Under the pieces are notes generated by a model that saw only the letters and a program-made list of their open reading frames with translations, ran no database searches and was not told the DNA's origin. A stretch of 47,416 nucleotides of DNA from a virus. Position numbers and translations under genes: made by a program. The stretch lies in the IMG/VR virus record IMGVR_UViG_3300048439_000064, positions 1 through 47,416 of that record, one strand, 5' to 3'. Positions within the stretch are counted from its first letter, which is position 1. The number at the start of each line of letters is the position of its first letter. Positions 1 to 47,416 of the stretch are shown here, in pieces.

Positions 1-157
1 ATTTTCAAGATTGGTGATTTAGATTTTTTAAATAAAATTGAAGTAGATAGCACTAACAATCGTTTAGGTTTTTATGTAGAGGTTTCTAGTGCAGCAGTTG
101 AACAAATTCGCATTCAAGATGGCTCTATTGTTCCCGTTACTACTAATGATATTGATT
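1..157. repeat. Terminal direct overlap, left copy
   Basis: This is identical to 47260-47416 except for A at 127 versus G at 47386, which gives Ile versus Val in the fibre protein. It shows that the window is a circularly closed or terminally redundant genome with a 47,259-bp unit. It lies inside the tail-fibre gene, so it is probably an assembly overlap rather than the physical end. Confidence 0.95.
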
Positions 158-3100
158 TGGGTACTTCCTCCCTCCAGTTCAAAGACCTTTATATTGATGG
201 GACTGCTAACGTCGATAGCCTTACATTAACTTCTGGCTCAACAGTCACAAGTATTCTTGACCAAGACGATATGTCAGGTAACAGTGCTACGGCATTGGCT
301 ACTCAACAGTCGATCAAGGCGTACGTAGACAGCCAAGTCGGTACAGTAGATACACTTGCTGAAATCCTTGCTAACGGCAATGCTACTGGTGGTACAAACA
401 TTGCGTTTGGCGACAACGACAAGGCACTCTTTGGTGCTAGCTCTGACCTACAGATTTATCATGATGGTTCAGATAGCTACATTGATGATACTGGAACAGG
501 AAGACTGCGACTAAGAGGTGCGGCTGATATTATTTTGGCGCATCCTACAAATGGAGAAACATACGCTGTTTTTTCTGCAAATGGCGCAAATACTTTTTAC
601 TATGACAATGCAGAAAAACTAGCCACAACCGCCGCAGGCATCGACGTAACAGGCACAGTGACTGCTGACACTTTAGATGTTGACAGCGTAAAAATAATTT
701 CAGGGCAAGCAACAACGCCAACAAATGATGCTTCAGCTTTAATATATAGAGCTAGTAGTCATTCTGATTATGCTAATGGCGACTTAATTATTCAAGCTAG
801 AAGCAATGCCTCTCGTGATATTTATATGCTTACTGGTACAACCACTCCTGTTAACAGGCTACAAGTTAACGGAAACGGCGACATTAGCTTCTACGAAGAC
901 ACTGGCACGACTGCAAAACTCACATGGGACGCTAGTGATGAAGACCTAAAGTTTGCTGATTCTTCCAAAGCTATCTTCGGTGCTGGTGATGACCTGCAGA
1001 TTTATCACAATGGCTCAAATAGCTACATTGATGATGCAGGAACTGGCAGTCTTGTCATAAGAGGTAATGCAGTAAACATTGGTAAGTACACTGGAGAAAC
1101 AGCCGCTGTATTTACTGCTGATGGCTCTGTACAGCTAAGATACGACAACTCTGCAAAATTCGAGACGACAAGCACAGGCATCGACGTAACGGGAAGTGTC
1201 GTTAGCGACGGTTTGACTGTAGACGGCGATGGCTCTTTTGCTGGTGATTTTGAAATATCTGGTTTAAGTCCAAAGATTTTCTTAAGCGAAACAGATACTA
1301 CTAATGTAAATACTCGAATTAGAAACTCCGCAGGTAAGCTACAAATACAAACAGTAGATAATTCAGATGCTAATCCCGTAGATAGATTTCAAATTGACCA
1401 CGCTACAGGCGACATCAGCTTCTACGAAGACACTGGCACGACTGCGAAGTTCTTCTGGGATGCTTCTGCGGAGTCGTTGGGTATTGGTACTAGTTCGCCA
1501 GCAGAGCCTCTGCATGTACAAGAGGGTTCTTCTGGCATTACATCAAAAGCAGGTACTGTTGCGCTTATTGAAGGCAGTGGTAATACAAAGGTAAGTATTG
1601 CTTCAGGCACTACATCTACAGGAGAGTTGTTGTTTGGTAGCTCTGCTGATAATGATGCTGGTCGTGTCATTTATGACCATAGTGATGATGGTTTACAACT
1701 TTGGACAAACGGCGCAAGGGCTGTAGACATCGACTCATCAGGCAATGTGGGTATTGGCACTAGCAGTCCAACAGATACCCTTTCAGTGGGTACATTAGGG
1801 TCAGGCTCTAACTCAATTATTACAATTGGAGCTAGCACTACTGGAACTTCGTCTATTTATTTTGGAGATGGAGCAAGTTCGGCAAGATTCAGAGGATACT
1901 TTGATTATGTACACTCTTCTGATTCATTAGCTATTGGCACAGCCGCCGCAGAGCGTATGCGTATCGATTCCAGTGGCAATGTGGGTATTGGTACTAGTTC
2001 GCCTAGTAGAGAGTTGCACATAAGCAAAGCTGGTCAAAACGGTGTCAGACTAACATCCACTGCCTTCGGTGCGGACTTTGGCTTATTGAGTAGTGTCGGC
2101 GGCACTAATGGATTTGGTATATACGACTATACCGCTTCAGCGTACAGGTTCAATATAAACTCATCAGGTAATGTTGGTATTGGCACTAGCAGTCCATCTA
2201 ATCCCCTTCACGTAGCTACTGCCTCTACTGACGTGGCAAAGTTTGCAACAACAGGTGCATACAATTTTATTACTTTAGATAACGCCACTAGAAACTGGGC
2301 ATTGTCGGTTGGAAGTACGTTTAGTATTTATGACAGCACTGCGGCTTCAACAAGGATGTCTGTTGACTCTAGCGGCAATGTTGGTATTGGCACTAGCCTC
2401 CCTGAAGTAGGATTGCACGTAAAAACCGCCGCTGCTGGAGCTATGACTACTTTTGAAAGCACCGGCACCTCAGCTTCTGGCGGACCAAACATCAGGTTTT
2501 GGAGAAATTCAGACAGTCCAGCAGACGGAGACGCACTTACAAAGCTAATCTTTCAAGGAAACAACGATGCCGCCGAAAGAATTGACTACGTTAAAATACA
2601 AACTGAAATTGTAGACGCTAGTGATGGAACGGAAGACGCGCTTTTACAGCTTGAGACTTACGTTGGCGGTGTGTCTCGCAATCGCCTAAGAGTTAATGGC
2701 ACAGAAAGCGTATTTAACGATGGAGGCCATGATTTAGACTTTCGCGTTGAGTCTGCCGATAAAACCCATATGTTGTTTGTTGATGCAGGAAATAATGCTG
2801 TAGGTATCAACAATAGCAGTCCACAAAAACCACTACATGTGTATCACGCTTCGATAGATAATGTTGTCCGTGTTGAATCAGGTGATTCAAGATCACGTAT
2901 TGAGATTGCAGACGGAGATACCACTGTTGTTCCTAATATTGGCGTAGTAGGTAATAATTTTACCGTAGATACCAACGGCTCAGAACGTATGCGCATCGAC
3001 TCAAGCGGCAACTTGCTGGTTGGTACTACTGAAACTGATATTGGCTTCACAGCTAGTGGCGCTGGATGCATGTTGGGGCCAGAAGGCACATTACAACTAG

Positions 3101-4356
3101 CACGAAATAGCGCAAATGAACTTCTTTATCTAAACAAGCTAGGTGGTAATGACGGAGATATTATTCGTCTAAGTACAGATGGAAATGAAATTGGCGTACT
3201 TGGCGTTAGAGCAAACTACCTAAAAATAGGTAATGGTGATACCCAGTTATTATTTAATAGTGGATCAGATGCTATTACGCCAGAAGGTGCTTCAGATAAT
3301 CGTGATGCGGCTATTGATCTAGGAAGAACTGTTTCACGCTTCAAAGACCTCCATCTATCAGGCACTGCTAATGTTAGTGGTGCGGCTGTATTAGGAACAA
3401 ATGCAACCAATGTGGCCTCTATTGGAACAGCGGCGCAACGAGTTTATATCAAGCCTAACGGCACTGAAATTATTTACAATGCTAGTGGTAATACAGTAGG
3501 TCAGCACGTTTGGCAGACAGGTAATGCAGAACGTATGCGAATTGATGGTGACGGTAACGTGCTGGTGGGTAAGACTTCTTCAAATTACACAGTAGCGGGT
3601 GCAGAGTTACGTGACCACGGCACAATAGGTGCTACAACTACAACTCAAACACCTTTCTTTGCAAATAGAACAACAGATGATGGTGCGTTATTTGAGTTTT
3701 ATCGTGGTGCCGCCACAGTCGGTAGTATTGGTACATACGCTGGCGATTTAACTATTGGTGATGATGATGTAGGCATTAGGTTTGACACAGGTACTGGATT
3801 AGTTCCTTGGGATTTAGGAGCTAACAGTACAGGTGGAGCGGCAACAAATGGCGCGATTGATATTGGCGCGGCGTCAGCACGCTTCAAAGACCTTTACCTG
3901 TCGGGCGGTGTCTACTTAGGTGGCACAGGTTCAGCCAACCATCTGGATGACTATGAAGAAGGGACGTTTACAGGAGCAGTTGCTGACGCTTCAAGTGGAG
4001 GCAATGAAAGCTCTTCAAATTTAAGAGGAACATACGTAAAAGTTGGAGCAGTTGTGTATGTTCAGTTTAACGTATCAAATATAATCACCACAGGAATGAC
4101 TGCTGGTAATGATGTGTTTATTACTGGACTACCATTTGCCTCAAAGAGTGTAGCTGGCACTGCTAAATATACTGGAACAGCCAACTTAAGCGCAGTGACG
4201 TTTGAACAAACTCCCATTCTCCAAGTAAACGAAGGGGGGACATTCGTAAAAATAATGGAAATTAGAAGTGGAGCAGGTAACGATTCTATTGTTGTTTCTC
4301 AGCTTTCTTCTGGTACATCAGATATTCACGGAAACCTTGTTTACGAAACAGCCTAA
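1..4356 (+). CDS. Tail fibre protein, 3' part (gene spans the window junction)
   Basis: The reading frame is open from base 1. It joins in frame to the start at 47092 through the 157-bp terminal overlap, giving a complete product of about 1507 aa, of which this is residues 57-1507. The body is a beta-rich repetitive shaft. At least six copies of a unit like SSGNVGIGTSSP..PLHV lie between about nt 1470 and 2840. There are two copies each of a LQIYH(D/N)GS.SYIDD.GTG unit and a GDISFYEDTGTTAK unit, and three copies of a RFKDL(H/Y)LSG unit. The C-terminal domain begins near nt 3945 with LDDYEEGTFTG, a common start of phage fibre tips. It should bind the host surface; the N-terminal part (47092 onward) attaches to the tail. 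I see no catalytic or chaperone domain. The role is confident; the receptor is unknown. Confidence 0.9.
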   Translation: MFKIGDLDFLNKIEVDSTNNRLGFYVEVSSAAVEQIRIQDGSIVPVTTNDIDLGTSSLQFKDLYIDGTANVDSLTLTSGSTVTSILDQDDMSGNSATALATQQSIKAYVDSQVGTVDTLAEILANGNATGGTNIAFGDNDKALFGASSDLQIYHDGSDSYIDDTGTGRLRLRGAADIILAHPTNGETYAVFSANGANTFYYDNAEKLATTAAGIDVTGTVTADTLDVDSVKIISGQATTPTNDASALIYRASSHSDYANGDLIIQARSNASRDIYMLTGTTTPVNRLQVNGNGDISFYEDTGTTAKLTWDASDEDLKFADSSKAIFGAGDDLQIYHNGSNSYIDDAGTGSLVIRGNAVNIGKYTGETAAVFTADGSVQLRYDNSAKFETTSTGIDVTGSVVSDGLTVDGDGSFAGDFEISGLSPKIFLSETDTTNVNTRIRNSAGKLQIQTVDNSDANPVDRFQIDHATGDISFYEDTGTTAKFFWDASAESLGIGTSSPAEPLHVQEGSSGITSKAGTVALIEGSGNTKVSIASGTTSTGELLFGSSADNDAGRVIYDHSDDGLQLWTNGARAVDIDSSGNVGIGTSSPTDTLSVGTLGSGSNSIITIGASTTGTSSIYFGDGASSARFRGYFDYVHSSDSLAIGTAAAERMRIDSSGNVGIGTSSPSRELHISKAGQNGVRLTSTAFGADFGLLSSVGGTNGFGIYDYTASAYRFNINSSGNVGIGTSSPSNPLHVATASTDVAKFATTGAYNFITLDNATRNWALSVGSTFSIYDSTAASTRMSVDSSGNVGIGTSLPEVGLHVKTAAAGAMTTFESTGTSASGGPNIRFWRNSDSPADGDALTKLIFQGNNDAAERIDYVKIQTEIVDASDGTEDALLQLETYVGGVSRNRLRVNGTESVFNDGGHDLDFRVESADKTHMLFVDAGNNAVGINNSSPQKPLHVYHASIDNVVRVESGDSRSRIEIADGDTTVVPNIGVVGNNFTVDTNGSERMRIDSSGNLLVGTTETDIGFTASGAGCMLGPEGTLQLARNSANELLYLNKLGGNDGDIIRLSTDGNEIGVLGVRANYLKIGNGDTQLLFNSGSDAITPEGASDNRDAAIDLGRTVSRFKDLHLSGTANVSGAAVLGTNATNVASIGTAAQRVYIKPNGTEIIYNASGNTVGQHVWQTGNAERMRIDGDGNVLVGKTSSNYTVAGAELRDHGTIGATTTTQTPFFANRTTDDGALFEFYRGAATVGSIGTYAGDLTIGDDDVGIRFDTGTGLVPWDLGANSTGGAATNGAIDIGAASARFKDLYLSGGVYLGGTGSANHLDDYEEGTFTGAVADASSGGNESSSNLRGTYVKVGAVVYVQFNVSNIITTGMTAGNDVFITGLPFASKSVAGTAKYTGTANLSAVTFEQTPILQVNEGGTFVKIMEIRSGAGNDSIVVSQLSSGTSDIHGNLVYETA

Positions 4357-4359
4357 TTA

Positions 4360-4379
4360 TCTCAAGTGGATTCTTGAGA
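4360..4379 (+). other. Hairpin after tail-fibre gene
   Basis: A perfect 7-bp inverted repeat (TCTCAAG / CTTGAGA, 6-nt loop) sits just after the fibre stop codon and before the ribosome binding site (AAGGAG) of the next gene. There is no T-run, so it is not a classic terminator. It may protect or process the mRNA 3' end. Confidence 0.5.
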
Positions 4380-4399
4380 CGGACTAAAGGAGAAAGAAA

Positions 4400-4612
4400 A
4401 TGGCATTAACAAAAGAAGTATCAGCAGACAAGATCGAAGTAGTAGAAGCCGGTGACAACACAGTTGTTCAAGTGCGGACTGCTACTCGTGTGCTAGAGGA
4501 CGGCGCTGTAATTTCACAGTCGTATCACCGTCATGTAATTAACTCAGGTGACGACTACTCGTCTGAACCCGCTAACGTACAGGCTATTTGCGTAGCCGCA
4601 TTTGGAGACTAA
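4400..4612 (+). CDS. Small hypothetical protein downstream of tail fibre
   Basis: A 70-aa protein with a strong ribosome binding site (AAGGAG, 7 nt before ATG). It is acidic and beta-rich with no membrane segment or known motif, and contains a run of Val/Thr residues around 20-40 (VVQVRTATRVLEDG). It lies directly after the fibre gene and 3 nt before the next gene, so it is cotranscribed with it. The position suggests a minor virion or fibre-associated protein, but no function can be assigned. Confidence 0.75.
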   Translation: MALTKEVSADKIEVVEAGDNTVVQVRTATRVLEDGAVISQSYHRHVINSGDDYSSEPANVQAICVAAFGD

Positions 4613-4615
4613 CTA

Positions 4616-4933
4616 ATGGCTACATGGACTATTGGAACACTTGAGCGTGAATTGGCAGACGGCGGTGTAACCGTTGCACACTGGCGATGCACTGAAGAAG
4701 AAACCGTAGGTACTGGCGACGACGCTGTTACTTACTCTGCATCATCTTACGGTACTGTCGGCTTTACACCAGACCCTACTGCATCTGACTACATTGCCTA
4801 TGATAGCCTGACTGAGGCTAATGTCTTAGGTTGGGTATGGGAGTCTGTGGGTCAAGACACCGTTGAAGCGGCACTGACTGCTAAGATCGAAGCAGACAAG
4901 AATCCTGTCACCGCTGACGGCGTGCCTTGGTAA
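4616..4933 (+). CDS. Hypothetical protein, fibre-region small protein
   Basis: A 105-aa protein starting MATWTIGTLERE. It contains an AHWRC segment, a repeated Thr/Ser/Tyr-rich beta region, a SYGTVGFTPD segment and an ending rich in acidic residues with NPVTADGVPW. I recall closely similar small proteins beside fibre genes in many marine phages (possibly the DUF7936 family; from memory only). GGAG lies 8 nt before the ATG, inside the previous stop region, so translation is probably coupled. The role is unknown; minor tail or fibre accessory is the best guess. Confidence 0.75.
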   Translation: MATWTIGTLERELADGGVTVAHWRCTEEETVGTGDDAVTYSASSYGTVGFTPDPTASDYIAYDSLTEANVLGWVWESVGQDTVEAALTAKIEADKNPVTADGVPW

Positions 4934-5398
4934 ATGATTGACCCTGTTACTGCTATTGCTGGAGCCTCTAAAGCATTTGCTATGGCAAAGGCAATGGTAG
5001 AAGCAGGGAGAGCTGCTGAAGACACCATGATGCAGATAAGTACTTGGTACGGACACGCGTCTGATGTCATCTACGCAGACAACAAGGCAAAAAGAACATC
5101 ACCTTTTAAAAAGGTTGTATTTAGGAAAAGTGTTGAAGCAGAGGCTATACAGGCTTTTGCTGCAAAGAAGAAGATAGAAGCACAGCAAAGAGACTTGATA
5201 ACCATGTTGAACTACGCATACGGCAGTCAAGGACTTTTAGAGTTTCGTGAACTAAAAAAGAACATAGCAAGAGAAAGAGAAGAAACGGTTTATAGACAAC
5301 AAGAACTAAAGGAAGCACTTGTTAGTTCTTTTGCTATAGTGACGATGACAGGGCTTTTAGCTGGGTTGTTAATGTTTATTATAACAGGTGGTAAGTAA
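4934..5398 (+). CDS. Membrane-anchored helical protein of lysis/tail region
   Basis: A 154-aa protein. Residues 5-30 are an Ala-rich hydrophobic helix. Residues 60-125 are charged and helical (coiled-coil-like, rich in K/E/R/Q). Residues about 130-150 form one transmembrane segment (FAIVTMTGLLAGLLMFII), followed by a short GGK tail. The ATG directly follows the previous stop (TAA ATG) and has no clear ribosome binding site, so coupling is likely. Its stop overlaps the start of the next gene. The neighbours are two membrane proteins, one a holin, so a role in lysis or membrane association is plausible but unproven. Confidence 0.75.
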   Translation: MIDPVTAIAGASKAFAMAKAMVEAGRAAEDTMMQISTWYGHASDVIYADNKAKRTSPFKKVVFRKSVEAEAIQAFAAKKKIEAQQRDLITMLNYAYGSQGLLEFRELKKNIAREREETVYRQQELKEALVSSFAIVTMTGLLAGLLMFIITGGK

Positions 5399-5583
5399 TG
5401 AGTAAAACAGAAGAATTGCTGGCTAGGCTCGAAGGACACGAGAAGGAATGCCTTGTTCGTTATGAAATGATTCAGCGCCAACTTGATTTGGCGGGTAAAG
5501 ACATTACTGTTAACCGCCAAGCTGTTTTTGCTTTGTATCCTTTTATTCTGGGTGCGTTAGTCTTTGCTGAGTATATAAGATGA
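5398..5583 (+). CDS. Small coiled-coil plus one-TM protein (possible lysis accessory)
   Basis: A 61-aa protein. Residues 1-40 are charged and helical; residues 42-58 are one hydrophobic segment (AVFALYPFILGALVFAEY). This layout (cytoplasmic helix plus C-terminal anchor) is like small holin partners of the XhlA type, but the sequence match is not specific. It starts on a TAATG overlap with the gene before and ends on an ATGA overlap with the holin gene, so the three are translationally coupled. Lysis accessory is an inference. Confidence 0.7.
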   Translation: MSKTEELLARLEGHEKECLVRYEMIQRQLDLAGKDITVNRQAVFALYPFILGALVFAEYIR

Positions 5584-5978
5584 TAGAAGCTCTTATAGGG
5601 CCAGTTACAGGGCTTCTAGACAAGTTTGTAGAAGACAAAGACCAAAAAGCAAAGTTAGCCCACGAAGTCGCTACAATGGCTCAGAGACACGCTCAAGAGC
5701 TTGCTACAGCACAAATAGAAGTCAACAAGGTAGAGGCAGCACACAAGTCTTTATTTGTTTCTGGTTGGAGACCTGCTGTTGGTTGGTGTTGTGTGTTGGG
5801 TATGACAGGTAACTTTATGGTTATACCATTTACTAATTTTATTCTGGCATTGTTAGCTATTGAAGTAACTATACCACTTATTGATTTAGAAACTATGATG
5901 CCAGTTCTCATGGGCATGTTAGGATTAGGCGCTATGCGTTCTTATGAAAAAACAAAGGGCGTATCAAGGGAGAAGTAA
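5580..5978 (+). CDS. Holin, GTA-type three-TM-superfamily
   Basis: A 132-aa protein with an amphipathic, charged N-terminal helix (residues 1-55, EDKDQKAKLAHEVATMAQRH), then SGWRPAVGWCCVLGM. Two or three hydrophobic segments follow (about 63-80, 82-98, 104-120), then a short basic tail. The order of helix, GWRP-x-GW and hydrophobic hairpins matches the GTA_holin_3TM family. It would form inner-membrane lesions that let the lysozyme (18875) reach the cell wall. The ATG overlaps the stop of the previous gene (ATGA). The lysozyme gene is 13 kb away, so the lysis functions are split across the late operon. Confidence 0.8.
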   Translation: MIEALIGPVTGLLDKFVEDKDQKAKLAHEVATMAQRHAQELATAQIEVNKVEAAHKSLFVSGWRPAVGWCCVLGMTGNFMVIPFTNFILALLAIEVTIPLIDLETMMPVLMGMLGLGAMRSYEKTKGVSREK

Positions 5979-5981
5979 GAA

Positions 5982-8900
5982 ATGTCGAAAAAAAGACAAA
6001 ACAGAAATACTAGTAAGTTTAAAAAAGCAGCGGCTTCTCAACGTGCGCGTGTTCCATTCCGTACCGGCGGTCCTTCAGATCGAAGGCGTCCTACAGCAGA
6101 AGAAAGGAAAGGGAAAACTACTAAAGAGACTACTGATAATAAAATTACTGGGGGTGTAAAAACTACCGGTTCTACTAAAAGTACGTCTACTAAAGCAACA
6201 GCTGGTATTAAACCTACTAAAGAAACAGGAACAGCTTCAACTACAAAGCAAGAAACTCCTGATAATTCTCCAGCACAACAAGCTGCCGGACAACAAGCTG
6301 AAGCAGCTAAAGCAGCTGAAGCAGCAAGGCAAGCTGAAGCAGCTAAAGCAGCTGAAGCAGCAAGGCAAGCTGCTGCAACAAAAGCAGCACAAGAAGCTGC
6401 TGCAACAAAAGCAGCGGAAGCAGCAAGGCAAGCTGAAGCAGCAAAAGCAGCGGAAGCCGTAAGGCAAGCTGAAGCAGCTAAAGAAGCTGAAGCAACAAGA
6501 CAAGCCGAAGCAACAAAAAAAGCACAAGAAACTACGGCTACAACTCAAGAAAAAACAAAAAAATTGCAAGAAGAAACAAGAAAAAAGCAAGCAGAAACAA
6601 CTGCTCGTCAAGAGGCTGCAGAAGCTAGTGGTTTTGAAGAAGAAGCTCAGGCTACTCAAGCCGAAACAACAAAAAAAGCACAAGAAAATACGGCTCGTCA
6701 AGAGGCTGCAGCAAATAGCGGTGTTGAACAAGAATCTAAAAATCAACAAGCCGAAACAGAAAAGCAAAGAACAGCAGCTGATAGTGCGGCACTGCCTCCT
6801 GACAGTAGTGAACTAACAGAAGGATCACCAGATAGTTCTACTTCTAGTTATGAAGAAGGCAGGCGTCGGCAAGAAGACGCAAGGGCAGCAGAAGAAACAA
6901 CAACAGCAGCAACTGAAACAGCAGACAATCAATCTTCAATGCCTGTGCGAGAAAATTTTGAGTCAGATCAAGAATATAATATTGCTTTAGCTCAGTTTTA
7001 TACAAATAATTTAACGACTTCTTATACAAACACTTCTGTTCCTATGCCTACAGAAGCTCCTATAAACCTACAAACAACTCGGCCAGACCTTCCTGTACTA
7101 GAAAAAGTAGTGGCAGAAAAAGTAGAGGAGGGAGATCCTTCTGTTGTAGAGCAAATGGATGATACTGGAGATGCAGAAGTTACAGAAGCTGAAGCAACTG
7201 AAGCAGTATCTGTTGGTGAAGCAGAAACAACCACAGCCGGTGCGCCTCTTGAAACTGAAGCATCAACAATGCAAGCAGCAATTGCAGAAGGCGTAGCACC
7301 CGGAGAAGCAGTAACGGGCGAAGTTAGTGACGAAGCTCTTGCAAAAGTCGAAGAAGGTACAATAACGCAACCGGCTGTTGCTGCTACAAGAGATTCAGCG
7401 GCTGAAGAAGCAGCAAAGGCTGTTGCGGCACAACGACCAGAAGAACAAAAGTATGTTCAAGCCATTACATCTGATGAGCGATATAAAGTTATTGAGGCTG
7501 AAGATCCTGAAGTAGCTACTCGTGTTGCACAAACTATTTCAAAACGTGCAGAAAAAGATTTAATGGATATTGTCACGGGTGAAGGTGTTAATCTTGATGA
7601 TATCCCAGAATTTAAACTTGCTGAAAAACGAACAGCGCAAGTTGCTGAAGCTCAACAAGGTATTGCACAAGAACTAGGTGATGCACCTTCTGTAGATCTT
7701 AAAGGTCGTCAAGCTATTCTTGGAGAAGCTCCTAAAGGCGATGCTGCTCAGATTGGCGGTATTCCTACTATGGAAGCGGCCTCTCGTCAGGCCATAACGG
7801 GCGAGGCTCGTAAAGCAGCTGCAGCAGACATGAATGCTGTTGTTGGTAATCTTCCTCCTGAAATTACAGCGGCAGTACTTGAAGATCCTCAAACTGTTGA
7901 AGCTCAGTTAGATACTGCGCCTGTAAGAGTAAAGGCGGCTGTAGCGGCTCTTCCACAAGAAGCTCTTGTTTCTACTCAGATGGAAGGTCTTCTTGCAGGA
8001 ATGGAAGATGGTAAAATACCATTATGGGCTAAACCTGCTGTTGATGCAATGAACTCTCAAATGGCTTCTAGAGGCCTCAGTACGTCCACTGTAGGGCGAG
8101 ATGCACTTTTTAATGCTATCATACAGAGTGCGCTTCCAATCGCTCAGAGCAACGCTCAAGCGCTTCAGCAACGTGCTTCACAAAACCTTAGTAATGAACA
8201 ACAGGCAAATCTTCAACAGGCGTCTCAGGTCATGCAACAACGCATGGCAAACCTTTCTAATCGTCAAACCGCTGCATCTCAAACAGCACAAATGGCGCAA
8301 GAAATAACTATTCGCCAAGGTGAGTTTGAGCAACAAGCTATACTAACAAGCGAGCAACAAGAACAACAAGTTCGTATGCAGAACATTCAGAATGCTCAAC
8401 AACAAGCATCACAAGAGTCTGCACAACGCCAACAAGTAGCAATAGCTAATTTAGATGCTGGCACTAAAATGGATCTTGCAAATTTAGAAGCTTTAAATTT
8501 AGCAAGCTCACAAAACTTAAACGCAGAACAACAGGCTCGATTAACAAACTATAATGCTACAGTTGCTAGAACTATGCGTCAAGCAGAACTTGACCAAGAC
8601 ATGGAAAAAGCTAACTTATCAGCAGAGCTTCAAATAGAGTTAAAAAATCTAACCGAAGAAAATGCTGCTTCTCGTGATACGATGACCGCAGAAAATCAAG
8701 AGCGATTAGCAAACTTAAATGTTTTAGTAGACTTTAAAAAGACTAATGCTGCACTTGCACAGCAGATGGATCTTGCAAACATGAATGCTGCACAGCAAAC
8801 AGAACTTGCAAACTTAGCTGAAAGAGCAGCAACAGACTCAGCAAACTTTTCTGAGGCCAATCGTTTTAGGCTACAAGAGCTATCTACTGCGGCTAATGTT

Positions 8901-10019
8901 CTTTCACAAAATGCACAGCTTCGTCAGAATGCAGAAATGGCAAAGCTTTCAGCATCTGAAAAAGTTACACTTGCAAATTTATCAGCTAAGAATCAAGCAG
9001 ATTCAGAATCTATGACAGCTGAAAATGTTGCGGCGTTACAGGTTTATGAAAAGAAAATGCAAGCGGGGCAAGTTAACGCACAACTAGCACAGCAAATGGG
9101 ACTTGCAAACCTTAACAACCAACAAGAATCTGCAATGTTTAATGCACAGATTGATGCTAATCTTGATATGGCTCAGTTCAACGCTGACCAACAAGCGGCT
9201 ATGGCTAATAGTCAGTTCATGCAATCAATGACCATGAAAAACTATGATGCTAAACAACAAAGCATTATGCAAAATGCATCAGCTATGGCTTCTATGGACA
9301 TGGCAAATCTTGATGCTCGTACAAAAATTGCAGCACAGAATGCACAAGCATTTTTACAAATGGACATGGCTAACCTAAATAACGAACAGCAAATGGCCGT
9401 TATGAATCAACAACAGGCACAGCAAACCATGTTGTCAAATCAATCGGCTGAAAATGCATCACGCCAGTTTAATGCAGCTAACGAACAACAAGCTGACCAG
9501 TTCATGGCTAGTTTAGCAGCTCAAGTAGATCAGTTCAATGCATCTCAAAGCAATAGCATGGAACAGTTTAATGTATCTGAAGGTAATCGCATTGCAGCTC
9601 AAAATGCTCAGAACCAAACACAAGTATCTCTTGCTAACGCTCAAATGTCAACAGATATTAGTAAATTAAATGCTCAGATGGATCAACAACGTGAACAGTT
9701 TAATACTGCAAACAAACAAGCAATTGAGCAAGCAGACATTGCATGGCGACGACAGGCTAACACAATTAACACTGCTGCGGCTAATGCGGCTAATCAACAA
9801 AATGTTATGAATTCGTTTAACCTAGACATGACAGAGCTTCAATATGTTTGGCAAGAACTTAGAGATAATGCAGCATATACTCGACAAGCTTATGAAGGCC
9901 AGCAGGATAGAGAAACTCGACTAATAGCTACAGCTCTTGGCAATGAATCAGCAGCCAGTGGAGATAAAAATTCAAGCACAACATCCGCTCTTATGCGATT
10001 AATTCAGGGATATATCTAG
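5982..10019 (+). CDS. Giant low-complexity helical virion protein (putative internal/ejection protein)
   Basis: A 1345-aa protein. Residues 1-60 are basic (KKRQNR..., RRR). Residues 95-290 are an Ala/Glu/Lys/Gln/Arg repeat of the type QAEAAKAAEAAR, like the helical domain II of TolA. Residues 290-500 are acidic and disordered (E/T/A rich). Residues 500-650 are a more globular, charged region. Residues about 680-1260 are one long Gln/Asn/Ala/Met helix with recurring units such as MDLANLNNEQQ and QFNA. The C-terminus (RDNAAYTRQAYEGQQDRETR...) is helical. GGAG lies about 10 nt before the ATG. It heads the run of large proteins between holin and lysozyme, where T7-like phages place internal core or ejection proteins. 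No enzyme motif is visible. It is probably an internal virion protein; a long filament or tape-like role is an alternative. Confidence 0.85.
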   Translation: MSKKRQNRNTSKFKKAAASQRARVPFRTGGPSDRRRPTAEERKGKTTKETTDNKITGGVKTTGSTKSTSTKATAGIKPTKETGTASTTKQETPDNSPAQQAAGQQAEAAKAAEAARQAEAAKAAEAARQAAATKAAQEAAATKAAEAARQAEAAKAAEAVRQAEAAKEAEATRQAEATKKAQETTATTQEKTKKLQEETRKKQAETTARQEAAEASGFEEEAQATQAETTKKAQENTARQEAAANSGVEQESKNQQAETEKQRTAADSAALPPDSSELTEGSPDSSTSSYEEGRRRQEDARAAEETTTAATETADNQSSMPVRENFESDQEYNIALAQFYTNNLTTSYTNTSVPMPTEAPINLQTTRPDLPVLEKVVAEKVEEGDPSVVEQMDDTGDAEVTEAEATEAVSVGEAETTTAGAPLETEASTMQAAIAEGVAPGEAVTGEVSDEALAKVEEGTITQPAVAATRDSAAEEAAKAVAAQRPEEQKYVQAITSDERYKVIEAEDPEVATRVAQTISKRAEKDLMDIVTGEGVNLDDIPEFKLAEKRTAQVAEAQQGIAQELGDAPSVDLKGRQAILGEAPKGDAAQIGGIPTMEAASRQAITGEARKAAAADMNAVVGNLPPEITAAVLEDPQTVEAQLDTAPVRVKAAVAALPQEALVSTQMEGLLAGMEDGKIPLWAKPAVDAMNSQMASRGLSTSTVGRDALFNAIIQSALPIAQSNAQALQQRASQNLSNEQQANLQQASQVMQQRMANLSNRQTAASQTAQMAQEITIRQGEFEQQAILTSEQQEQQVRMQNIQNAQQQASQESAQRQQVAIANLDAGTKMDLANLEALNLASSQNLNAEQQARLTNYNATVARTMRQAELDQDMEKANLSAELQIELKNLTEENAASRDTMTAENQERLANLNVLVDFKKTNAALAQQMDLANMNAAQQTELANLAERAATDSANFSEANRFRLQELSTAANVLSQNAQLRQNAEMAKLSASEKVTLANLSAKNQADSESMTAENVAALQVYEKKMQAGQVNAQLAQQMGLANLNNQQESAMFNAQIDANLDMAQFNADQQAAMANSQFMQSMTMKNYDAKQQSIMQNASAMASMDMANLDARTKIAAQNAQAFLQMDMANLNNEQQMAVMNQQQAQQTMLSNQSAENASRQFNAANEQQADQFMASLAAQVDQFNASQSNSMEQFNVSEGNRIAAQNAQNQTQVSLANAQMSTDISKLNAQMDQQREQFNTANKQAIEQADIAWRRQANTINTAAANAANQQNVMNSFNLDMTELQYVWQELRDNAAYTRQAYEGQQDRETRLIATALGNESAASGDKNSSTTSALMRLIQGYI
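6295..6366 (+). repeat. Two perfect 36-bp tandem repeats in the Ala-rich coding region
   Basis: Positions 6295-6330 and 6331-6366 are identical 36-mers, each coding the 12-aa unit QAEAAKAAEAAR (phase-shifted). Further degenerate copies run on to about 6500. The identity at synonymous positions indicates recent duplication by slippage or recombination. Confidence 0.9.
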
Positions 10020-10069
10020 TAAACATTTTAAATATAGTGTATACTAGAAAAAATAAAATGGAGAAATAA

Positions 10070-11311
10070 ATGGGAATTATATCTAAAATCGGTAAGGGCA
10101 TAAAAAGCGCTTTTAAAAAAATAGGTAAAGGAATTAAACGGGGAATAAAATCTGTTGGTAAATTTATGGACAAGATTGGCATTGTAGGACAAATTGGTCT
10201 TGCTATTTTGTTACCGGGAATAGGAGGTATGCTTGCAAAAGGCTTTAGTACTGCTTTTAGTGCAGTAACAGGCGCAATGACAGGATATGCTGGAATTGGC
10301 TCTAGCGTAATAAACGCTGCAGGGGGTTTTTTAAACGCTGCGGGAACAGTAGTAGGAAGGATGGGCAACGCTTTTAATTCTGTTACAGGAGCTATAAAAA
10401 ATGTTGTGGGTGAAACCCTTAAGTTTGGTGCAAACAAACTAGGTCTCGGTGAGGTTGCTAGTAGTTTAGGAAGTACTTTTGGATCTCAAGGACTTACAGA
10501 TCTTGGAACTAGTATTTCTAAAGGTTCTTTTGATAACATTACAAGTGCTTTTGGAGAAGGATTGACAAACATTACTGATAGTTTTAGTAATGTTTTTAAT
10601 ACTGAGTCTTCAATAGCAAAAAATCTTAATATGGAATTTGATCCTTCAAATGTAGACGCTGCCGGAAAACCTATTAGTACAGCTTCTAGTGGTGTTTCTT
10701 TAGAAGACATGTCAACAGAAATACAAGGTATTGATCCTAGTAAGTCTTTAGATCGTATGGTAGAAGGATATGAAGCACCTTCATTATTAGATAATAAACC
10801 TATTAGGACAGTAGCACAAGAAGTTGAAGCCAGTGCTTTTGCATCCGCAAGAGAACAGGCACTAAAGACGCCAAAGGCAGTGGGCGATAAAAACTTTGTT
10901 TTAGAGACAACCCAAGAAGTTCAAAAAGGCCTAGCAGAACAACTTCGTAAAAAGGCAGCCGATGTTAGGGGAGGGTTCACAGCATTCAAAGAAGATCCTT
11001 TAGGAGTTACTGTAGGTTATGGAGTAGACCAAATAAAAGAAGGTGTAGACGCTGGACTTCAGCAAGTTGGAATGTATGGAATAACAAACGCTGCAGGAGT
11101 TGATTTAGTACCCGATCAAATTCAACAAAACATAAGTACTTATATTGCTCCGGGTGAAGCAGTACAGGTTCGACCAGCGGCACAAATAACACCAGAATAC
11201 TTCACTGCAAATCAGTCTATATTTAATCAATACCCTTGGGGAGCGTCTTCAGCAGTTATAGATAGTAATTACTATCAAGATTTAAACACAACTATGCAGC
11301 GAATGGGGTAA
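10070..11311 (+). CDS. Putative membrane-active internal virion protein
   Basis: A 413-aa protein. Residues 4-36 are a strongly cationic amphipathic stretch built on a repeated KIGKGIK-like unit (SKIGKGIKSAFKKIGKGIK). Residues 38-80 are hydrophobic and Gly-rich (VGQIGLAILLPGIGGMLAKG...). Residues 85-160 are a Gly/Ala/Ser-rich helical region. The remainder is soluble and acidic. GGAG lies 6 nt before the ATG. A helix like the N-terminus could insert in membranes, which fits a small ejection protein that helps extend the short tail across the envelope. This is inferred from composition and position, not homology. Confidence 0.8.
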   Translation: MGIISKIGKGIKSAFKKIGKGIKRGIKSVGKFMDKIGIVGQIGLAILLPGIGGMLAKGFSTAFSAVTGAMTGYAGIGSSVINAAGGFLNAAGTVVGRMGNAFNSVTGAIKNVVGETLKFGANKLGLGEVASSLGSTFGSQGLTDLGTSISKGSFDNITSAFGEGLTNITDSFSNVFNTESSIAKNLNMEFDPSNVDAAGKPISTASSGVSLEDMSTEIQGIDPSKSLDRMVEGYEAPSLLDNKPIRTVAQEVEASAFASAREQALKTPKAVGDKNFVLETTQEVQKGLAEQLRKKAADVRGGFTAFKEDPLGVTVGYGVDQIKEGVDAGLQQVGMYGITNAAGVDLVPDQIQQNISTYIAPGEAVQVRPAAQITPEYFTANQSIFNQYPWGASSAVIDSNYYQDLNTTMQRMG

Positions 11312-11317
11312 GTAAAT

Positions 11318-11923
11318 ATGGATATGAAATACGCTCAAGAAGCTTTAACGGGTGGAAGACCTATTCCGGGCCAGAGCCTAACTACCGATCCTTCAAATCC
11401 TACGCCTTATGAAAAAGCTCCAAAGTACACTTCTGTTCATGAAGCTACTCGAAGTATTTTTGAGCATTTTATAGACGCAGAAAACTATGTAGCTGTTATG
11501 GAAGTTTTGTCAGACGACGTTCCAATCATGGATGTTGTTCAAGCTTTTCTATTTGGAGGGTTTCAAGAAGGAAAATGGAATCCTGATTTAATGCTTATGT
11601 TAGCAGAGCCTGTTGCTTATATTTTACTTGCTTTAGCAGAAAGAGCCAATATTGATCCTGTTATTTATAATGGTGAAAAGTTAGATGAGGCTGAAGAGCT
11701 TGCAATGATGGGAACAACTTTTCAAAAAGAAAGACTTAAAAATATGGAAGAGTTTTCTAAAGAGAAAATAGCTTTGCCTGAAGGTGTACTGCCCAGAGAA
11801 ATTACAGAGCAAATTAAAACTATTCAACCTCCAGAAAGTTTATTAGCTAGACAGCCAGAAGAAAACACAGAAACAGGTGAAGAAAGCCTGTTAGCAGAGC
11901 CTGTTGTAGAGGAGCAAGTATAA
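11318..11923 (+). CDS. Hypothetical virion-region protein
   Basis: A 201-aa protein, acidic and mostly helical. Residues 60-105 include a moderately hydrophobic segment (MLMLAEPVAYILLALAERA) that looks like a buried helix rather than a true membrane anchor. The C-terminal 40 residues are disordered and Glu-rich. Only 6 nt separate it from the gene before, and its stop overlaps the next ATG (TAATG). It is probably a minor virion or ejection protein by position; I recognise no family. Confidence 0.75.
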   Translation: MDMKYAQEALTGGRPIPGQSLTTDPSNPTPYEKAPKYTSVHEATRSIFEHFIDAENYVAVMEVLSDDVPIMDVVQAFLFGGFQEGKWNPDLMLMLAEPVAYILLALAERANIDPVIYNGEKLDEAEELAMMGTTFQKERLKNMEEFSKEKIALPEGVLPREITEQIKTIQPPESLLARQPEENTETGEESLLAEPVVEEQV

Positions 11924-13506
11924 TGGCTATTCAAGAATTTGGACAATCTTTACTTTCTGATGCCCGTGAAAGAAATGAAAGAGAAAGACGACGAGAAAGA
12001 AAGCGGGAAGAAAAAGATCTTCTTTTAGGCATAGGAATGAAGGTTGCGGATTCAGCACTGACTAGTTATCAAAATAGAAAAACAAACGAATTTCTTAGAG
12101 ATGAAGCGCTTTTAGCTCGTAATTTAAATTATAAAATGCGAGTAAAAAGATCTAGTGAAGATGTCATGGATATTGATGGTAATGCACAAGACCCTGATTA
12201 TTTATACAATAAATTTTTACCAGAAACTTTAGCAGATGCCCAAGCAGGCACAGGTCAGTTAGCCAGTAGCCGACTTGTTATTAGTCTGGCTGAAATTGAA
12301 GCTCGTCGAAGGTCGGAAGAAAGACTAAAGGAACTAACCGAAGATAGGGTTAAAGCCGCCAGATCCCTTGTATCTTCTTCAGGTGGAAGTGAAACAGCTT
12401 ATAGAGATGCTGTAATAGCTTCAAGACCTAGTGGAGGAATAAAGGGTGCAGTTAACTTTTTCGGAAATTTACTTACAGGAGGAACTGCTCACGACGTTGC
12501 GCTTACAACCGACATGTATAGAAAGTCTGAGGAGTATCAGTCTGAATTCAGACAAAATCCTACAGAAGCTCTTACTTCTACGCAACGAAGAGAAAGAGTA
12601 AAACAAAATGGGCATCTCCTTGCAAAAGGAAAAGTAGTTTATGATGATACGCCTGTATCAATAACCGCAACAGATCCTAATGATCCAACTAAAACCAAGA
12701 CTGTATCAGCTTTTGTAGGTAAAATAAATGGTGTTAATGTAGGATATAGAACCGTAGACGGCGAGGTTGTTAATCTTCTTTCGCCTGAACAAACAAAACG
12801 AAGAAATACAATTTCAAACATTGTGACTTCAGAACAAGCGAATCAAATTCGAGCAACAGCTTTAAGTATATTAAGCGAACAGCAAAACAAAGAGCTAAAA
12901 GATGTTTTTGTTTCTCTTTATGGAACAGAACAAGACGACTCTTCAGACAAGGTCGCTATTAGGCGACAATTTTATGGTAATTTAGGGCAAAATGCAGGAA
13001 TGCTATTAAGAGATTTTCAGATTCCAAACGCTGTATCGTATTCCCTTGCTGCTGAAATGGAAATACTTAGACACCAAATGTTAGCAGGCGGTAAAGAAGC
13101 AGCAAGATACAGCTTTGGAAGCCTTCCTGCTAAGAATACTGTAGTGGGTCTTGAGCTTGAAACAAACGCTGAATCTATTAGTCCTATACTAGCCTTAGCA
13201 GCTTTAGATTCTTTAGAAGAAAAAAATACTTTAGGTAGAAGCAAAGAGGCTTACGAGTCTTTTAGAACTTCTTTAGAAAATAATTTTGCAGGAGAAAGTG
13301 AAAACACCAAAAAATTCATAAGTACTTTTATGTTTTTAGATGCTCCTACACAGTCTGACTTGTTAAAATGGATGGAAGGATATAAAACTTTTAATCAACC
13401 AAGAAACTACTTAGAAGGTAATCTTTCTATCATAGACACACTAATACAAAGCAGCAATGGCTTAAGTCGTTCCCCAACCCGACAAGATAATCGTTACAAA
13501 AGATAA
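11923..13506 (+). CDS. Putative internal virion (ejection) protein
   Basis: A 527-aa protein. Residues 15-35 are an extreme Arg/Glu/Lys helix (RERNERERRRERKREEKD). Residues 40-140 are helical and charged, and the middle (160-290) mixes Gly/Ser/Thr-rich beta segments. The last 150 residues are helical. GGAG lies 8 nt before the ATG, which overlaps the previous stop. No enzymatic motif is seen. It lies between other putative ejection proteins and is comparable in length to mid-size internal core proteins of T7-like phages. Confidence 0.75.
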   Translation: MAIQEFGQSLLSDARERNERERRRERKREEKDLLLGIGMKVADSALTSYQNRKTNEFLRDEALLARNLNYKMRVKRSSEDVMDIDGNAQDPDYLYNKFLPETLADAQAGTGQLASSRLVISLAEIEARRRSEERLKELTEDRVKAARSLVSSSGGSETAYRDAVIASRPSGGIKGAVNFFGNLLTGGTAHDVALTTDMYRKSEEYQSEFRQNPTEALTSTQRRERVKQNGHLLAKGKVVYDDTPVSITATDPNDPTKTKTVSAFVGKINGVNVGYRTVDGEVVNLLSPEQTKRRNTISNIVTSEQANQIRATALSILSEQQNKELKDVFVSLYGTEQDDSSDKVAIRRQFYGNLGQNAGMLLRDFQIPNAVSYSLAAEMEILRHQMLAGGKEAARYSFGSLPAKNTVVGLELETNAESISPILALAALDSLEEKNTLGRSKEAYESFRTSLENNFAGESENTKKFISTFMFLDAPTQSDLLKWMEGYKTFNQPRNYLEGNLSIIDTLIQSSNGLSRSPTRQDNRYKR

Positions 13507-13515
13507 GGAAAAACA

Positions 13516-16500
13516 ATGACTACTAAAATGATTAATCTTTTTGGAGAAGAGGCAGGAGTGCCATATTCTGATTTTTTTTCAGACGAAAAAGAAAAAAATG
13601 TTGTTAGTCCTCTTAGAAAAACTGTTCCTGACTATGTTAACCCCTTTAATTACGAACGCGTTACTCCTAAAGAGCAGCAATCTATAACAGAATTAGATAC
13701 TGATCCCGTGCTTCTTGAAAAATTTAATAGAGTTATGGAATACTTAGGGGATAACAGTGCTTTTACTAATAGTGTTTTTGACCCTACAAGCACTATCTCT
13801 GAAACAATGCGCGACGACAACATAAGCATTGCAAAGCTTATTGATAAAACAGTAGCGTTTAAAGATGCTCCCGATAGTATAAAACAAGATTATGCTGATA
13901 TTAAAAACAGCTGGGATGATGCAGGAAAAAAAGGCTTTACAGAATGGATGGATATGTTTCAAGACTACACTGTAGATATTGCAACTGATCCTGCCGTATT
14001 AGCAGGCATAGCAGGAACTTTTTTTACTGGCACAGCTAGCGCAGTTGCTGCTGGAGGCACTCAGCTTACTGCTCGGGCAGCTTTGGCTAATACACTTCGT
14101 CGTGCAGCAGCAGGGGCTGTAAAAACAACAGGTGGTTCTGGATACAAAGGAACTGCTGTTAGAAGTGCCGCTGCAAGTGGAATATATGACATTGCAGGAC
14201 AACACTTAGATTTAGCAATCAAACGTCAAAAAGAGTATAGTCCCACACAAACAGCAATTACAGCAGCAATAGGTGGAGTAGCTGGACCTGCACTTGAAGC
14301 AGGAGTAAGAGCAAGCGCCCCTCATTTTAAAAGGTTTCTTTTTGGAAAATCAAAAGTAAACCAACAAGCAAGCGAAGGAGTCTTTGAAGAAACTATAGAT
14401 TTTAAAACAAGAGAAGATAGGGCTAGAGAAGCTTTTGAGGCCGCAGCAGAACAAGCTGAAAAAGGCGAAATGGGGTACTATACTCCTACGGGTCAAACTA
14501 AAGATTCTTTTCCAGCATTAATAGGTTTGCCCGGACGAGCAGCAAAAGTAGCGAAAGATCTTGAGACAAGAGTTATTGAAGGTCGTATTATTGATTTAGA
14601 AGAAGAAAACTATTCAATACTTGATGATCTTGTAGATGATCTTGGAGGTGGTCAAGCTACTAAAGAGTTTGTTGTAGACGCTGTTAATGTAGCACAGAAC
14701 CAACCAGATCCTGAAAAAGTAGCCGTTACGTTTTTTAATAAACTACACAGGTTTTCTGCAGGAGCGTCTTCAACCATGTTTTTTGGAAAAGCTTCTGGCA
14801 TTTTATCTCCTTATCGTAAATATTCTGAAACAGCCAAGCAGCTTCAAGGTAAATTTTCAAGAGAGTTTAACAAAGTGTGGCGTGGTAATCAATTTAAAAT
14901 TGAAGGAGATTTTGCTGAAGTACAACAAAGATATAATGGTGAATTCTACACTACATATATTGATATTGTTGAACCCCTTTCCTATGACAAAGTTAAAGGT
15001 AAATTAAAAGATAATGTTAATGCTTCTTTAAGCATGGCAATGCGGGGTGTAGATTCTGATGTTGCAGGATTAGAGCCTGTATATGAAGCCGCTAGAAAAA
15101 TGCAAGAATTATATTCTGATATTGGTGATCGACTTGTTGCAGCTGGAGTTATTGATAAAAAAGTAGATAACTATATTCCTCGTATGTGGAATAGAACGGC
15201 TATTGAAAAAAATCCAGATCGTTTTGCACAGCTTCTTGTAGATCAAGGAGAAGCAAATAATATAGCGGACGGTCGTAGAATTATGGAAGACTTATTAGAA
15301 AAACGCAACCAGCTCGACTCTGGAACTGACGGACATTTTTTCTCAGCTAAACGAAAGTTTAATAATATTCAAGATGATTTTGTTTTTGAAGAGTTTTTAA
15401 ATACAGATGTGTTAGGAACTTTACATAACTATACGCACCATGCAGCTAAGTCACTTGCTAAAAAAGAAGTGTTTGGTGTTAATAATATTAAAGAATTTGA
15501 AGCCAAGTGGATTAATCCTATTGCAGAAGATCACTATAATTCTACAGGAAAAAGCTTATCAAAAATTGAAAAATCGCTTATCATGAACTTGTATCGCAGC
15601 GCTACTGGTGAGGGTCAACAAAACTTTGAATATATACAGACAGGCATGGACACGTATGGTTTAATGAATCGACTAGCTTACTTAGGAGGAGCAACTATTT
15701 CAAGTCTTACGGAAGTTTTTGTTAATATAGCTGATGCGGGATTTGTAAAGAGTGTTAAAGGTTTTAATGATGCTCTTGAAACATCTTTTAAACTAGTAAC
15801 AAAAGATACAGAAACAAAATTAAAAAATCAAATGGGTCTTACCGCTGCAGAAATTAAAAAAGAAATGTTTGAATTTAGTATTGCAGTAGATCAAGGAGTT
15901 TCTCAAATGGGAAACAGGCTTGCAGGAAATGATTTACAGTCCGATAGACTACAAGGAGTTAGCAACGGTTATTTTAAATTTATTGGCCTTGACCTTTGGA
16001 CAAAGTTTGCACAAACCGTAACTTTTGCAACCGGCAAGCGTTTAATCATGGGGAATTTAGAAGAAGTTTCTGAATACCTTTCATCAGGAGCTAAAATTTC
16101 AAGTCGTATTCAAAATAAAATAGATGAATTAAATGAGTTAGGAATTGATATTGAGGAAGGAACGTCTTGGCTTGGTTCAGGAGCAAACTTGCAAGACTCT
16201 TATTACAAGGAAATAAAACAAGCCGCTGCTCGTTATACTAATGATGTAGTGCTAATGCCTGATTCTATGGCATCAACACGACCTATGATGTATTCACACC
16301 CAAAAACTCAACTGGCATTTCAGCTTCTTTCATATCCAGCAGCCTTTACTAATGTTATTTTAAAAGGAGCAGCTAAAAAACTAACTAGAAACCCAAAACA
16401 AAATACAGCTAATGTTTTATTGTCTGGTCTTTTTATGATGGAGGGTCAACGAATAGTACAGTACCTTAAAACTGGAGGAAAAAGCGAAGAGGACAAAACT

Positions 16501-16998
16501 CCTTCTGAAGCTCGTATAGAAGCTATGAAAAGGGTAGGCGCACCCGGTTTATTATTTCAACAAATTGACAGAGCTACAGAAACTGCTGGGTACACAGGAA
16601 CAGTAACTCCGTTTTTAATTGCCCCGTTTGGTCCAGCAGGCTCTGATATAGCAGGCGTTGCTCAAGGAAGACCAGTGCAGACTTTAGGTACTAAGGCTCC
16701 TTTCTATTCTTTGTATGGTAATGTTGCAAAAATAACAGGGAACGAAGACGAGTATGAAGACTATAAACAATACTTTAAAGATTTAGACAGGACCGGCAGC
16801 GAAATTCTGCGAACTGATAAACCTATTATGACTAGAGATTTATTTTCAAAGGGGGGTGTAGTGGAAGTACCTAATGCTCCAGAAGAGCCTGATGAGCGTA
16901 TAGATAAAATGACAGGTCAGCCTTACAACGAACAAGCTGGCCTTGCTTTTATTGACGAAGAAGATCCTAAGCCTGTATCACTGTTGTCTAAGGTATAA
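13516..16998 (+). CDS. Large internal virion / ejection protein
   Basis: A 1160-aa protein. Residues about 150-190 and 245-265 are hydrophobic Ala/Gly-rich segments (DPAVLAGIAGTFFTGTASAVAAGG). The central part (300-1000) is helical and charged, with Pro-rich turns such as DKKVDNYIPRMWNR. A conserved-looking C-terminus has FSKGGVVEVPNAPEEPDERID followed by GQPYNEQAG. I recall similar C-termini on large virion proteins of uncultured marine podoviruses. In size and position it fits the large ejection protein (T7 gp16-like role). I see no lysozyme or transglycosylase motif. AAGGA precedes the ATG. Confidence 0.8.
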   Translation: MTTKMINLFGEEAGVPYSDFFSDEKEKNVVSPLRKTVPDYVNPFNYERVTPKEQQSITELDTDPVLLEKFNRVMEYLGDNSAFTNSVFDPTSTISETMRDDNISIAKLIDKTVAFKDAPDSIKQDYADIKNSWDDAGKKGFTEWMDMFQDYTVDIATDPAVLAGIAGTFFTGTASAVAAGGTQLTARAALANTLRRAAAGAVKTTGGSGYKGTAVRSAAASGIYDIAGQHLDLAIKRQKEYSPTQTAITAAIGGVAGPALEAGVRASAPHFKRFLFGKSKVNQQASEGVFEETIDFKTREDRAREAFEAAAEQAEKGEMGYYTPTGQTKDSFPALIGLPGRAAKVAKDLETRVIEGRIIDLEEENYSILDDLVDDLGGGQATKEFVVDAVNVAQNQPDPEKVAVTFFNKLHRFSAGASSTMFFGKASGILSPYRKYSETAKQLQGKFSREFNKVWRGNQFKIEGDFAEVQQRYNGEFYTTYIDIVEPLSYDKVKGKLKDNVNASLSMAMRGVDSDVAGLEPVYEAARKMQELYSDIGDRLVAAGVIDKKVDNYIPRMWNRTAIEKNPDRFAQLLVDQGEANNIADGRRIMEDLLEKRNQLDSGTDGHFFSAKRKFNNIQDDFVFEEFLNTDVLGTLHNYTHHAAKSLAKKEVFGVNNIKEFEAKWINPIAEDHYNSTGKSLSKIEKSLIMNLYRSATGEGQQNFEYIQTGMDTYGLMNRLAYLGGATISSLTEVFVNIADAGFVKSVKGFNDALETSFKLVTKDTETKLKNQMGLTAAEIKKEMFEFSIAVDQGVSQMGNRLAGNDLQSDRLQGVSNGYFKFIGLDLWTKFAQTVTFATGKRLIMGNLEEVSEYLSSGAKISSRIQNKIDELNELGIDIEEGTSWLGSGANLQDSYYKEIKQAAARYTNDVVLMPDSMASTRPMMYSHPKTQLAFQLLSYPAAFTNVILKGAAKKLTRNPKQNTANVLLSGLFMMEGQRIVQYLKTGGKSEEDKTPSEARIEAMKRVGAPGLLFQQIDRATETAGYTGTVTPFLIAPFGPAGSDIAGVAQGRPVQTLGTKAPFYSLYGNVAKITGNEDEYEDYKQYFKDLDRTGSEILRTDKPIMTRDLFSKGGVVEVPNAPEEPDERIDKMTGQPYNEQAGLAFIDEEDPKPVSLLSKV

Positions 16999-17000
16999 AT

Positions 17001-18863
17001 ATGATAGGACCATTTGTAAGATCTATTGCAAAAGCAACAAATAATTCTTTGCGAGATGATTACGTAGAAGCAACCGCTGAAAAACTTAATACGGTTGTTC
17101 GTGATTTTGAAGGCTCACAAAATCCTTCAGATGAAATGCTTTATGATTTTGAAGACTATGTTGACGTGCTTACTCAATACACTGTTAAAAAAGATAATGC
17201 AGATTTAGAAGACGTGTTAGAGTTTGAAAGACTTAAAAGACTTGTAGATCCTAATCAAAGTTATCGTAATCAAATTTCATCTTCTTTATCAGACGTTAGG
17301 TCTTTAGTTAAAATTACAGACAAGTTTACAAAAGAAAGTAAGGCTCTTCCTGAAGAAGTAGCTCCTTTAGCTAAAGTGGCTGGAGATGCTTTGTTAGATG
17401 AAAGGAGTAAAGCACTTTCTCCGTTTGTGACAAAGGAAGCTAAACAAAAAATTGGCTCTAATGTCTTAAACGAACTATTAGAAGTAGATACATACAAACC
17501 TATTATTGAAGCTATTGCTAGGCGAATGCCAGAAAACCAAACAGTTGATGAGCTACAAGCAAGTGCAAAAGAACGGGCGCAGAATAAAGTAGATTTTACT
17601 AGAAACAGTGTTGAAAAGAAACCACAGTTTAGAGCTACTACAAGTCACCATGACCTACCATACGACATTTCATTTGCTTACCCACGAGAGTTAGGGACGC
17701 ATGTAGGGACGCTAGGACAAGCAACATCTATTGCTGTTCAAGGCGTAAACCCTTATAGCGATATAGGGCGATACTTAGATTCTCGTCTAGCACCAACACA
17801 AAAAGCTGATGTAGATAGGTTTTTTTCTTCTCAAGAGATGGTTGAAATTAAAGACGTAGTAGATAAACCCATGAAAGCTTCAAGACCTTCTGCCATGAGT
17901 AAAGGTTATATCAATGTAAAGAACCCTTTAAAGATTGATTATGACGTTAAGGAATGGAGTGCTGAATATTTTTTAGTAGACCAAGGTCAGAAAATTTATG
18001 ATTCAATTGTAAAACAAGCAGGTAATCTTGCCAGCCCTCAACTTAAAAAAGATTTTACAGATCTTATAAAAACTGCCCAAGAAATAACGGATACTGAATG
18101 GAAAAAAAGTTTAGGTTTAGATTCAGCAATGCGTATAAGCCTACAAAAAGTAGAGCTAAATTTTAAATTTCAAAAACTTCTGCAGCGTAATGGCTTTGAT
18201 TCTGTCCGATATAAGAATGAAGTTGAAGCATCTCTGAAGGGGGAGCCTAAGTATTCTTATATTCTTTTTAAACCTGAGCAGTTCAAGTCTACAACCGCTA
18301 AGTCTTATGATAAGGGAGATCCACGCTTTACATTTAATGAGGGCGGTCCTGTAGAGCGTAGCGAAAGTGTAATACCATTAAACATTAAAGCTTTTATTGG
18401 GGATCTGTTAGGTTACGACACACCTATCACTGAAAAACATTTAGACGAAGAAGAATATCAAAGCCTAGTAGAAATTGCTCGTCGTGCTAAAGAAGCAGGA
18501 AAAAGCGCTATTGAATATTCAGACTATCAAACTCAATCAAAAGGTCAATCTCAGTATGCAGATGTTGGGGGCGGTGGCGGAAACCTTGATTTCTTTAAGA
18601 AAATATTTGATCCAAAGTATAGTTTAAAAACTACTTTAGGACAAGCTCAAATTGAAGAAGACAGTGAGGGAAATACAATTATTAAAGATCGTTATAATTT
18701 TAACAATGCTTCTGGTGATATGGACGCTATTGATTTTATAAAAGGCGTTAAAAGTGCAGGGACTAACATATACGCACAAGCAAGAAATGTAGCCACTGCG
18801 TTTGGAAGTGCGCCCGGAGAAGGCAGCGAGGTTAAAATTAATTTAGGAAGATTAGACTCTTAA
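17001..18863 (+). CDS. Virion-region protein with ADP-ribosyltransferase-like domain
   Basis: A 620-aa protein. Residues 1-200 are helical. Residues about 209-445 read like the ADP-ribosyltransferase domain seen in phage polyvalent proteins (ART-PolyVal). The matching pieces are FRATTSHHDLP (R211, H216/H217), ELGTHVGT (230-237), GYINVKNPL (302-310), GFDSVRYKNEVE (398-409, N406-E407) and SYILFKPEQFKS (419-430). The remainder (446-620) is charged and Gly-containing, ending INLGRLDS. It lies 2 nt after the large ejection protein gene and just before the lysozyme gene. If it is packaged and injected, it could modify host proteins, as T4 Alt does to host RNA polymerase. The fold call is from motif order by eye; the NAD-binding residues are not proven. 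Confidence 0.55.
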   Translation: MIGPFVRSIAKATNNSLRDDYVEATAEKLNTVVRDFEGSQNPSDEMLYDFEDYVDVLTQYTVKKDNADLEDVLEFERLKRLVDPNQSYRNQISSSLSDVRSLVKITDKFTKESKALPEEVAPLAKVAGDALLDERSKALSPFVTKEAKQKIGSNVLNELLEVDTYKPIIEAIARRMPENQTVDELQASAKERAQNKVDFTRNSVEKKPQFRATTSHHDLPYDISFAYPRELGTHVGTLGQATSIAVQGVNPYSDIGRYLDSRLAPTQKADVDRFFSSQEMVEIKDVVDKPMKASRPSAMSKGYINVKNPLKIDYDVKEWSAEYFLVDQGQKIYDSIVKQAGNLASPQLKKDFTDLIKTAQEITDTEWKKSLGLDSAMRISLQKVELNFKFQKLLQRNGFDSVRYKNEVEASLKGEPKYSYILFKPEQFKSTTAKSYDKGDPRFTFNEGGPVERSESVIPLNIKAFIGDLLGYDTPITEKHLDEEEYQSLVEIARRAKEAGKSAIEYSDYQTQSKGQSQYADVGGGGGNLDFFKKIFDPKYSLKTTLGQAQIEEDSEGNTIIKDRYNFNNASGDMDAIDFIKGVKSAGTNIYAQARNVATAFGSAPGEGSEVKINLGRLDS

Positions 18864-18874
18864 GGAAAATAATA

Positions 18875-19300
18875 ATGCAAAGACTTATAGAAACTCTTAA
18901 AAAACACGAAGGTGTTAAATACTATGTGTACAAAGACCATCTGGGTTATGAAACAATAGGCGTAGGACGCTGTATAAAGCGTGGTGTGGGCTTAGGACTA
19001 ACACATGATGAAGTAGACTACCTCCTAATGAATGACGTACAGCGGTGTTTAGAAGAGCTTGACGGGGCGTTTGCTTGGTTCAAAGACTTGACTGAAGTTA
19101 GGCGGGAAGCAATGGTAAACTTGTGTTTTAATCTAGGGCTTACGCGACTCAAAAAGTTTGAAAATGCTTTAGCAGCAATGTCAATCCACAATTACGAAGA
19201 AGCAGCAGATGAGTTTTTAGACAGTCGATGGGCTACACAAGTTGGTCAACGTGCAGTAGAGGTAACAGAAATGATTCGTACTGGAGATATGTATGACTAA
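18875..19300 (+). CDS. Endolysin, T4-lysozyme-type (GH24) muramidase
   Basis: A 141-aa protein that cleaves the MurNAc-GlcNAc bond of peptidoglycan. The catalytic triad of the T4 lysozyme family is visible: E12 in KKHEG, D21 in YKDHLG and T27 in YETIGVG, at the spacing of T4 E11/D20/T26. The helical C-terminal lobe has REAMVNLCFNLG and RWATQVGQRA. There is no signal peptide, so export depends on the holin (5580). Its length is slightly shorter than T4 gpE. AAGGA lies upstream of the ATG, and the stop overlaps the next start by 8 nt. Confidence 0.93.
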   Translation: MQRLIETLKKHEGVKYYVYKDHLGYETIGVGRCIKRGVGLGLTHDEVDYLLMNDVQRCLEELDGAFAWFKDLTEVRREAMVNLCFNLGLTRLKKFENALAAMSIHNYEEAADEFLDSRWATQVGQRAVEVTEMIRTGDMYD

Positions 19301-19583
19301 GAAAAAAGACCCTAGACTAGAAAGAGCAGGAGTAAGTGGATATAACAAACCAAAGCGTACACCCAACCATAAAACAAAATCACATATCGTGGTGGCAAAA
19401 GAAGGCGACAAAATTAAAACAATTCGCTTTGGTCAAAAAGGTGCGAAGACTGCAGGCAAACCAAAGGCAGGTGAGTCAGCCGCAATGAAAGCAAAAAGGA
19501 AATCGTTCAAGGCTCGACACGCTAAGAACATAAAGAAGGGCAAAATGTCAGCGGCTTATTGGGCTGATAAGGCAAAATGGTGA
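19293..19583 (+). CDS. Small highly basic protein (DUF6321-like)
   Basis: A 96-aa, strongly basic protein rich in Lys/Arg. Features are RAGVSGYNKPKRTPNHKTKSH near residues 12-32, HIVVAKEGDKIKTIRFGQ and a C-terminal SFKARHAKNIKKGKMSAAYWA. I recall this pattern as a small family common in aquatic phages (DUF6321, from memory). The charge suggests nucleic acid binding, for example genome condensation. It overlaps the lysozyme stop by 8 nt and is followed by an overlapping membrane protein gene. Confidence 0.75.
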   Translation: MTKKKDPRLERAGVSGYNKPKRTPNHKTKSHIVVAKEGDKIKTIRFGQKGAKTAGKPKAGESAAMKAKRKSFKARHAKNIKKGKMSAAYWADKAKW

Positions 19584-19777
19584 AGACTATGAAAAATATA
19601 TTTACAGCACATCCTAATGCAGCTGATGAAACATACTTACAACATTTAAAAAGGGCAGGCGTGTTCGCAGGTTGGATGCTTCTAGGAAGCCTTGCATGTC
19701 TAGTACATGCGGTATTCCCTTTTCTATTTACAGAAACTGCAAGTAAAATAGTTTCTAAACTATACATCAGTTACTAG
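19577..19777 (+). CDS. Small membrane protein (DUF6356-like)
   Basis: A 66-aa protein. After HPNAADETYLQHLKRAG comes one hydrophobic segment (about 28-52, VFAGWMLLGSLACLVHAVFPFLF). The ETYLxHL...G...LGxLACxVHAxFPFLF layout resembles the DUF6356 family from memory. The start overlaps the previous stop (ATGGTGA); an internal ATG at 19589 is an alternative. It is probably an inner-membrane protein of unknown role in the lysis region. Confidence 0.7.
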   Translation: MVKTMKNIFTAHPNAADETYLQHLKRAGVFAGWMLLGSLACLVHAVFPFLFTETASKIVSKLYISY

Positions 19778-19787
19778 GGGGAATACT

Positions 19788-19973
19788 TTGGCCGCTAAAA
19801 AAACAAAATCAAAAGTAAACGAAGCAGGTAATTATACTAAACCTACTATGCGTAAACGCCTCTTCAATAAAATAAAGGCAGGCTCAAAGGGTGGCAAAGC
19901 TGGTCAATGGTCAGCTCGCAAAGCTCAAATGCTTGCTAAAGAGTATAAAGCTGCCGGAGGCGGCTACAAATAG
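19788..19973 (+). CDS. Small basic protein, TTG start
   Basis: A 61-aa protein read from TTG with AGGGGG a few bases upstream; no ATG is available in frame near the start. It is very basic: KVNEAGNYTKPTMRKRLFNKI, then KAGSKGGKAGQWSARKAQMLAKEYKAAGGGYK. This tail pattern recurs in small proteins of many marine phages in my memory. It is one of three small basic proteins here (with 19293 and 20126); nucleic acid binding is the inference. Confidence 0.7.
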   Translation: MAAKKTKSKVNEAGNYTKPTMRKRLFNKIKAGSKGGKAGQWSARKAQMLAKEYKAAGGGYK

Positions 19974-20127
19974 AACGCTGTTTGAGCCACAGTAATAAAA
20001 ATAAAAGTATAAGCGCTGGTTGAAGCACTACAAAAATTAAAAGGTTAGCCAGCGCATAACCCATCCCCGTTACATCTCCTATTACTTGGAGAATGTACAC
20101 ACAATAGTTAAAGAGTTCATTTATCAT
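19936..20127 (-). CDS. Possible antisense small membrane protein
   Basis: A 63-aa frame in the 150-nt gap between two rightward genes, overlapping both slightly. Residues 1-20 form an amphipathic helix (MINELFNYCVYILQVIGD). Then GMGYALANLLIFVVLQPALILLFLLLW is one long membrane segment, followed by a basic tail. The composition looks like a real small membrane protein. The ribosome binding site is weak. Its ATG and the ATG of the rightward gene at 20126 share one CATG palindrome. It would be the last gene of the leftward block. Confidence 0.42.
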   Translation of the reverse strand: MINELFNYCVYILQVIGDVTGMGYALANLLIFVVLQPALILLFLLLWLKQRSICSRLRQLYTL

Positions 20128-20377
20128 GGCTTTAAAAAAATCCCAAAAATCGTTAAAGGCTTGGACAAAGCAAAAGTGGCGTACTAAGTCCGGTAAAAAA
20201 TCTAGTGAAACAGGAGAGCGTTACCTCCCCGCTAAAGCTATCAAGTCTTTGTCAGCTAAAGAGTATGCTGCAACAACCAAAAAGAAAAGAGAGGATACAA
20301 AAAAGGGCAAGCAACACAGCAAACAGCCGAAGAAGGTTGCCCAGAAAACTAGGAAGTATAGATCTAAACGATCCTAG
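20126..20377 (+). CDS. Small Lys-rich protein (DUF5872-like)
   Basis: An 83-aa protein, extremely basic. KSLKAWTKQKWRTKSGKKSSETGERYLPAKAIKSLSAKEYAATTKKKR is followed by KGKQHSKQPKKVAQKTRKYR (shown here only as an outline of the pattern). W13, W18, GERYLP and LSAKEYAATT are the recognisable points of the DUF5872 family (from memory), which occurs in phages and large eukaryotic viruses. It probably binds nucleic acid or sits in the virion. It is the last gene of the rightward block and overlaps the converging gene at 20364 by 14 nt. Confidence 0.75.
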   Translation: MALKKSQKSLKAWTKQKWRTKSGKKSSETGERYLPAKAIKSLSAKEYAATTKKKREDTKKGKQHSKQPKKVAQKTRKYRSKRS

Positions 20378-20378
20378 T
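20348..20378. terminator. Possible bidirectional terminator at the convergence point
   Basis: An inverted repeat ACTAGGA / TCCTAGT (20348-20354 and 20372-20378, 17-nt loop) spans the overlap of the two converging blocks. On the leftward strand it is followed by TTTTCTGG. The stem is short and the loop long, so this is a weak call. Confidence 0.35.
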
Positions 20379-20588
20379 ATTTAGTGCGTTAAGCTCTTTT
20401 TCAAGATCTTCGTGTAAGCCAGCAAGCGTTTTGTAAGCTTCTTGAATAACAGTCTTTACAATTTGTTTTTCCTCCGTTGTTTTAAAAACTGTATCAATAT
20501 CCTTAATTGGAAGTTGGCTTAACTCAGACATCATAACTCCTTTAGAGTTAAAAAATATTTTAAATCCAATAAGATTCCCATCAGACAT
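20364..20588 (-). CDS. Small hypothetical protein, last of main leftward run
   Basis: 74 aa from ATG at 20588 (GGAG 7 nt upstream, overlapping the end of the gene before), or 55 aa from ATG at 20531 (AAAGGAG 5 nt upstream). Both starts have good ribosome binding sites, so two products are possible. The shared C-terminal part is a charged helix (TTEEKQIVKTVIQEAYKTLAGL, coiled-coil-like). No family is recognised. Confidence 0.65.
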   Translation of the reverse strand: MSDGNLIGFKIFFNSKGVMMSELSQLPIKDIDTVFKTTEEKQIVKTVIQEAYKTLAGLHEDLEKELNALNTRIV

Positions 20589-20808
20589 CACGAGTCTCCA
20601 TCTCAATCCTAACGATGTCTAACCCTTCAAGATAATCTTTAGACTCCATTAATAATTTTAGTTGAGACTCGATAGCTTCATAGAAAGCATCGTGGTCGTG
20701 AAAGGCCATTGGGTTACTTATAATAACCTCAACAGCCATCGCATGTTTCTTGATATCAGCTTCGTAGTAGCTACGCATAGTCTTTAGTATTTGATGTGGC
20801 TTCAGCAT
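20581..20808 (-). CDS. Small hypothetical protein downstream of the reductase
   Basis: 75 aa, helical, with His-rich centre (MAFHDHDAFYEAIESQL). It has a near-perfect ribosome binding site (TAGGAGG, 6 nt before ATG) only 8 nt after the reductase stop, so it is in the same operon. Two helices with Leu/Met/Ile spacing suggest a small dimerising protein. There is no recognisable family. Confidence 0.75.
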   Translation of the reverse strand: MLKPHQILKTMRSYYEADIKKHAMAVEVIISNPMAFHDHDAFYEAIESQLKLLMESKDYLEGLDIVRIEMETRDV

Positions 20809-20816
20809 GATACCTC

Positions 20817-22688
20817 CTATATTTCACAGTTGTTGCCAACGCAAGCCAGTGTTTGTGAGCCTTCTGTCATGTCACTGTCTTCGACAATATCCCAAGACAT
20901 TTCCGTAGGGAAATCAGAAGCAAAAGTCTTATACTCTTCTTCAGTAATTGGCTCATACGGTGCTTGTTGATAAGTATGCTCTGAGTAAGGGAGGAACGAT
21001 ACACCACTGATCTTATCGAACTTGTTATACAGCCACTGACCTACTTCGAGGAACTCATCATCACGATAGTAACACGTCATAGACGGCTTATGCTCGCACC
21101 AAAAGTCTTGATAAATCTCCCATAGTTCTAACTGCTCCATAGCACCCATCTCAGAGGCCACCACAGCCCCGTCAGGAGACTTTATAGGGAAGGAGAATAC
21201 CTTGGTAGAGGGTGACATTACGTCGTCTTCTACGGGGATTCCAGCCTCTTCAAGGACGGTGCAGAGGGGGTCTCGTGAGTCCGCTCTAACTCGTCTAATG
21301 TATTGATCTGAGTATCGAGGGTGAATACCACTAGCAGAATCAACCAACTGGCTAACAGTACCGGAAGGCTTAACAGCAGTAATGGCAGTGCTAATATTAA
21401 TATCAAGGCGTTTAGCCCACTCTGCGTTAGTTTTAACAGCTTCTTCTTTGAGTTCAGTGAGCCAAGTTTTAAGAACACCTTTATCTCTCCTTCCTGATAA
21501 TGTTTTGTGGTCCATAATGCCTGTTAATGACACGCCCAACAACGCTTCTTCCTCTGTGTTCTTCTGCCACACTTTTCTCAGGTATCTAAAGTTGGTAAGG
21601 GTAGCTTGTAAAGTTCCAAGGATAGTCGCAACACGTACTTTTCGTTTGAGGTCTGACAAAGTATCGGTCGGCCTGACGACAACCTCTGACAAATTACAGA
21701 ACTGATAGGGTCGGAGAATGATTTCTGAGCATGGATTAGTTCCAAAGTCATAGGTAGCATCTCGTCGCTCGTTTTTTGCAGCTTGCTTTTGACTTGCAAC
21801 CCTAGAGAACATTCCTCGCTCTCCTGATCGTGATTCGTATAGGCTTGTCCACTCATTTAAAAATGCCTCGAAGTCTGGCTTCTCTGTATAGCACGCACTG
21901 TTGTTGGCTAGTCCTCGCTGTGGGTTATCGTTCCACCACTGTCCTGACTTGGCCCGACGAATTCTGTCGTCAGTGAGGTTACTAAGACTGATGAGAGCGC
22001 TTCGCCTAACTCCCCCGACGACAACGATTTGTGCAATCTTACAGCAGATATCGTGACATTCGATGGAGGAAAGCTTGCGTCCAGCAGCCTCCCTAAAGAT
22101 TTCTGTGGTAAATTTAAAGAGATCAACAAGAGGCTCTGCACCAGACGCTCGACCTCCAAAAGTTTTAAGGGCTGCCCCTGCAGGTCGTATTCCACTGACG
22201 TCCCACTTTGGAAGTTGACCTGTATAGAGCAAGCTGACAAGTTCTCTGTAAGCTTTAGCCCATCCAATTTTAGAGTCGGCGACGTGTATAACGGTATCTG
22301 TTTCATGAAATTCTTCTGCTACCTCCGGTAATTTAGTTACGTATTGTCGTTCTACGCTGAACCCAGCGCCTGTCCCACACATTAGGACGTACATCATTTC
22401 ATCAAATGCTTTTGGGTGATCTATTGGCATGTAGCTACAGTTAAACCCTGCAACATTATCACGATCAAGAGCCTCACCAGCAGTCATCAAAGCTCTCATG
22501 CTGGGCATAACACCCATGTCATGAATGTCTGAGAAAATACCGTTGGCCTCTTCAAGTGTTAGCTTACCCTTTTCAATCCAAAAGTTTAAATATCTGTCGA
22601 TTGTTTCTTCCCAAGTCTCACGTCGCTGTTCCTCTGGCAGGTAACGAGCGTATCGTGACTTGTGTATGTACTGTTGATATAAATCCAT
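20817..22688 (-). CDS. nrdJ: Class II (B12-dependent) ribonucleoside-triphosphate reductase, monomeric type
   Basis: A 623-aa enzyme that reduces ribonucleotides to deoxyribonucleotides using adenosylcobalamin, supplying dNTPs from host RNA breakdown. Visible residues fit the Lactobacillus leichmannii enzyme. C84 (in FNCSYMP) corresponds to its C119. NPCSE carries the radical cysteine C320 and E322, and C331 follows at the same 11-residue distance as C408/C419. A C-terminal redox pair C616/C621 has the CxxxxC spacing. No class I small subunit or class III activase is nearby, as expected. It is shorter than the 739-aa bacterial enzyme. The ATG overlaps the stop of a zinc-ribbon gene (TAATG). 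It implies a host that makes or imports B12. Confidence 0.92.
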   Translation of the reverse strand: MDLYQQYIHKSRYARYLPEEQRRETWEETIDRYLNFWIEKGKLTLEEANGIFSDIHDMGVMPSMRALMTAGEALDRDNVAGFNCSYMPIDHPKAFDEMMYVLMCGTGAGFSVERQYVTKLPEVAEEFHETDTVIHVADSKIGWAKAYRELVSLLYTGQLPKWDVSGIRPAGAALKTFGGRASGAEPLVDLFKFTTEIFREAAGRKLSSIECHDICCKIAQIVVVGGVRRSALISLSNLTDDRIRRAKSGQWWNDNPQRGLANNSACYTEKPDFEAFLNEWTSLYESRSGERGMFSRVASQKQAAKNERRDATYDFGTNPCSEIILRPYQFCNLSEVVVRPTDTLSDLKRKVRVATILGTLQATLTNFRYLRKVWQKNTEEEALLGVSLTGIMDHKTLSGRRDKGVLKTWLTELKEEAVKTNAEWAKRLDINISTAITAVKPSGTVSQLVDSASGIHPRYSDQYIRRVRADSRDPLCTVLEEAGIPVEDDVMSPSTKVFSFPIKSPDGAVVASEMGAMEQLELWEIYQDFWCEHKPSMTCYYRDDEFLEVGQWLYNKFDKISGVSFLPYSEHTYQQAPYEPITEEEYKTFASDFPTEMSWDIVEDSDMTEGSQTLACVGNNCEI

Positions 22689-22837
22689 TAGTTTTCCTTT
22701 TCTCCATGATAAATAATTATTACTGCTTCACATTCTGAACAGGTTAAGTTTGTTTCAATCAACTCGTTGCCATCCATATCTTCAACATCAAGATCACCTC
22801 CCCATATTAAATCCGAACTACACACGTAACATTTCAT
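22688..22837 (-). CDS. Small zinc-ribbon protein
   Basis: 49 aa starting at MKCYVC (ATG 22837, GAGG 7 nt upstream); an upstream in-frame start lacks a site and would read through the overlapping gene at 22818. Two CxxC knuckles (CYVC at residues 3-6 and CSEC in the second half) make a four-Cys zinc ribbon with an acidic loop between. Its stop overlaps the reductase start, so the pair is coupled. A reductase-linked redox or nucleic acid role is possible but not shown. Confidence 0.75.
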   Translation of the reverse strand: MKCYVCSSDLIWGGDLDVEDMDGNELIETNLTCSECEAVIIIYHGEKEN

Positions 22838-22943
22838 CTTTGTGCCTCTGAGGATTTTTTTTCTTTGGCGGTGATTCACCCTTCTGTTTAAACTTTTTCT
22901 TTCGGTTGAACTTATCAGATCGTTCTTGTTTTCGGTCTATCAT
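22818..22943 (-). CDS. 41-aa Lys-rich peptide gene
   Basis: A short frame missed by size cut-offs. It starts by an ATGA overlap with the endonuclease I stop, has AAGGA upstream, and ends 20 nt inside the zinc-ribbon gene. It encodes MIDRKQERSDKFNRKKKF, then KKKNPQRHKDEMLRV. Nearly half of the residues are charged and it is probably unstructured. It exactly fills the gap between endonuclease I and the zinc ribbon, which supports it. RNA or DNA binding is a guess from charge. Confidence 0.6.
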   Translation of the reverse strand: MIDRKQERSDKFNRKKKFKQKGESPPKKKNPQRHKDEMLRV

Positions 22944-23416
22944 AGTCCTTCTTCTTTATGTTTTATATTAATCCAATCATCGGGCAAGGTCTGTTCACTA
23001 TACCACCTAAAGCCTCGTGAGGTTGCCCACTCACCGTGAGATCTTTTTGTTCCGTCTTTACGTCGCTTTGCCTGTGGCATCGGGGCGCTAGGATCAGAAA
23101 ACAAAAAGACTAGCTCGTGGTTTTTAGGTAGTGACTTGCTTATCCAAACGTATTTAGAGTATTCGGGAGCGTCCCAAAACCTCCCCTTAGCTTCGAGAAG
23201 GATTGTCTTGCCTTTAATAACCTTAACGAAGTCTGCATGATACGTGTGATCTACAGTGTAGTCAACCTTTGTGGTGTGGATATCCCAGTTAGATAACGGT
23301 CCAGAGTGTAGTTTGTATTCCCACTGTGAGTCGTAACCGGGAGTCAAGTCTTTTTCTACAGGACGCACAACTCTTTTTTTACGATAACCTTTTCGTATCT
23401 TTGGTTGTTTATTCAA
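22940..23416 (-). CDS. T7-type endonuclease I (Holliday junction resolvase)
   Basis: A 158-aa nuclease that cleaves branched DNA and helps degrade host DNA. The PD-(D/E)XK set of T7 gp3 is seen: E33 in QWEYKLH, D62 in YHADF, E75 and K77 in LLEAKG. The basic N-terminus (KIRKGYRKKRVVRP) and the C-terminal WATSRGFRWYS segment also fit. The start is TTG at 23416 (GAGGAG about 10 nt upstream, overlapping the previous TGA); there is no in-frame ATG near. It belongs to the replication operon and is likely needed to resolve replication intermediates before packaging. Confidence 0.92.
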   Translation of the reverse strand: MNKQPKIRKGYRKKRVVRPVEKDLTPGYDSQWEYKLHSGPLSNWDIHTTKVDYTVDHTYHADFVKVIKGKTILLEAKGRFWDAPEYSKYVWISKSLPKNHELVFLFSDPSAPMPQAKRRKDGTKRSHGEWATSRGFRWYSEQTLPDDWINIKHKEEGL

Positions 23417-23583
23417 TGTAATACCGCTCCTCTTTTTTCTATCTCTAGCTCAAGAGCAGTGTGAAGATCGTAAAGTGCTTCATCTTCAATGGTACTGACA
23501 TCGTTGCCGCTAGTAAGGTGTGCAGCAAACCCAATGATAATTATTTCAAAAGGCACTAAAAGTCCCTGTTTATCATTTTCCAT
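23413..23583 (-). CDS. 56-aa hypothetical protein between exonuclease partner and endonuclease I
   Basis: ATG at 23583 inside the 3' end of the preceding gene (28-nt overlap); TGA overlaps the TTG start of endonuclease I. It encodes MENDKQGLLVPFEIIIIGFAAH, then an acidic helix (TIEDEALYDLHTALELEIEK). The ribosome binding site is weak. It fills an otherwise empty 140-nt gap and keeps the back-to-back overlap style of the operon. The function is unknown. Confidence 0.55.
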   Translation of the reverse strand: MENDKQGLLVPFEIIIIGFAAHLTSGNDVSTIEDEALYDLHTALELEIEKRGAVLH

Positions 23584-23864
23584 GTTTGCATCTCAGCCTT
23601 AATATCTTCTAAAGTAAATGAATTTATAGGCCTGTCAGGGTTAGCAACCACAAGACCCTTTAGCTTTTTGCGTACCCACCGTGGAGAAAAGGTACTAAGA
23701 AAAAACTTGTTGTTGGAAAACACATGCGTCTGATCGGGGAGAAGTTCTTTATAATTATTTAAAGTTATCATCTTGGCTTCTTCTTCAGAGACTAGTGTGT
23801 GCAACCAAGCAACAAGAATATGTGGAACTTGCTTGTTGATTTGTTTAATTATTTTTCTATTCAT
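23556..23864 (-). CDS. Hypothetical protein in replication operon
   Basis: 102 aa, basic and helical, with RKIIKQINKQVPHILVAWLHTLVSEEEAK at the N-terminus and SPRWVRKKLKGL in the middle. It overlaps the exonuclease stop by 4 nt (ATGA), so translation is coupled. No family is recognised. Its position beside the exonuclease suggests a DNA-handling accessory, which is inference. Confidence 0.7.
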   Translation of the reverse strand: MNRKIIKQINKQVPHILVAWLHTLVSEEEAKMITLNNYKELLPDQTHVFSNNKFFLSTFSPRWVRKKLKGLVVANPDRPINSFTLEDIKAEMQTWKMINRDF

Positions 23865-24721
23865 AGCAAGATCTCGTCAACTCGTGGGGGTGCCACGACT
23901 TTAGTAAAGTATGTTGGTCCGTTTGAATATGCGTATGCTTTAAGCCCCTCACCATTATTAGAGTCTGAGTAACATTCAAACTTGTAAGGGCAGTACGCAC
24001 AACCAGAAGGAAGTTTCATGTTTCCTTTCTTACCTTCAGGTATAGGAGCATAACATCGTGAGGGTGGCGTGTCAACAGAAATCGCAGCTCTAACCTTCTT
24101 TATTTTGTCTTTTACATTCGGCTTCTCAAGATCGTCGGGACGATACAAACACAACTCACCGCTCTCTTTGTTGATAACAAGAAAGCCTCCTTCGTTTGTG
24201 TTCTCTGCCGTCTCATATCCTGAGAGCTGTGCTAGATATCCAAAGGGGTCGTTGTCAGCAAGAGTTCCGTTCCTAAACTTATTAAATGCAAACTTAGAAG
24301 CTGTCTTAACGTCCACTACCTCACCGTTAATCTTACAATCCATATGGCCTTTGATGCCAGACACGTCTATTTCTTTTTGTTCTGATGTAACCTCGTGTCC
24401 CGTCATGCGGACTAACATCAAGACAATCTCCTCTAGAAGATGTCCATAAAGAAATTTGATTTGTGTTGCACCGCTAATGGATCGGGCGGTAGAAGGCGTT
24501 TTACTTTCATACCACAACTGTCGTAGGGGTCTTCCGATGTTAGACATCCGCAGGGTAAACTCTGCTTGAGGATCTCGTGGTGTAGCCCAAGACAAGATGC
24601 TTTCTTTAATACGGACAAGAGTATCATCCAGCTCTGTCTCATCAATATTAAGTGGCTCACCGGCTGACAAGCCTTCAAGCCTTCCATATATATCCTGTAT
24701 TAATGTATCTAAAGTATTCAT
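23861..24721 (-). CDS. PD-(D/E)XK exonuclease, RecB/Cas4-like with Cys cluster
   Basis: 286 aa. Catalytic motifs: E97/E98 in the helix GHLLEEIV, D128 in KGHMD, and D137-V-K139 in VVDVKTAS. Four cysteines (C223, C241, C244, C250; CxxCxxxxxC at the end) could bind a 4Fe-4S cluster, as in Cas4 and AddB; the first Cys lies nearer the others than in Cas4. In T7-like phages lacking a gp6 homologue, this family supplies the 5' exonuclease needed for host DNA degradation, primer removal and recombination. It is coupled by ATGA overlap to the GIY-YIG gene upstream and to 23556 downstream. There is no CRISPR context. Confidence 0.85.
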   Translation of the reverse strand: MNTLDTLIQDIYGRLEGLSAGEPLNIDETELDDTLVRIKESILSWATPRDPQAEFTLRMSNIGRPLRQLWYESKTPSTARSISGATQIKFLYGHLLEEIVLMLVRMTGHEVTSEQKEIDVSGIKGHMDCKINGEVVDVKTASKFAFNKFRNGTLADNDPFGYLAQLSGYETAENTNEGGFLVINKESGELCLYRPDDLEKPNVKDKIKKVRAAISVDTPPSRCYAPIPEGKKGNMKLPSGCAYCPYKFECYSDSNNGEGLKAYAYSNGPTYFTKVVAPPRVDEILL

Positions 24722-25275
24722 TCTGATTCCAATTTAACTTGATTTATAATATTACGAGCTTCTTCTGTTGAGCATTGAAACCACTCGCCTTTTTGTTCGA
24801 ACCTTTCAGCTAAGATTGTATGTGCCTTAGCTTCTGAAGCTCGACGGTTACTAACTTTACAATAAGACACTAACTCAAAATCACGAAAAGGGCTAGAAGT
24901 TTGATAGTTTTTTAATCTATCTGTTGCATCTACAGCCATTCCAACCTTTACCCACCCCTCAAATGCAGGGTTGGTTATAACATAAACCTGTCCTTCACTG
25001 GACTTTTTGTAATTCTTTAGTGAGCTAAAAGCTGCAGCCTCAAAACTTTTATACCGTCCGGGCTTGTGTAGGGGGTGTGAAGTAGGAATGTACTTACTGT
25101 CAACCCACATTCGATTTGTGTTTTTATTTATGTGAGCCTTTAAAGTTCTTTTCCCACCGTCTTTTGCGCCAACATAAAAATATTTTCCGTCTTCTTCAAT
25201 AATATTTTTACAGTAATTCATTGTTAGTTCTTTAATATATTCTTCAGTGTGTTTCATACCAGTTGTTTCCGACAT
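24718..25275 (-). CDS. GIY-YIG family nuclease-like protein (T5orf172/homing-like)
   Basis: 185 aa. Residues about 30-85 are a basic/aromatic module (GKYFYVGAKDGGKRTLKAHINK, with WVDSKYIP). Residues about 95-175 are a GIY-YIG domain: GQVYVITN, GWVKVGMAVDATDRLKNY, then SEAKAHTILAERF and GEWFQCS. The VYVI...VKVG form with R (in DRLKNY) and E (SEAKAH) fits the T5orf172/MUG113 branch. GGGAG 8 nt upstream supports ATG 25275. It overlaps the DNA polymerase 3' end by 32 nt and the exonuclease start by 4 nt. It is a free-standing homing endonuclease or a repair nuclease; the target is unknown. Confidence 0.8.
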   Translation of the reverse strand: MSETTGMKHTEEYIKELTMNYCKNIIEEDGKYFYVGAKDGGKRTLKAHINKNTNRMWVDSKYIPTSHPLHKPGRYKSFEAAAFSSLKNYKKSSEGQVYVITNPAFEGWVKVGMAVDATDRLKNYQTSSPFRDFELVSYCKVSNRRASEAKAHTILAERFEQKGEWFQCSTEEARNIINQVKLESE

Positions 25276-27004
25276 TATATTCTCCCGTTAAACTGCACTT
25301 TAAGTTAAAGTCATTACCGGCCTTCTCGATTGCAGCAATACCCAGCTCACCAACTCTATCTGCTACATCCTTGTGTGCTTCGATCTGCCACTCATCGTGG
25401 ACGTTAGCTACAAAGTGTGCATCAAGATCCTTGATAGATTCTTGAAGGTTAATCACTGCTTGCTTCATAACAATAGCACCAGCACCTTGCAGCAAAGTAT
25501 TTAACGCTGCGTGTTCCGACCGAACAAATAACTTACGTTTGTCCAGTCCCTTGAGGTATCCTCTTCGAGCCGCTCCCGCAACTCTGTCTTTAAGATTTTT
25601 AAATGCAGGGAGATTATCGAAGAAAGATTGTCTAAGTCTTCCACCATCTTTTGCGTCTCCTCCAACCACTGAACCAAGTTTAGCATCTCCTGCTCCGTAC
25701 AAGAGTGCATAGATGAAAGTTTTTGCCTGAGGTCTTGATTCAAGTCCCGCAGCATTTTGATTTGCTGTGTGTATGTCTCCGTTGAGAAGTTCATAAGTAA
25801 AGCCCTCGTCGTTCATGTAGTGTGCTAACATTCTTAGTTCAAGTCCACTGGCATCAATACCTACCAAGCGATACCCGTCATCTACAACCCAACACTGCCG
25901 ACACTCTTTACCGTATGGGCTACTTGTACTTGGAACCTGTGCCATGTTAGGACTTCTGTGTGTCATCCGTCCTGTCACTGCACCATTAGTATTTACAAAA
26001 CCGTGAATGCGTCCGTCGTCTCCAAGCTCTTTGAACCAAGAGTTTATTTGTGCAATACGCTTTTGAAGCATGAGATACTCAGCAATGATTGCAGCCTCAG
26101 GTATGTTTTTTACTTGCGATAAGACTTTCTCATCAACAATTGGCTGTCCCGTAGGCGTAAACTTTTTAGGCTTCCAGCCAAACTCCAAGAGATATTCTCC
26201 AATTTGTTTCCTAGAGCCAAGATTAAAAGGTTCAGAATCACAGCGAATAAGACGCTTGTCTGGATCTTTGCTCGCCTTCTCATACTCTTCATCAGATAGC
26301 CGGACCTTCCTTGTTTCTTTGTGGACTTGCGCCATCTTAGAAAGCTTACCTGCTTTGGTAAAAGTAGGGACAAGTTCCATAGATGTCTCACGGGGCTTGA
26401 ATGTTTTATGTACTTCTTTTTCTGCTTGAGAAAGCTTGCCTGTCAGTTCCGCTAGTAGCTCCATTGCATGTTGTTGATTAAGCTTGAAGCCTTTATCTCG
26501 CTGTGCATTTAAGATTCGATACACGCTATGTTCTAAAGCAACTGAGGCAGGACCAAAGCCCGGAAGCTCTGCTGTTGTTAGATGTCTATAAACTTTATAG
26601 TTGAGAGATACATCTTGCTTACAATACTTCATCATCTCTGGCGTATAGTATTCAAAGTTATCATACTCAATCTTGCGATGTCGTAGCCTGTATCCCCACC
26701 CCTCTAGAGCATGACCACCCTCACGAGCAGGGTTGAACAGCCGAGAAAGAACAAGTGTGTCTACAATTTTAATACTACCATCGTCCAGATTAACGCCTGT
26801 TAGTTTCTCGATGACGGGAATGTCATAACCAAGAATGTTGTGGCCGATGAGTTTGGTTGCATTTTGTAGAAGACTTATTCCTTTGTCAATACATTCGGGA
26901 CCATACTCGTAAAACTTTCCGGTCTCTGTATCCATAGCAACTATACAAAACATCTTGGTCGGCTTAAGGCCGTCAGCTTCTATATCAAAAACATAAGATG
27001 TCAT
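25244..27004 (-). CDS. Family A DNA polymerase with 3'-5' exonuclease (T7 gp5-like)
   Basis: 586 aa; replicates the phage genome. Exonuclease motifs: D7-I-E9, H55-N56...D61, and Y127xxxD131. Polymerase motif A is GIDASGLELR (D384, E389, R391), motif B is R424xxxK428xxxYxxxYG, and motif C is H536-D537-E538. The residue matching E. coli Phe762 is Tyr432, as in T7 (Y526), the form associated with lytic phages. The N-terminal AEWGYRL-like segment (EGWGYRLRHRK) is also T7-like. It lies 3 nt overlapping the primase-helicase gene, forming the replisome operon. Only about 120 aa shorter than T7 gp5. Confidence 0.95.
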   Translation of the reverse strand: MTSYVFDIEADGLKPTKMFCIVAMDTETGKFYEYGPECIDKGISLLQNATKLIGHNILGYDIPVIEKLTGVNLDDGSIKIVDTLVLSRLFNPAREGGHALEGWGYRLRHRKIEYDNFEYYTPEMMKYCKQDVSLNYKVYRHLTTAELPGFGPASVALEHSVYRILNAQRDKGFKLNQQHAMELLAELTGKLSQAEKEVHKTFKPRETSMELVPTFTKAGKLSKMAQVHKETRKVRLSDEEYEKASKDPDKRLIRCDSEPFNLGSRKQIGEYLLEFGWKPKKFTPTGQPIVDEKVLSQVKNIPEAAIIAEYLMLQKRIAQINSWFKELGDDGRIHGFVNTNGAVTGRMTHRSPNMAQVPSTSSPYGKECRQCWVVDDGYRLVGIDASGLELRMLAHYMNDEGFTYELLNGDIHTANQNAAGLESRPQAKTFIYALLYGAGDAKLGSVVGGDAKDGGRLRQSFFDNLPAFKNLKDRVAGAARRGYLKGLDKRKLFVRSEHAALNTLLQGAGAIVMKQAVINLQESIKDLDAHFVANVHDEWQIEAHKDVADRVGELGIAAIEKAGNDFNLKCSLTGEYNVGNNWYETH

Positions 27005-28638
27005 ATTTCATCTCCAAGTTCATCAATCATTGTATCAATATCTACTTCGTTGAGGCGTCCTGTTTCTTGGTCGTAGTGGAGGTGTGTGGCTAAACCAACG
27101 TCACCAGTATATCTAGACTTAAGGACACGTACTTTAGTAGTTGAGGCAACCATAACATCGTCTGACTGTTGGTTACGCTCTAAGCTTATCACACAATCAC
27201 TAAGTTGTGCAATAGATTGTGAGCCACGTAAATGATTTAATGCAGTCTCAATACCGTTCTCATGACCTCGATCACCTTGGGTGCGTCGAAGGTGTGACAC
27301 AAGAATCATACCACAGCCGGTCTCTTCTACGAGAGTTCTAAGCCTGTGCATAATCATATCAATAGCTTTGCGTTCATCAGGATCATCAGATAAAAGAACA
27401 AGCATATGGAGGTGGTCAAGAACAATCCACTTACAATCACAGCCGATAATCATGTAGCGTAGTTTACTGAATACACTTTCAAGATCATTCATGCCGAGGT
27501 GTCCATAAACCCAGACACGATCTGTGTTCTCGCCGCCGAACATTTCTTGGTGCATTTCTCTTAGGTTGTCATCATCAAAAAGATTACGAACACTGTCAAG
27601 GTGGAGTCGGGCATCGGCCTCGATAGATAAGATACCATCAATAGTTCTTTGCCAATTCTCTTCGAGAGCCATAACTCCTACATTATCTTTAGTCTTCTTG
27701 ATGAGCCAATGCTCTAGCTCACGGGTGACGCTGGACTTACCAAGACCTGTACCACCCGTCAAGGTTACTAGCTCACCAGCACGAAGACCCTCTAGCTTCT
27801 CGTTCAGTCCTTCCCAAGGGAAAGGCACAGAGTCTGTTCGTGTTCTCGTAAGATAACTTTCTAAGTTGTCAGAGACATTGAGAACGCCTGAAGGAGTATA
27901 CTTCTTAGCGTTCCACCAGTTGTGGACATAGGCCTTGTGCTGTCCGGCCCGTAACATATCGTTAGCATCTTTGTAGTCAACGGGGACTTCCATGATCCTA
28001 GCCTTGCCGGGTCGAAGAAGTCTTGCTACTTTCTTAGCGGCATCACGTCCATGCTGATCGTTGTCAAAGTTAATAATAATATTATCAAAAGATTCTAAGA
28101 ACTCTAGATTTTCTTTGACATCACGATCTGCTGACTGTGCGCCGTTACGAATAGATACAACCGGCCACTGAGAACCCATGAGTTCGTAGGCTGACATCGC
28201 ATCTACTTCGCCTTCAACAAGTGTTACATATTTACCACCGCTTTGAAACAACTGTTGGCCGAAAAGACCACAGCTTTTCCCATCACCACGCCAAACAAAA
28301 CTTTTATTTTCTTTGCGTACCTTGACGCCAATTGCTTCGTTGCCAGAATAGTATGGGTATATGTGTTCTACAATCTGACCTGTAGAGTTTTTAACGGATC
28401 GAACTCTATACTTCTTTGCTGTTGCTAGGCTGATACTCCTGTCAGTTAGTGGATAAAACTCTCCGCTTGGTGCGGGTGTCTTCTGATAATTTGACATAGA
28501 AGTCACGTTACTTTTTTCCTTGTCACTAGGAATGAAAACCCCGCAACTAAAACATTTGATGGAACCATCGTCGTTCATAGCTGCGGGGTCGGAACCCCCA
28601 CACTCAGGGCAGGGGAGTCGGGTTTGAACAAAGGCCAT
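27001..28638 (-). CDS. Bifunctional primase-helicase (T7 gp4-like)
   Basis: 545 aa. Residues 10-32 are a four-Cys zinc-binding domain (C10, C13, C29, C32). The Toprim primase has VEGEVDA (E142) and FDND (D192, D194). The RecA-like hexameric helicase (DnaB family) has Walker A GGTGLGKS (295-302), Walker B WIVLDH (D408) and a sensor SHLRR (458-462). It unwinds DNA and lays primers for the polymerase next door (stop overlaps polymerase start, ATGACATC region). GAGG lies 6 nt before the ATG. The C-terminus is acidic (DTMIDELGDEI), as in T7 gp4, where the tail contacts the polymerase. Confidence 0.95.
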   Translation of the reverse strand: MAFVQTRLPCPECGGSDPAAMNDDGSIKCFSCGVFIPSDKEKSNVTSMSNYQKTPAPSGEFYPLTDRSISLATAKKYRVRSVKNSTGQIVEHIYPYYSGNEAIGVKVRKENKSFVWRGDGKSCGLFGQQLFQSGGKYVTLVEGEVDAMSAYELMGSQWPVVSIRNGAQSADRDVKENLEFLESFDNIIINFDNDQHGRDAAKKVARLLRPGKARIMEVPVDYKDANDMLRAGQHKAYVHNWWNAKKYTPSGVLNVSDNLESYLTRTRTDSVPFPWEGLNEKLEGLRAGELVTLTGGTGLGKSSVTRELEHWLIKKTKDNVGVMALEENWQRTIDGILSIEADARLHLDSVRNLFDDDNLREMHQEMFGGENTDRVWVYGHLGMNDLESVFSKLRYMIIGCDCKWIVLDHLHMLVLLSDDPDERKAIDMIMHRLRTLVEETGCGMILVSHLRRTQGDRGHENGIETALNHLRGSQSIAQLSDCVISLERNQQSDDVMVASTTKVRVLKSRYTGDVGLATHLHYDQETGRLNEVDIDTMIDELGDEI

Positions 28639-28639
28639 G

Positions 28640-28870
28640 TTAGTCCTCTACTAGTTCAGCTTCCTCAATAAAAATAGCATCTTCGGAAAGATACTCTTGT
28701 ACTTTAGAGTGCAATGCAACCGATGCTGCCTGTGCAATAACTACTCGATCTTCAAGACTACGAACGTCTTGCTCTGCTAACACTAAAAGCTGGAAGGCCT
28801 TCTGGCCCTCCGGTGATAGAAGAGTTACATCATACGTTGTGTCCTCGTGGACATAAGTAATGTTACTCAT
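28640..28870 (-). CDS. Small hypothetical protein (DUF6447-like)
   Basis: 76 aa. A beta hairpin (ITYVHEDTTYDVTLLS) is followed by two helices (EGQKAFQLLVLAEQDVRSLEDRV..., AASVALHSKVQEYL). This looks like the small DUF6447 family from memory. It starts by TAATG overlap with the SSB gene and ends 1 nt before the primase-helicase start, so it is part of the replisome operon. The function is unknown. Confidence 0.7.
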   Translation of the reverse strand: MSNITYVHEDTTYDVTLLSPEGQKAFQLLVLAEQDVRSLEDRVVIAQAASVALHSKVQEYLSEDAIFIEEAELVED

Positions 28871-29292
28871 TAAATTTCATCTCCATCTTCTTCAACATCA
28901 AACTCAGCGCCGTCTGGTGAGCTGAACTCAACAAGGTTTAGAACTTGCATAGCTTGAAAATCTAAGCCTTTAAAGTCCTGACCGTTCCACTGTGTTTCCC
29001 ACTCTTTGAATTGCACCTTGACATGAGAGCCGTTACCAACGGTAGCGTTGATCTCTCGCTTACTCTTATCATAAAGCTTTGGTGCTTCACGAATCATACC
29101 ACGAGGTCCGTCTACCTTACGCTTAATAATTAACGCAGGACCATCATCAGTATCTTTTACTGTGAATCCACGATTGCGAAAGCTATCAGCAACATCGTCA
29201 TCGACAACGAGGTTGACTGAATAGGCCGGTGTAAATTTAGTATTGGGTGTAGTGACAAAAGACCAATACGCTTTTCCTTCTAATACTGCCAT
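28870..29292 (-). CDS. Single-stranded DNA-binding protein, T7 gp2.5-like
   Basis: 140 aa with an OB-fold-like beta pattern: GKAYWSFVTTPNTKF at the N-terminus, and HVKVQFKEWETQW and FQAMQVLNLVEF in the second half. The C-terminal tail is acidic (GAEFDVEEDGDEI), as in gp2.5, where it contacts polymerase and helicase. AAGGAG precedes the ATG. Being directly upstream of the primase-helicase supports the role in coating ssDNA and promoting annealing. Confidence 0.82.
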   Translation of the reverse strand: MAVLEGKAYWSFVTTPNTKFTPAYSVNLVVDDDVADSFRNRGFTVKDTDDGPALIIKRKVDGPRGMIREAPKLYDKSKREINATVGNGSHVKVQFKEWETQWNGQDFKGLDFQAMQVLNLVEFSSPDGAEFDVEEDGDEI

Positions 29293-29296
29293 ATAC

Positions 29297-29512
29297 TTAT
29301 CTCCTTTGTAAGTGTGTAATGTAGGCTGGTATTTGCTTTAAAACAAATTCTTCTGTGATTGTGTTGTTACTGTTCTTGGCTTGTATTTTAACCCACGACT
29401 GCATATATTGCAATACCTCTAAGGGTGGGGTGCTTACACCAAGCATCATAACAAACGCTCGAATTAAAATATCTTCAATAAACTCATCGTCAGTTAAAAC
29501 TTCCTCGAACAT
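29297..29512 (-). CDS. Small hypothetical protein
   Basis: 71 aa, helical, with a DDEFIEDILIRAFVMMLG segment and VLQYMQSWVKIQ. It has GAGG about 10 nt upstream. It lies 4 nt before the SSB gene in the replication operon. The DDEFIEDILI pattern is like that in the gene at 33698 (DDEDFIDILIEAW), so the two may be distant relatives. No function is assigned. Confidence 0.65.
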   Translation of the reverse strand: MFEEVLTDDEFIEDILIRAFVMMLGVSTPPLEVLQYMQSWVKIQAKNSNNTITEEFVLKQIPAYITHLQRR

Positions 29513-29524
29513 CTATTGTATACC

Positions 29525-29797
29525 TCATGTAGATAAAGAAGAAAGAAGTGTACTTAATTTAACGCTGTCTAAAATAAAGTTAAGTCCTTCAGGAGACATA
29601 TCAGAAGATAAATTTACCTCTCCTTCAGTTTCAATAATTAATAGAAATCCTGAGTCTTTTGGTGGTGACATCTGTGTCTTCAAAGTGTCCAGCGAGTTTT
29701 GTATCCTATCAAATAAAGGAACATCTGTAAAGGATTCTTTCTGTGAAAAATTACCTTCAATTACTTTCATCATCCCTCCATCTTTATCATCAACCAT
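29525..29797 (-). CDS. Small hypothetical protein
   Basis: 90 aa, mixed composition: a Met/Lys N-terminus, then DVPLFDRIQNSLDTLKTQ and a beta segment (GFLLIIETEGEVNL) followed by a helix. AGGAG lies 10 nt before ATG. It shares its first bases with the 23-aa frame at 29770 in another frame. The GFLLIIETEG segment followed by LSPEGL is typical of small phage early proteins. The function is unknown. Confidence 0.6.
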   Translation of the reverse strand: MVDDKDGGMMKVIEGNFSQKESFTDVPLFDRIQNSLDTLKTQMSPPKDSGFLLIIETEGEVNLSSDMSPEGLNFILDSVKLSTLLSSLST

Positions 29798-29841
29798 ATA
29801 CCTACTACTCCTATTGTTAAAATTATAAAATACATCTCCAT
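29770..29841 (-). CDS. Possible 23-aa membrane peptide
   Basis: A frame starting on the TAATG overlap with the DUF3310 stop, coding MEMYFIILTIGVVGIWLMIK, then MEG and stop. It is one membrane helix and overlaps the start of the next gene out of frame. The overlap style matches the operon, but it is too short to be sure. Confidence 0.35.
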   Translation of the reverse strand: MEMYFIILTIGVVGIWLMIKMEG

Positions 29842-30128
29842 TAATTTAGTTCCTCAATAAGTCTTTCAATATACCAACGACACTTTCTTAAGTCTTCAAT
29901 AGGCTTTCCCTTATAGTCATAGCGCCAAAGATATTTTAGTGCGTTACCTTTCAGGTATCCGTTAAACTCATTGATGGGCATGGAGGCTTTGATTGCCTCG
30001 ATAGCTTCTATAGATCCTTTATTATAATGATCTGGTTGCGTTACTGGATCAGTATCTTTTCGAATAGAGAGTTTATTCAACTCCCTTACAGCATCCCACT
30101 GACTCGGCGTTGCATCATCTATTGACAT
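29841..30128 (-). CDS. DUF3310 protein (putative nucleotide kinase-related)
   Basis: 95 aa from ATG 30128, chosen because AGGAGG sits exactly 6 nt upstream; the TTG 3 nt before is less likely. The DUF3310 signature is clear: QPDHYNKGSIEAIEAI, GYLKGNALKYLWRYDYKGK, DLRKCRWYIERLIEEL. This domain occurs in T7 gp1.7, a nucleotide kinase, and in many phage early genes. It therefore probably acts in dNTP metabolism, together with the reductase. The ATG overlaps the stop of the 56-aa gene before it (TGATG). Confidence 0.87.
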   Translation of the reverse strand: MSIDDATPSQWDAVRELNKLSIRKDTDPVTQPDHYNKGSIEAIEAIKASMPINEFNGYLKGNALKYLWRYDYKGKPIEDLRKCRWYIERLIEELN

Positions 30129-30298
30129 CAATATCCTCCTTCTCGAATACGATTAAGTATATCATAGGTTTGTTCATAGCTCAAGTTTAAAGCTTGAAGT
30201 CCTTTAAGAACTGAATCATAATCTGGATTAGAATTACAATAGATGTTTACAAATACGAGGTCTGAAACAATTGCCTCAACTTCTTTTGTTTCTAACAT
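30128..30298 (-). CDS. 56-aa hypothetical early protein
   Basis: A short gene with a strong ribosome binding site (AAAGGAG, 6 nt before ATG at 30298). It encodes MLETKEVEAIVSDLVFVNIY, then a helix-rich acidic remainder (SVLKGLQALNLSYEQTYDIL). Its TGA overlaps the DUF3310 ATG. Two helices with a Cys between them; there is no known family. Confidence 0.72.
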   Translation of the reverse strand: MLETKEVEAIVSDLVFVNIYCNSNPDYDSVLKGLQALNLSYEQTYDILNRIREGGY

Positions 30299-30309
30299 TA
30301 CTATCTCCT

Positions 30310-30462
30310 TTATATAAACTTACCTGTCAAAAAAGAATCTATCATTTGAATACAAGAATACTGTAGAAACAACGCACCTAAAATTCCCCCGAAAGGATAC
30401 ACTACATAAGCTTTCCACGGGTTGTCACGAAGCCATTGCTCTAGTTCTTGATCTGTCATCAT
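30310..30462 (-). CDS. 50-aa membrane protein
   Basis: ATG at 30462 overlaps the stop of the gene before it by 4 nt (ATGA). It encodes a short acidic N-terminus (MMTDQELEQWLRDNPW) and a hydrophobic Gly/Leu/Phe-rich segment (VYPFGGILGALFLQYSC) that could cross the membrane. It ends inside the ribosome binding site of the next gene. This is probably an early inner-membrane peptide of unknown role. Confidence 0.68.
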   Translation of the reverse strand: MMTDQELEQWLRDNPWKAYVVYPFGGILGALFLQYSCIQMIDSFLTGKFI

Positions 30463-30737
30463 ATTATATTTACATATTCATCGTTAATGATTGTTTGAAT
30501 ATGTACATAACCTTCAGGCCAATATGTGTAAGACTCTTTCAAGGCCTTTGCAGTTCTGTGTACTGAGGCTTCAAAGTGTTCATGCATTCCCAGCTCTTCT
30601 TTATAATACCAGAATGGTATACGTAAGACAGGTTCTGCTGGTCCGTGTTCCTCGTAATATACTATAATCTCTGCATCGTTACCTACGGGACCGTCGTTAC
30701 CAAAGTGTTTTGTGTGTTTGTTATCTGGCTGTTTCAT
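30459..30737 (-). CDS. Hypothetical early protein
   Basis: 92 aa, His/Tyr/Trp-rich, with a beta-strand EIIVYYEEHGPAEPVLRIPFWYY and helix EHFEASVHRTAKALKE. AGGAAG lies 4 nt before ATG. The Trp/Tyr-rich centre suggests a globular protein, but no family is recognised. Confidence 0.7.
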   Translation of the reverse strand: MKQPDNKHTKHFGNDGPVGNDAEIIVYYEEHGPAEPVLRIPFWYYKEELGMHEHFEASVHRTAKALKESYTYWPEGYVHIQTIINDEYVNII

Positions 30738-30745
30738 AAGACTTC

Positions 30746-30847
30746 CTAATTAACTATGTGTCCAGCAAAAGCCGCGACAAATAAAGGTAGTATAAATATT
30801 GATAAAAATAATAATTCGTTTAACACAAAATTAATTTTACTTTTCAT
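30746..30847 (-). CDS. 33-aa membrane peptide
   Basis: A very short gene with a good ribosome binding site (AAGGAG, 7 nt before ATG at 30847). It codes MKSKINFVLNELLFLSIFIL, then PLFVAAFAGHIVN: a charged start and one membrane helix. It lies in a gap of 111 nt between two genes, so it explains that sequence. Small phage membrane peptides often interfere with host transport or exclude other phages; this is not shown here. Confidence 0.62.
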   Translation of the reverse strand: MKSKINFVLNELLFLSIFILPLFVAAFAGHIVN

Positions 30848-30848
30848 T

Positions 30849-31148
30849 TTAAATCTCCTTAAGTATTGCTACTGATAGTAAGAAAAAAGATATACCGTTT
30901 AACATAATTAATGCTCTGTCTTTCCAGATGACTGCAACCCAAGTCCATAAAGCTATACCAACCCACCCAAACATAAGATCGTACATACGATAATCAGGTC
31001 CGGCAGAACGCATTGCCAAGCTACAAAGAACTATAATAGATGCAACCCACTTTAAATACCAATCAAAGTTATTTGGATACCAATTCCTGTCCGGTTTGTT
31101 GCGACCCAAAGCGCGAACTGCTGGGTCTCCTCGTCCTTCACTGCTCAT
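30849..31148 (-). CDS. Early membrane protein, 3 TM
   Basis: 99 aa. A hydrophilic N-terminus (SSEGRGDPAVRALGRNKPDRNWYP) is followed by hydrophobic segments at about 31-46 (WVASIIVLCSLAM), 58-74 (MFGWVGIALWTWVAVIW) and 79-97 (LIMLNGISFFLLSVAIL). The ATG overlaps the previous stop (TAATG). It would sit in the host inner membrane. The role is unknown. Confidence 0.75.
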   Translation of the reverse strand: MSSEGRGDPAVRALGRNKPDRNWYPNNFDWYLKWVASIIVLCSLAMRSAGPDYRMYDLMFGWVGIALWTWVAVIWKDRALIMLNGISFFLLSVAILKEI

Positions 31149-31480
31149 TATAAATCGCTAGGGTATGCAAAAGTTAAGTCAGTTTTATAATAACTGATGA
31201 TACTGTCTGTAATCATCGACAAAAACTCTCGCTGTTCTGTTGCCTCCATCTTTCTAAATATATGTAAAAGTCCTGCGCCTGTTGTAGTGAAAGGAAGATA
31301 CTCAATATCTAACTGTCGTGCGGCATCTTGAAAATCAGGAAGCTCCCACTCAAAGTATTTTAAAAGATCAACAATATAAATATCATTACTTTCCATAATA
31401 TCTACTATGTCGTGAGGAAAATCTACTTCAATATTTTCTGGTAAGATGTATAAATTTTCATCAATCTTTGCGTGTAACAT
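31148..31480 (-). CDS. Hypothetical early protein
   Basis: 110 aa, acidic and helical, with a PHDIVDIMESNDIYIVDLLK region and a C-terminal FRKMEATEQREFLSMI helix. It follows the DUF932 gene by 1 nt, so it is in the same operon. No motif or family is recognised. Confidence 0.72.
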   Translation of the reverse strand: MLHAKIDENLYILPENIEVDFPHDIVDIMESNDIYIVDLLKYFEWELPDFQDAARQLDIEYLPFTTTGAGLLHIFRKMEATEQREFLSMITDSIISYYKTDLTFAYPSDL

Positions 31481-31481
31481 A

Positions 31482-32408
31482 TCATGCCGCCTTTAAATAT
31501 TTACGAAGGGTTGCAATAGAATCTTGCTGTCGTTTGAACTGAACAGACGCAAGAGTATTTTTGTTACGAACATTATCAGCATGGGTAGTATAGTCTGTCA
31601 CTGCGTTATAGGCTGCCCATTCAGTATTACCAAGCCGAGGACAATATATATTGCGGTAACAATTGACAAGGTAATTAAAACCTGTGTTATATCTTTTGAG
31701 ATGATTACCGATATTGTACGGGCTATATCCTTCTTGGAAAAGCTCATTTACTTGTTCCCCCACGCCTACAATATCTGCAAACATCTTCACTGCAGTTTCA
31801 GGCTCAATTGAATTACTATACATTTCTTTCCACACATCTCTTTCAGCTTCGAAAAAGTCAAGAGATTTTACAATAGTTCTTGAGGCTTTGTCAAGATCTA
31901 AGTTTGTTGTGTGATTACCTTTGAACACTGCGACCTCTCCAGAAATAAACACTTGGAGATTTGTACAGGCCGCTTGGATTGCCGCCGCACTGATGACAAA
32001 TGGAAAGCTACTATCAATAGATGTTGTAGCTAGTAAGCCCAGCGAGGCGTTATCACCATCAGGTGTTTCATAAGTATGTGCTGGTAACTTATATTTTACA
32101 AAGGATCTTGCACCGTCGTGACTTACTGCGATCTGTTCGCTGATGCCCTCAGTGTTAAGACCGCTACGCAAGATTATTTCTCGTGCCGTCTTGATAACAT
32201 CCTTTGGTGCTACCGCCTTGTGTCGAGACGAGTGAATACCTAAAGACTTTTTAGTATCAGTACGATAAGTCACCCACTTATCAGTTTCATGATAACTATA
32301 ATCAGAACTAAACATCGCAGGCGTCGTAGCGATATCAAAGTCTGCGTCACCAAAGCCCCCGAAAATATCAGGGGCGCTAGAGTTAAACATACTTATTACA
32401 TTAGACAT
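31482..32408 (-). CDS. DUF932 protein (phage/plasmid-like protein)
   Basis: 308 aa. The DUF932 pattern is visible: an SDYSYHETDKWVTYRTD N-terminal segment, then FVKYKLPAHTYE, the middle SFPFVISAAAIQAACTNL, and the C-terminal NTEWAAYNAVTDYTTHADNVRNKN. This family is common on phages and plasmids, where it is often found near anti-restriction or DNA-modification functions, but its activity is unknown. AGGAG lies 6 nt before ATG. It is the main large gene of the early cluster and follows the 32684 promoter by one small gene. Confidence 0.85.
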   Translation of the reverse strand: MSNVISMFNSSAPDIFGGFGDADFDIATTPAMFSSDYSYHETDKWVTYRTDTKKSLGIHSSRHKAVAPKDVIKTAREIILRSGLNTEGISEQIAVSHDGARSFVKYKLPAHTYETPDGDNASLGLLATTSIDSSFPFVISAAAIQAACTNLQVFISGEVAVFKGNHTTNLDLDKASRTIVKSLDFFEAERDVWKEMYSNSIEPETAVKMFADIVGVGEQVNELFQEGYSPYNIGNHLKRYNTGFNYLVNCYRNIYCPRLGNTEWAAYNAVTDYTTHADNVRNKNTLASVQFKRQQDSIATLRKYLKAA

Positions 32409-32421
32409 GGCAGTCTCCTAA

Positions 32422-32628
32422 TTAAGCCGCACGTTCTACAATTAACTGGCGTGGAATATCTACTAACTTTCGAAAGCCTACGGGTCGAGACTTAGAATGT
32501 TGAAGATAAAAACCATACTTACCAACTTGGATACTATAAAAACATTTGCCCTTTGAAACACTGTAGCGGTTGATTACTTTACGCTTACGGATCATGTAGC
32601 TCTTGTTGAATAGCTTGCCTGTGTTCAT
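32422..32628 (-). CDS. Small basic early protein
   Basis: 68 aa from ATG 32628, chosen because GGAG lies 6 nt before it; the ATG 12 nt upstream would include that site in its own coding region. Very basic (RKRKVINRYSVSKGK), with a beta-rich aromatic middle (CFYSIQVGKYGFYLQHSK). It is the first gene after the 32684 promoter and lies just before DUF932. It may bind nucleic acid; this is a guess from charge. Confidence 0.68.
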   Translation of the reverse strand: MNTGKLFNKSYMIRKRKVINRYSVSKGKCFYSIQVGKYGFYLQHSKSRPVGFRKLVDIPRQLIVERAA

Positions 32629-32683
32629 ATGAAACTCCATAAATAATAATGATAAAATAAACTGGCTCTCACCAGCGACGACT

Positions 32684-32713
32684 ACTATACTACAGGACTG
32701 CTCCCCGTGTCAA
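32684..32713 (-). promoter_or_regulatory. Sigma70-type promoter, leftward
   Basis: On the leftward strand: TTGACA (32713-32708), 18-nt spacer, TATAGT (32689-32684). Start site expected near 32677, about 49 nt before the gene at 32628. The -35 overlaps the TGA stop of the previous gene. The upstream 17 nt (GATAAGAAGCC before TTGACA) match the promoter at 34285. A weak hairpin (CTGG/CCAG followed by TTTATTTTA) follows in the leader. Confidence 0.75.
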
Positions 32714-32910
32714 GGCTTCTTATCTTCGCACGGATATTTCTTATTATACAACATCTCAAAAGCATCTAAATAATCTAAATATTTATCTACTTCATCTTTA
32801 AAATATCTTTTATAATACATTTTCTCAACACCAATAGCTATCTGTTGATCGTGAATGAAGCTAAAATTCCACGCCTGTTTTAATAAGTCTAGTCTAAAAT
32901 CTTTAGACAT
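32710..32910 (-). CDS. Small early protein, overlaps promoter
   Basis: 66 aa from ATG 32910 (GGAGGAGG about 9 nt upstream; ATG overlaps the previous stop). Helical and aromatic, with FKDEVDKYLDYLDAFEMLYN. Its last codons (CEDKKP and TGA) are also the upstream element and -35 of the downstream promoter at 32684, so sequence is shared between coding and promoter. Confidence 0.68.
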   Translation of the reverse strand: MSKDFRLDLLKQAWNFSFIHDQQIAIGVEKMYYKRYFKDEVDKYLDYLDAFEMLYNKKYPCEDKKP

Positions 32911-33094
32911 AGTTACGATCCTCCTCCAAAATAAAACCATCGTCTTCTTCAATATCTAAAGTATGAATCTTTAAAAACTCATACCAGTCTGCAAACTCAT
33001 CAAACTCATGAAGCAATTCTTCAACATGGTCTCGACTCTCAGCCCTCACTCGAACCTCATAGACTTTTGTCATAAGTACTTGATATGTTTTCAT
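32903..33094 (-). CDS. Small early protein
   Basis: 63 aa from ATG 33094, which has GAGG 6 nt upstream; the ATG at 33106 lacks a site. It has a beta-rich N-terminus (KTYQVLMTKVYEVRVRAESRD) then an acidic helix (VEELLHEFDEFADWYEF) and an acidic tail. The pattern beta-beta-alpha with many acidic residues could mimic DNA or bind a protein partner. No family is recognised. Confidence 0.68.
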   Translation of the reverse strand: MKTYQVLMTKVYEVRVRAESRDHVEELLHEFDEFADWYEFLKIHTLDIEEDDGFILEEDRNYV

Positions 33095-33102
33095 GTTACA
33101 CC

Positions 33103-33705
33103 TCACTGTAATAAATAATTGTAATGGGCTTCAGAAACTTGGTGTCCGTTCTCCCACGATTTGTCACGATCTCCTAGAAAATTACACCAATTGTTCCAAA
33201 GGTGTTCGGTCCCGATGCTGTGGCATATGTTAATATATTGAGAGATTCTTGTTCGGCGGATGTCTTCAGACTTCAAAGTCTTGGGAAGTTTAAGATGCTT
33301 TTCATCAATGCCATACATTCTAATATTATGTGTATCAATACAGCCGACCAAACCTTCGGTCATCTGACACACAAACCCCGCCTTAACCAATCCCAAATTT
33401 GGAACACGTAAAAATATTTTCATCAAACTCATTGCTTTGTGGGCATCGGTTCGGTTAGAATTACAGATTGCCAAGTATTGTGAGTGCATAAAATGTTTAT
33501 TGCTTTGTAAATATTTGTAGGCGTTGCGCTTACTTCCCCATAAAAACTTAGAGTCTGCCCCGTTCTCTTTAACATCTAGTATCTGCCGTCCAACACCTGA
33601 CCAGTTTTGTTGAATACTTAAGACTACCATGAGGATAATATCTGCAAGATTATCGGCTGATAACTTTGAGTAATCTTGAATGGCTTTTGCATGAATATTA
33701 TACAT
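33103..33705 (-). CDS. HhH-GPD-like protein (possible DNA glycosylase)
   Basis: 200 aa, mostly helical. Residues about 99-125 (LRVPNLGLVKAGFVCQM) look like a helix-hairpin-helix, with the hPxLGxxKA form. It is followed 12 residues later by CIDTHNIRMYG, which resembles the catalytic VDTH..R segment of endonuclease III (catalytic Asp, here near residue 129). The Lys of bifunctional glycosylases is not aligned (Val), so it would be a monofunctional enzyme like AlkA. GGAG lies 9 nt before ATG. If correct, it would remove or recognise altered bases, perhaps acting on host DNA or protecting phage DNA. The family call is by eye. Confidence 0.5.
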   Translation of the reverse strand: MYNIHAKAIQDYSKLSADNLADIILMVVLSIQQNWSGVGRQILDVKENGADSKFLWGSKRNAYKYLQSNKHFMHSQYLAICNSNRTDAHKAMSLMKIFLRVPNLGLVKAGFVCQMTEGLVGCIDTHNIRMYGIDEKHLKLPKTLKSEDIRRTRISQYINICHSIGTEHLWNNWCNFLGDRDKSWENGHQVSEAHYNYLLQ

Positions 33706-33904
33706 TTTTTAACTCTCCTAAAAACTCATTAACATTAAGTTTAGATTCAACAACTGCATCGTGGAACTCATATACATCATCAAGCGTCCAAGTATTGTTA
33801 AGTTTTTCCCCCCAAGCTTCGATAAGAATATCAATAAAATCTTCATCGTCTAAACAATACTTTACTTTACGATTCCAATTAAGTTTTTTAACTTTCTTCA
33901 CCAT
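33698..33904 (-). CDS. Small acidic/basic early protein
   Basis: 68 aa from ATG 33904 (GAGG 9 nt upstream; an ATG at 33919 is an alternative). A basic start (MVKKVKKLNWNRKVKY) is followed by an acidic helix (DDEDFIDILIEAWGEKL) and LDDVYEFHDAVVES. It resembles the gene at 29297 in the DDEDFIDILI stretch. Overlaps the next gene by 8 nt. Confidence 0.66.
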   Translation of the reverse strand: MVKKVKKLNWNRKVKYCLDDEDFIDILIEAWGEKLNNTWTLDDVYEFHDAVVESKLNVNEFLGELKNV

Positions 33905-33908
33905 GATA

Positions 33909-34136
33909 TTATTCCTCATCCCAAGGTATCATTTTATTCCAGCAAGGCGGACAATGATAAACGCCACTGTCAGCACCAATAAGTATTTCACGGTCATCTG
34001 CATTTAAGTCAGGGAAGACGTGTTGAACTAAAGCGTTTCGGTCAGACTTATATTCTTTCCAAGAATCTTCGGGGACATCGACGGCCTGTAAAGATTTACA
34101 CATATTACACTCGGACATCACAGCTATCATTGTCAC
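33909..34136 (-). CDS. Small zinc-binding-like early protein, GTG start
   Basis: 75 aa. GTG at 34136 is preferred because GAGG lies 6 nt upstream; it overlaps the TGA of the small gene before it. Two CxxC knuckles (CNMC near residue 10 and CPPC near residue 64) could hold one zinc ion. Between them is DSWKEYKSDRNALVQHVFPDLNADDREILIG (outlined only in part here). The pattern NALVQxVFPDLxxxxREIL occurs in small phage proteins in my memory. The role is unknown. Confidence 0.7.
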   Translation of the reverse strand: MTMIAVMSECNMCKSLQAVDVPEDSWKEYKSDRNALVQHVFPDLNADDREILIGADSGVYHCPPCWNKMIPWDEE

Positions 34137-34240
34137 ATTGCACCTCGCATTAATTTATAATTAAACACTAACATTGCCCAATCAATGTGGTCATCCGATT
34201 GATTTGCAACGAACCATAACACTTCTTCAACTACCATCAT
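34133..34240 (-). CDS. 35-aa peptide, first gene after promoter 34285
   Basis: ATG ATG at 34240/34237 with ACGAGG 3-6 nt upstream. It encodes MMVVEEVLWFVANQSDDHID, then WAMLVFNYKLMRGAM, and stops by overlap with the next gene's GTG. It lies about 38 nt after the predicted start site of the promoter at 34285. It is probably a real leader gene; it could also serve translational coupling. Confidence 0.58.
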   Translation of the reverse strand: MMVVEEVLWFVANQSDDHIDWAMLVFNYKLMRGAM

Positions 34241-34284
34241 GCACCTCGTATAATAAAACAAAGGGCGATCTCGACTGCCATTAC

Positions 34285-34314
34285 AGTATGCCGAAAACCG
34301 CCCTCAGTTGTCAA
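34285..34314 (-). promoter_or_regulatory. Sigma70-type promoter, leftward
   Basis: On the leftward strand: TTGACA (34314-34309), 18-nt spacer, CATACT (34290-34285); start near 34278. The sequence upstream of the -35 (AATAAGA..., AAAGATAAGAAGCC) is nearly the same as at 32713 onward, so the two promoters are a duplicated cassette. An AGGGCG/CGCCCT pair flanks the -10 region. Confidence 0.72.
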
Positions 34315-34342
34315 GGCTTCTTATCTTTGCGCGAAAGATATC

Positions 34343-34546
34343 TTATTCTTGTATAATAAAATCTTCAATAAGATCTAAGGCCTCCGACGCTTTCTTTTCT
34401 TGTCTATCAACAATCTTATTAATTTTTAATAGTGCCGCAGAGATCCTATCGTCCGCCGATTCAATTCTATCAAGCTTAAGATGATCTTTTGAAATACTTA
34501 AGTTTAGTGCGATGCTTTGCAACATCATTAAATCTACCGTGTCCAT
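34343..34546 (-). CDS. Small helical early protein
   Basis: 67 aa from ATG 34546, set by GGAG 6 nt upstream (the TTG 12 nt earlier lies on that site). Helical throughout (LKLDRIESADDRISAALLKINKIVDRQEKKASEAL), probably a coiled coil. Its leader (TTGGAGAARCRCATGGAC) is almost identical to that of the gene at 34600. It is upstream of the promoter at 34285. Confidence 0.66.
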   Translation of the reverse strand: MDTVDLMMLQSIALNLSISKDHLKLDRIESADDRISAALLKINKIVDRQEKKASEALDLIEDFIIQE

Positions 34547-34565
34547 GCGCTTCTCCAATAAGAAT

Positions 34566-34590
34566 AAAAATAAAAAGGGCCGAAGCCCTA
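34566..34590 (-). terminator. Intrinsic terminator with UUCG loop, leftward
   Basis: AGGGC-UUCG-GCCCU on the leftward RNA (34576-34589) followed by TTTTTATTTTT. It lies 10 nt beyond the stop of the gene at 34600. Confidence 0.82.
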
Positions 34591-34599
34591 AGATATTTA

Positions 34600-34776
34600 T
34601 TAACTTGAATAGTCTTCAAATAACTGGGCAAGGGCTATCTTCCCGTGATCGCTGTTTGAAAGATCTTTAATTAAATCTTCTATGCCTACGGTATAACCTT
34701 TCTGCTCGCCGAAATAATATCCCACACAATACGAAAGGCCGATTAAAGACAATACAAATATAAAATAAGCGTCCAT
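34600..34776 (-). CDS. Small early membrane protein
   Basis: 58 aa from ATG 34776 (GGAG 6 nt upstream). One membrane segment at the N-terminus (AYFIFVLSLIGLSYCVGYYFG) is followed by an acidic cytoplasmic helix (IEDLIKDLSNSDHGKIALAQLFED). The leader is shared with the gene at 34343. A terminator stands on each side (34566 and 34797). Confidence 0.7.
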   Translation of the reverse strand: MDAYFIFVLSLIGLSYCVGYYFGEQKGYTVGIEDLIKDLSNSDHGKIALAQLFEDYSS

Positions 34777-34796
34777 GTGTTTCTCCAAATTAAAAC

Positions 34797-34819
34797 AAAA
34801 AAAAGAGGCCGAAGCCTCT
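34797..34819 (-). terminator. Intrinsic terminator with UUCG loop, leftward
   Basis: AGAGGC-UUCG-GCCUCU on the leftward RNA (34804-34819) followed by eight Ts. It lies 14 nt beyond the stop of the 51-aa gene at 34833. Strong by eye. Confidence 0.88.
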
Positions 34820-34832
34820 CAAGTATTAACAA

Positions 34833-34988
34833 TTAAACATCTCTAAGGATTTCTTCAATAGGTCGCGTCTGCTCTTTAATTTCTTCAACGCTGGTGAAGC
34901 CGCACTCCAAGCTTCGTAAAAGTTCTTTATAAGATTCTATTACAGCCGCTTGCTTTCCAATAAGAACAAATAAGTCATAATTAGACAT
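34833..34988 (-). CDS. 51-aa early protein
   Basis: A short gene with AAAGGAAA upstream of ATG at 34988. It encodes MSNYDLFVLIGKQAAVIESY, then KELLRSLECGFTSVEEIKEQ and TRPIEEILRDV: a helical, acidic protein, perhaps coiled-coil. It is flanked by terminators at 35017 and 34797, and has no visible promoter of its own. Confidence 0.65.
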   Translation of the reverse strand: MSNYDLFVLIGKQAAVIESYKELLRSLECGFTSVEEIKEQTRPIEEILRDV

Positions 34989-35016
34989 AAATATTTCCTT
35001 TCAAAGAATAAGAATA

Positions 35017-35042
35017 AAAATAAAAGGGGGCGTTAACCCCCG
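35017..35042 (-). terminator. Intrinsic terminator, leftward
   Basis: GGGGG-UUAACG-CCCCC on the leftward RNA (35026-35041) followed by TTTTATTTTTATT. It ends just after the gene at 35050. Confidence 0.85.
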
Positions 35043-35049
35043 CAAGTCT

Positions 35050-35511
35050 TTAGATATCTTCAGCAATCGCTCGCTGGGCATCGACCATCGCCGTGACAAG
35101 CTTGGTGAGGTCGCTGATTTGCTTCTCAAGATCTTTGATCTTCTTCGTCTCAGCGGGTGCCGCCTTGGCCGCCTTAGTCTTAACAGGCGCTGAAGTCTTA
35201 GCGGCGGCTTGGCGATCCTTGGTGAAAGCATTGAAGCGGTTAAGATACTTTGTATCTACGTCCTCAAGCTTGCTCGCTGATAAGATCTTAGCGATGTCGC
35301 CGTGGGTGAGCTTCTTCGTCTTCGAAGATGAATCAGTCTTAAACATGGCGTACCAGACCTTGCCGGTGTTAAGCCCTTGGAGCGAGGCCATCTTTCCGGA
35401 TGCCGCATACATCTGCTTCGGAGAAGCCGCCTTGTTTTCGGGTATATCATTGAACAGCTCCGCTGTCTCAAGTGTACGATTCAATTCACCACCAACATTT
35501 CGTGTAGACAT
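35050..35511 (-). CDS. First early gene: hypothetical protein with linker and coiled coil
   Basis: 153 aa. Residues 1-95 are globular (ASPKQMYAASGKMASLQGL, then GKVWYAMFKTD and LTHGDIAKILSASKLEDVD). Residues 99-125 are an Ala/Lys/Pro linker and 125-150 are a coiled-coil helix (KIKDLEKQISDLTKLV), suggesting an oligomer. It has more GC-rich codons than its neighbours. As the first gene of the leftward block, it would be made earliest and could be a host-takeover or regulatory factor. No family is recognised. Confidence 0.75.
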   Translation of the reverse strand: MSTRNVGGELNRTLETAELFNDIPENKAASPKQMYAASGKMASLQGLNTGKVWYAMFKTDSSSKTKKLTHGDIAKILSASKLEDVDTKYLNRFNAFTKDRQAAAKTSAPVKTKAAKAAPAETKKIKDLEKQISDLTKLVTAMVDAQRAIAEDI

Positions 35512-35843
35512 AAAACTCTCCTAGAGTTATAGATAAAAACCAAAGCGACCGCCGCTTCAGCCCTTTCAAAGCTAAGGGTTTCGGTCCTCGGTGTCAATGT
35601 GAATTTTTCACAAACTTCCCCTTCCCTAAAGGGAAAAAAAGTTTCTCGGCGGCCTTCACTAGCAGTTTCTACTTAATGTTGTAAGTTACTGAGAGTGTTG
35701 GAGTTCTTTAGAGTTATTGTAATAATTTTGAAAGCCTTTGTATTCTCTTGCTGGCTGTCAACTTGAAAATTTCTGAAGGCTTTAAAATTCTTTAGAATTT
35801 CTGAAGGGGGGTTTCGGAGCTTCAAAGACTTTTAAAGTCTTCA

Positions 35844-35915
35844 ATGTGTGTGTGCGCCTGTGTAGGCGTGTGCATTATGCGTGTGTGCGTGTGCATGACG
35901 TGTGTGTCTGCAAGG
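35844..35915. repeat. GT-rich alternating purine-pyrimidine tract
   Basis: A run dominated by GTGTGT/GTGCGT units with small palindromes inside (CGCCT-GTGT-AGGCG at 35855-35868 and GCATTATGC at 35872-35880). Such tracts can adopt Z-DNA or unusual superhelical forms. The function is unknown. Confidence 0.75.
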
Positions 35916-36028
35916 GTACGCAGGTGGCCATACCCCCTCCCATATATATATACTCATGCTCAAACATTTTCCAAAGGTTCTAGAGTGTCTACCAGATAGG
36001 CCCACAGACCTTTAAAGCCCCAGATACT

Positions 36029-36049
36029 AAAAAAGGCCCACCGGCCTTT
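36029..36049 (-). terminator. Intrinsic terminator in the leader, leftward
   Basis: AAAGGCC-GGUG-GGCCUUU stem followed by UUUU on the leftward RNA. It is only about 85 nt after the start site of the master promoter, so most transcripts could stop here unless antitermination occurs. Confidence 0.72.
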
Positions 36050-36119
36050 AAAGAGTCCCACTGCAAGTGGGGAGGATATGTAGATATGTAGGATATATAT
36101 ATGTACCTCGGGGGGTACA
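36029..36119 (-). ncRNA. Candidate ~90-nt structured RNA or leader
   Basis: Starts at the expected start site of the consensus leftward promoter (36126-36154) and ends at an intrinsic terminator. It contains three hairpins in order: GUACC/GGUAC (36118-36103), CCCACU/AGUGGG (36071-36057) and AAAGGCC/GGCCUUU (36049-36032) with a U-run. A single-stranded CCUCCCC lies before the second stem. It could be a small RNA or an antitermination/attenuation leader. No homology is known to me. Confidence 0.55.
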
Positions 36120-36125
36120 AATGTT

Positions 36126-36154
36126 ATTATAAGGGTGTATGAGAGTTTTGTCAA
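36126..36154 (-). promoter_or_regulatory. Perfect consensus sigma70 promoter, leftward (early)
   Basis: TTGACA (36154-36149), 17-nt spacer, TATAAT (36131-36126): every hexamer base matches consensus. Start near 36119. It would be the main early promoter, read by unmodified host RNA polymerase on infection. Confidence 0.9.
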
Positions 36155-36187
36155 TGAAATAATACCATAAAAAGAATAAAATAGTTC

Positions 36188-36216
36188 TTGACAAGACTTA
36201 TATATCTCCTTATACT
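36188..36216 (+). promoter_or_regulatory. Near-consensus sigma70 promoter, rightward
   Basis: TTGACA (36188-36193), 17-nt spacer, TATACT (36211-36216). Start is expected at about 36222-36224, on the ATG of the small terminase gene. It is back-to-back with the leftward promoter, 33 nt apart between the -35 boxes. Confidence 0.88.
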
Positions 36217-36223
36217 CTATAAC

Positions 36224-36631
36224 ATGGAAACTAAAAAAGAATTGACAACAAAACAACAAGATTTTTTAGACAATCTTATAGCTTGTGGTGGTGATGCCCG
36301 TCAAGCCGCAGAAGTAGCTGGTTATGCACCCGGAAGTTACACATCAGTTGTCAAAGCTCTTAAGTCAGAAATCTTAGATCTTACTGAAGGCGTGTTAGCC
36401 GTAAACGCCCCTAAAGCAGCCATGAAGCTCATTCAGGTCATGGACAGCGATGAGCCTATCCCACAGGCTAATATGCGACTACAGGCAGCACAGACGCTCC
36501 TAGACCGTGTTGGGATAGGTAAGAAAGAAAGATTAGATGTAAAAGTTGAAACACCAAGTGGATTATTTATTCTTCCTGCAAAAGCACCAACAATCATAGA
36601 AGACGCAGAATATGAAGAGACGTACGAGTAG
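36224..36631 (+). CDS. Small terminase-like protein (leaderless)
   Basis: 135 aa from ATG 36224; longer frames would begin upstream of the transcript start. N-terminal helix-turn-helix look: TTKQQDFLDNLIACGGDARQAAEVAGYAPGSY, followed by a helical centre (APKAAMKLIQVMDSDEPIPQ, LQAAQTLLDRVGIG). This resembles small terminase subunits, which bind the packaging site. It lies two genes before the large subunit. Predicted transcription start falls on the AUG, so translation would be leaderless. The role is strong by position and pattern but not proven. Confidence 0.75.
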   Translation: METKKELTTKQQDFLDNLIACGGDARQAAEVAGYAPGSYTSVVKALKSEILDLTEGVLAVNAPKAAMKLIQVMDSDEPIPQANMRLQAAQTLLDRVGIGKKERLDVKVETPSGLFILPAKAPTIIEDAEYEETYE

Positions 36632-36845
36632 TACAATTCCATTTGGTTATAAGTTAGTAGATTCAGATCCTGAACACATCGAAGAGATCACAAGCGAACT
36701 TGAAGCCTTAAACAAGATTCTACCGATGATTAAATCAAGATCTCTGTCTCTACGCGAAGGTGCATTGTGGTTGACCCATAAAACTGGTCGTTCTGTTTCA
36801 CATCAAGGATTACAAAAAATAATCAATAAATATGGAAAAGAATGA
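36612..36845 (+). CDS. Small HTH-like protein between terminase subunits
   Basis: 77 aa. IPFGYKLVDSDPEHIEEITSELEALNKI is followed by SLSLREGALWLTHKTGRSVSHQGLQKIINK, which looks like a helix-turn-helix; the IPFGY segment followed by helices recalls the DNA-binding parts of recombinases. It overlaps the gene before by 20 nt and the large terminase by 14 nt. It may help DNA recognition during packaging or be a regulator. Confidence 0.68.
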   Translation: MKRRTSSTIPFGYKLVDSDPEHIEEITSELEALNKILPMIKSRSLSLREGALWLTHKTGRSVSHQGLQKIINKYGKE

Positions 36846-38523
36846 TTGGGATATAAACCCACAAAACTACTCTACAAACGAAGATGGTTCTTTTGTTTTA
36901 AAGAAAGATGGTACACCCCGAAAGAAGGCTGGACGTTCCAAAGGATCTAAAGGCCGAGGATACAACTATCATTCAAAGACTAAAGCAAAACAAGAAGCAT
37001 CAAAGAGCGTAAGAGCAAAAAAGAGAAAGATAGCGAAGGCTCGCTCCGATATTTCACGATATCAAAAGTCTGTTGAGAAAACTGAAAAAGCCCTAGATCT
37101 ACTAGACGACAACACAAAAAAAACTGAGGGTCGTGTTGTTGAAGATACGTTTGTTGAAGAAGCAGTCCCGTCGCTTCAGGCCGAGTTGAAAGAAAGTGTT
37201 ATTTTTCAACCTAACGAAGGTCCACAGACAGACTTCTTGGCTGCAGGCGAAACAGATGTGTTATATGGCGGAGCGGCTGGTGGAGGTAAAAGTTATGCGA
37301 TGTTGGTTGACCCCCTTCGATTCGCACATCGGTCAGCACATAGAGCATTAATCCTTCGGCGTTCTATGCCAGAGTTGCGAGAACTCATCGACAAGTCTCG
37401 TGAACTCTACCCGAAAGCCTTCCCCGGATGTAAGTACCGTGAAGTAGAAAAGCTCTGGAACTTTCCAAGCGGTGCTAAGATAGAGTTTGGGTTCTTGGAG
37501 CGTGATGCAGATGTATATCGCTATCAAGGCCAAGCCTACAGCTGGATAGGGTTTGATGAGATAACGCATCTTCCCACAGAGTTTTCATGGAACTACTTAG
37601 CTTCACGGCTAAGAACAACTGATCCAGAAATAACGCCCTATATGCGTTGTACAGCTAACCCCGGTGGATCAGGTGCGTTGTGGGTTAAAAAGAGATACAT
37701 AAACCCGTCACCCTACAATGAATCTTTTATGGGCAATGACGGCATTACAAGAAAGTTTATTCCTGCTCGATTAAATGATAATCCATATCTGGCTGCTGAT
37801 GGTCGATATGAACAAATGCTAAAGAGCTTGCCGCCTACTCAACGCAGACAACTGCTTGAGGGTAACTGGGAAATCTCAGAAGGCGCAGCGTTTACAGAAT
37901 TTGATCGAGATGCACATGTCATTGAGCCTTTTGAAATCCCTCTTCACTGGGAACGTGTTAAAGGACTTGACTATGGTTACGCATCAGAATCAGCGTGTGT
38001 TTGGGCAGCAATAGACCCTAACGACGGAACGCTGATTGTTTATAGAGAGTTATATAGAAAGGGTCTTTTAGCTACAGAGTTAGCAGAAATGTTAACGAAT
38101 ATGGAACTAAGTGATCCAATGTCTGTCAGAGGCGTACTAGATACAGCGTGTTGGTCGCGAACAGGTACAACAGGCCCGACAGTAGCAGAAACATTAATTC
38201 AAGCAGGACACAAGCTTAGACCTGCAGATAAAAATCGCATAGCGGGTAAAATACAAATTCACGAACACCTTAAGTTACAAGATACTGGACGCCCTAGAAT
38301 GCAGATGTTTAATACATGTCCAAACTTAATTCGTGAATTACAAAGTATCCCTCTTGATAAAAATAATCCTGAAGATGTTAATACTCACGCTTCGGACCAC
38401 GCCTATGACGCACTACGCTACCTTATAATGTCGCGTCCAAGAATGAGTGATCCGTTAAGTCAAATACGATCTTTACATCGTAACCAACATTTTCAGCCAC
38501 TCGATTCAACATTCGGTTATTAA
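36832..38523 (+). CDS. Large terminase subunit
   Basis: 563 aa; the packaging motor. Residues 1-100 are a basic, Lys/Arg-rich extension. The ATPase has Walker A GGAAGGGKS (146-154) and Walker B WIGFDE (D242, E243). Coupling motif TANPGG is at 274-279. The nuclease (RNase H-like) has acidic residues D380 (KGLDYGY), D437 (VLDTACW) and D526 (HAYDALRY). It resembles Terminase_6-type large subunits common in marine phages. It needs the small subunit (36224) and portal (38527). The N-terminal extension is longer than usual. Confidence 0.93.
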   Translation: MEKNDWDINPQNYSTNEDGSFVLKKDGTPRKKAGRSKGSKGRGYNYHSKTKAKQEASKSVRAKKRKIAKARSDISRYQKSVEKTEKALDLLDDNTKKTEGRVVEDTFVEEAVPSLQAELKESVIFQPNEGPQTDFLAAGETDVLYGGAAGGGKSYAMLVDPLRFAHRSAHRALILRRSMPELRELIDKSRELYPKAFPGCKYREVEKLWNFPSGAKIEFGFLERDADVYRYQGQAYSWIGFDEITHLPTEFSWNYLASRLRTTDPEITPYMRCTANPGGSGALWVKKRYINPSPYNESFMGNDGITRKFIPARLNDNPYLAADGRYEQMLKSLPPTQRRQLLEGNWEISEGAAFTEFDRDAHVIEPFEIPLHWERVKGLDYGYASESACVWAAIDPNDGTLIVYRELYRKGLLATELAEMLTNMELSDPMSVRGVLDTACWSRTGTTGPTVAETLIQAGHKLRPADKNRIAGKIQIHEHLKLQDTGRPRMQMFNTCPNLIRELQSIPLDKNNPEDVNTHASDHAYDALRYLIMSRPRMSDPLSQIRSLHRNQHFQPLDSTFGY

Positions 38524-38526
38524 CAT

Positions 38527-40692
38527 ATGAACGATGACTTATTAGACAATGCAGATAATCTTTATTTTACAGAAGTTGAGAATGAAGATGGTTTAAATGT
38601 CGAACTAGAAGACGACTTAAAGTCTAATCTTGCCGGTCTAATTGAAGCTCGTTTCATGACCGCAGAAGAAGCGCGAGATTACGATGAAAGTCGATGGATA
38701 AATGCCTACCATAACTTTCGTGGTGTGTACGGGAAAAACTCTCCTTTTAGAGAAAGTGAGAAGTCTAAAGTATTTATTAAGATTACTAAGACAAAAGTTC
38801 TTGCGGCGTATGGTCAGTTAATTGATGTAATCTTTGGAACAGGTAAGTTCCCTATTGGCGTTTCGGCTACACAGATTCCTGAAGGAACTCCTGAGTATAT
38901 GCACATGTCAACAGGAGCTGCACCGGGAATTGAAACTAGTGCAGCAACGCCTTCGCCTGTAGAAGAAGAAGAAAATCCTTTCGACATAGGCTTTGAAGGT
39001 GACGGGAAAGTGTTAAAGCCCGGAGCAACATATCAAACAGGAAAATTTGTTGACCAGTTAATAGAAGAAAATGAAGAGCTTTTTGAAGAGGGTGCAAATG
39101 CAGATCCTCAAGTATTAGAAATTTCTCCAGCTAAACAAGCTGCAAGAAATATGGAAAAATTAATTCATGACCAGATAGATGAATCAAATGGTTCTAGTGA
39201 ATTACGCAACGCAATCTTTGAGTCTTGTTTATTTGGAACAGGAATTATCAAAGGTCCATTTAACTACAATAAAACATTACACCGCTGGGAAAACAGCGAA
39301 GAAAAAGGAGAACGTGAATACAACCCATTATTTGTTAGAGTGCCTCGCATTGAGTTTGTTTCTATTTGGGACTTTTTTCCTGACCCTAATGCCACTAGTT
39401 TAGAAGAATGTGAATATGTACTGCATCGCCACAAACTAAATAAATCACAGCTTAGAGGTTTAACAAAGCTTCCGTATTTCAATGAAGACACTATTCGTGA
39501 AGTTTTAGATCTTGGTCCTAATTACACTGAGCGTGATTATGAGTATGAGTTAAAGGACGATCAACGTACACATGAGTATGGTAGCGGACAGTTTGAAGTT
39601 TTAGAGTATTGGGGTATCATGGATGCTGAGTATGCTCGTGAAATAGGCATGGAACTTTCAGATAGCATTGATGATCTAGACGAAATCCAAATAAATGCTT
39701 GGGTATGTAACGGCAAAGTATTACGCGCAGTTGTAAATCCTTTTGCTCCTATGCGTATCCCCTATCATGCGTTCCCTTACGAGCGAAACCCATACAGCTT
39801 TTTTGGTATTGGTATTGCTGAAAACATGAACGACAGTCAGCAGATCATGAATGGTCATGCTCGCATGGCAATTGATAACCTAGCGCTAAGTGGCTCTTTA
39901 GTATTTGAAGTAGATGAGACAATGCTTGCTGGTGGTCAAAGCATGGAAATATATCCCGGTAAAATATTCCGACGACAAGCTGGAATGCCGGGACAAAGCA
40001 TTCATGGCATGAAGTTTCCAAATACATCACAAGAAAACATGATGATGTTTGACAAGTTTCGACAGTTAGCTGATGAGCAGACAGGAATCCCAAGCTACTC
40101 ACACGGCATGACAGGCGTACAGAGCATGACACGAACTGCATCAGGCATGTCTATGCTTCTTGGTGCAGCGTCCCTCAACATCAAAACAGTAGTAAAGAAC
40201 CTTGATGATTTTCTTTTAAAGCCTTTAGGCCAATCTTATTTTCAGTGGAACATGCAATTCTTTGAAGGCTCTTTAGACATTCAAGGTGATTTAGAAATTA
40301 AGGCTATGGGTACAAACAGCCTAATGCAAAAAGAAGTAAGAAGCCAGCGACTCACCATGTTCTTGCAAACAGCTCAGAACCCAGCAGTTGCTCCATTCGT
40401 TAAAATGTCTAAGCTTATTTCTGAGTTAGCTTATTCACTAGATCTTGATCCTGATGAGATACTTAACGACCCAGAAGAAGCTGCAATTGCTGCTCAAATA
40501 ATAGGAATGCAAAATAATGTTGGACAAGCAAATGGCGGCGAAGCTGTCCCCTCTGGTGAACAACCCGGAGCTATGGGAAGCCCTGAAGGAGTATCTGAAG
40601 CACCTCAAGACCTTGGAGTTACAGGCACTGGTGGTGGCAACATCGGAACAGGAAATATTCCGCAAGCAGGGGAAAGTGAATTTTCTGGATAA
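38527..40692 (+). CDS. Portal protein
   Basis: 721 aa, directly after the large terminase (3-nt gap). It has an acidic N-terminus, SRWINAYHNFRGVYG and KTKVLAAYGQLIDVIFGTGKFP, a disordered acidic insertion (about 120-190), then FESCLFGTGIIKGPF and a long helical region. The tail is Gly/Pro/Glu/Gln-rich and low complexity. It would form the dodecameric vertex through which DNA enters and leaves, and to which the tail binds. The last 175 nt also encode another protein in a different frame (40517). Confidence 0.9.
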   Translation: MNDDLLDNADNLYFTEVENEDGLNVELEDDLKSNLAGLIEARFMTAEEARDYDESRWINAYHNFRGVYGKNSPFRESEKSKVFIKITKTKVLAAYGQLIDVIFGTGKFPIGVSATQIPEGTPEYMHMSTGAAPGIETSAATPSPVEEEENPFDIGFEGDGKVLKPGATYQTGKFVDQLIEENEELFEEGANADPQVLEISPAKQAARNMEKLIHDQIDESNGSSELRNAIFESCLFGTGIIKGPFNYNKTLHRWENSEEKGEREYNPLFVRVPRIEFVSIWDFFPDPNATSLEECEYVLHRHKLNKSQLRGLTKLPYFNEDTIREVLDLGPNYTERDYEYELKDDQRTHEYGSGQFEVLEYWGIMDAEYAREIGMELSDSIDDLDEIQINAWVCNGKVLRAVVNPFAPMRIPYHAFPYERNPYSFFGIGIAENMNDSQQIMNGHARMAIDNLALSGSLVFEVDETMLAGGQSMEIYPGKIFRRQAGMPGQSIHGMKFPNTSQENMMMFDKFRQLADEQTGIPSYSHGMTGVQSMTRTASGMSMLLGAASLNIKTVVKNLDDFLLKPLGQSYFQWNMQFFEGSLDIQGDLEIKAMGTNSLMQKEVRSQRLTMFLQTAQNPAVAPFVKMSKLISELAYSLDLDPDEILNDPEEAAIAAQIIGMQNNVGQANGGEAVPSGEQPGAMGSPEGVSEAPQDLGVTGTGGGNIGTGNIPQAGESEFSG

Positions 40693-40753
40693 TTTTATGA
40701 CATTACCAGCTCAGATAAAAGCTGTAAAGGAATTGAAAAATGACAATGTATGA
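40517..40753 (+). CDS. Overprinted small protein on the portal 3' end
   Basis: 78 aa in a different frame, overlapping the portal stop by about 176 nt and the next start by 14 nt. It reads like a real family, not noise: SPLVNNPELWEALKEYLKHLKTLELQAL, then SEQEIFRKQGKVNFLDNFMTLPAQIKAV (given in pieces). The pattern W..L..YL......A.....I.R.QG....L..L..LP is one I recall in small proteins between portal and scaffold genes of many phages. The portal C-terminus covering it is disordered, so it can tolerate overprinting. The start is 40517 (AGGA upstream) or ATG 40532. Confidence 0.62.
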   Translation: MLDKQMAAKLSPLVNNPELWEALKEYLKHLKTLELQALVVATSEQEIFRKQGKVNFLDNFMTLPAQIKAVKELKNDNV

Positions 40754-41768
40754 TAAGTCTTTAATGAATCCTCCTGAAAGAGATCAAAAAGCCTTTGGAG
40801 GCATTGCAAAAGGAATTGCAAGTTTTGCAGGAGCTAAGATTGCTAGAGACGCTCCAAAAGCAACGGCAGCCCGTAAAGCTTCTTTAGCTGTTGGTGAAAA
40901 AGATAACTTAACAGAAATGTTAGACGAAGCTTTAATGCAAAATCCACGACTCCTTGATGAAATGCCAAGAAAAGACTTAGAGTCTCTTATGGCTGATTTA
41001 CCTCCAGCGTACCGTTCTAAACTAAGTCCAGACATGGGTGATGTTGACGAAGATATGCTAGAGTTATTACGAGGAATGGACCCTTCAGAAGTTGCAGACA
41101 ACCTACAGTTTTTTTCTACTTTAGAAGATTTGAAAAAATACACTTTAAATTTAAACCCTAAAGAAACAAGAGAGTTTGTAACAAATATTTCTCCAGAAGA
41201 CTATGATTTATTTAAAGGCTTTAAAGGTTTTATAAAAGAACTAGGTCCACGAGAAGTAAAGGCAGAAGGCGGATCTATAGGTCTTTTAGTTCCTGTCGAA
41301 GGAATGAAGCCCGACGAAGAAATGGAAGATGATTATGTTTCATATGTAATGAGTGAAACACTTTCCGACGAAGAAGTAGACTATGTAAATAAAGCACTAG
41401 AAGAAGATGACAAGCTAAGTACTTTAATTGATAAGCTAGTTCTTTCTTCAACAGAATTTACAGGTGAAGGAGAAGTAAACGGTCCCGGAACCGGAACATC
41501 AGATGATATACCTGCACGGCTCTCTGACGGAGAGTTTGTATTTACAAAGAAAGCAGTAGATCAGCTTGGTGTAGAAAAACTTGAAGAAATAATGAAGGAC
41601 GCAGAAACCGAGTATGATGCGTCTAGAGAAAAGAAGGCAGTTGGTGGTATCATGAACGACCCAACCCAAGATGAAAAAGCTAACTTGCCTGACCAAGCTA
41701 TGGAAGACGAACAGATCGAAGAGCAAATGCTTGACGCTAATCGTATTCCTAGCTTAATGAGACGATAA
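40740..41768 (+). CDS. Minor structural protein
   Basis: 342 aa, acidic and helical. The C-terminal part has GEGEVNGPGTGTSDDIPARLSDGEFVFTKKAVDQLG (in pieces: NGPGTGTSDDIPARLSDGEF), a motif seen in structural proteins of many marine phages, and a second region KKAVGGIMNDPTQDEK. It sits between portal and scaffold and overlaps the small gene before. It is probably a minor head or core protein. Confidence 0.75.
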   Translation: MTMYDKSLMNPPERDQKAFGGIAKGIASFAGAKIARDAPKATAARKASLAVGEKDNLTEMLDEALMQNPRLLDEMPRKDLESLMADLPPAYRSKLSPDMGDVDEDMLELLRGMDPSEVADNLQFFSTLEDLKKYTLNLNPKETREFVTNISPEDYDLFKGFKGFIKELGPREVKAEGGSIGLLVPVEGMKPDEEMEDDYVSYVMSETLSDEEVDYVNKALEEDDKLSTLIDKLVLSSTEFTGEGEVNGPGTGTSDDIPARLSDGEFVFTKKAVDQLGVEKLEEIMKDAETEYDASREKKAVGGIMNDPTQDEKANLPDQAMEDEQIEEQMLDANRIPSLMRR

Positions 41769-41887
41769 GGCTACCTAGAACTTTTAGCCCCTTATCACAC
41801 CTATAACCTTAAGGCCACCTTGTAAACTCAAGACCCTAGATTTTCTAGCCACCTTGAAAACAAACAAGCCCCGAAAAGGAGTAAGAC
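41769..41887 (+). repeat. Intergenic hairpins and direct repeats before scaffold gene
   Basis: A 119-nt gap with a 9-bp direct repeat GCCACCTTG (41814 and 41848), a CTAGA-TTT-TCTAG hairpin (41836-41848) and a related CTAG...TAGCC stretch (41775-41788). The gap ends with AAGGAG before the scaffold ATG. No promoter match is clear. It could be an RNA processing or regulatory site that raises capsid expression. Confidence 0.55.
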
Positions 41888-42724
41888 ATGACTGATACAC
41901 AAGAGCCACAAGCTAATCCTTATAATGCAAACAAGTCTTGGCACGAAGAGCCAGAAGCATCTAGAGGATCAGCAGATAGTTTATTTTTCGATGGAGAAGG
42001 TTCTGATGAGGCCACCTCAACCGACGAAGGTTTAGCCCCTCAAAAACAAAAAGGAACCAACTACAAGAAAAGGTACGACGATCTTAAACGACATTATGAT
42101 GAAAGGATATCAGAGTTTAAACAAAAAGAGCAAGAACTGTTAGCACAAGCGCAGTCGTCTCAGCCAGCCTATCAACCGCCTAAGTCGGAAGAAGAGCTGG
42201 AACAGTTTAGAGATCAATATCCTGATTTGTATGAAACTGTAGAATCTGTTGCACATCTACGAAGTCAAAAAGAAGTACAGGCCTTACAACAAAAGATGCA
42301 AGTTATCGAAGAGCGAGAAGCAATGATCTCTCGTCGAGAAGCTGAAACTAAGTTGCGAGACCGTCATCCTGACTTTGAAGATATTCGTGGAGACGAGCAG
42401 TTTCATGAATGGGCAAAAGAACAACCCGAACAAATTCAAGGTTGGATCTATGAAAACCCAGACAATGTTAGTTTAGCAAGCCGTGCTATAGACATCTATA
42501 AAATGGAAAGGGGAATAAATGTAAACGTCCCTAAAACTCAGTCAGGTCGAAAAACGTCTAGAAATGACGCTGCAAGTTTAGTATCTACTAAAACTACAAC
42601 TGTAGACACTAAGCAGCCTAAAGTCTGGACAACTCGGGAAATAGCTGCCCTTTCTATGGACGACTATGATCGACTTGAAAAAGAAATAGATCAGGCCGCC
42701 GCAGAAGGCAGAGTAATCAAATAA
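41888..42724 (+). CDS. Scaffolding protein
   Basis: 278 aa, acidic, helical, Gln/Glu-rich. Residues 60-160 form a long coiled coil (KRYDDLKRHYDERISEFKQKEQELLAQAQ...), and the C-terminus is basic and helical (QPKVWTTREIAALSMDDYDRLEKEIDQ). It sits just before the major capsid gene with a 24-nt gap and a good ribosome binding site (AAGGAG). These are typical of scaffolds that assemble the procapsid and then leave. Confidence 0.8.
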   Translation: MTDTQEPQANPYNANKSWHEEPEASRGSADSLFFDGEGSDEATSTDEGLAPQKQKGTNYKKRYDDLKRHYDERISEFKQKEQELLAQAQSSQPAYQPPKSEEELEQFRDQYPDLYETVESVAHLRSQKEVQALQQKMQVIEEREAMISRREAETKLRDRHPDFEDIRGDEQFHEWAKEQPEQIQGWIYENPDNVSLASRAIDIYKMERGINVNVPKTQSGRKTSRNDAASLVSTKTTTVDTKQPKVWTTREIAALSMDDYDRLEKEIDQAAAEGRVIK

Positions 42725-42748
42725 CTTTGTTTTTTAAGGAGTCTTACA

Positions 42749-43711
42749 ATGGCTAATAACACATCCGATCAGTATTTTGCACAATCCTCGGGGAGTAACT
42801 TCTCCGGCAACAACTTCATGCCAGAACTCTATTCCAAGAAGGTTCTTAACTTCTTTCGGAAAGCGTCTGTAGCAGAAGCAATCACAAACACTGACTATGC
42901 TGGTGACATCTCTGCATTTGGTGATTCAGTTAAGATCATCAAAGAGCCAGTAATCACTGTAGATCAGTACGAGCGTGGTGGTGCTGTCACAGCAACAACA
43001 CTGACTGACAACGAAGTAACTTTGGTTGTTGATACGGCGAACGCATTTAAGTTCATCGTTGATGACATCGAAACTTCAATGTCTCACGTTAACTTCAAGG
43101 AAGTTGCTTCATCTTCAGCAGCCTACGCACTCCGTGACGCATTTGACACGGGCGTAATTGCTAAGTTGTTTGCAGGCGTTTCTGCTTCGTCGCCTAACCA
43201 CATTCTTGGTTCAGACAGCGCAACAGACCTCGCAGCTGGTACTTTCGACGGTACTGGTAATCTTGACATCGGCTACGCTTCTGGCGAGCATGATCCAATT
43301 GATGTTCTTTCACACATGGCACGTCTCCTTGACGAGCAAAGTGTTCCTGAAGAAGGTCGCTGGTTCCTTGCAAACCCAGAGTTCTACGAGCAGCTTGTAC
43401 AGTCTAGCTCTAAGCTTATGAGTGTTGATTTTAATGCTGGTCAAGGTTCAATCCGTAACGGTCTCGTATCTTCTGGTAAGTTGCGTGGCTTTGATATGTA
43501 CAAGACCAACAACATTGCAGCTACTACTAACGCTGCTGGTAAGTGTATTGCTGGTCACATGTCATCTACTTGTACTGCACAAACTATTATCAATACTGAA
43601 GTAGTTCGTGATACTGCAAGCTTTGGTGACATTGTACGTGGTCTTCACGTCTATGGAGCCAAGGTACTACGTCCAGAAGCCCTTGTTTCTGCATTCTACG
43701 GTATCGACTAA
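42749..43711 (+). CDS. Major capsid protein (HK97 fold, T7-like)
   Basis: 320 aa. MANNTSDQYFAQSSGSNFSGNNFMPELYS begins, followed by VLNFFRKASVAEAITNTDYAGDI, GDSVKIIKEP, a TLTDNEVTLVVDTANAF beta region, then VDDIETSMSH, AAYALRDAFD and ending FDMYKTNN..., RPEALVSAFYGID. This is the usual layout of T7-like coat proteins, though slightly shorter. Codons are better adapted (more C-ending) than neighbours, as for a very highly expressed gene. An intrinsic terminator follows immediately. Confidence 0.92.
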   Translation: MANNTSDQYFAQSSGSNFSGNNFMPELYSKKVLNFFRKASVAEAITNTDYAGDISAFGDSVKIIKEPVITVDQYERGGAVTATTLTDNEVTLVVDTANAFKFIVDDIETSMSHVNFKEVASSSAAYALRDAFDTGVIAKLFAGVSASSPNHILGSDSATDLAAGTFDGTGNLDIGYASGEHDPIDVLSHMARLLDEQSVPEEGRWFLANPEFYEQLVQSSSKLMSVDFNAGQGSIRNGLVSSGKLRGFDMYKTNNIAATTNAAGKCIAGHMSSTCTAQTIINTEVVRDTASFGDIVRGLHVYGAKVLRPEALVSAFYGID

Positions 43712-43719
43712 AACAAAAC

Positions 43720-43747
43720 GGGGGATGAAATATTCCCCCTTTTCTTT
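43720..43747 (+). terminator. Intrinsic terminator after major capsid gene
   Basis: GGGGGA (43720-43725) and TCCCCC (43734-43739) form a stem with an 8-nt loop, followed by TTTTCTTT. It sits 9 nt after the capsid stop and before the next gene, and would reduce transcription of the tail genes relative to the capsid gene. Confidence 0.85.
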
Positions 43748-43758
43748 AAGGTTTAATT

Positions 43759-43917
43759 ATGCCACAGATTGGAACAGAACAAAACCCAATTCGTATGAGT
43801 GCTAACAAAACAGTTAAAGTTAGCGGTCAATACTTAAAGAGTGAAAACAAAAAGAAATACGACGAAAATTATGATCGTATTTTTGGGGAGAAAAAAAATG
43901 AAAGACAAGAAGCCTAG
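43759..43917 (+). CDS. 52-aa basic hypothetical protein
   Basis: A short gene after the capsid terminator. It codes MPQIGTEQNPIRMSANKTVK, then VSGQYLKSENKKKYDENYDR and IFGEKKNERQEA: charged and hydrophilic. AAGG lies upstream of the ATG, and the stop overlaps the next gene by 20 nt. It is probably translated from read-through of the terminator. Its role is unknown. Confidence 0.62.
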   Translation: MPQIGTEQNPIRMSANKTVKVSGQYLKSENKKKYDENYDRIFGEKKNERQEA

Positions 43918-44578
43918 AGCATCTTATCGAAGAGGAAGAGGCGTGGCGATGTCTCCAAGAGGTCGAAGCACAGTTGCTCCTCGCCCACGTAGATCAGGTG
44001 GTAGATCACCAGCGCCTGTTATGCCTGTACGGGGTGGTATGCCACAAGCGCCTAAAGTTGCATTAAAGTCAAAAATGAATGTCGGTAGGCCAGAAGCGCC
44101 TGTTTTGCCTGTACGGGGTGGTAGACCAAGAGGGGGTTCTTCTGCAACACGATCACAAGCGCAGCAAGCAGCAGCGGGTGGTGGCGGTCGTCGTCCACAA
44201 CGCCGTGATGTAGTAATGCCTACTAGAGAAAGAGTAAAAGCTCCTAAACCGGCACTAAGGCCAACAATGAATACCTTTAAACCACAAGCGCCTACTCTGC
44301 CAGTACGAGGCGGTAGACCACAAGGGCCAAGAGCTACACCAAAGCCAGTACAAAACGGTAGACCACCAGCGCCTACTCTGCCAGTACAAAGCGGTAGACC
44401 ATCAAAACCTAGTCGAGGTTCTCTTCCTAAAATGAATAGGCCAACAACAGGAATGCCTCCTAGAGGAAATCGCATGATGTTTTCTAAAGGTGGTAAGGCT
44501 GGTTATGGAAGTGTGCAAGAAATGGAAAAAGCTTGCATGACTAAATCAGACCACAATCCTTCAATGCGTCAAAAATGA
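43898..44578 (+). CDS. Arg/Pro/Gly repeat protein in the head-tail region
   Basis: 226 aa from ATG 43898, set by GGGGAG 7 nt upstream; the earlier in-frame ATG lies inside the previous gene. Highly basic and Pro/Gly-rich, with about four copies of a unit like (R/K/S)P.AP(V/T)(L/M)PVRGGRP. The C-terminus is different (FSKGGKAGYGSVQEMEKACMTK). It is disordered and RG-rich, a composition that binds nucleic acids. It may be a DNA-binding minor head protein. No homologue is known to me. Confidence 0.72.
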   Translation: MKDKKPRASYRRGRGVAMSPRGRSTVAPRPRRSGGRSPAPVMPVRGGMPQAPKVALKSKMNVGRPEAPVLPVRGGRPRGGSSATRSQAQQAAAGGGGRRPQRRDVVMPTRERVKAPKPALRPTMNTFKPQAPTLPVRGGRPQGPRATPKPVQNGRPPAPTLPVQSGRPSKPSRGSLPKMNRPTTGMPPRGNRMMFSKGGKAGYGSVQEMEKACMTKSDHNPSMRQK

Positions 44579-44721
44579 AAGTCAAAGCTCCTGAAGGCTA
44601 TCATTGGATGAAAAAAGGATCAACACATAAGTTAATGAAAGATCCTAAAGATGGCTATAAACCACACAAAGGTGCTTCAAAAGAAGCTAACTTTGAAATT
44701 CAAAAGGTTCATAAAAAATAA
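44575..44721 (+). CDS. 48-aa basic hypothetical protein
   Basis: ATGA overlap with the gene before and TAATG overlap with tail tubular A after. It codes MKVKAPEGYHWMKKGSTHKL, then MKDPKDGYKPHKGASKEANF and EIQKVHKK. APEGYHWMK and the GASKEANFEIQKVHK tail look conserved from memory in small phage proteins. It is basic; the role is unknown. Confidence 0.68.
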   Translation: MKVKAPEGYHWMKKGSTHKLMKDPKDGYKPHKGASKEANFEIQKVHKK

Positions 44722-45491
44722 TGGCTGCTACTTATCTTGAAATTACAAACGAGTTGTTGCGAGAGCTGAACGAAGTAGCCCTCACGTCTTCTACGTTTGC
44801 CGGAGCCATTGGGGTTCAACAACATATTAAAGATTGTGTCAATAGAGCATATCTTGATATTGTTAATGAAGAACCTCAGTGGCCTTTTTTAGCTACGGCT
44901 ACCAGCGGATCAACAGATCCTTTTTATGGTAATACATATATTGAAACTGTTGTAGGAACTCGTTGGTATCTTTTAAAGCCTTCGTCTTCAAACTTAACAA
45001 CAGACTATGGTTACATTGATTGGGATAATTTTTATCTCACAACTATTGGTGTAGATAGCTCATCAGCACCTTACGTCAGTAAAAATTTAAAGTACACTAC
45101 GACAGAAGAATGGAAAGATTTTAGACGTACTGAAGAAAACCAAGACGACGCAGATACTCAAAACTATGGGGAGCCTCGTCGTGTAATTAGAAGCCCAGAT
45201 AATCGTAAGTTTGGGCTTAGTGCTATTCCAGATAAAGTATATCGAGTTTATTTCTTTGCGTATGATTTACCTACAGAACTAAACGCACACGGGGATGAAA
45301 TTGTATTCCCCAATATCTATAAGCCTGTATTACTTGCACGGGCTAGATACTATGTTCATCAGTTTAAAGAAAGCTCACAAGCCGCAGCATTTGCACAAGA
45401 AGATTATAAGCGTGGACTAAAACTAATGAAAGGAAATCTCATGAGTGCTACTCCTGATTATATGAAAACTGATCGTGTGAGGTTCATCTAA
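44721..45491 (+). CDS. Tail tubular protein A (adaptor, T7 gp11-like)
   Basis: 256 aa. It begins TYLEITNELLRELNEVALTSSTF, then HIKDCVNRAYLDIVNEEPQWPFL, a pattern typical of gp11-type adaptors that ring the portal. The C-terminal region is NIYKPVLLARARYYVHQF, SSQAAAFAQEDYKRGLKLMKG. It is coupled to the next gene (45491) by overlap of stop and start. It links portal and nozzle. Confidence 0.85.
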   Translation: MAATYLEITNELLRELNEVALTSSTFAGAIGVQQHIKDCVNRAYLDIVNEEPQWPFLATATSGSTDPFYGNTYIETVVGTRWYLLKPSSSNLTTDYGYIDWDNFYLTTIGVDSSSAPYVSKNLKYTTTEEWKDFRRTEENQDDADTQNYGEPRRVIRSPDNRKFGLSAIPDKVYRVYFFAYDLPTELNAHGDEIVFPNIYKPVLLARARYYVHQFKESSQAAAFAQEDYKRGLKLMKGNLMSATPDYMKTDRVRFI

Positions 45492-47089
45492 TGTCTCAGC
45501 CTTTTGGCATTTCTTGTCGTGGAGGTTTAAACACAAACCTCAATCAGCTTGAAATGCTTCGACAACCCGGCTTTGCTACTAGACTTAGAAACTTTGAAGT
45601 AGATCCAGATGGTGGGTATCGACGCATTAATGGCTTTACACAGTTTGGTGACACACGACCTAATAGCAGTCAAGACATTCTAGGTATTTCTGTATATGCT
45701 GATGGCATTGTTGTTTGTTCAGGCACAGATATACATTTTAGTCTAGACGGCTCTACATGGCTACAAATTAATCGTGGAGCGTCTCACAGCAGTGGAGATA
45801 ACTATGCAACCTTTACAGGACGAGCTGCTGTTGCTCGAACTGGACAAGGCCAGTGTAGTTTTGCAATGTTTGAAGGTGCAACTTTTAATTATGGACAAAT
45901 AGTAATTGCAGATGGAGCAAACAAGCCTTTAGTATTTCGAATGGAAGGAACAGGTGTTTTATCTTCAAGAACTTTTTTCTTAGAAGAAGTAACAATAGAC
46001 GGAACTAACGGTGTTAAGTACGTCACAAGTCACGACCACCACTTAATTGCAAGCGGTGTAGAAAATAATTTAAATACAGTTTATTATAGTATTTATAATG
46101 ATCCTACAGATTTTAGTGGCACAGGCGCTGGCGCAGTAGTTATTTCAGACCAAATACAAGGCATTCGTGGTTTTCGTACAGATCTGATTGTATTTGCTAA
46201 AAATAGTATTCATAAACTTATAAATATTAATGATGCTCAAAATATTCGTATAGATCCTATTACAGAAAACGTAGGGTGTCTTTCAGGTTACAGCATTCAA
46301 GAAATTGGAGGTGATCTAGTTTTTCTAAGTCCTGACGGTATTCGTACTGTTGCTGGTACAGCACGTATTGGTGATACAGAGTTAGGATCAGTATCTCGAC
46401 AGATACAAAGTATTATTGGAGATCTTGCTTCTTCAATTAATACTTTTCGTATTGATAGTTGTGTGTTGCGTTCAAAGTCACAATACAGAATATTCTATAC
46501 AGATGTAACATTAGGCTCAAGTGTTTCTAAAGGTATTATAGGCACACTAACTTCTAATGGCTTTGAATGGGCTGAAACACTTGGTATTCAAGCAATGGGT
46601 CTTACAACAGGATTTGATGCCAATAGTATTGAACAAGCCTATCATGGTGATAAGGATGGTTATGTTTATAAACATGACACAGGAAATTCTTTTAGTCCTG
46701 CAGGAGTTTCTACAGAAATTAATGCTATCTACCAAACACCTAACTTTGATTTTGGTGATATTGGTACACGAAAAACAGTTAAATACGCACGACTGTCTTT
46801 AAGTCCAGAAGGCGAGGTTCAACCTACTCTTCGTATGCGGTTTGATTATGAAGACACAGATATTCCACAGCCTCCAGATTACATTTTAAATTCTGTTCCT
46901 CTTCCAGCTATTTTTGGAAGTGCTGTTTTTAACACGGCAACTTTTGGTGCTAGTAATGATCCAATGGTTCGACAGCCTGTAGAAGGAAGTGGAAACACAG
47001 TAAGTTTTAGAGTTAGTAGTTCAGACACTAACGCACCATACGCAGTTAATGGTCTTTATATAGACTATATGCCATCAGGTAGGAGATAA
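45491..47089 (+). CDS. Tail tubular protein B (nozzle, T7 gp12-like)
   Basis: 532 aa, beta-rich. The N-terminal GGLNTNLNQLEMLRQPGFATRLRNFEVDPDGGYRRINGF segment is a common start of gp12-like proteins. The body is many short beta strands (blade-like) with SPDGIRTVAGTARIGDTELG, and it ends GLYIDYMPSGRR. It would form the tube end and carry the fibre. It lies between adaptor and fibre genes, with only 2 nt before the fibre start. Confidence 0.86.
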   Translation: MSQPFGISCRGGLNTNLNQLEMLRQPGFATRLRNFEVDPDGGYRRINGFTQFGDTRPNSSQDILGISVYADGIVVCSGTDIHFSLDGSTWLQINRGASHSSGDNYATFTGRAAVARTGQGQCSFAMFEGATFNYGQIVIADGANKPLVFRMEGTGVLSSRTFFLEEVTIDGTNGVKYVTSHDHHLIASGVENNLNTVYYSIYNDPTDFSGTGAGAVVISDQIQGIRGFRTDLIVFAKNSIHKLININDAQNIRIDPITENVGCLSGYSIQEIGGDLVFLSPDGIRTVAGTARIGDTELGSVSRQIQSIIGDLASSINTFRIDSCVLRSKSQYRIFYTDVTLGSSVSKGIIGTLTSNGFEWAETLGIQAMGLTTGFDANSIEQAYHGDKDGYVYKHDTGNSFSPAGVSTEINAIYQTPNFDFGDIGTRKTVKYARLSLSPEGEVQPTLRMRFDYEDTDIPQPPDYILNSVPLPAIFGSAVFNTATFGASNDPMVRQPVEGSGNTVSFRVSSSDTNAPYAVNGLYIDYMPSGRR

Positions 47090-47091
47090 AC

Positions 47092-47416
47092 ATGGCTCAG
47101 AATTACACTCGACAAAGCACGTTTAGTGATGGCGATACTATTACATCTTCATTATTTAATGATGAATACAATCAACTCGTAAATGCTTTTACATACTCAA
47201 GTACTTCGGCTTCTACTACAGGCCACCGACACGATGGTACTGCTGGTCAAGGCGGAAACATTTTCAAGATTGGTGATTTAGATTTTTTAAATAAAATTGA
47301 AGTAGATAGCACTAACAATCGTTTAGGTTTTTATGTAGAGGTTTCTAGTGCAGCAGTTGAACAAATTCGCATTCAAGATGGCTCTGTTGTTCCCGTTACT
47401 ACTAATGATATTGATT
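47092..47416 (+). CDS. Tail fibre protein, 5' part (continues at base 1)
   Basis: ATG at 47092 with AGGAG 6 nt upstream. Residues 1-108 here: MAQNYTRQSTFSDGDTITSS, then LFNDEYNQLVNAFTYSS and GHRHDGTAGQGGNIFKI. This is the standard fibre N-terminus of marine T7-like phages, which binds the nozzle. The frame is open at the window end. Overlap with bases 1-157 shows it continues into the frame ending at 4356. Confidence 0.93.
   Translation, partial: MAQNYTRQSTFSDGDTITSSLFNDEYNQLVNAFTYSSTSASTTGHRHDGTAGQGGNIFKIGDLDFLNKIEVDSTNNRLGFYVEVSSAAVEQIRIQDGSVVPVTTNDID
47260..47416. repeat. Terminal direct overlap, right copy
   Basis: The counterpart of 1-157. The single difference (G at 47386, A at 127) changes Val to Ile at the fibre residue near 99. 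It may be a population variant or a sequencing or assembly effect. Confidence 0.95.

What the first reader, a model, noticed from the sequence alone, without database searches (positions are those of the whole stretch)
17001..18863. ADP-ribosyltransferase-like domain in a probable ejected virion protein
Seen: ordered segments FRATTSHHDLP, ELGTHVGT, GYINVKNPL, GFDSVRYKNEVE and SYILFKPEQFKS in a 620-aa protein sitting among putative internal virion genes, 2 nt after the large ejection protein. Known: ART-PolyVal domains occur in phage proteins, and T4 packages ADP-ribosyltransferases (Alt) that modify host RNA polymerase. Inference: this phage has no RNA polymerase, so an injected transferase could redirect the host enzyme, or defeat a host defence.
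Basis: partly seen in the sequence, partly recalled or inferred. Interest (0 to 1): 0.8.

Follow-up and report, generated by a model that had tools for sequence, protein, structure and literature searches.

The report
ADP-ribosyltransferase domain in phage ejection protein
An uncultured marine phage, and most of its database relatives, carry a well-conserved ADP-ribosylating-enzyme-like domain in the large protein that such phages probably push into the host with their DNA, which suggests they modify host molecules at the very start of infection.

Summary
The 620-aa ORF at 17001-18863 is real, starts 2 nt after the large internal-virion ORF, and residues ~205-440 form a domain homologous to ART-PolyVal ADP-ribosyltransferases. 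Pfam alone is sub-threshold (20.3 bits, cut-off 31.2), but a 23-sequence profile aligns full length with bona fide ART-PolyVals (hhalign E 1.6e-18; 100 shuffled controls far lower), and the AlphaFold model (pTM 0.81) retrieves PolyVal ARTs from a viral structure library. The invariant pocket candidates are R211, H234, N406 and E409, plus S419 where PARPs carry catalytic Glu; 53-55 distinct relatives keep them almost without exception. Bona fide relatives have His in strand 1, whereas this clade has Arg. In 62 of 80 uncultured viral loci with the same ejection-protein core the domain is present: 40 fused in one giant polypeptide, 22 as a split, apparently coupled gene. Some fused relatives add LysM and a lysozyme-like domain. 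No searched isolate has it. Best explanation: a virion-borne, injected ART module acting on a host target early in infection. Activity, ejection and target (including RNA polymerase) are untested. New variant of a known kind.

The parts
17001..18863 (+). 620-aa ORF: ART-like domain plus C-terminal ejection-protein module; second half of a split giant ejection protein
17613..18320 (+). ART-PolyVal-like domain (residues 205-440)
   Evidence: Pfam sub-threshold, hhalign E 1.6e-18 over 164 columns, AF2 pTM 0.81, Foldseek viral hits
17631..17633 (+). R211, strand 1 (FRATTS); the position of His in canonical ART-PolyVal (YHGT)
   Evidence: 55/55 distinct relatives; His in the bona fide HxGT relatives
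17700..17702 (+). H234 of GTHVGT, strand 2
   Evidence: 53/55; aligned to HFGT of bona fide ART-PolyVals
18216..18227 (+). N406-x-x-E409, proposed catalytic-acid motif
   Evidence: N 54/54, E 53/53; aligned to NxxD/E of ART-PolyVal
18255..18257 (+). S419, position equivalent to PARP catalytic Glu
   Evidence: 53/53 Ser; equivalence by motif register
18363..18860 (+). C-terminal module (residues 455-620) shared with the C-termini of giant ejection-like proteins of other marine podophages, including HTVC115P gp40, that lack the ART
   Evidence: phrog_7348 match; tblastn to HTVC115P, SIO1, CRP-4
13516..16998 (+). 1160-aa gp16-like internal virion / ejection core; fused to the ART in 40 relatives
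   Evidence: phrog_7348 E 1e-186, phrog_6958 virion structural protein
16990..17003 (+). AAGG Shine-Dalgarno-like site, stop TAA (16996-16998) and ATG (17001): stop/start junction of the split gene
18875..19300 (+). Phage_lysozyme (PF00959) gene immediately downstream

Best explanation
The gene encodes the second half of a split giant ejection protein. Its middle domain (residues ~205-440) is a divergent ADP-ribosyltransferase of the ART-PolyVal superfamily, most similar to a subgroup with strand-2 motif HxGT. SHOWN computationally: homology and fold; near-invariance of R211, H234, N406, E409 and S419; fusion to the gp16-like core in many relatives; purifying selection. INFERRED: the protein is packaged with the core and ejected with the DNA; R211 and H234 help hold NAD; E409 in the NxxE loop supplies the acid that PARPs carry at the position now occupied by S419; the domain transfers ADP-ribose to a host macromolecule, most likely a protein, in the first minutes of infection. 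The target is unknown; host RNA polymerase is possible by analogy with T4 Alt, but no more than that.
For: Full-length profile-profile match to bona fide ART-PolyVals (prob 99.1, E 1.6e-18; best of 100 column shuffles scored 23.5 against 124.2). The window-family HMM independently retrieves ART-PolyVals, best 43 bits, and two of those retrieved, L089 and L149, are full-length Pfam ART-PolyVals at 74.7 and 86.5 bits. AF2 model pTM 0.81 with an ART-like strand order; Foldseek viral hits include proteins named PolyVal ART at E 4e-5 and 2e-4, probability 1.00. Pfam ART-PolyVal matches 16 of 23 family members. Pocket candidates near-invariant in 53-55 distinct relatives. dN/dS of the ART segment is 0.034 between window and L004, lowest of the three segments. 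In 90 non-redundant ART-PolyVals, Glu at the PARP-like position and NxxD/E in the loop rarely co-occur (1 of 28 against 27 of 62, Fisher p 6e-5). Fusion with the ejection core in 40 of 80 loci, split in 22; LysM and Pesticin-type lysozyme modules on the same chains fit a protein that crosses the periplasm. Iyer et al. 2017 (PMC5512222) predict injected ARTs in polyvalent phage proteins.
Against: The window alone fails Pfam's curated cut-off. The canonical His (strand 1) and Tyr (strand 2) are absent, and the PARP-like Glu position is Ser. No solved ART structure is a convincing Foldseek hit. Virion presence and ejection rest on homology and fusion only. The gp16-like core could not be modelled well (pTM 0.34), so its fold gives no support. 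The NxxD/E exclusion test treats related sequences as independent.
Confidence: 0.58

Rival explanations
1. Pseudo-ART: the domain keeps the ART fold but no transferase activity, and serves as an NAD- or ligand-binding or protein-docking module in the ejection machinery.
For: Canonical H and Y are replaced and the PARP-like Glu is Ser; the domain sits inside a structural protein and is missing in related phages such as HTVC115P, HTVC103P and HMO-2011.
Against: R, H, N, E and S are near-invariant across a family with about 36% mean column identity; bona fide ART-PolyVals already use NxxE plus Ser.
Confidence: 0.22
2. NAD glycohydrolase or small-molecule/nucleic-acid ADP-ribosyltransferase: the injected domain depletes or diverts NAD or modifies DNA, RNA or a nucleotide signal instead of host proteins.
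For: The ART superfamily includes nucleic-acid-modifying and NADase members (PMC9503650); no substrate information is available here.
Against: ART-PolyVals are predicted by Iyer et al. 2017 to modify proteins; no specific support here.
Confidence: 0.13
3. Specific RNA polymerase modifier, functionally like T4 Alt.
For: No RNA polymerase found among the large ORFs scanned, so the phage probably depends on the host enzyme; T4 Alt precedent.
Against: Six related isolate phages show no such domain, so it is not a general need of this kind of phage; the domain is not of the Alt/VIP2 type.
Confidence: 0.12
4. Not virion-associated: a separate late or early effector made in the cell that merely sits beside the ejection genes.
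For: In the window it is a separate ORF with its own ribosome-binding-like site.
Against: Fused in one polypeptide in 40 relatives, and its C-terminal module is the conserved C-terminus of ejection-like proteins.
Confidence: 0.07

Closest known systems
ART-PolyVal (PF18760; Tox-ART-HYD2 clade of Iyer et al. 2017), HxGT subgroup (L089, L149, L204, L206, L208, L209, L213, L217, L241)
   Same: Full-length profile homology; HxGT strand 2, NP strand, D..W, GYDG/GFDS, NxxE, S-Y-I-x-F-x-P-x-Q-I/F-K
   Different: Arg instead of His in strand 1; large helical insert; Pfam score below cut-off; carried by an ejection-protein core
Polyvalent proteins of phages (Iyer et al. 2017, PMC5512222), e.g. the Roseovarius Plymouth podovirus 1 vRNAP with ART
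   Same: Large multidomain, virion-associated protein with an ART and, in relatives, LysM and lysozyme domains
   Different: Core is a gp16-like ejection protein, not a virion RNA polymerase, MuF or portal protein; different ART subgroup
T4 Alt (Alt/VIP2, R-S-E clade)
   Same: Packaged and injected ART is the proposed mode of action; Arg in strand 1
   Different: Different ART clade; no sequence match; acid located in an NxxE loop; target unknown
HTVC115P gp40 and related giant ejection-like proteins of Pelagibacter and Roseobacter phages
   Same: C-terminal module and gene order
   Different: No ART domain

Membership tests
ART-PolyVal (PF18760) | Pfam curated cut-off (31.2 bits) | tested here: not met
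   20.3 bits, E 0.00098; best family member E 2e-5; no ejection-protein copy passes in the records searched
ART-PolyVal (PF18760) | Full-length homology to bona fide members | tested here: met
   hhalign prob 99.1, E 1.6e-18, 164 columns, shuffles far lower
ART-PolyVal (PF18760) | ART fold | tested here: met
   AF2 pTM 0.81; Foldseek viral hits to named PolyVal ARTs, but no convincing PDB hit
ART-PolyVal (PF18760) | His in strand 1 | tested here: not met
   Arg in 55/55 distinct relatives
ART-PolyVal (PF18760) | Tyr in strand 2 | tested here: not met
   H234 (HVGT); but HxGT also occurs in bona fide members
ART-PolyVal (PF18760) | Acidic residue of strand 5 / its loop | tested here: inconclusive
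   E409 in NxxE invariant and aligned with NxxD/E of members; whether it is catalytic is unknown
ART-PolyVal (PF18760) | ADP-ribosyltransferase activity | not testable with these tools
   needs biochemistry
Polyvalent virion protein | Several unrelated domains in one large polypeptide | tested here: met
   gp16-like core + ART + LysM + Pesticin in relatives; in the window split over two ORFs
Polyvalent virion protein | Injected into the host | not testable with these tools
   inferred from fusion to an ejection-type core
T4 Alt (Alt/VIP2 R-S-E clade) | R-S-E active site and sequence match to the clade | tested here: not met
   No credible Pfam ART match other than ART-PolyVal; strand 2 is HVGT
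gp16-like ejection / internal virion protein | Homology to virion structural / ejection proteins | tested here: met
   phrog_7348 and phrog_6958 for the 1160-aa ORF; tblastn to Pseudomonas phage virion structural proteins

The most novel reading that the evidence does not exclude
The ejection-protein clade defines a distinct ART active-site class, Arg in strand 1, His in strand 2 and the catalytic acid moved to an NxxE loop with Ser at the PARP Glu position, used by abundant uncultured marine podoviruses as an injected host-modifying enzyme.
Probability: 0.35. Interest if true: 0.68.

Novelty: new variant of a known kind. Interest (0 to 1): 0.55.

Why it matters
Injected ARTs in polyvalent phage proteins were predicted in 2017 but, to my knowledge, have little experimental support outside T4 Alt. 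Here the module is a regular part of the ejection apparatus of a marine podophage group related to pelagiphages and HMO-2011-type phages (62 of 80 loci), was missed by Pfam's cut-off, and carries an unusual, almost invariant set of pocket residues. It gives a compact domain for testing whether short-tailed phages ADP-ribosylate their hosts on entry, and whether the ART catalytic acid can move within the fold.

Tried and rejected
PDB sequence searches with the protein and with its profile gave only spurious hits. Foldseek against the PDB gave nothing usable; PARP4 appears only over about 30 columns at E 4.5, and cyanophage A4 pre-ejectosome at E 0.24 is not significant. Profile against the mixed canonical ART-PolyVal set aligned only the C-terminal half; the HxGT subgroup was needed to align strands 1 and 2. 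The structure of the 1160-aa core was too poor (pTM 0.34) to search with. GTDB genomes and isolate phages gave no relative of the domain. A regular expression suggested Lys in strand 1 of L310, but the profile alignment gives Arg. A one-off error or programmed frameshift at the ORF junction was rejected: the same kind of junction recurs in split relatives, with stop/start overlap or a short gap and an AGG-type site. PF00940 search for an RNA polymerase was uninformative because no control rang; absence rests on the PHROG and Pfam scans of the large ORFs.

Full report
OBSERVATION. Pfam finds only a sub-threshold ART-PolyVal match (PF18760, E 0.00098, 20.3 bits, cut-off 31.2, residues 296-434). 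PF01129 does not match.

FAMILY. A scan of IMG/VR with a profile of the domain gave 30 loci, and 23 sequences make up alignment A2. Conserved features are a strand-1 Arg, E-x-G-x-H-x-G, GY-x-V-x-NPL, D...W, GFDS-x-x-Y-x-N-x-x-E and YSYILFxPxQxK. Pfam ART-PolyVal matches 16 of the 23 members, best E 2e-5. No isolate phage in the INPHARED collection and no GTDB genome gave a relative of the domain.

FOLD AND HOMOLOGY. The AlphaFold2 model has mean pLDDT 77.8 and pTM 0.81, with seven strands in an order compatible with an ART core and a helical insert. Foldseek against viral structures returns 20 hits below 1e-3, including proteins named PolyVal ADP-ribosyltransferase at 4.4e-5 and 2.4e-4 with probability 1.00. 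The PDB library gave nothing convincing. A set of canonical ART-PolyVals was seeded from crAss-like phage cr130_1 (89.9 bits, full length). The profile comparison aligns only the C-terminal half (E 1.4e-8). Two canonical members, L089 and L149 (74.7 and 86.5 bits to Pfam over the full model), have H(F/A)G(T/G), D..W, NxxE and S-Y-x-x-F motifs like the window. A profile of six such HxGT members aligns over 164 columns from strand 1 to the end with probability 99.1 and E 1.6e-18; the best of 100 column-shuffled controls scored 23.5 against 124.2. The window-family HMM in turn retrieves ART-PolyVals from the fetched loci, best 43 bits. A tree separates the ejection clade from the HxGT outgroup with 100/99 support.

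POCKET RESIDUES. In 53-55 distinct ejection-clade sequences R211 is 55/55, H234 53/55, N406 54/54, E409 53/53 and S419 53/53. Bona fide HxGT relatives have His at strand 1, so His-to-Arg is specific to this clade in the sample. By motif register, S419 lies where PARPs have their catalytic Glu (PARP register from general knowledge). Among 90 non-redundant ART-PolyVals, those with Glu at that position almost never have the NxxD/E loop motif (1 of 28), while 27 of the 62 others do (Fisher p 6e-5; an earlier, smaller set gave p 0.002). The test ignores shared ancestry. It suggests, but does not show, that the loop acid replaces the PARP-type Glu. dN/dS between the window and L004 is 0.034 for the ART segment, 0.10 and 0.13 for the flanking parts.

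CONTEXT. The 1160-aa ORF matches phrog_7348 and phrog_6958 (virion structural protein) and virion structural proteins of Pseudomonas phages. Of 80 IMG/VR loci with this core, 40 have the ART in the same polypeptide (about 1470-2660 aa in most), 22 have it in the next ORF and 18 show none, some of them truncated by the contig end. Split junctions show a 1-nt stop/start overlap or a short gap with an AGG-type ribosome-binding site, and the most parsimonious count on the tree is three changes of the split label. Relatives add LysM and, in L299, a Pesticin-type lysozyme domain. A lysozyme gene follows in the window. The C-terminal module of the 620-aa protein matches the C-terminal part of HTVC115P gp40, which lacks the ART. 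The phage's terminase and capsid are nearest to Pelagibacter phages HTVC115P, HTVC103P and HTVC104P, then to others including HMO-2011-type phages; HTVC115P, HTVC103P, HMO-2011, CRP-1, HTVC033P and a Pseudoalteromonas phage all lack the ART by profile search. No RNA polymerase was found in the large ORFs scanned, but the contig is not known to be complete.

INTERPRETATION. Homology and fold are well supported. Delivery with the DNA follows from fusion to the ejection core and from peptidoglycan-binding and -cleaving modules on the same chains; it is an inference. Activity is likely from the near-invariance of the pocket, but unproven. The target is open. Iyer et al. 2017 (PMC5512222) predicted injected ARTs in polyvalent proteins and gave the H-Y-D signature; this clade lacks the His and the Tyr and has Glu, not Asp, in the loop, so it is filed as a divergent relative that probably works like an ART, not as a strict member.

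VERDICT. New variant of a known kind.

Noticed in passing
L045 (record of L030), 669-aa ORF next to a portal-like gene: A second ART-PolyVal-like domain, of the canonical FHGA/His type (28.1 bits, sub-threshold), lies in a separate protein of a relative that also carries the ejection-protein ART.
   Followed up: partly
L299:10364-14401: The ejection protein of this relative also contains LysM and a Pesticin-type lysozyme domain downstream of the ART.
   Followed up: partly
L013:1-3303: After the ART this protein has another conserved-looking block (HVRFSDIVSADGKKILLIDEAQSDVHKQG) that resembles, from memory, a domain of polyvalent proteins; no Pfam match.
   Followed up: no
window 5982-10019: 1345-aa Gln/Ala-rich, probably coiled-coil protein without Pfam or PHROG match, upstream of the ejection genes.
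   Followed up: no
L006:3338-3787 (HTVC115P gp46): Annotated toxin-activating lysine-acyltransferase within the internal-virion gene cluster of a related phage; counterpart in the window not identified.
   Followed up: no
window 24718-25275 and 31482-32408: T5orf172-type (GIY-YIG-like) protein and a DUF932 protein in the replication arm.
   Followed up: no

Follow-up and report, generated by a model that had tools for sequence, protein, structure and literature searches.

The divergent region between the leftward genes and the terS/terL block of this phage probably contains, on balance, its main early promoter, followed by a leader with a hairpin at its 5' end; in the window clade a repeat-derived terminator would attenuate this leader some 90 nt in, and a likely replication origin lies alongside. 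Host sigma-70 RNA polymerase would initiate the leftward early transcript at an invariant consensus promoter, and the first bases of the RNA would fold into a small hairpin, whose most likely role is to protect or set the 5' end. In most relatives transcription would continue across a conserved origin-like block towards the early genes; in the window clade a terminator that may have arisen on a copy of a repeat would stop most transcripts at about 90 nt, so that attenuation would leave a short leader RNA, with the read-through supplying the early genes. Here, we infer the transcript ends, the protection of the 5' end, and the read-through ratio and its modulators from the DNA sequence.

The window (the whole stretch of 47,416 nt analysed here) is an IMG/VR record holding part of the genome of a relative of the HMO-2011-type marine phages. 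Among named phages, those nearest to it in DNA are the Pelagibacter phages HTVC115P, HTVC103P, and HTVC104P, followed by the HMO-2011-type roseophages. The leftward gene block runs from 35511 down on the minus strand, divergent from the rightward block with terS, the terminase small subunit gene (36224..36631, plus strand; its Pfam match falls under the cut-off), and terL (36832-38523, plus strand), and the promoter feature lies between the two. The first leftward gene (35050..35511, minus strand) encodes a 153-aa product without a Pfam or PHROG match. Directly ahead of it, at 35534-35600 on the minus strand, are the complementary segments GACCG...CGGTC and CCCTT...AAGGG, which among the aligned relatives only L003 shares. 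A bidirectional terminator-like hairpin is seen at 43720-43739, inside the rightward gene block. The fragmentary record gave no match to integrase (PF00589), for which the control was positive in 14/14, and none to phage-type RNA polymerase (PF00940), for which the control likewise gave none.

Relatives were taken as the best 80 loci from a terL search, 71 of which have DNA reaching the promoter site; L010, L032, L041, L043, L045, L048, L060, L067, and L079 were dropped because they possess too little upstream DNA. The loci L092-L145 were selected by a pattern that contained the promoter and part of the first hairpin, and they should therefore not be counted as independent evidence for either.

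The leftward promoter (36126..36154, minus strand) is a 12/12 match to TTGACA-N17-TATAAT, with TTGACA at 36154-36149 and TATAAT at 36131-36126, and is the sole perfect copy in the window. The initial annotation had described the promoter as perfect without naming its strand, and was also correct that GUACC starts 7 nt past the -10 and that the first gene lies some 600 nt further on, its ATG at 35511 being about 608 nt downstream of the RNA start region. A lone promoter site is weak evidence, since the window contains two sites with no more than one mismatch when 0.60 are expected per shuffle; the strong evidence is conservation. The identical 12/12 promoter is found on the same strand and in the same place, 636-727 nt upstream of terL, in 71/71 of the best 80 terL loci with enough upstream DNA and, with the window included, in 72/72 records, as one might expect of a sigma-70 early promoter. 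Near-identical records are present among these 72, which have 55 distinct downstream stretches and 49 distinct promoter spacers; the spacers diverge to a mean identity of 49%, so the hexamers themselves appear to be selected. Elsewhere in the loci of 50 relatives (532 kb) there are only two copies of the perfect promoter, and the minus strand of the window has no promoter scoring at least 9/12 from 36029 to the first ATG. The proposal that this promoter drives a leader is supported by its invariance in the 72 records, its orientation towards the leftward early genes, and the retention of a hairpin at +1; a leftward gene follows the leader and closes with its own terminator (35041-35026), in keeping with an early promoter. 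Not every phage of the wider group has this layout, since HMO-2011, CRP-1, CRP-2, CRP-13, CRP-345, CRP-603, and MW202701 have no early-side promoter of at least 11/12 in the stretch read. A blastn search of the region against phage records returned a single 44-nt match, which covers the promoter stretch, comes from an Enterococcus phage, and was taken as chance.

Back to back with this promoter is a rightward one, TTGACA-N17-TATACT (36188..36216, plus strand; 11/12), which was absent from the initial annotation. The opposing promoter scores 11 or 12 out of 12 in 72/72 records (best 80 terL loci and the window). The ATG of terS begins 8 nt beyond the end of its -10 in the window, and the same gap is 6-9 nt in 61 of the 72 records; at this distance the terS mRNA is predicted to be leaderless.

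The leftward transcript can fold from about +1 into a hairpin, HP1 (36102..36119, minus strand), with the sequence UGUACC-CCCCGA-GGUACA and a 6-bp stem (P 0.98). All three stems originally proposed were found on the minus strand, at 36119-36102, 36071-36057, and 36049-36032, with the U-run extending to 36029. The MFE fold of 36119-36025 has an energy of -27.5 kcal/mol (z -2.07), which 8 of 200 shuffles equalled. A hairpin of at least 5 bp is present in 48 of 53 distinct transcript starts, a partly pattern-selected set, and in 38 of 43 once the pattern-selected ones are removed. When the fold test was repeated without the 20 pattern-selected leaders of 74, the remaining 54 had a mean folding z of -1.93 (sem 0.15) at the start, whereas at ten offsets further on it ranged from -0.49 to +0.27; in all 74 distinct leaders, too, the peak is confined to the transcript start. 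The starts of L080 and HTVC115P fold poorly. The HP1 arms covary between clades (TGTACC/GGTACA, TATGTA/TACATA, TTATA/TATAA, and TAACG/CGTTA). Re-dealing the right halves equalled the observed covariation score in 6 of 1000 trials with the 53 distinct starts, relatedness retained, and in a separate run with 16 representatives that score was reached in 134 of 2000; we regard this covariation as suggestive only. The expectation that the pairing would be conserved in related phages thus holds for HP1, with weak covariation, and fails for the second hairpin and the terminator, which are confined to the closest clade, a limit absent from the initial annotation. HP1 may act through protection of the 5' end or the binding of a factor, and there may be a link to replication.

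Beyond HP1 there is an unstructured, pyrimidine-rich linker (36072..36101, minus strand), followed by HP2 (36057..36071, minus strand; CCCACU-UGC-AGUGGG, 6 bp) and an intrinsic terminator (36029..36049, minus strand; AAAGGCC-GGUG-GGCCUUUUUU) in which the 7-bp stem at 36049-36032 precedes the U-run and the hairpin by itself has -10.2 kcal/mol. HP2 and the terminator were found together in 12 records (the window, L003-L009, and L011-L014), and the terminator in 12 of 128 leaders, all belonging to the window clade. The terminator stretch 36034-36053 has 90% identity over 20 nt with a repeat at 35998-36017, the CTTTAAAGG copy with which the conserved block starts. Any intrinsic terminator within 300 nt was counted in 12 of 74 distinct leaders (a number that omits L003 because of a G-U pair in its stem), versus a mean of 1.2 in mononucleotide shuffles. 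Unrelated terminators are found at a similar place in L018 and HTVC115P, and farther on in L057. Since HP2 and the terminator are limited to the window clade and most leaders have no terminator, the discrete RNA of about 90 nt would be a trait of that clade.

Three other ideas about the leader were considered and rejected. A switch in which CCCACU pairs with GGUGGG, so that HP2 and the terminator act as an attenuator, is disfavoured without a factor, since the forced alternative fold reaches -17.2 versus -27.5 kcal/mol. A Rho-type C-rich linker is too unspecific an explanation: the spacer between hairpin and block averages 27% C and 14% G, with C exceeding G in 55 of 67 distinct leaders but at least twofold in only 34. 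A shared leader ORF was dismissed on the grounds that a 40-codon open frame from about +1 is present in 24 of 74 distinct leaders and absent from 50.

Two rival explanations concern the element itself. HP1 is a palindrome at +1, and the weak covariation might reflect paired changes in half-sites, as would be seen if HP1 worked at the start site as a DNA operator rather than as an RNA hairpin; we consider this unlikely, since equal TATGTA/TACATA half-sites are spaced 10 or 11 nt apart (13 in L047, with TACATG), no second copy of the palindrome with up to three mismatches occurs in the window or in 50 loci, and 32 of 53 HP1 folds contain G-U pairs. A single-copy palindrome with varying half-site spacing favours RNA over an operator. 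The initial annotation offered a phage small RNA as one of two readings, and noted an unpaired CCUCCCC that could pair with ribosome binding sites. A stand-alone regulatory RNA about 90 nt long that acts in trans, for instance on such sites, has in its favour the strong promoter and terminator of the 12 records and the different terminators at a similar place in L018 and HTVC115P; a small RNA of this length is predicted for the window itself and 11 close relatives. It does not extend to the 62 of 74 distinct leaders that are free of a terminator within 300 nt, and the CCUCCCC heptamer changes even inside the closest clade; a conserved small RNA, or one that pairs with ribosome binding sites, is therefore unsupported. 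Rfam gave no match at gathering score in the window, only sub-threshold ones from other kingdoms or at chance level, and taking both sides together we think a trans-acting RNA quite improbable.

The leader might instead serve antitermination, its 5' RNA recruiting a factor or modifying RNA polymerase so as to pass early terminators. Strict terminators on the leftward strand at 36047, 35561, 35041, 34820, and 34589 (34576-36049, about 1.5 kb) lie before and between small early genes; these five stand behind one consensus promoter (36.05-34.57 kb) and are among 8 on the minus and 1 on the plus strand window-wide, where shuffles give 0-1 per strand. L028, L029, L031, and L056 each have three terminators, and ahead of the last one no promoter reaches 11/12. 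With four further strict terminators following leftward, control of read-through is plausible but unproven. Among 35 relatives with leaders of 3539-4336 nt, read to at most 4200 nt, early-strand strict terminators number at least one in 19 and none in 16, so terminator-punctuated early genes, perhaps with antitermination, fit the window clade but not all relatives. Of 50 leaders, only 4 contain the boxA consensus GCTCTTTRA and 11 the shorter CTCTTTRA; a leader of the lambda nut or rrn boxA type was therefore rejected. The put RNA of phage HK022 possesses two adjacent stem-loops near its 5' end and, in cis and with no phage protein, lets RNA polymerase pass terminators. The window resembles it in that its early leader RNA has a hairpin close to the promoter, but the initial comparison with put-type elements does not carry further, as some 30 nt separate HP1 from HP2 and HP1 alone is conserved, HP2 being present only in the close clade. 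On this evidence we would give antitermination little credence. The lambda early and late leader RNAs and OOP RNA are short, terminated RNAs made from a strong host promoter near the replication region or the operon that they control. The window is like them in its strong promoter, its short terminated RNA, and its placement, but differs in having no recognised N, Q, nut, or qut element and in belonging to another phage group.

Within the untranslated leader (35512..36017, minus strand), which carries CTTTRAAG-type octamers, lies a conserved DNA block of about 105 bp (35910..36017, minus strand), arranged as CTTTAAAG / CTGGTNNACA / AAAATGT / TATATATA / G- or C-tract / CCACCTGC. The series from CTGGTNNACA to CCACCTGC, or a close variant, is present in 74/74 distinct leaders (a relaxed pattern was needed for L053 and L073), 59-215 nt after the predicted transcript start. 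The tract is G in 63 of these leaders and C in 11; this strand switch and the strand symmetry of CTTTRAAG suggest that the elements act as DNA, not RNA. The window has CTTTRAAG-type octamers at 36017-36010 and 35827-35820 and a third at 36053-36046. CTTTRAAG reaches densities of 4.6 and 4.0 per kb on the two leader strands, versus 0.30 and 0.33 outside, an enrichment of about 15-fold seen in 48 of 50 loci. AC/GT-rich alternating purine-pyrimidine repeats occupy 35844-35901 of the leader, and CRP-1 is also CA-rich after its block. An nhmmer profile from 67 blocks, which included those of the window, HTVC103P, and HTVC115P, gave 4.9e-24 for the window, 6.1e-6 for HTVC104P, and, outside the model, 3.4e-5 for CRP-1 and 0.009 for CRP-345. 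Scores were weak for HMO-2011 (0.063), CRP-603 (0.24), MW202701 (0.33), and CRP-2 (1), and the profile did not find HTVC033P or CRP-13.

Clustered short repeats and an AT-rich block in noncoding DNA form the arrangement of an iteron/DUE origin, and together with the change in GC skew they make the region look like a replication origin. One could then read the leftward RNA as an origin transcript: by passing through the AT-rich block, or opening it, it would prime or activate a CTTTRAAG-iteron-flanked origin. The constancy and position of the block, the strand behaviour and enrichment of its elements, and the change of sign of GC skew at the block region all point this way, as does the layout of T4 oriF and oriG, which according to PMC3016281 combine a promoter with a downstream unwinding element. 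The likeness lies in a promoter with an AT-rich element downstream; the T4 promoters are MotA-dependent middle promoters, unlike the full sigma-70 consensus and iteron-like repeats recognised here from sequence. Against an origin transcript, the terminator of the window clade precedes the block, in CRP-type phages and HMO-2011 block-like sequence occurs without a consensus promoter on the same side, GC skew also tracks gene direction, and the block is possibly a packaging site instead. Contig ends, judged by eye from the ranges of the best 80 terL loci, are not concentrated at any single position. We hold the origin transcript to be possible but doubtful, and retain the early promoter with its hairpin leader as the preferred reading.

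The HMO-2011-type phages and HTVC103P, HTVC104P, and HTVC115P resemble the window in their consensus promoters, block, and divergent region, the last of which is next to terS in the three HTVC phages; the CRP and HMO-2011 records differ in having no early-side consensus promoter. The element is not annotated in the database records of these phages that were examined. In the literature searched we found no published description of the region: the main text of PMC9038755 makes no mention of promoter, intergenic, terminal repeat, noncoding, circular, or RNA polymerase, and the portions of PMC6918029 and PMC12753301 consulted do not treat it.

The HMO-2011 type is described in PMC9038755 as a dominant and widely distributed marine phage group. 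In such a group, the back-to-back promoters could form a bidirectional master switch, with a leaderless terS mRNA on one side and, on the other, a hairpin-capped RNA aimed through (here stopped short of) an iteron-type origin opened by host transcription, a picture that we offer as speculative and rather unlikely as a whole. More immediately, the region supplies coordinates for a probable main early promoter, a likely origin, and a predicted leaderless terS mRNA.
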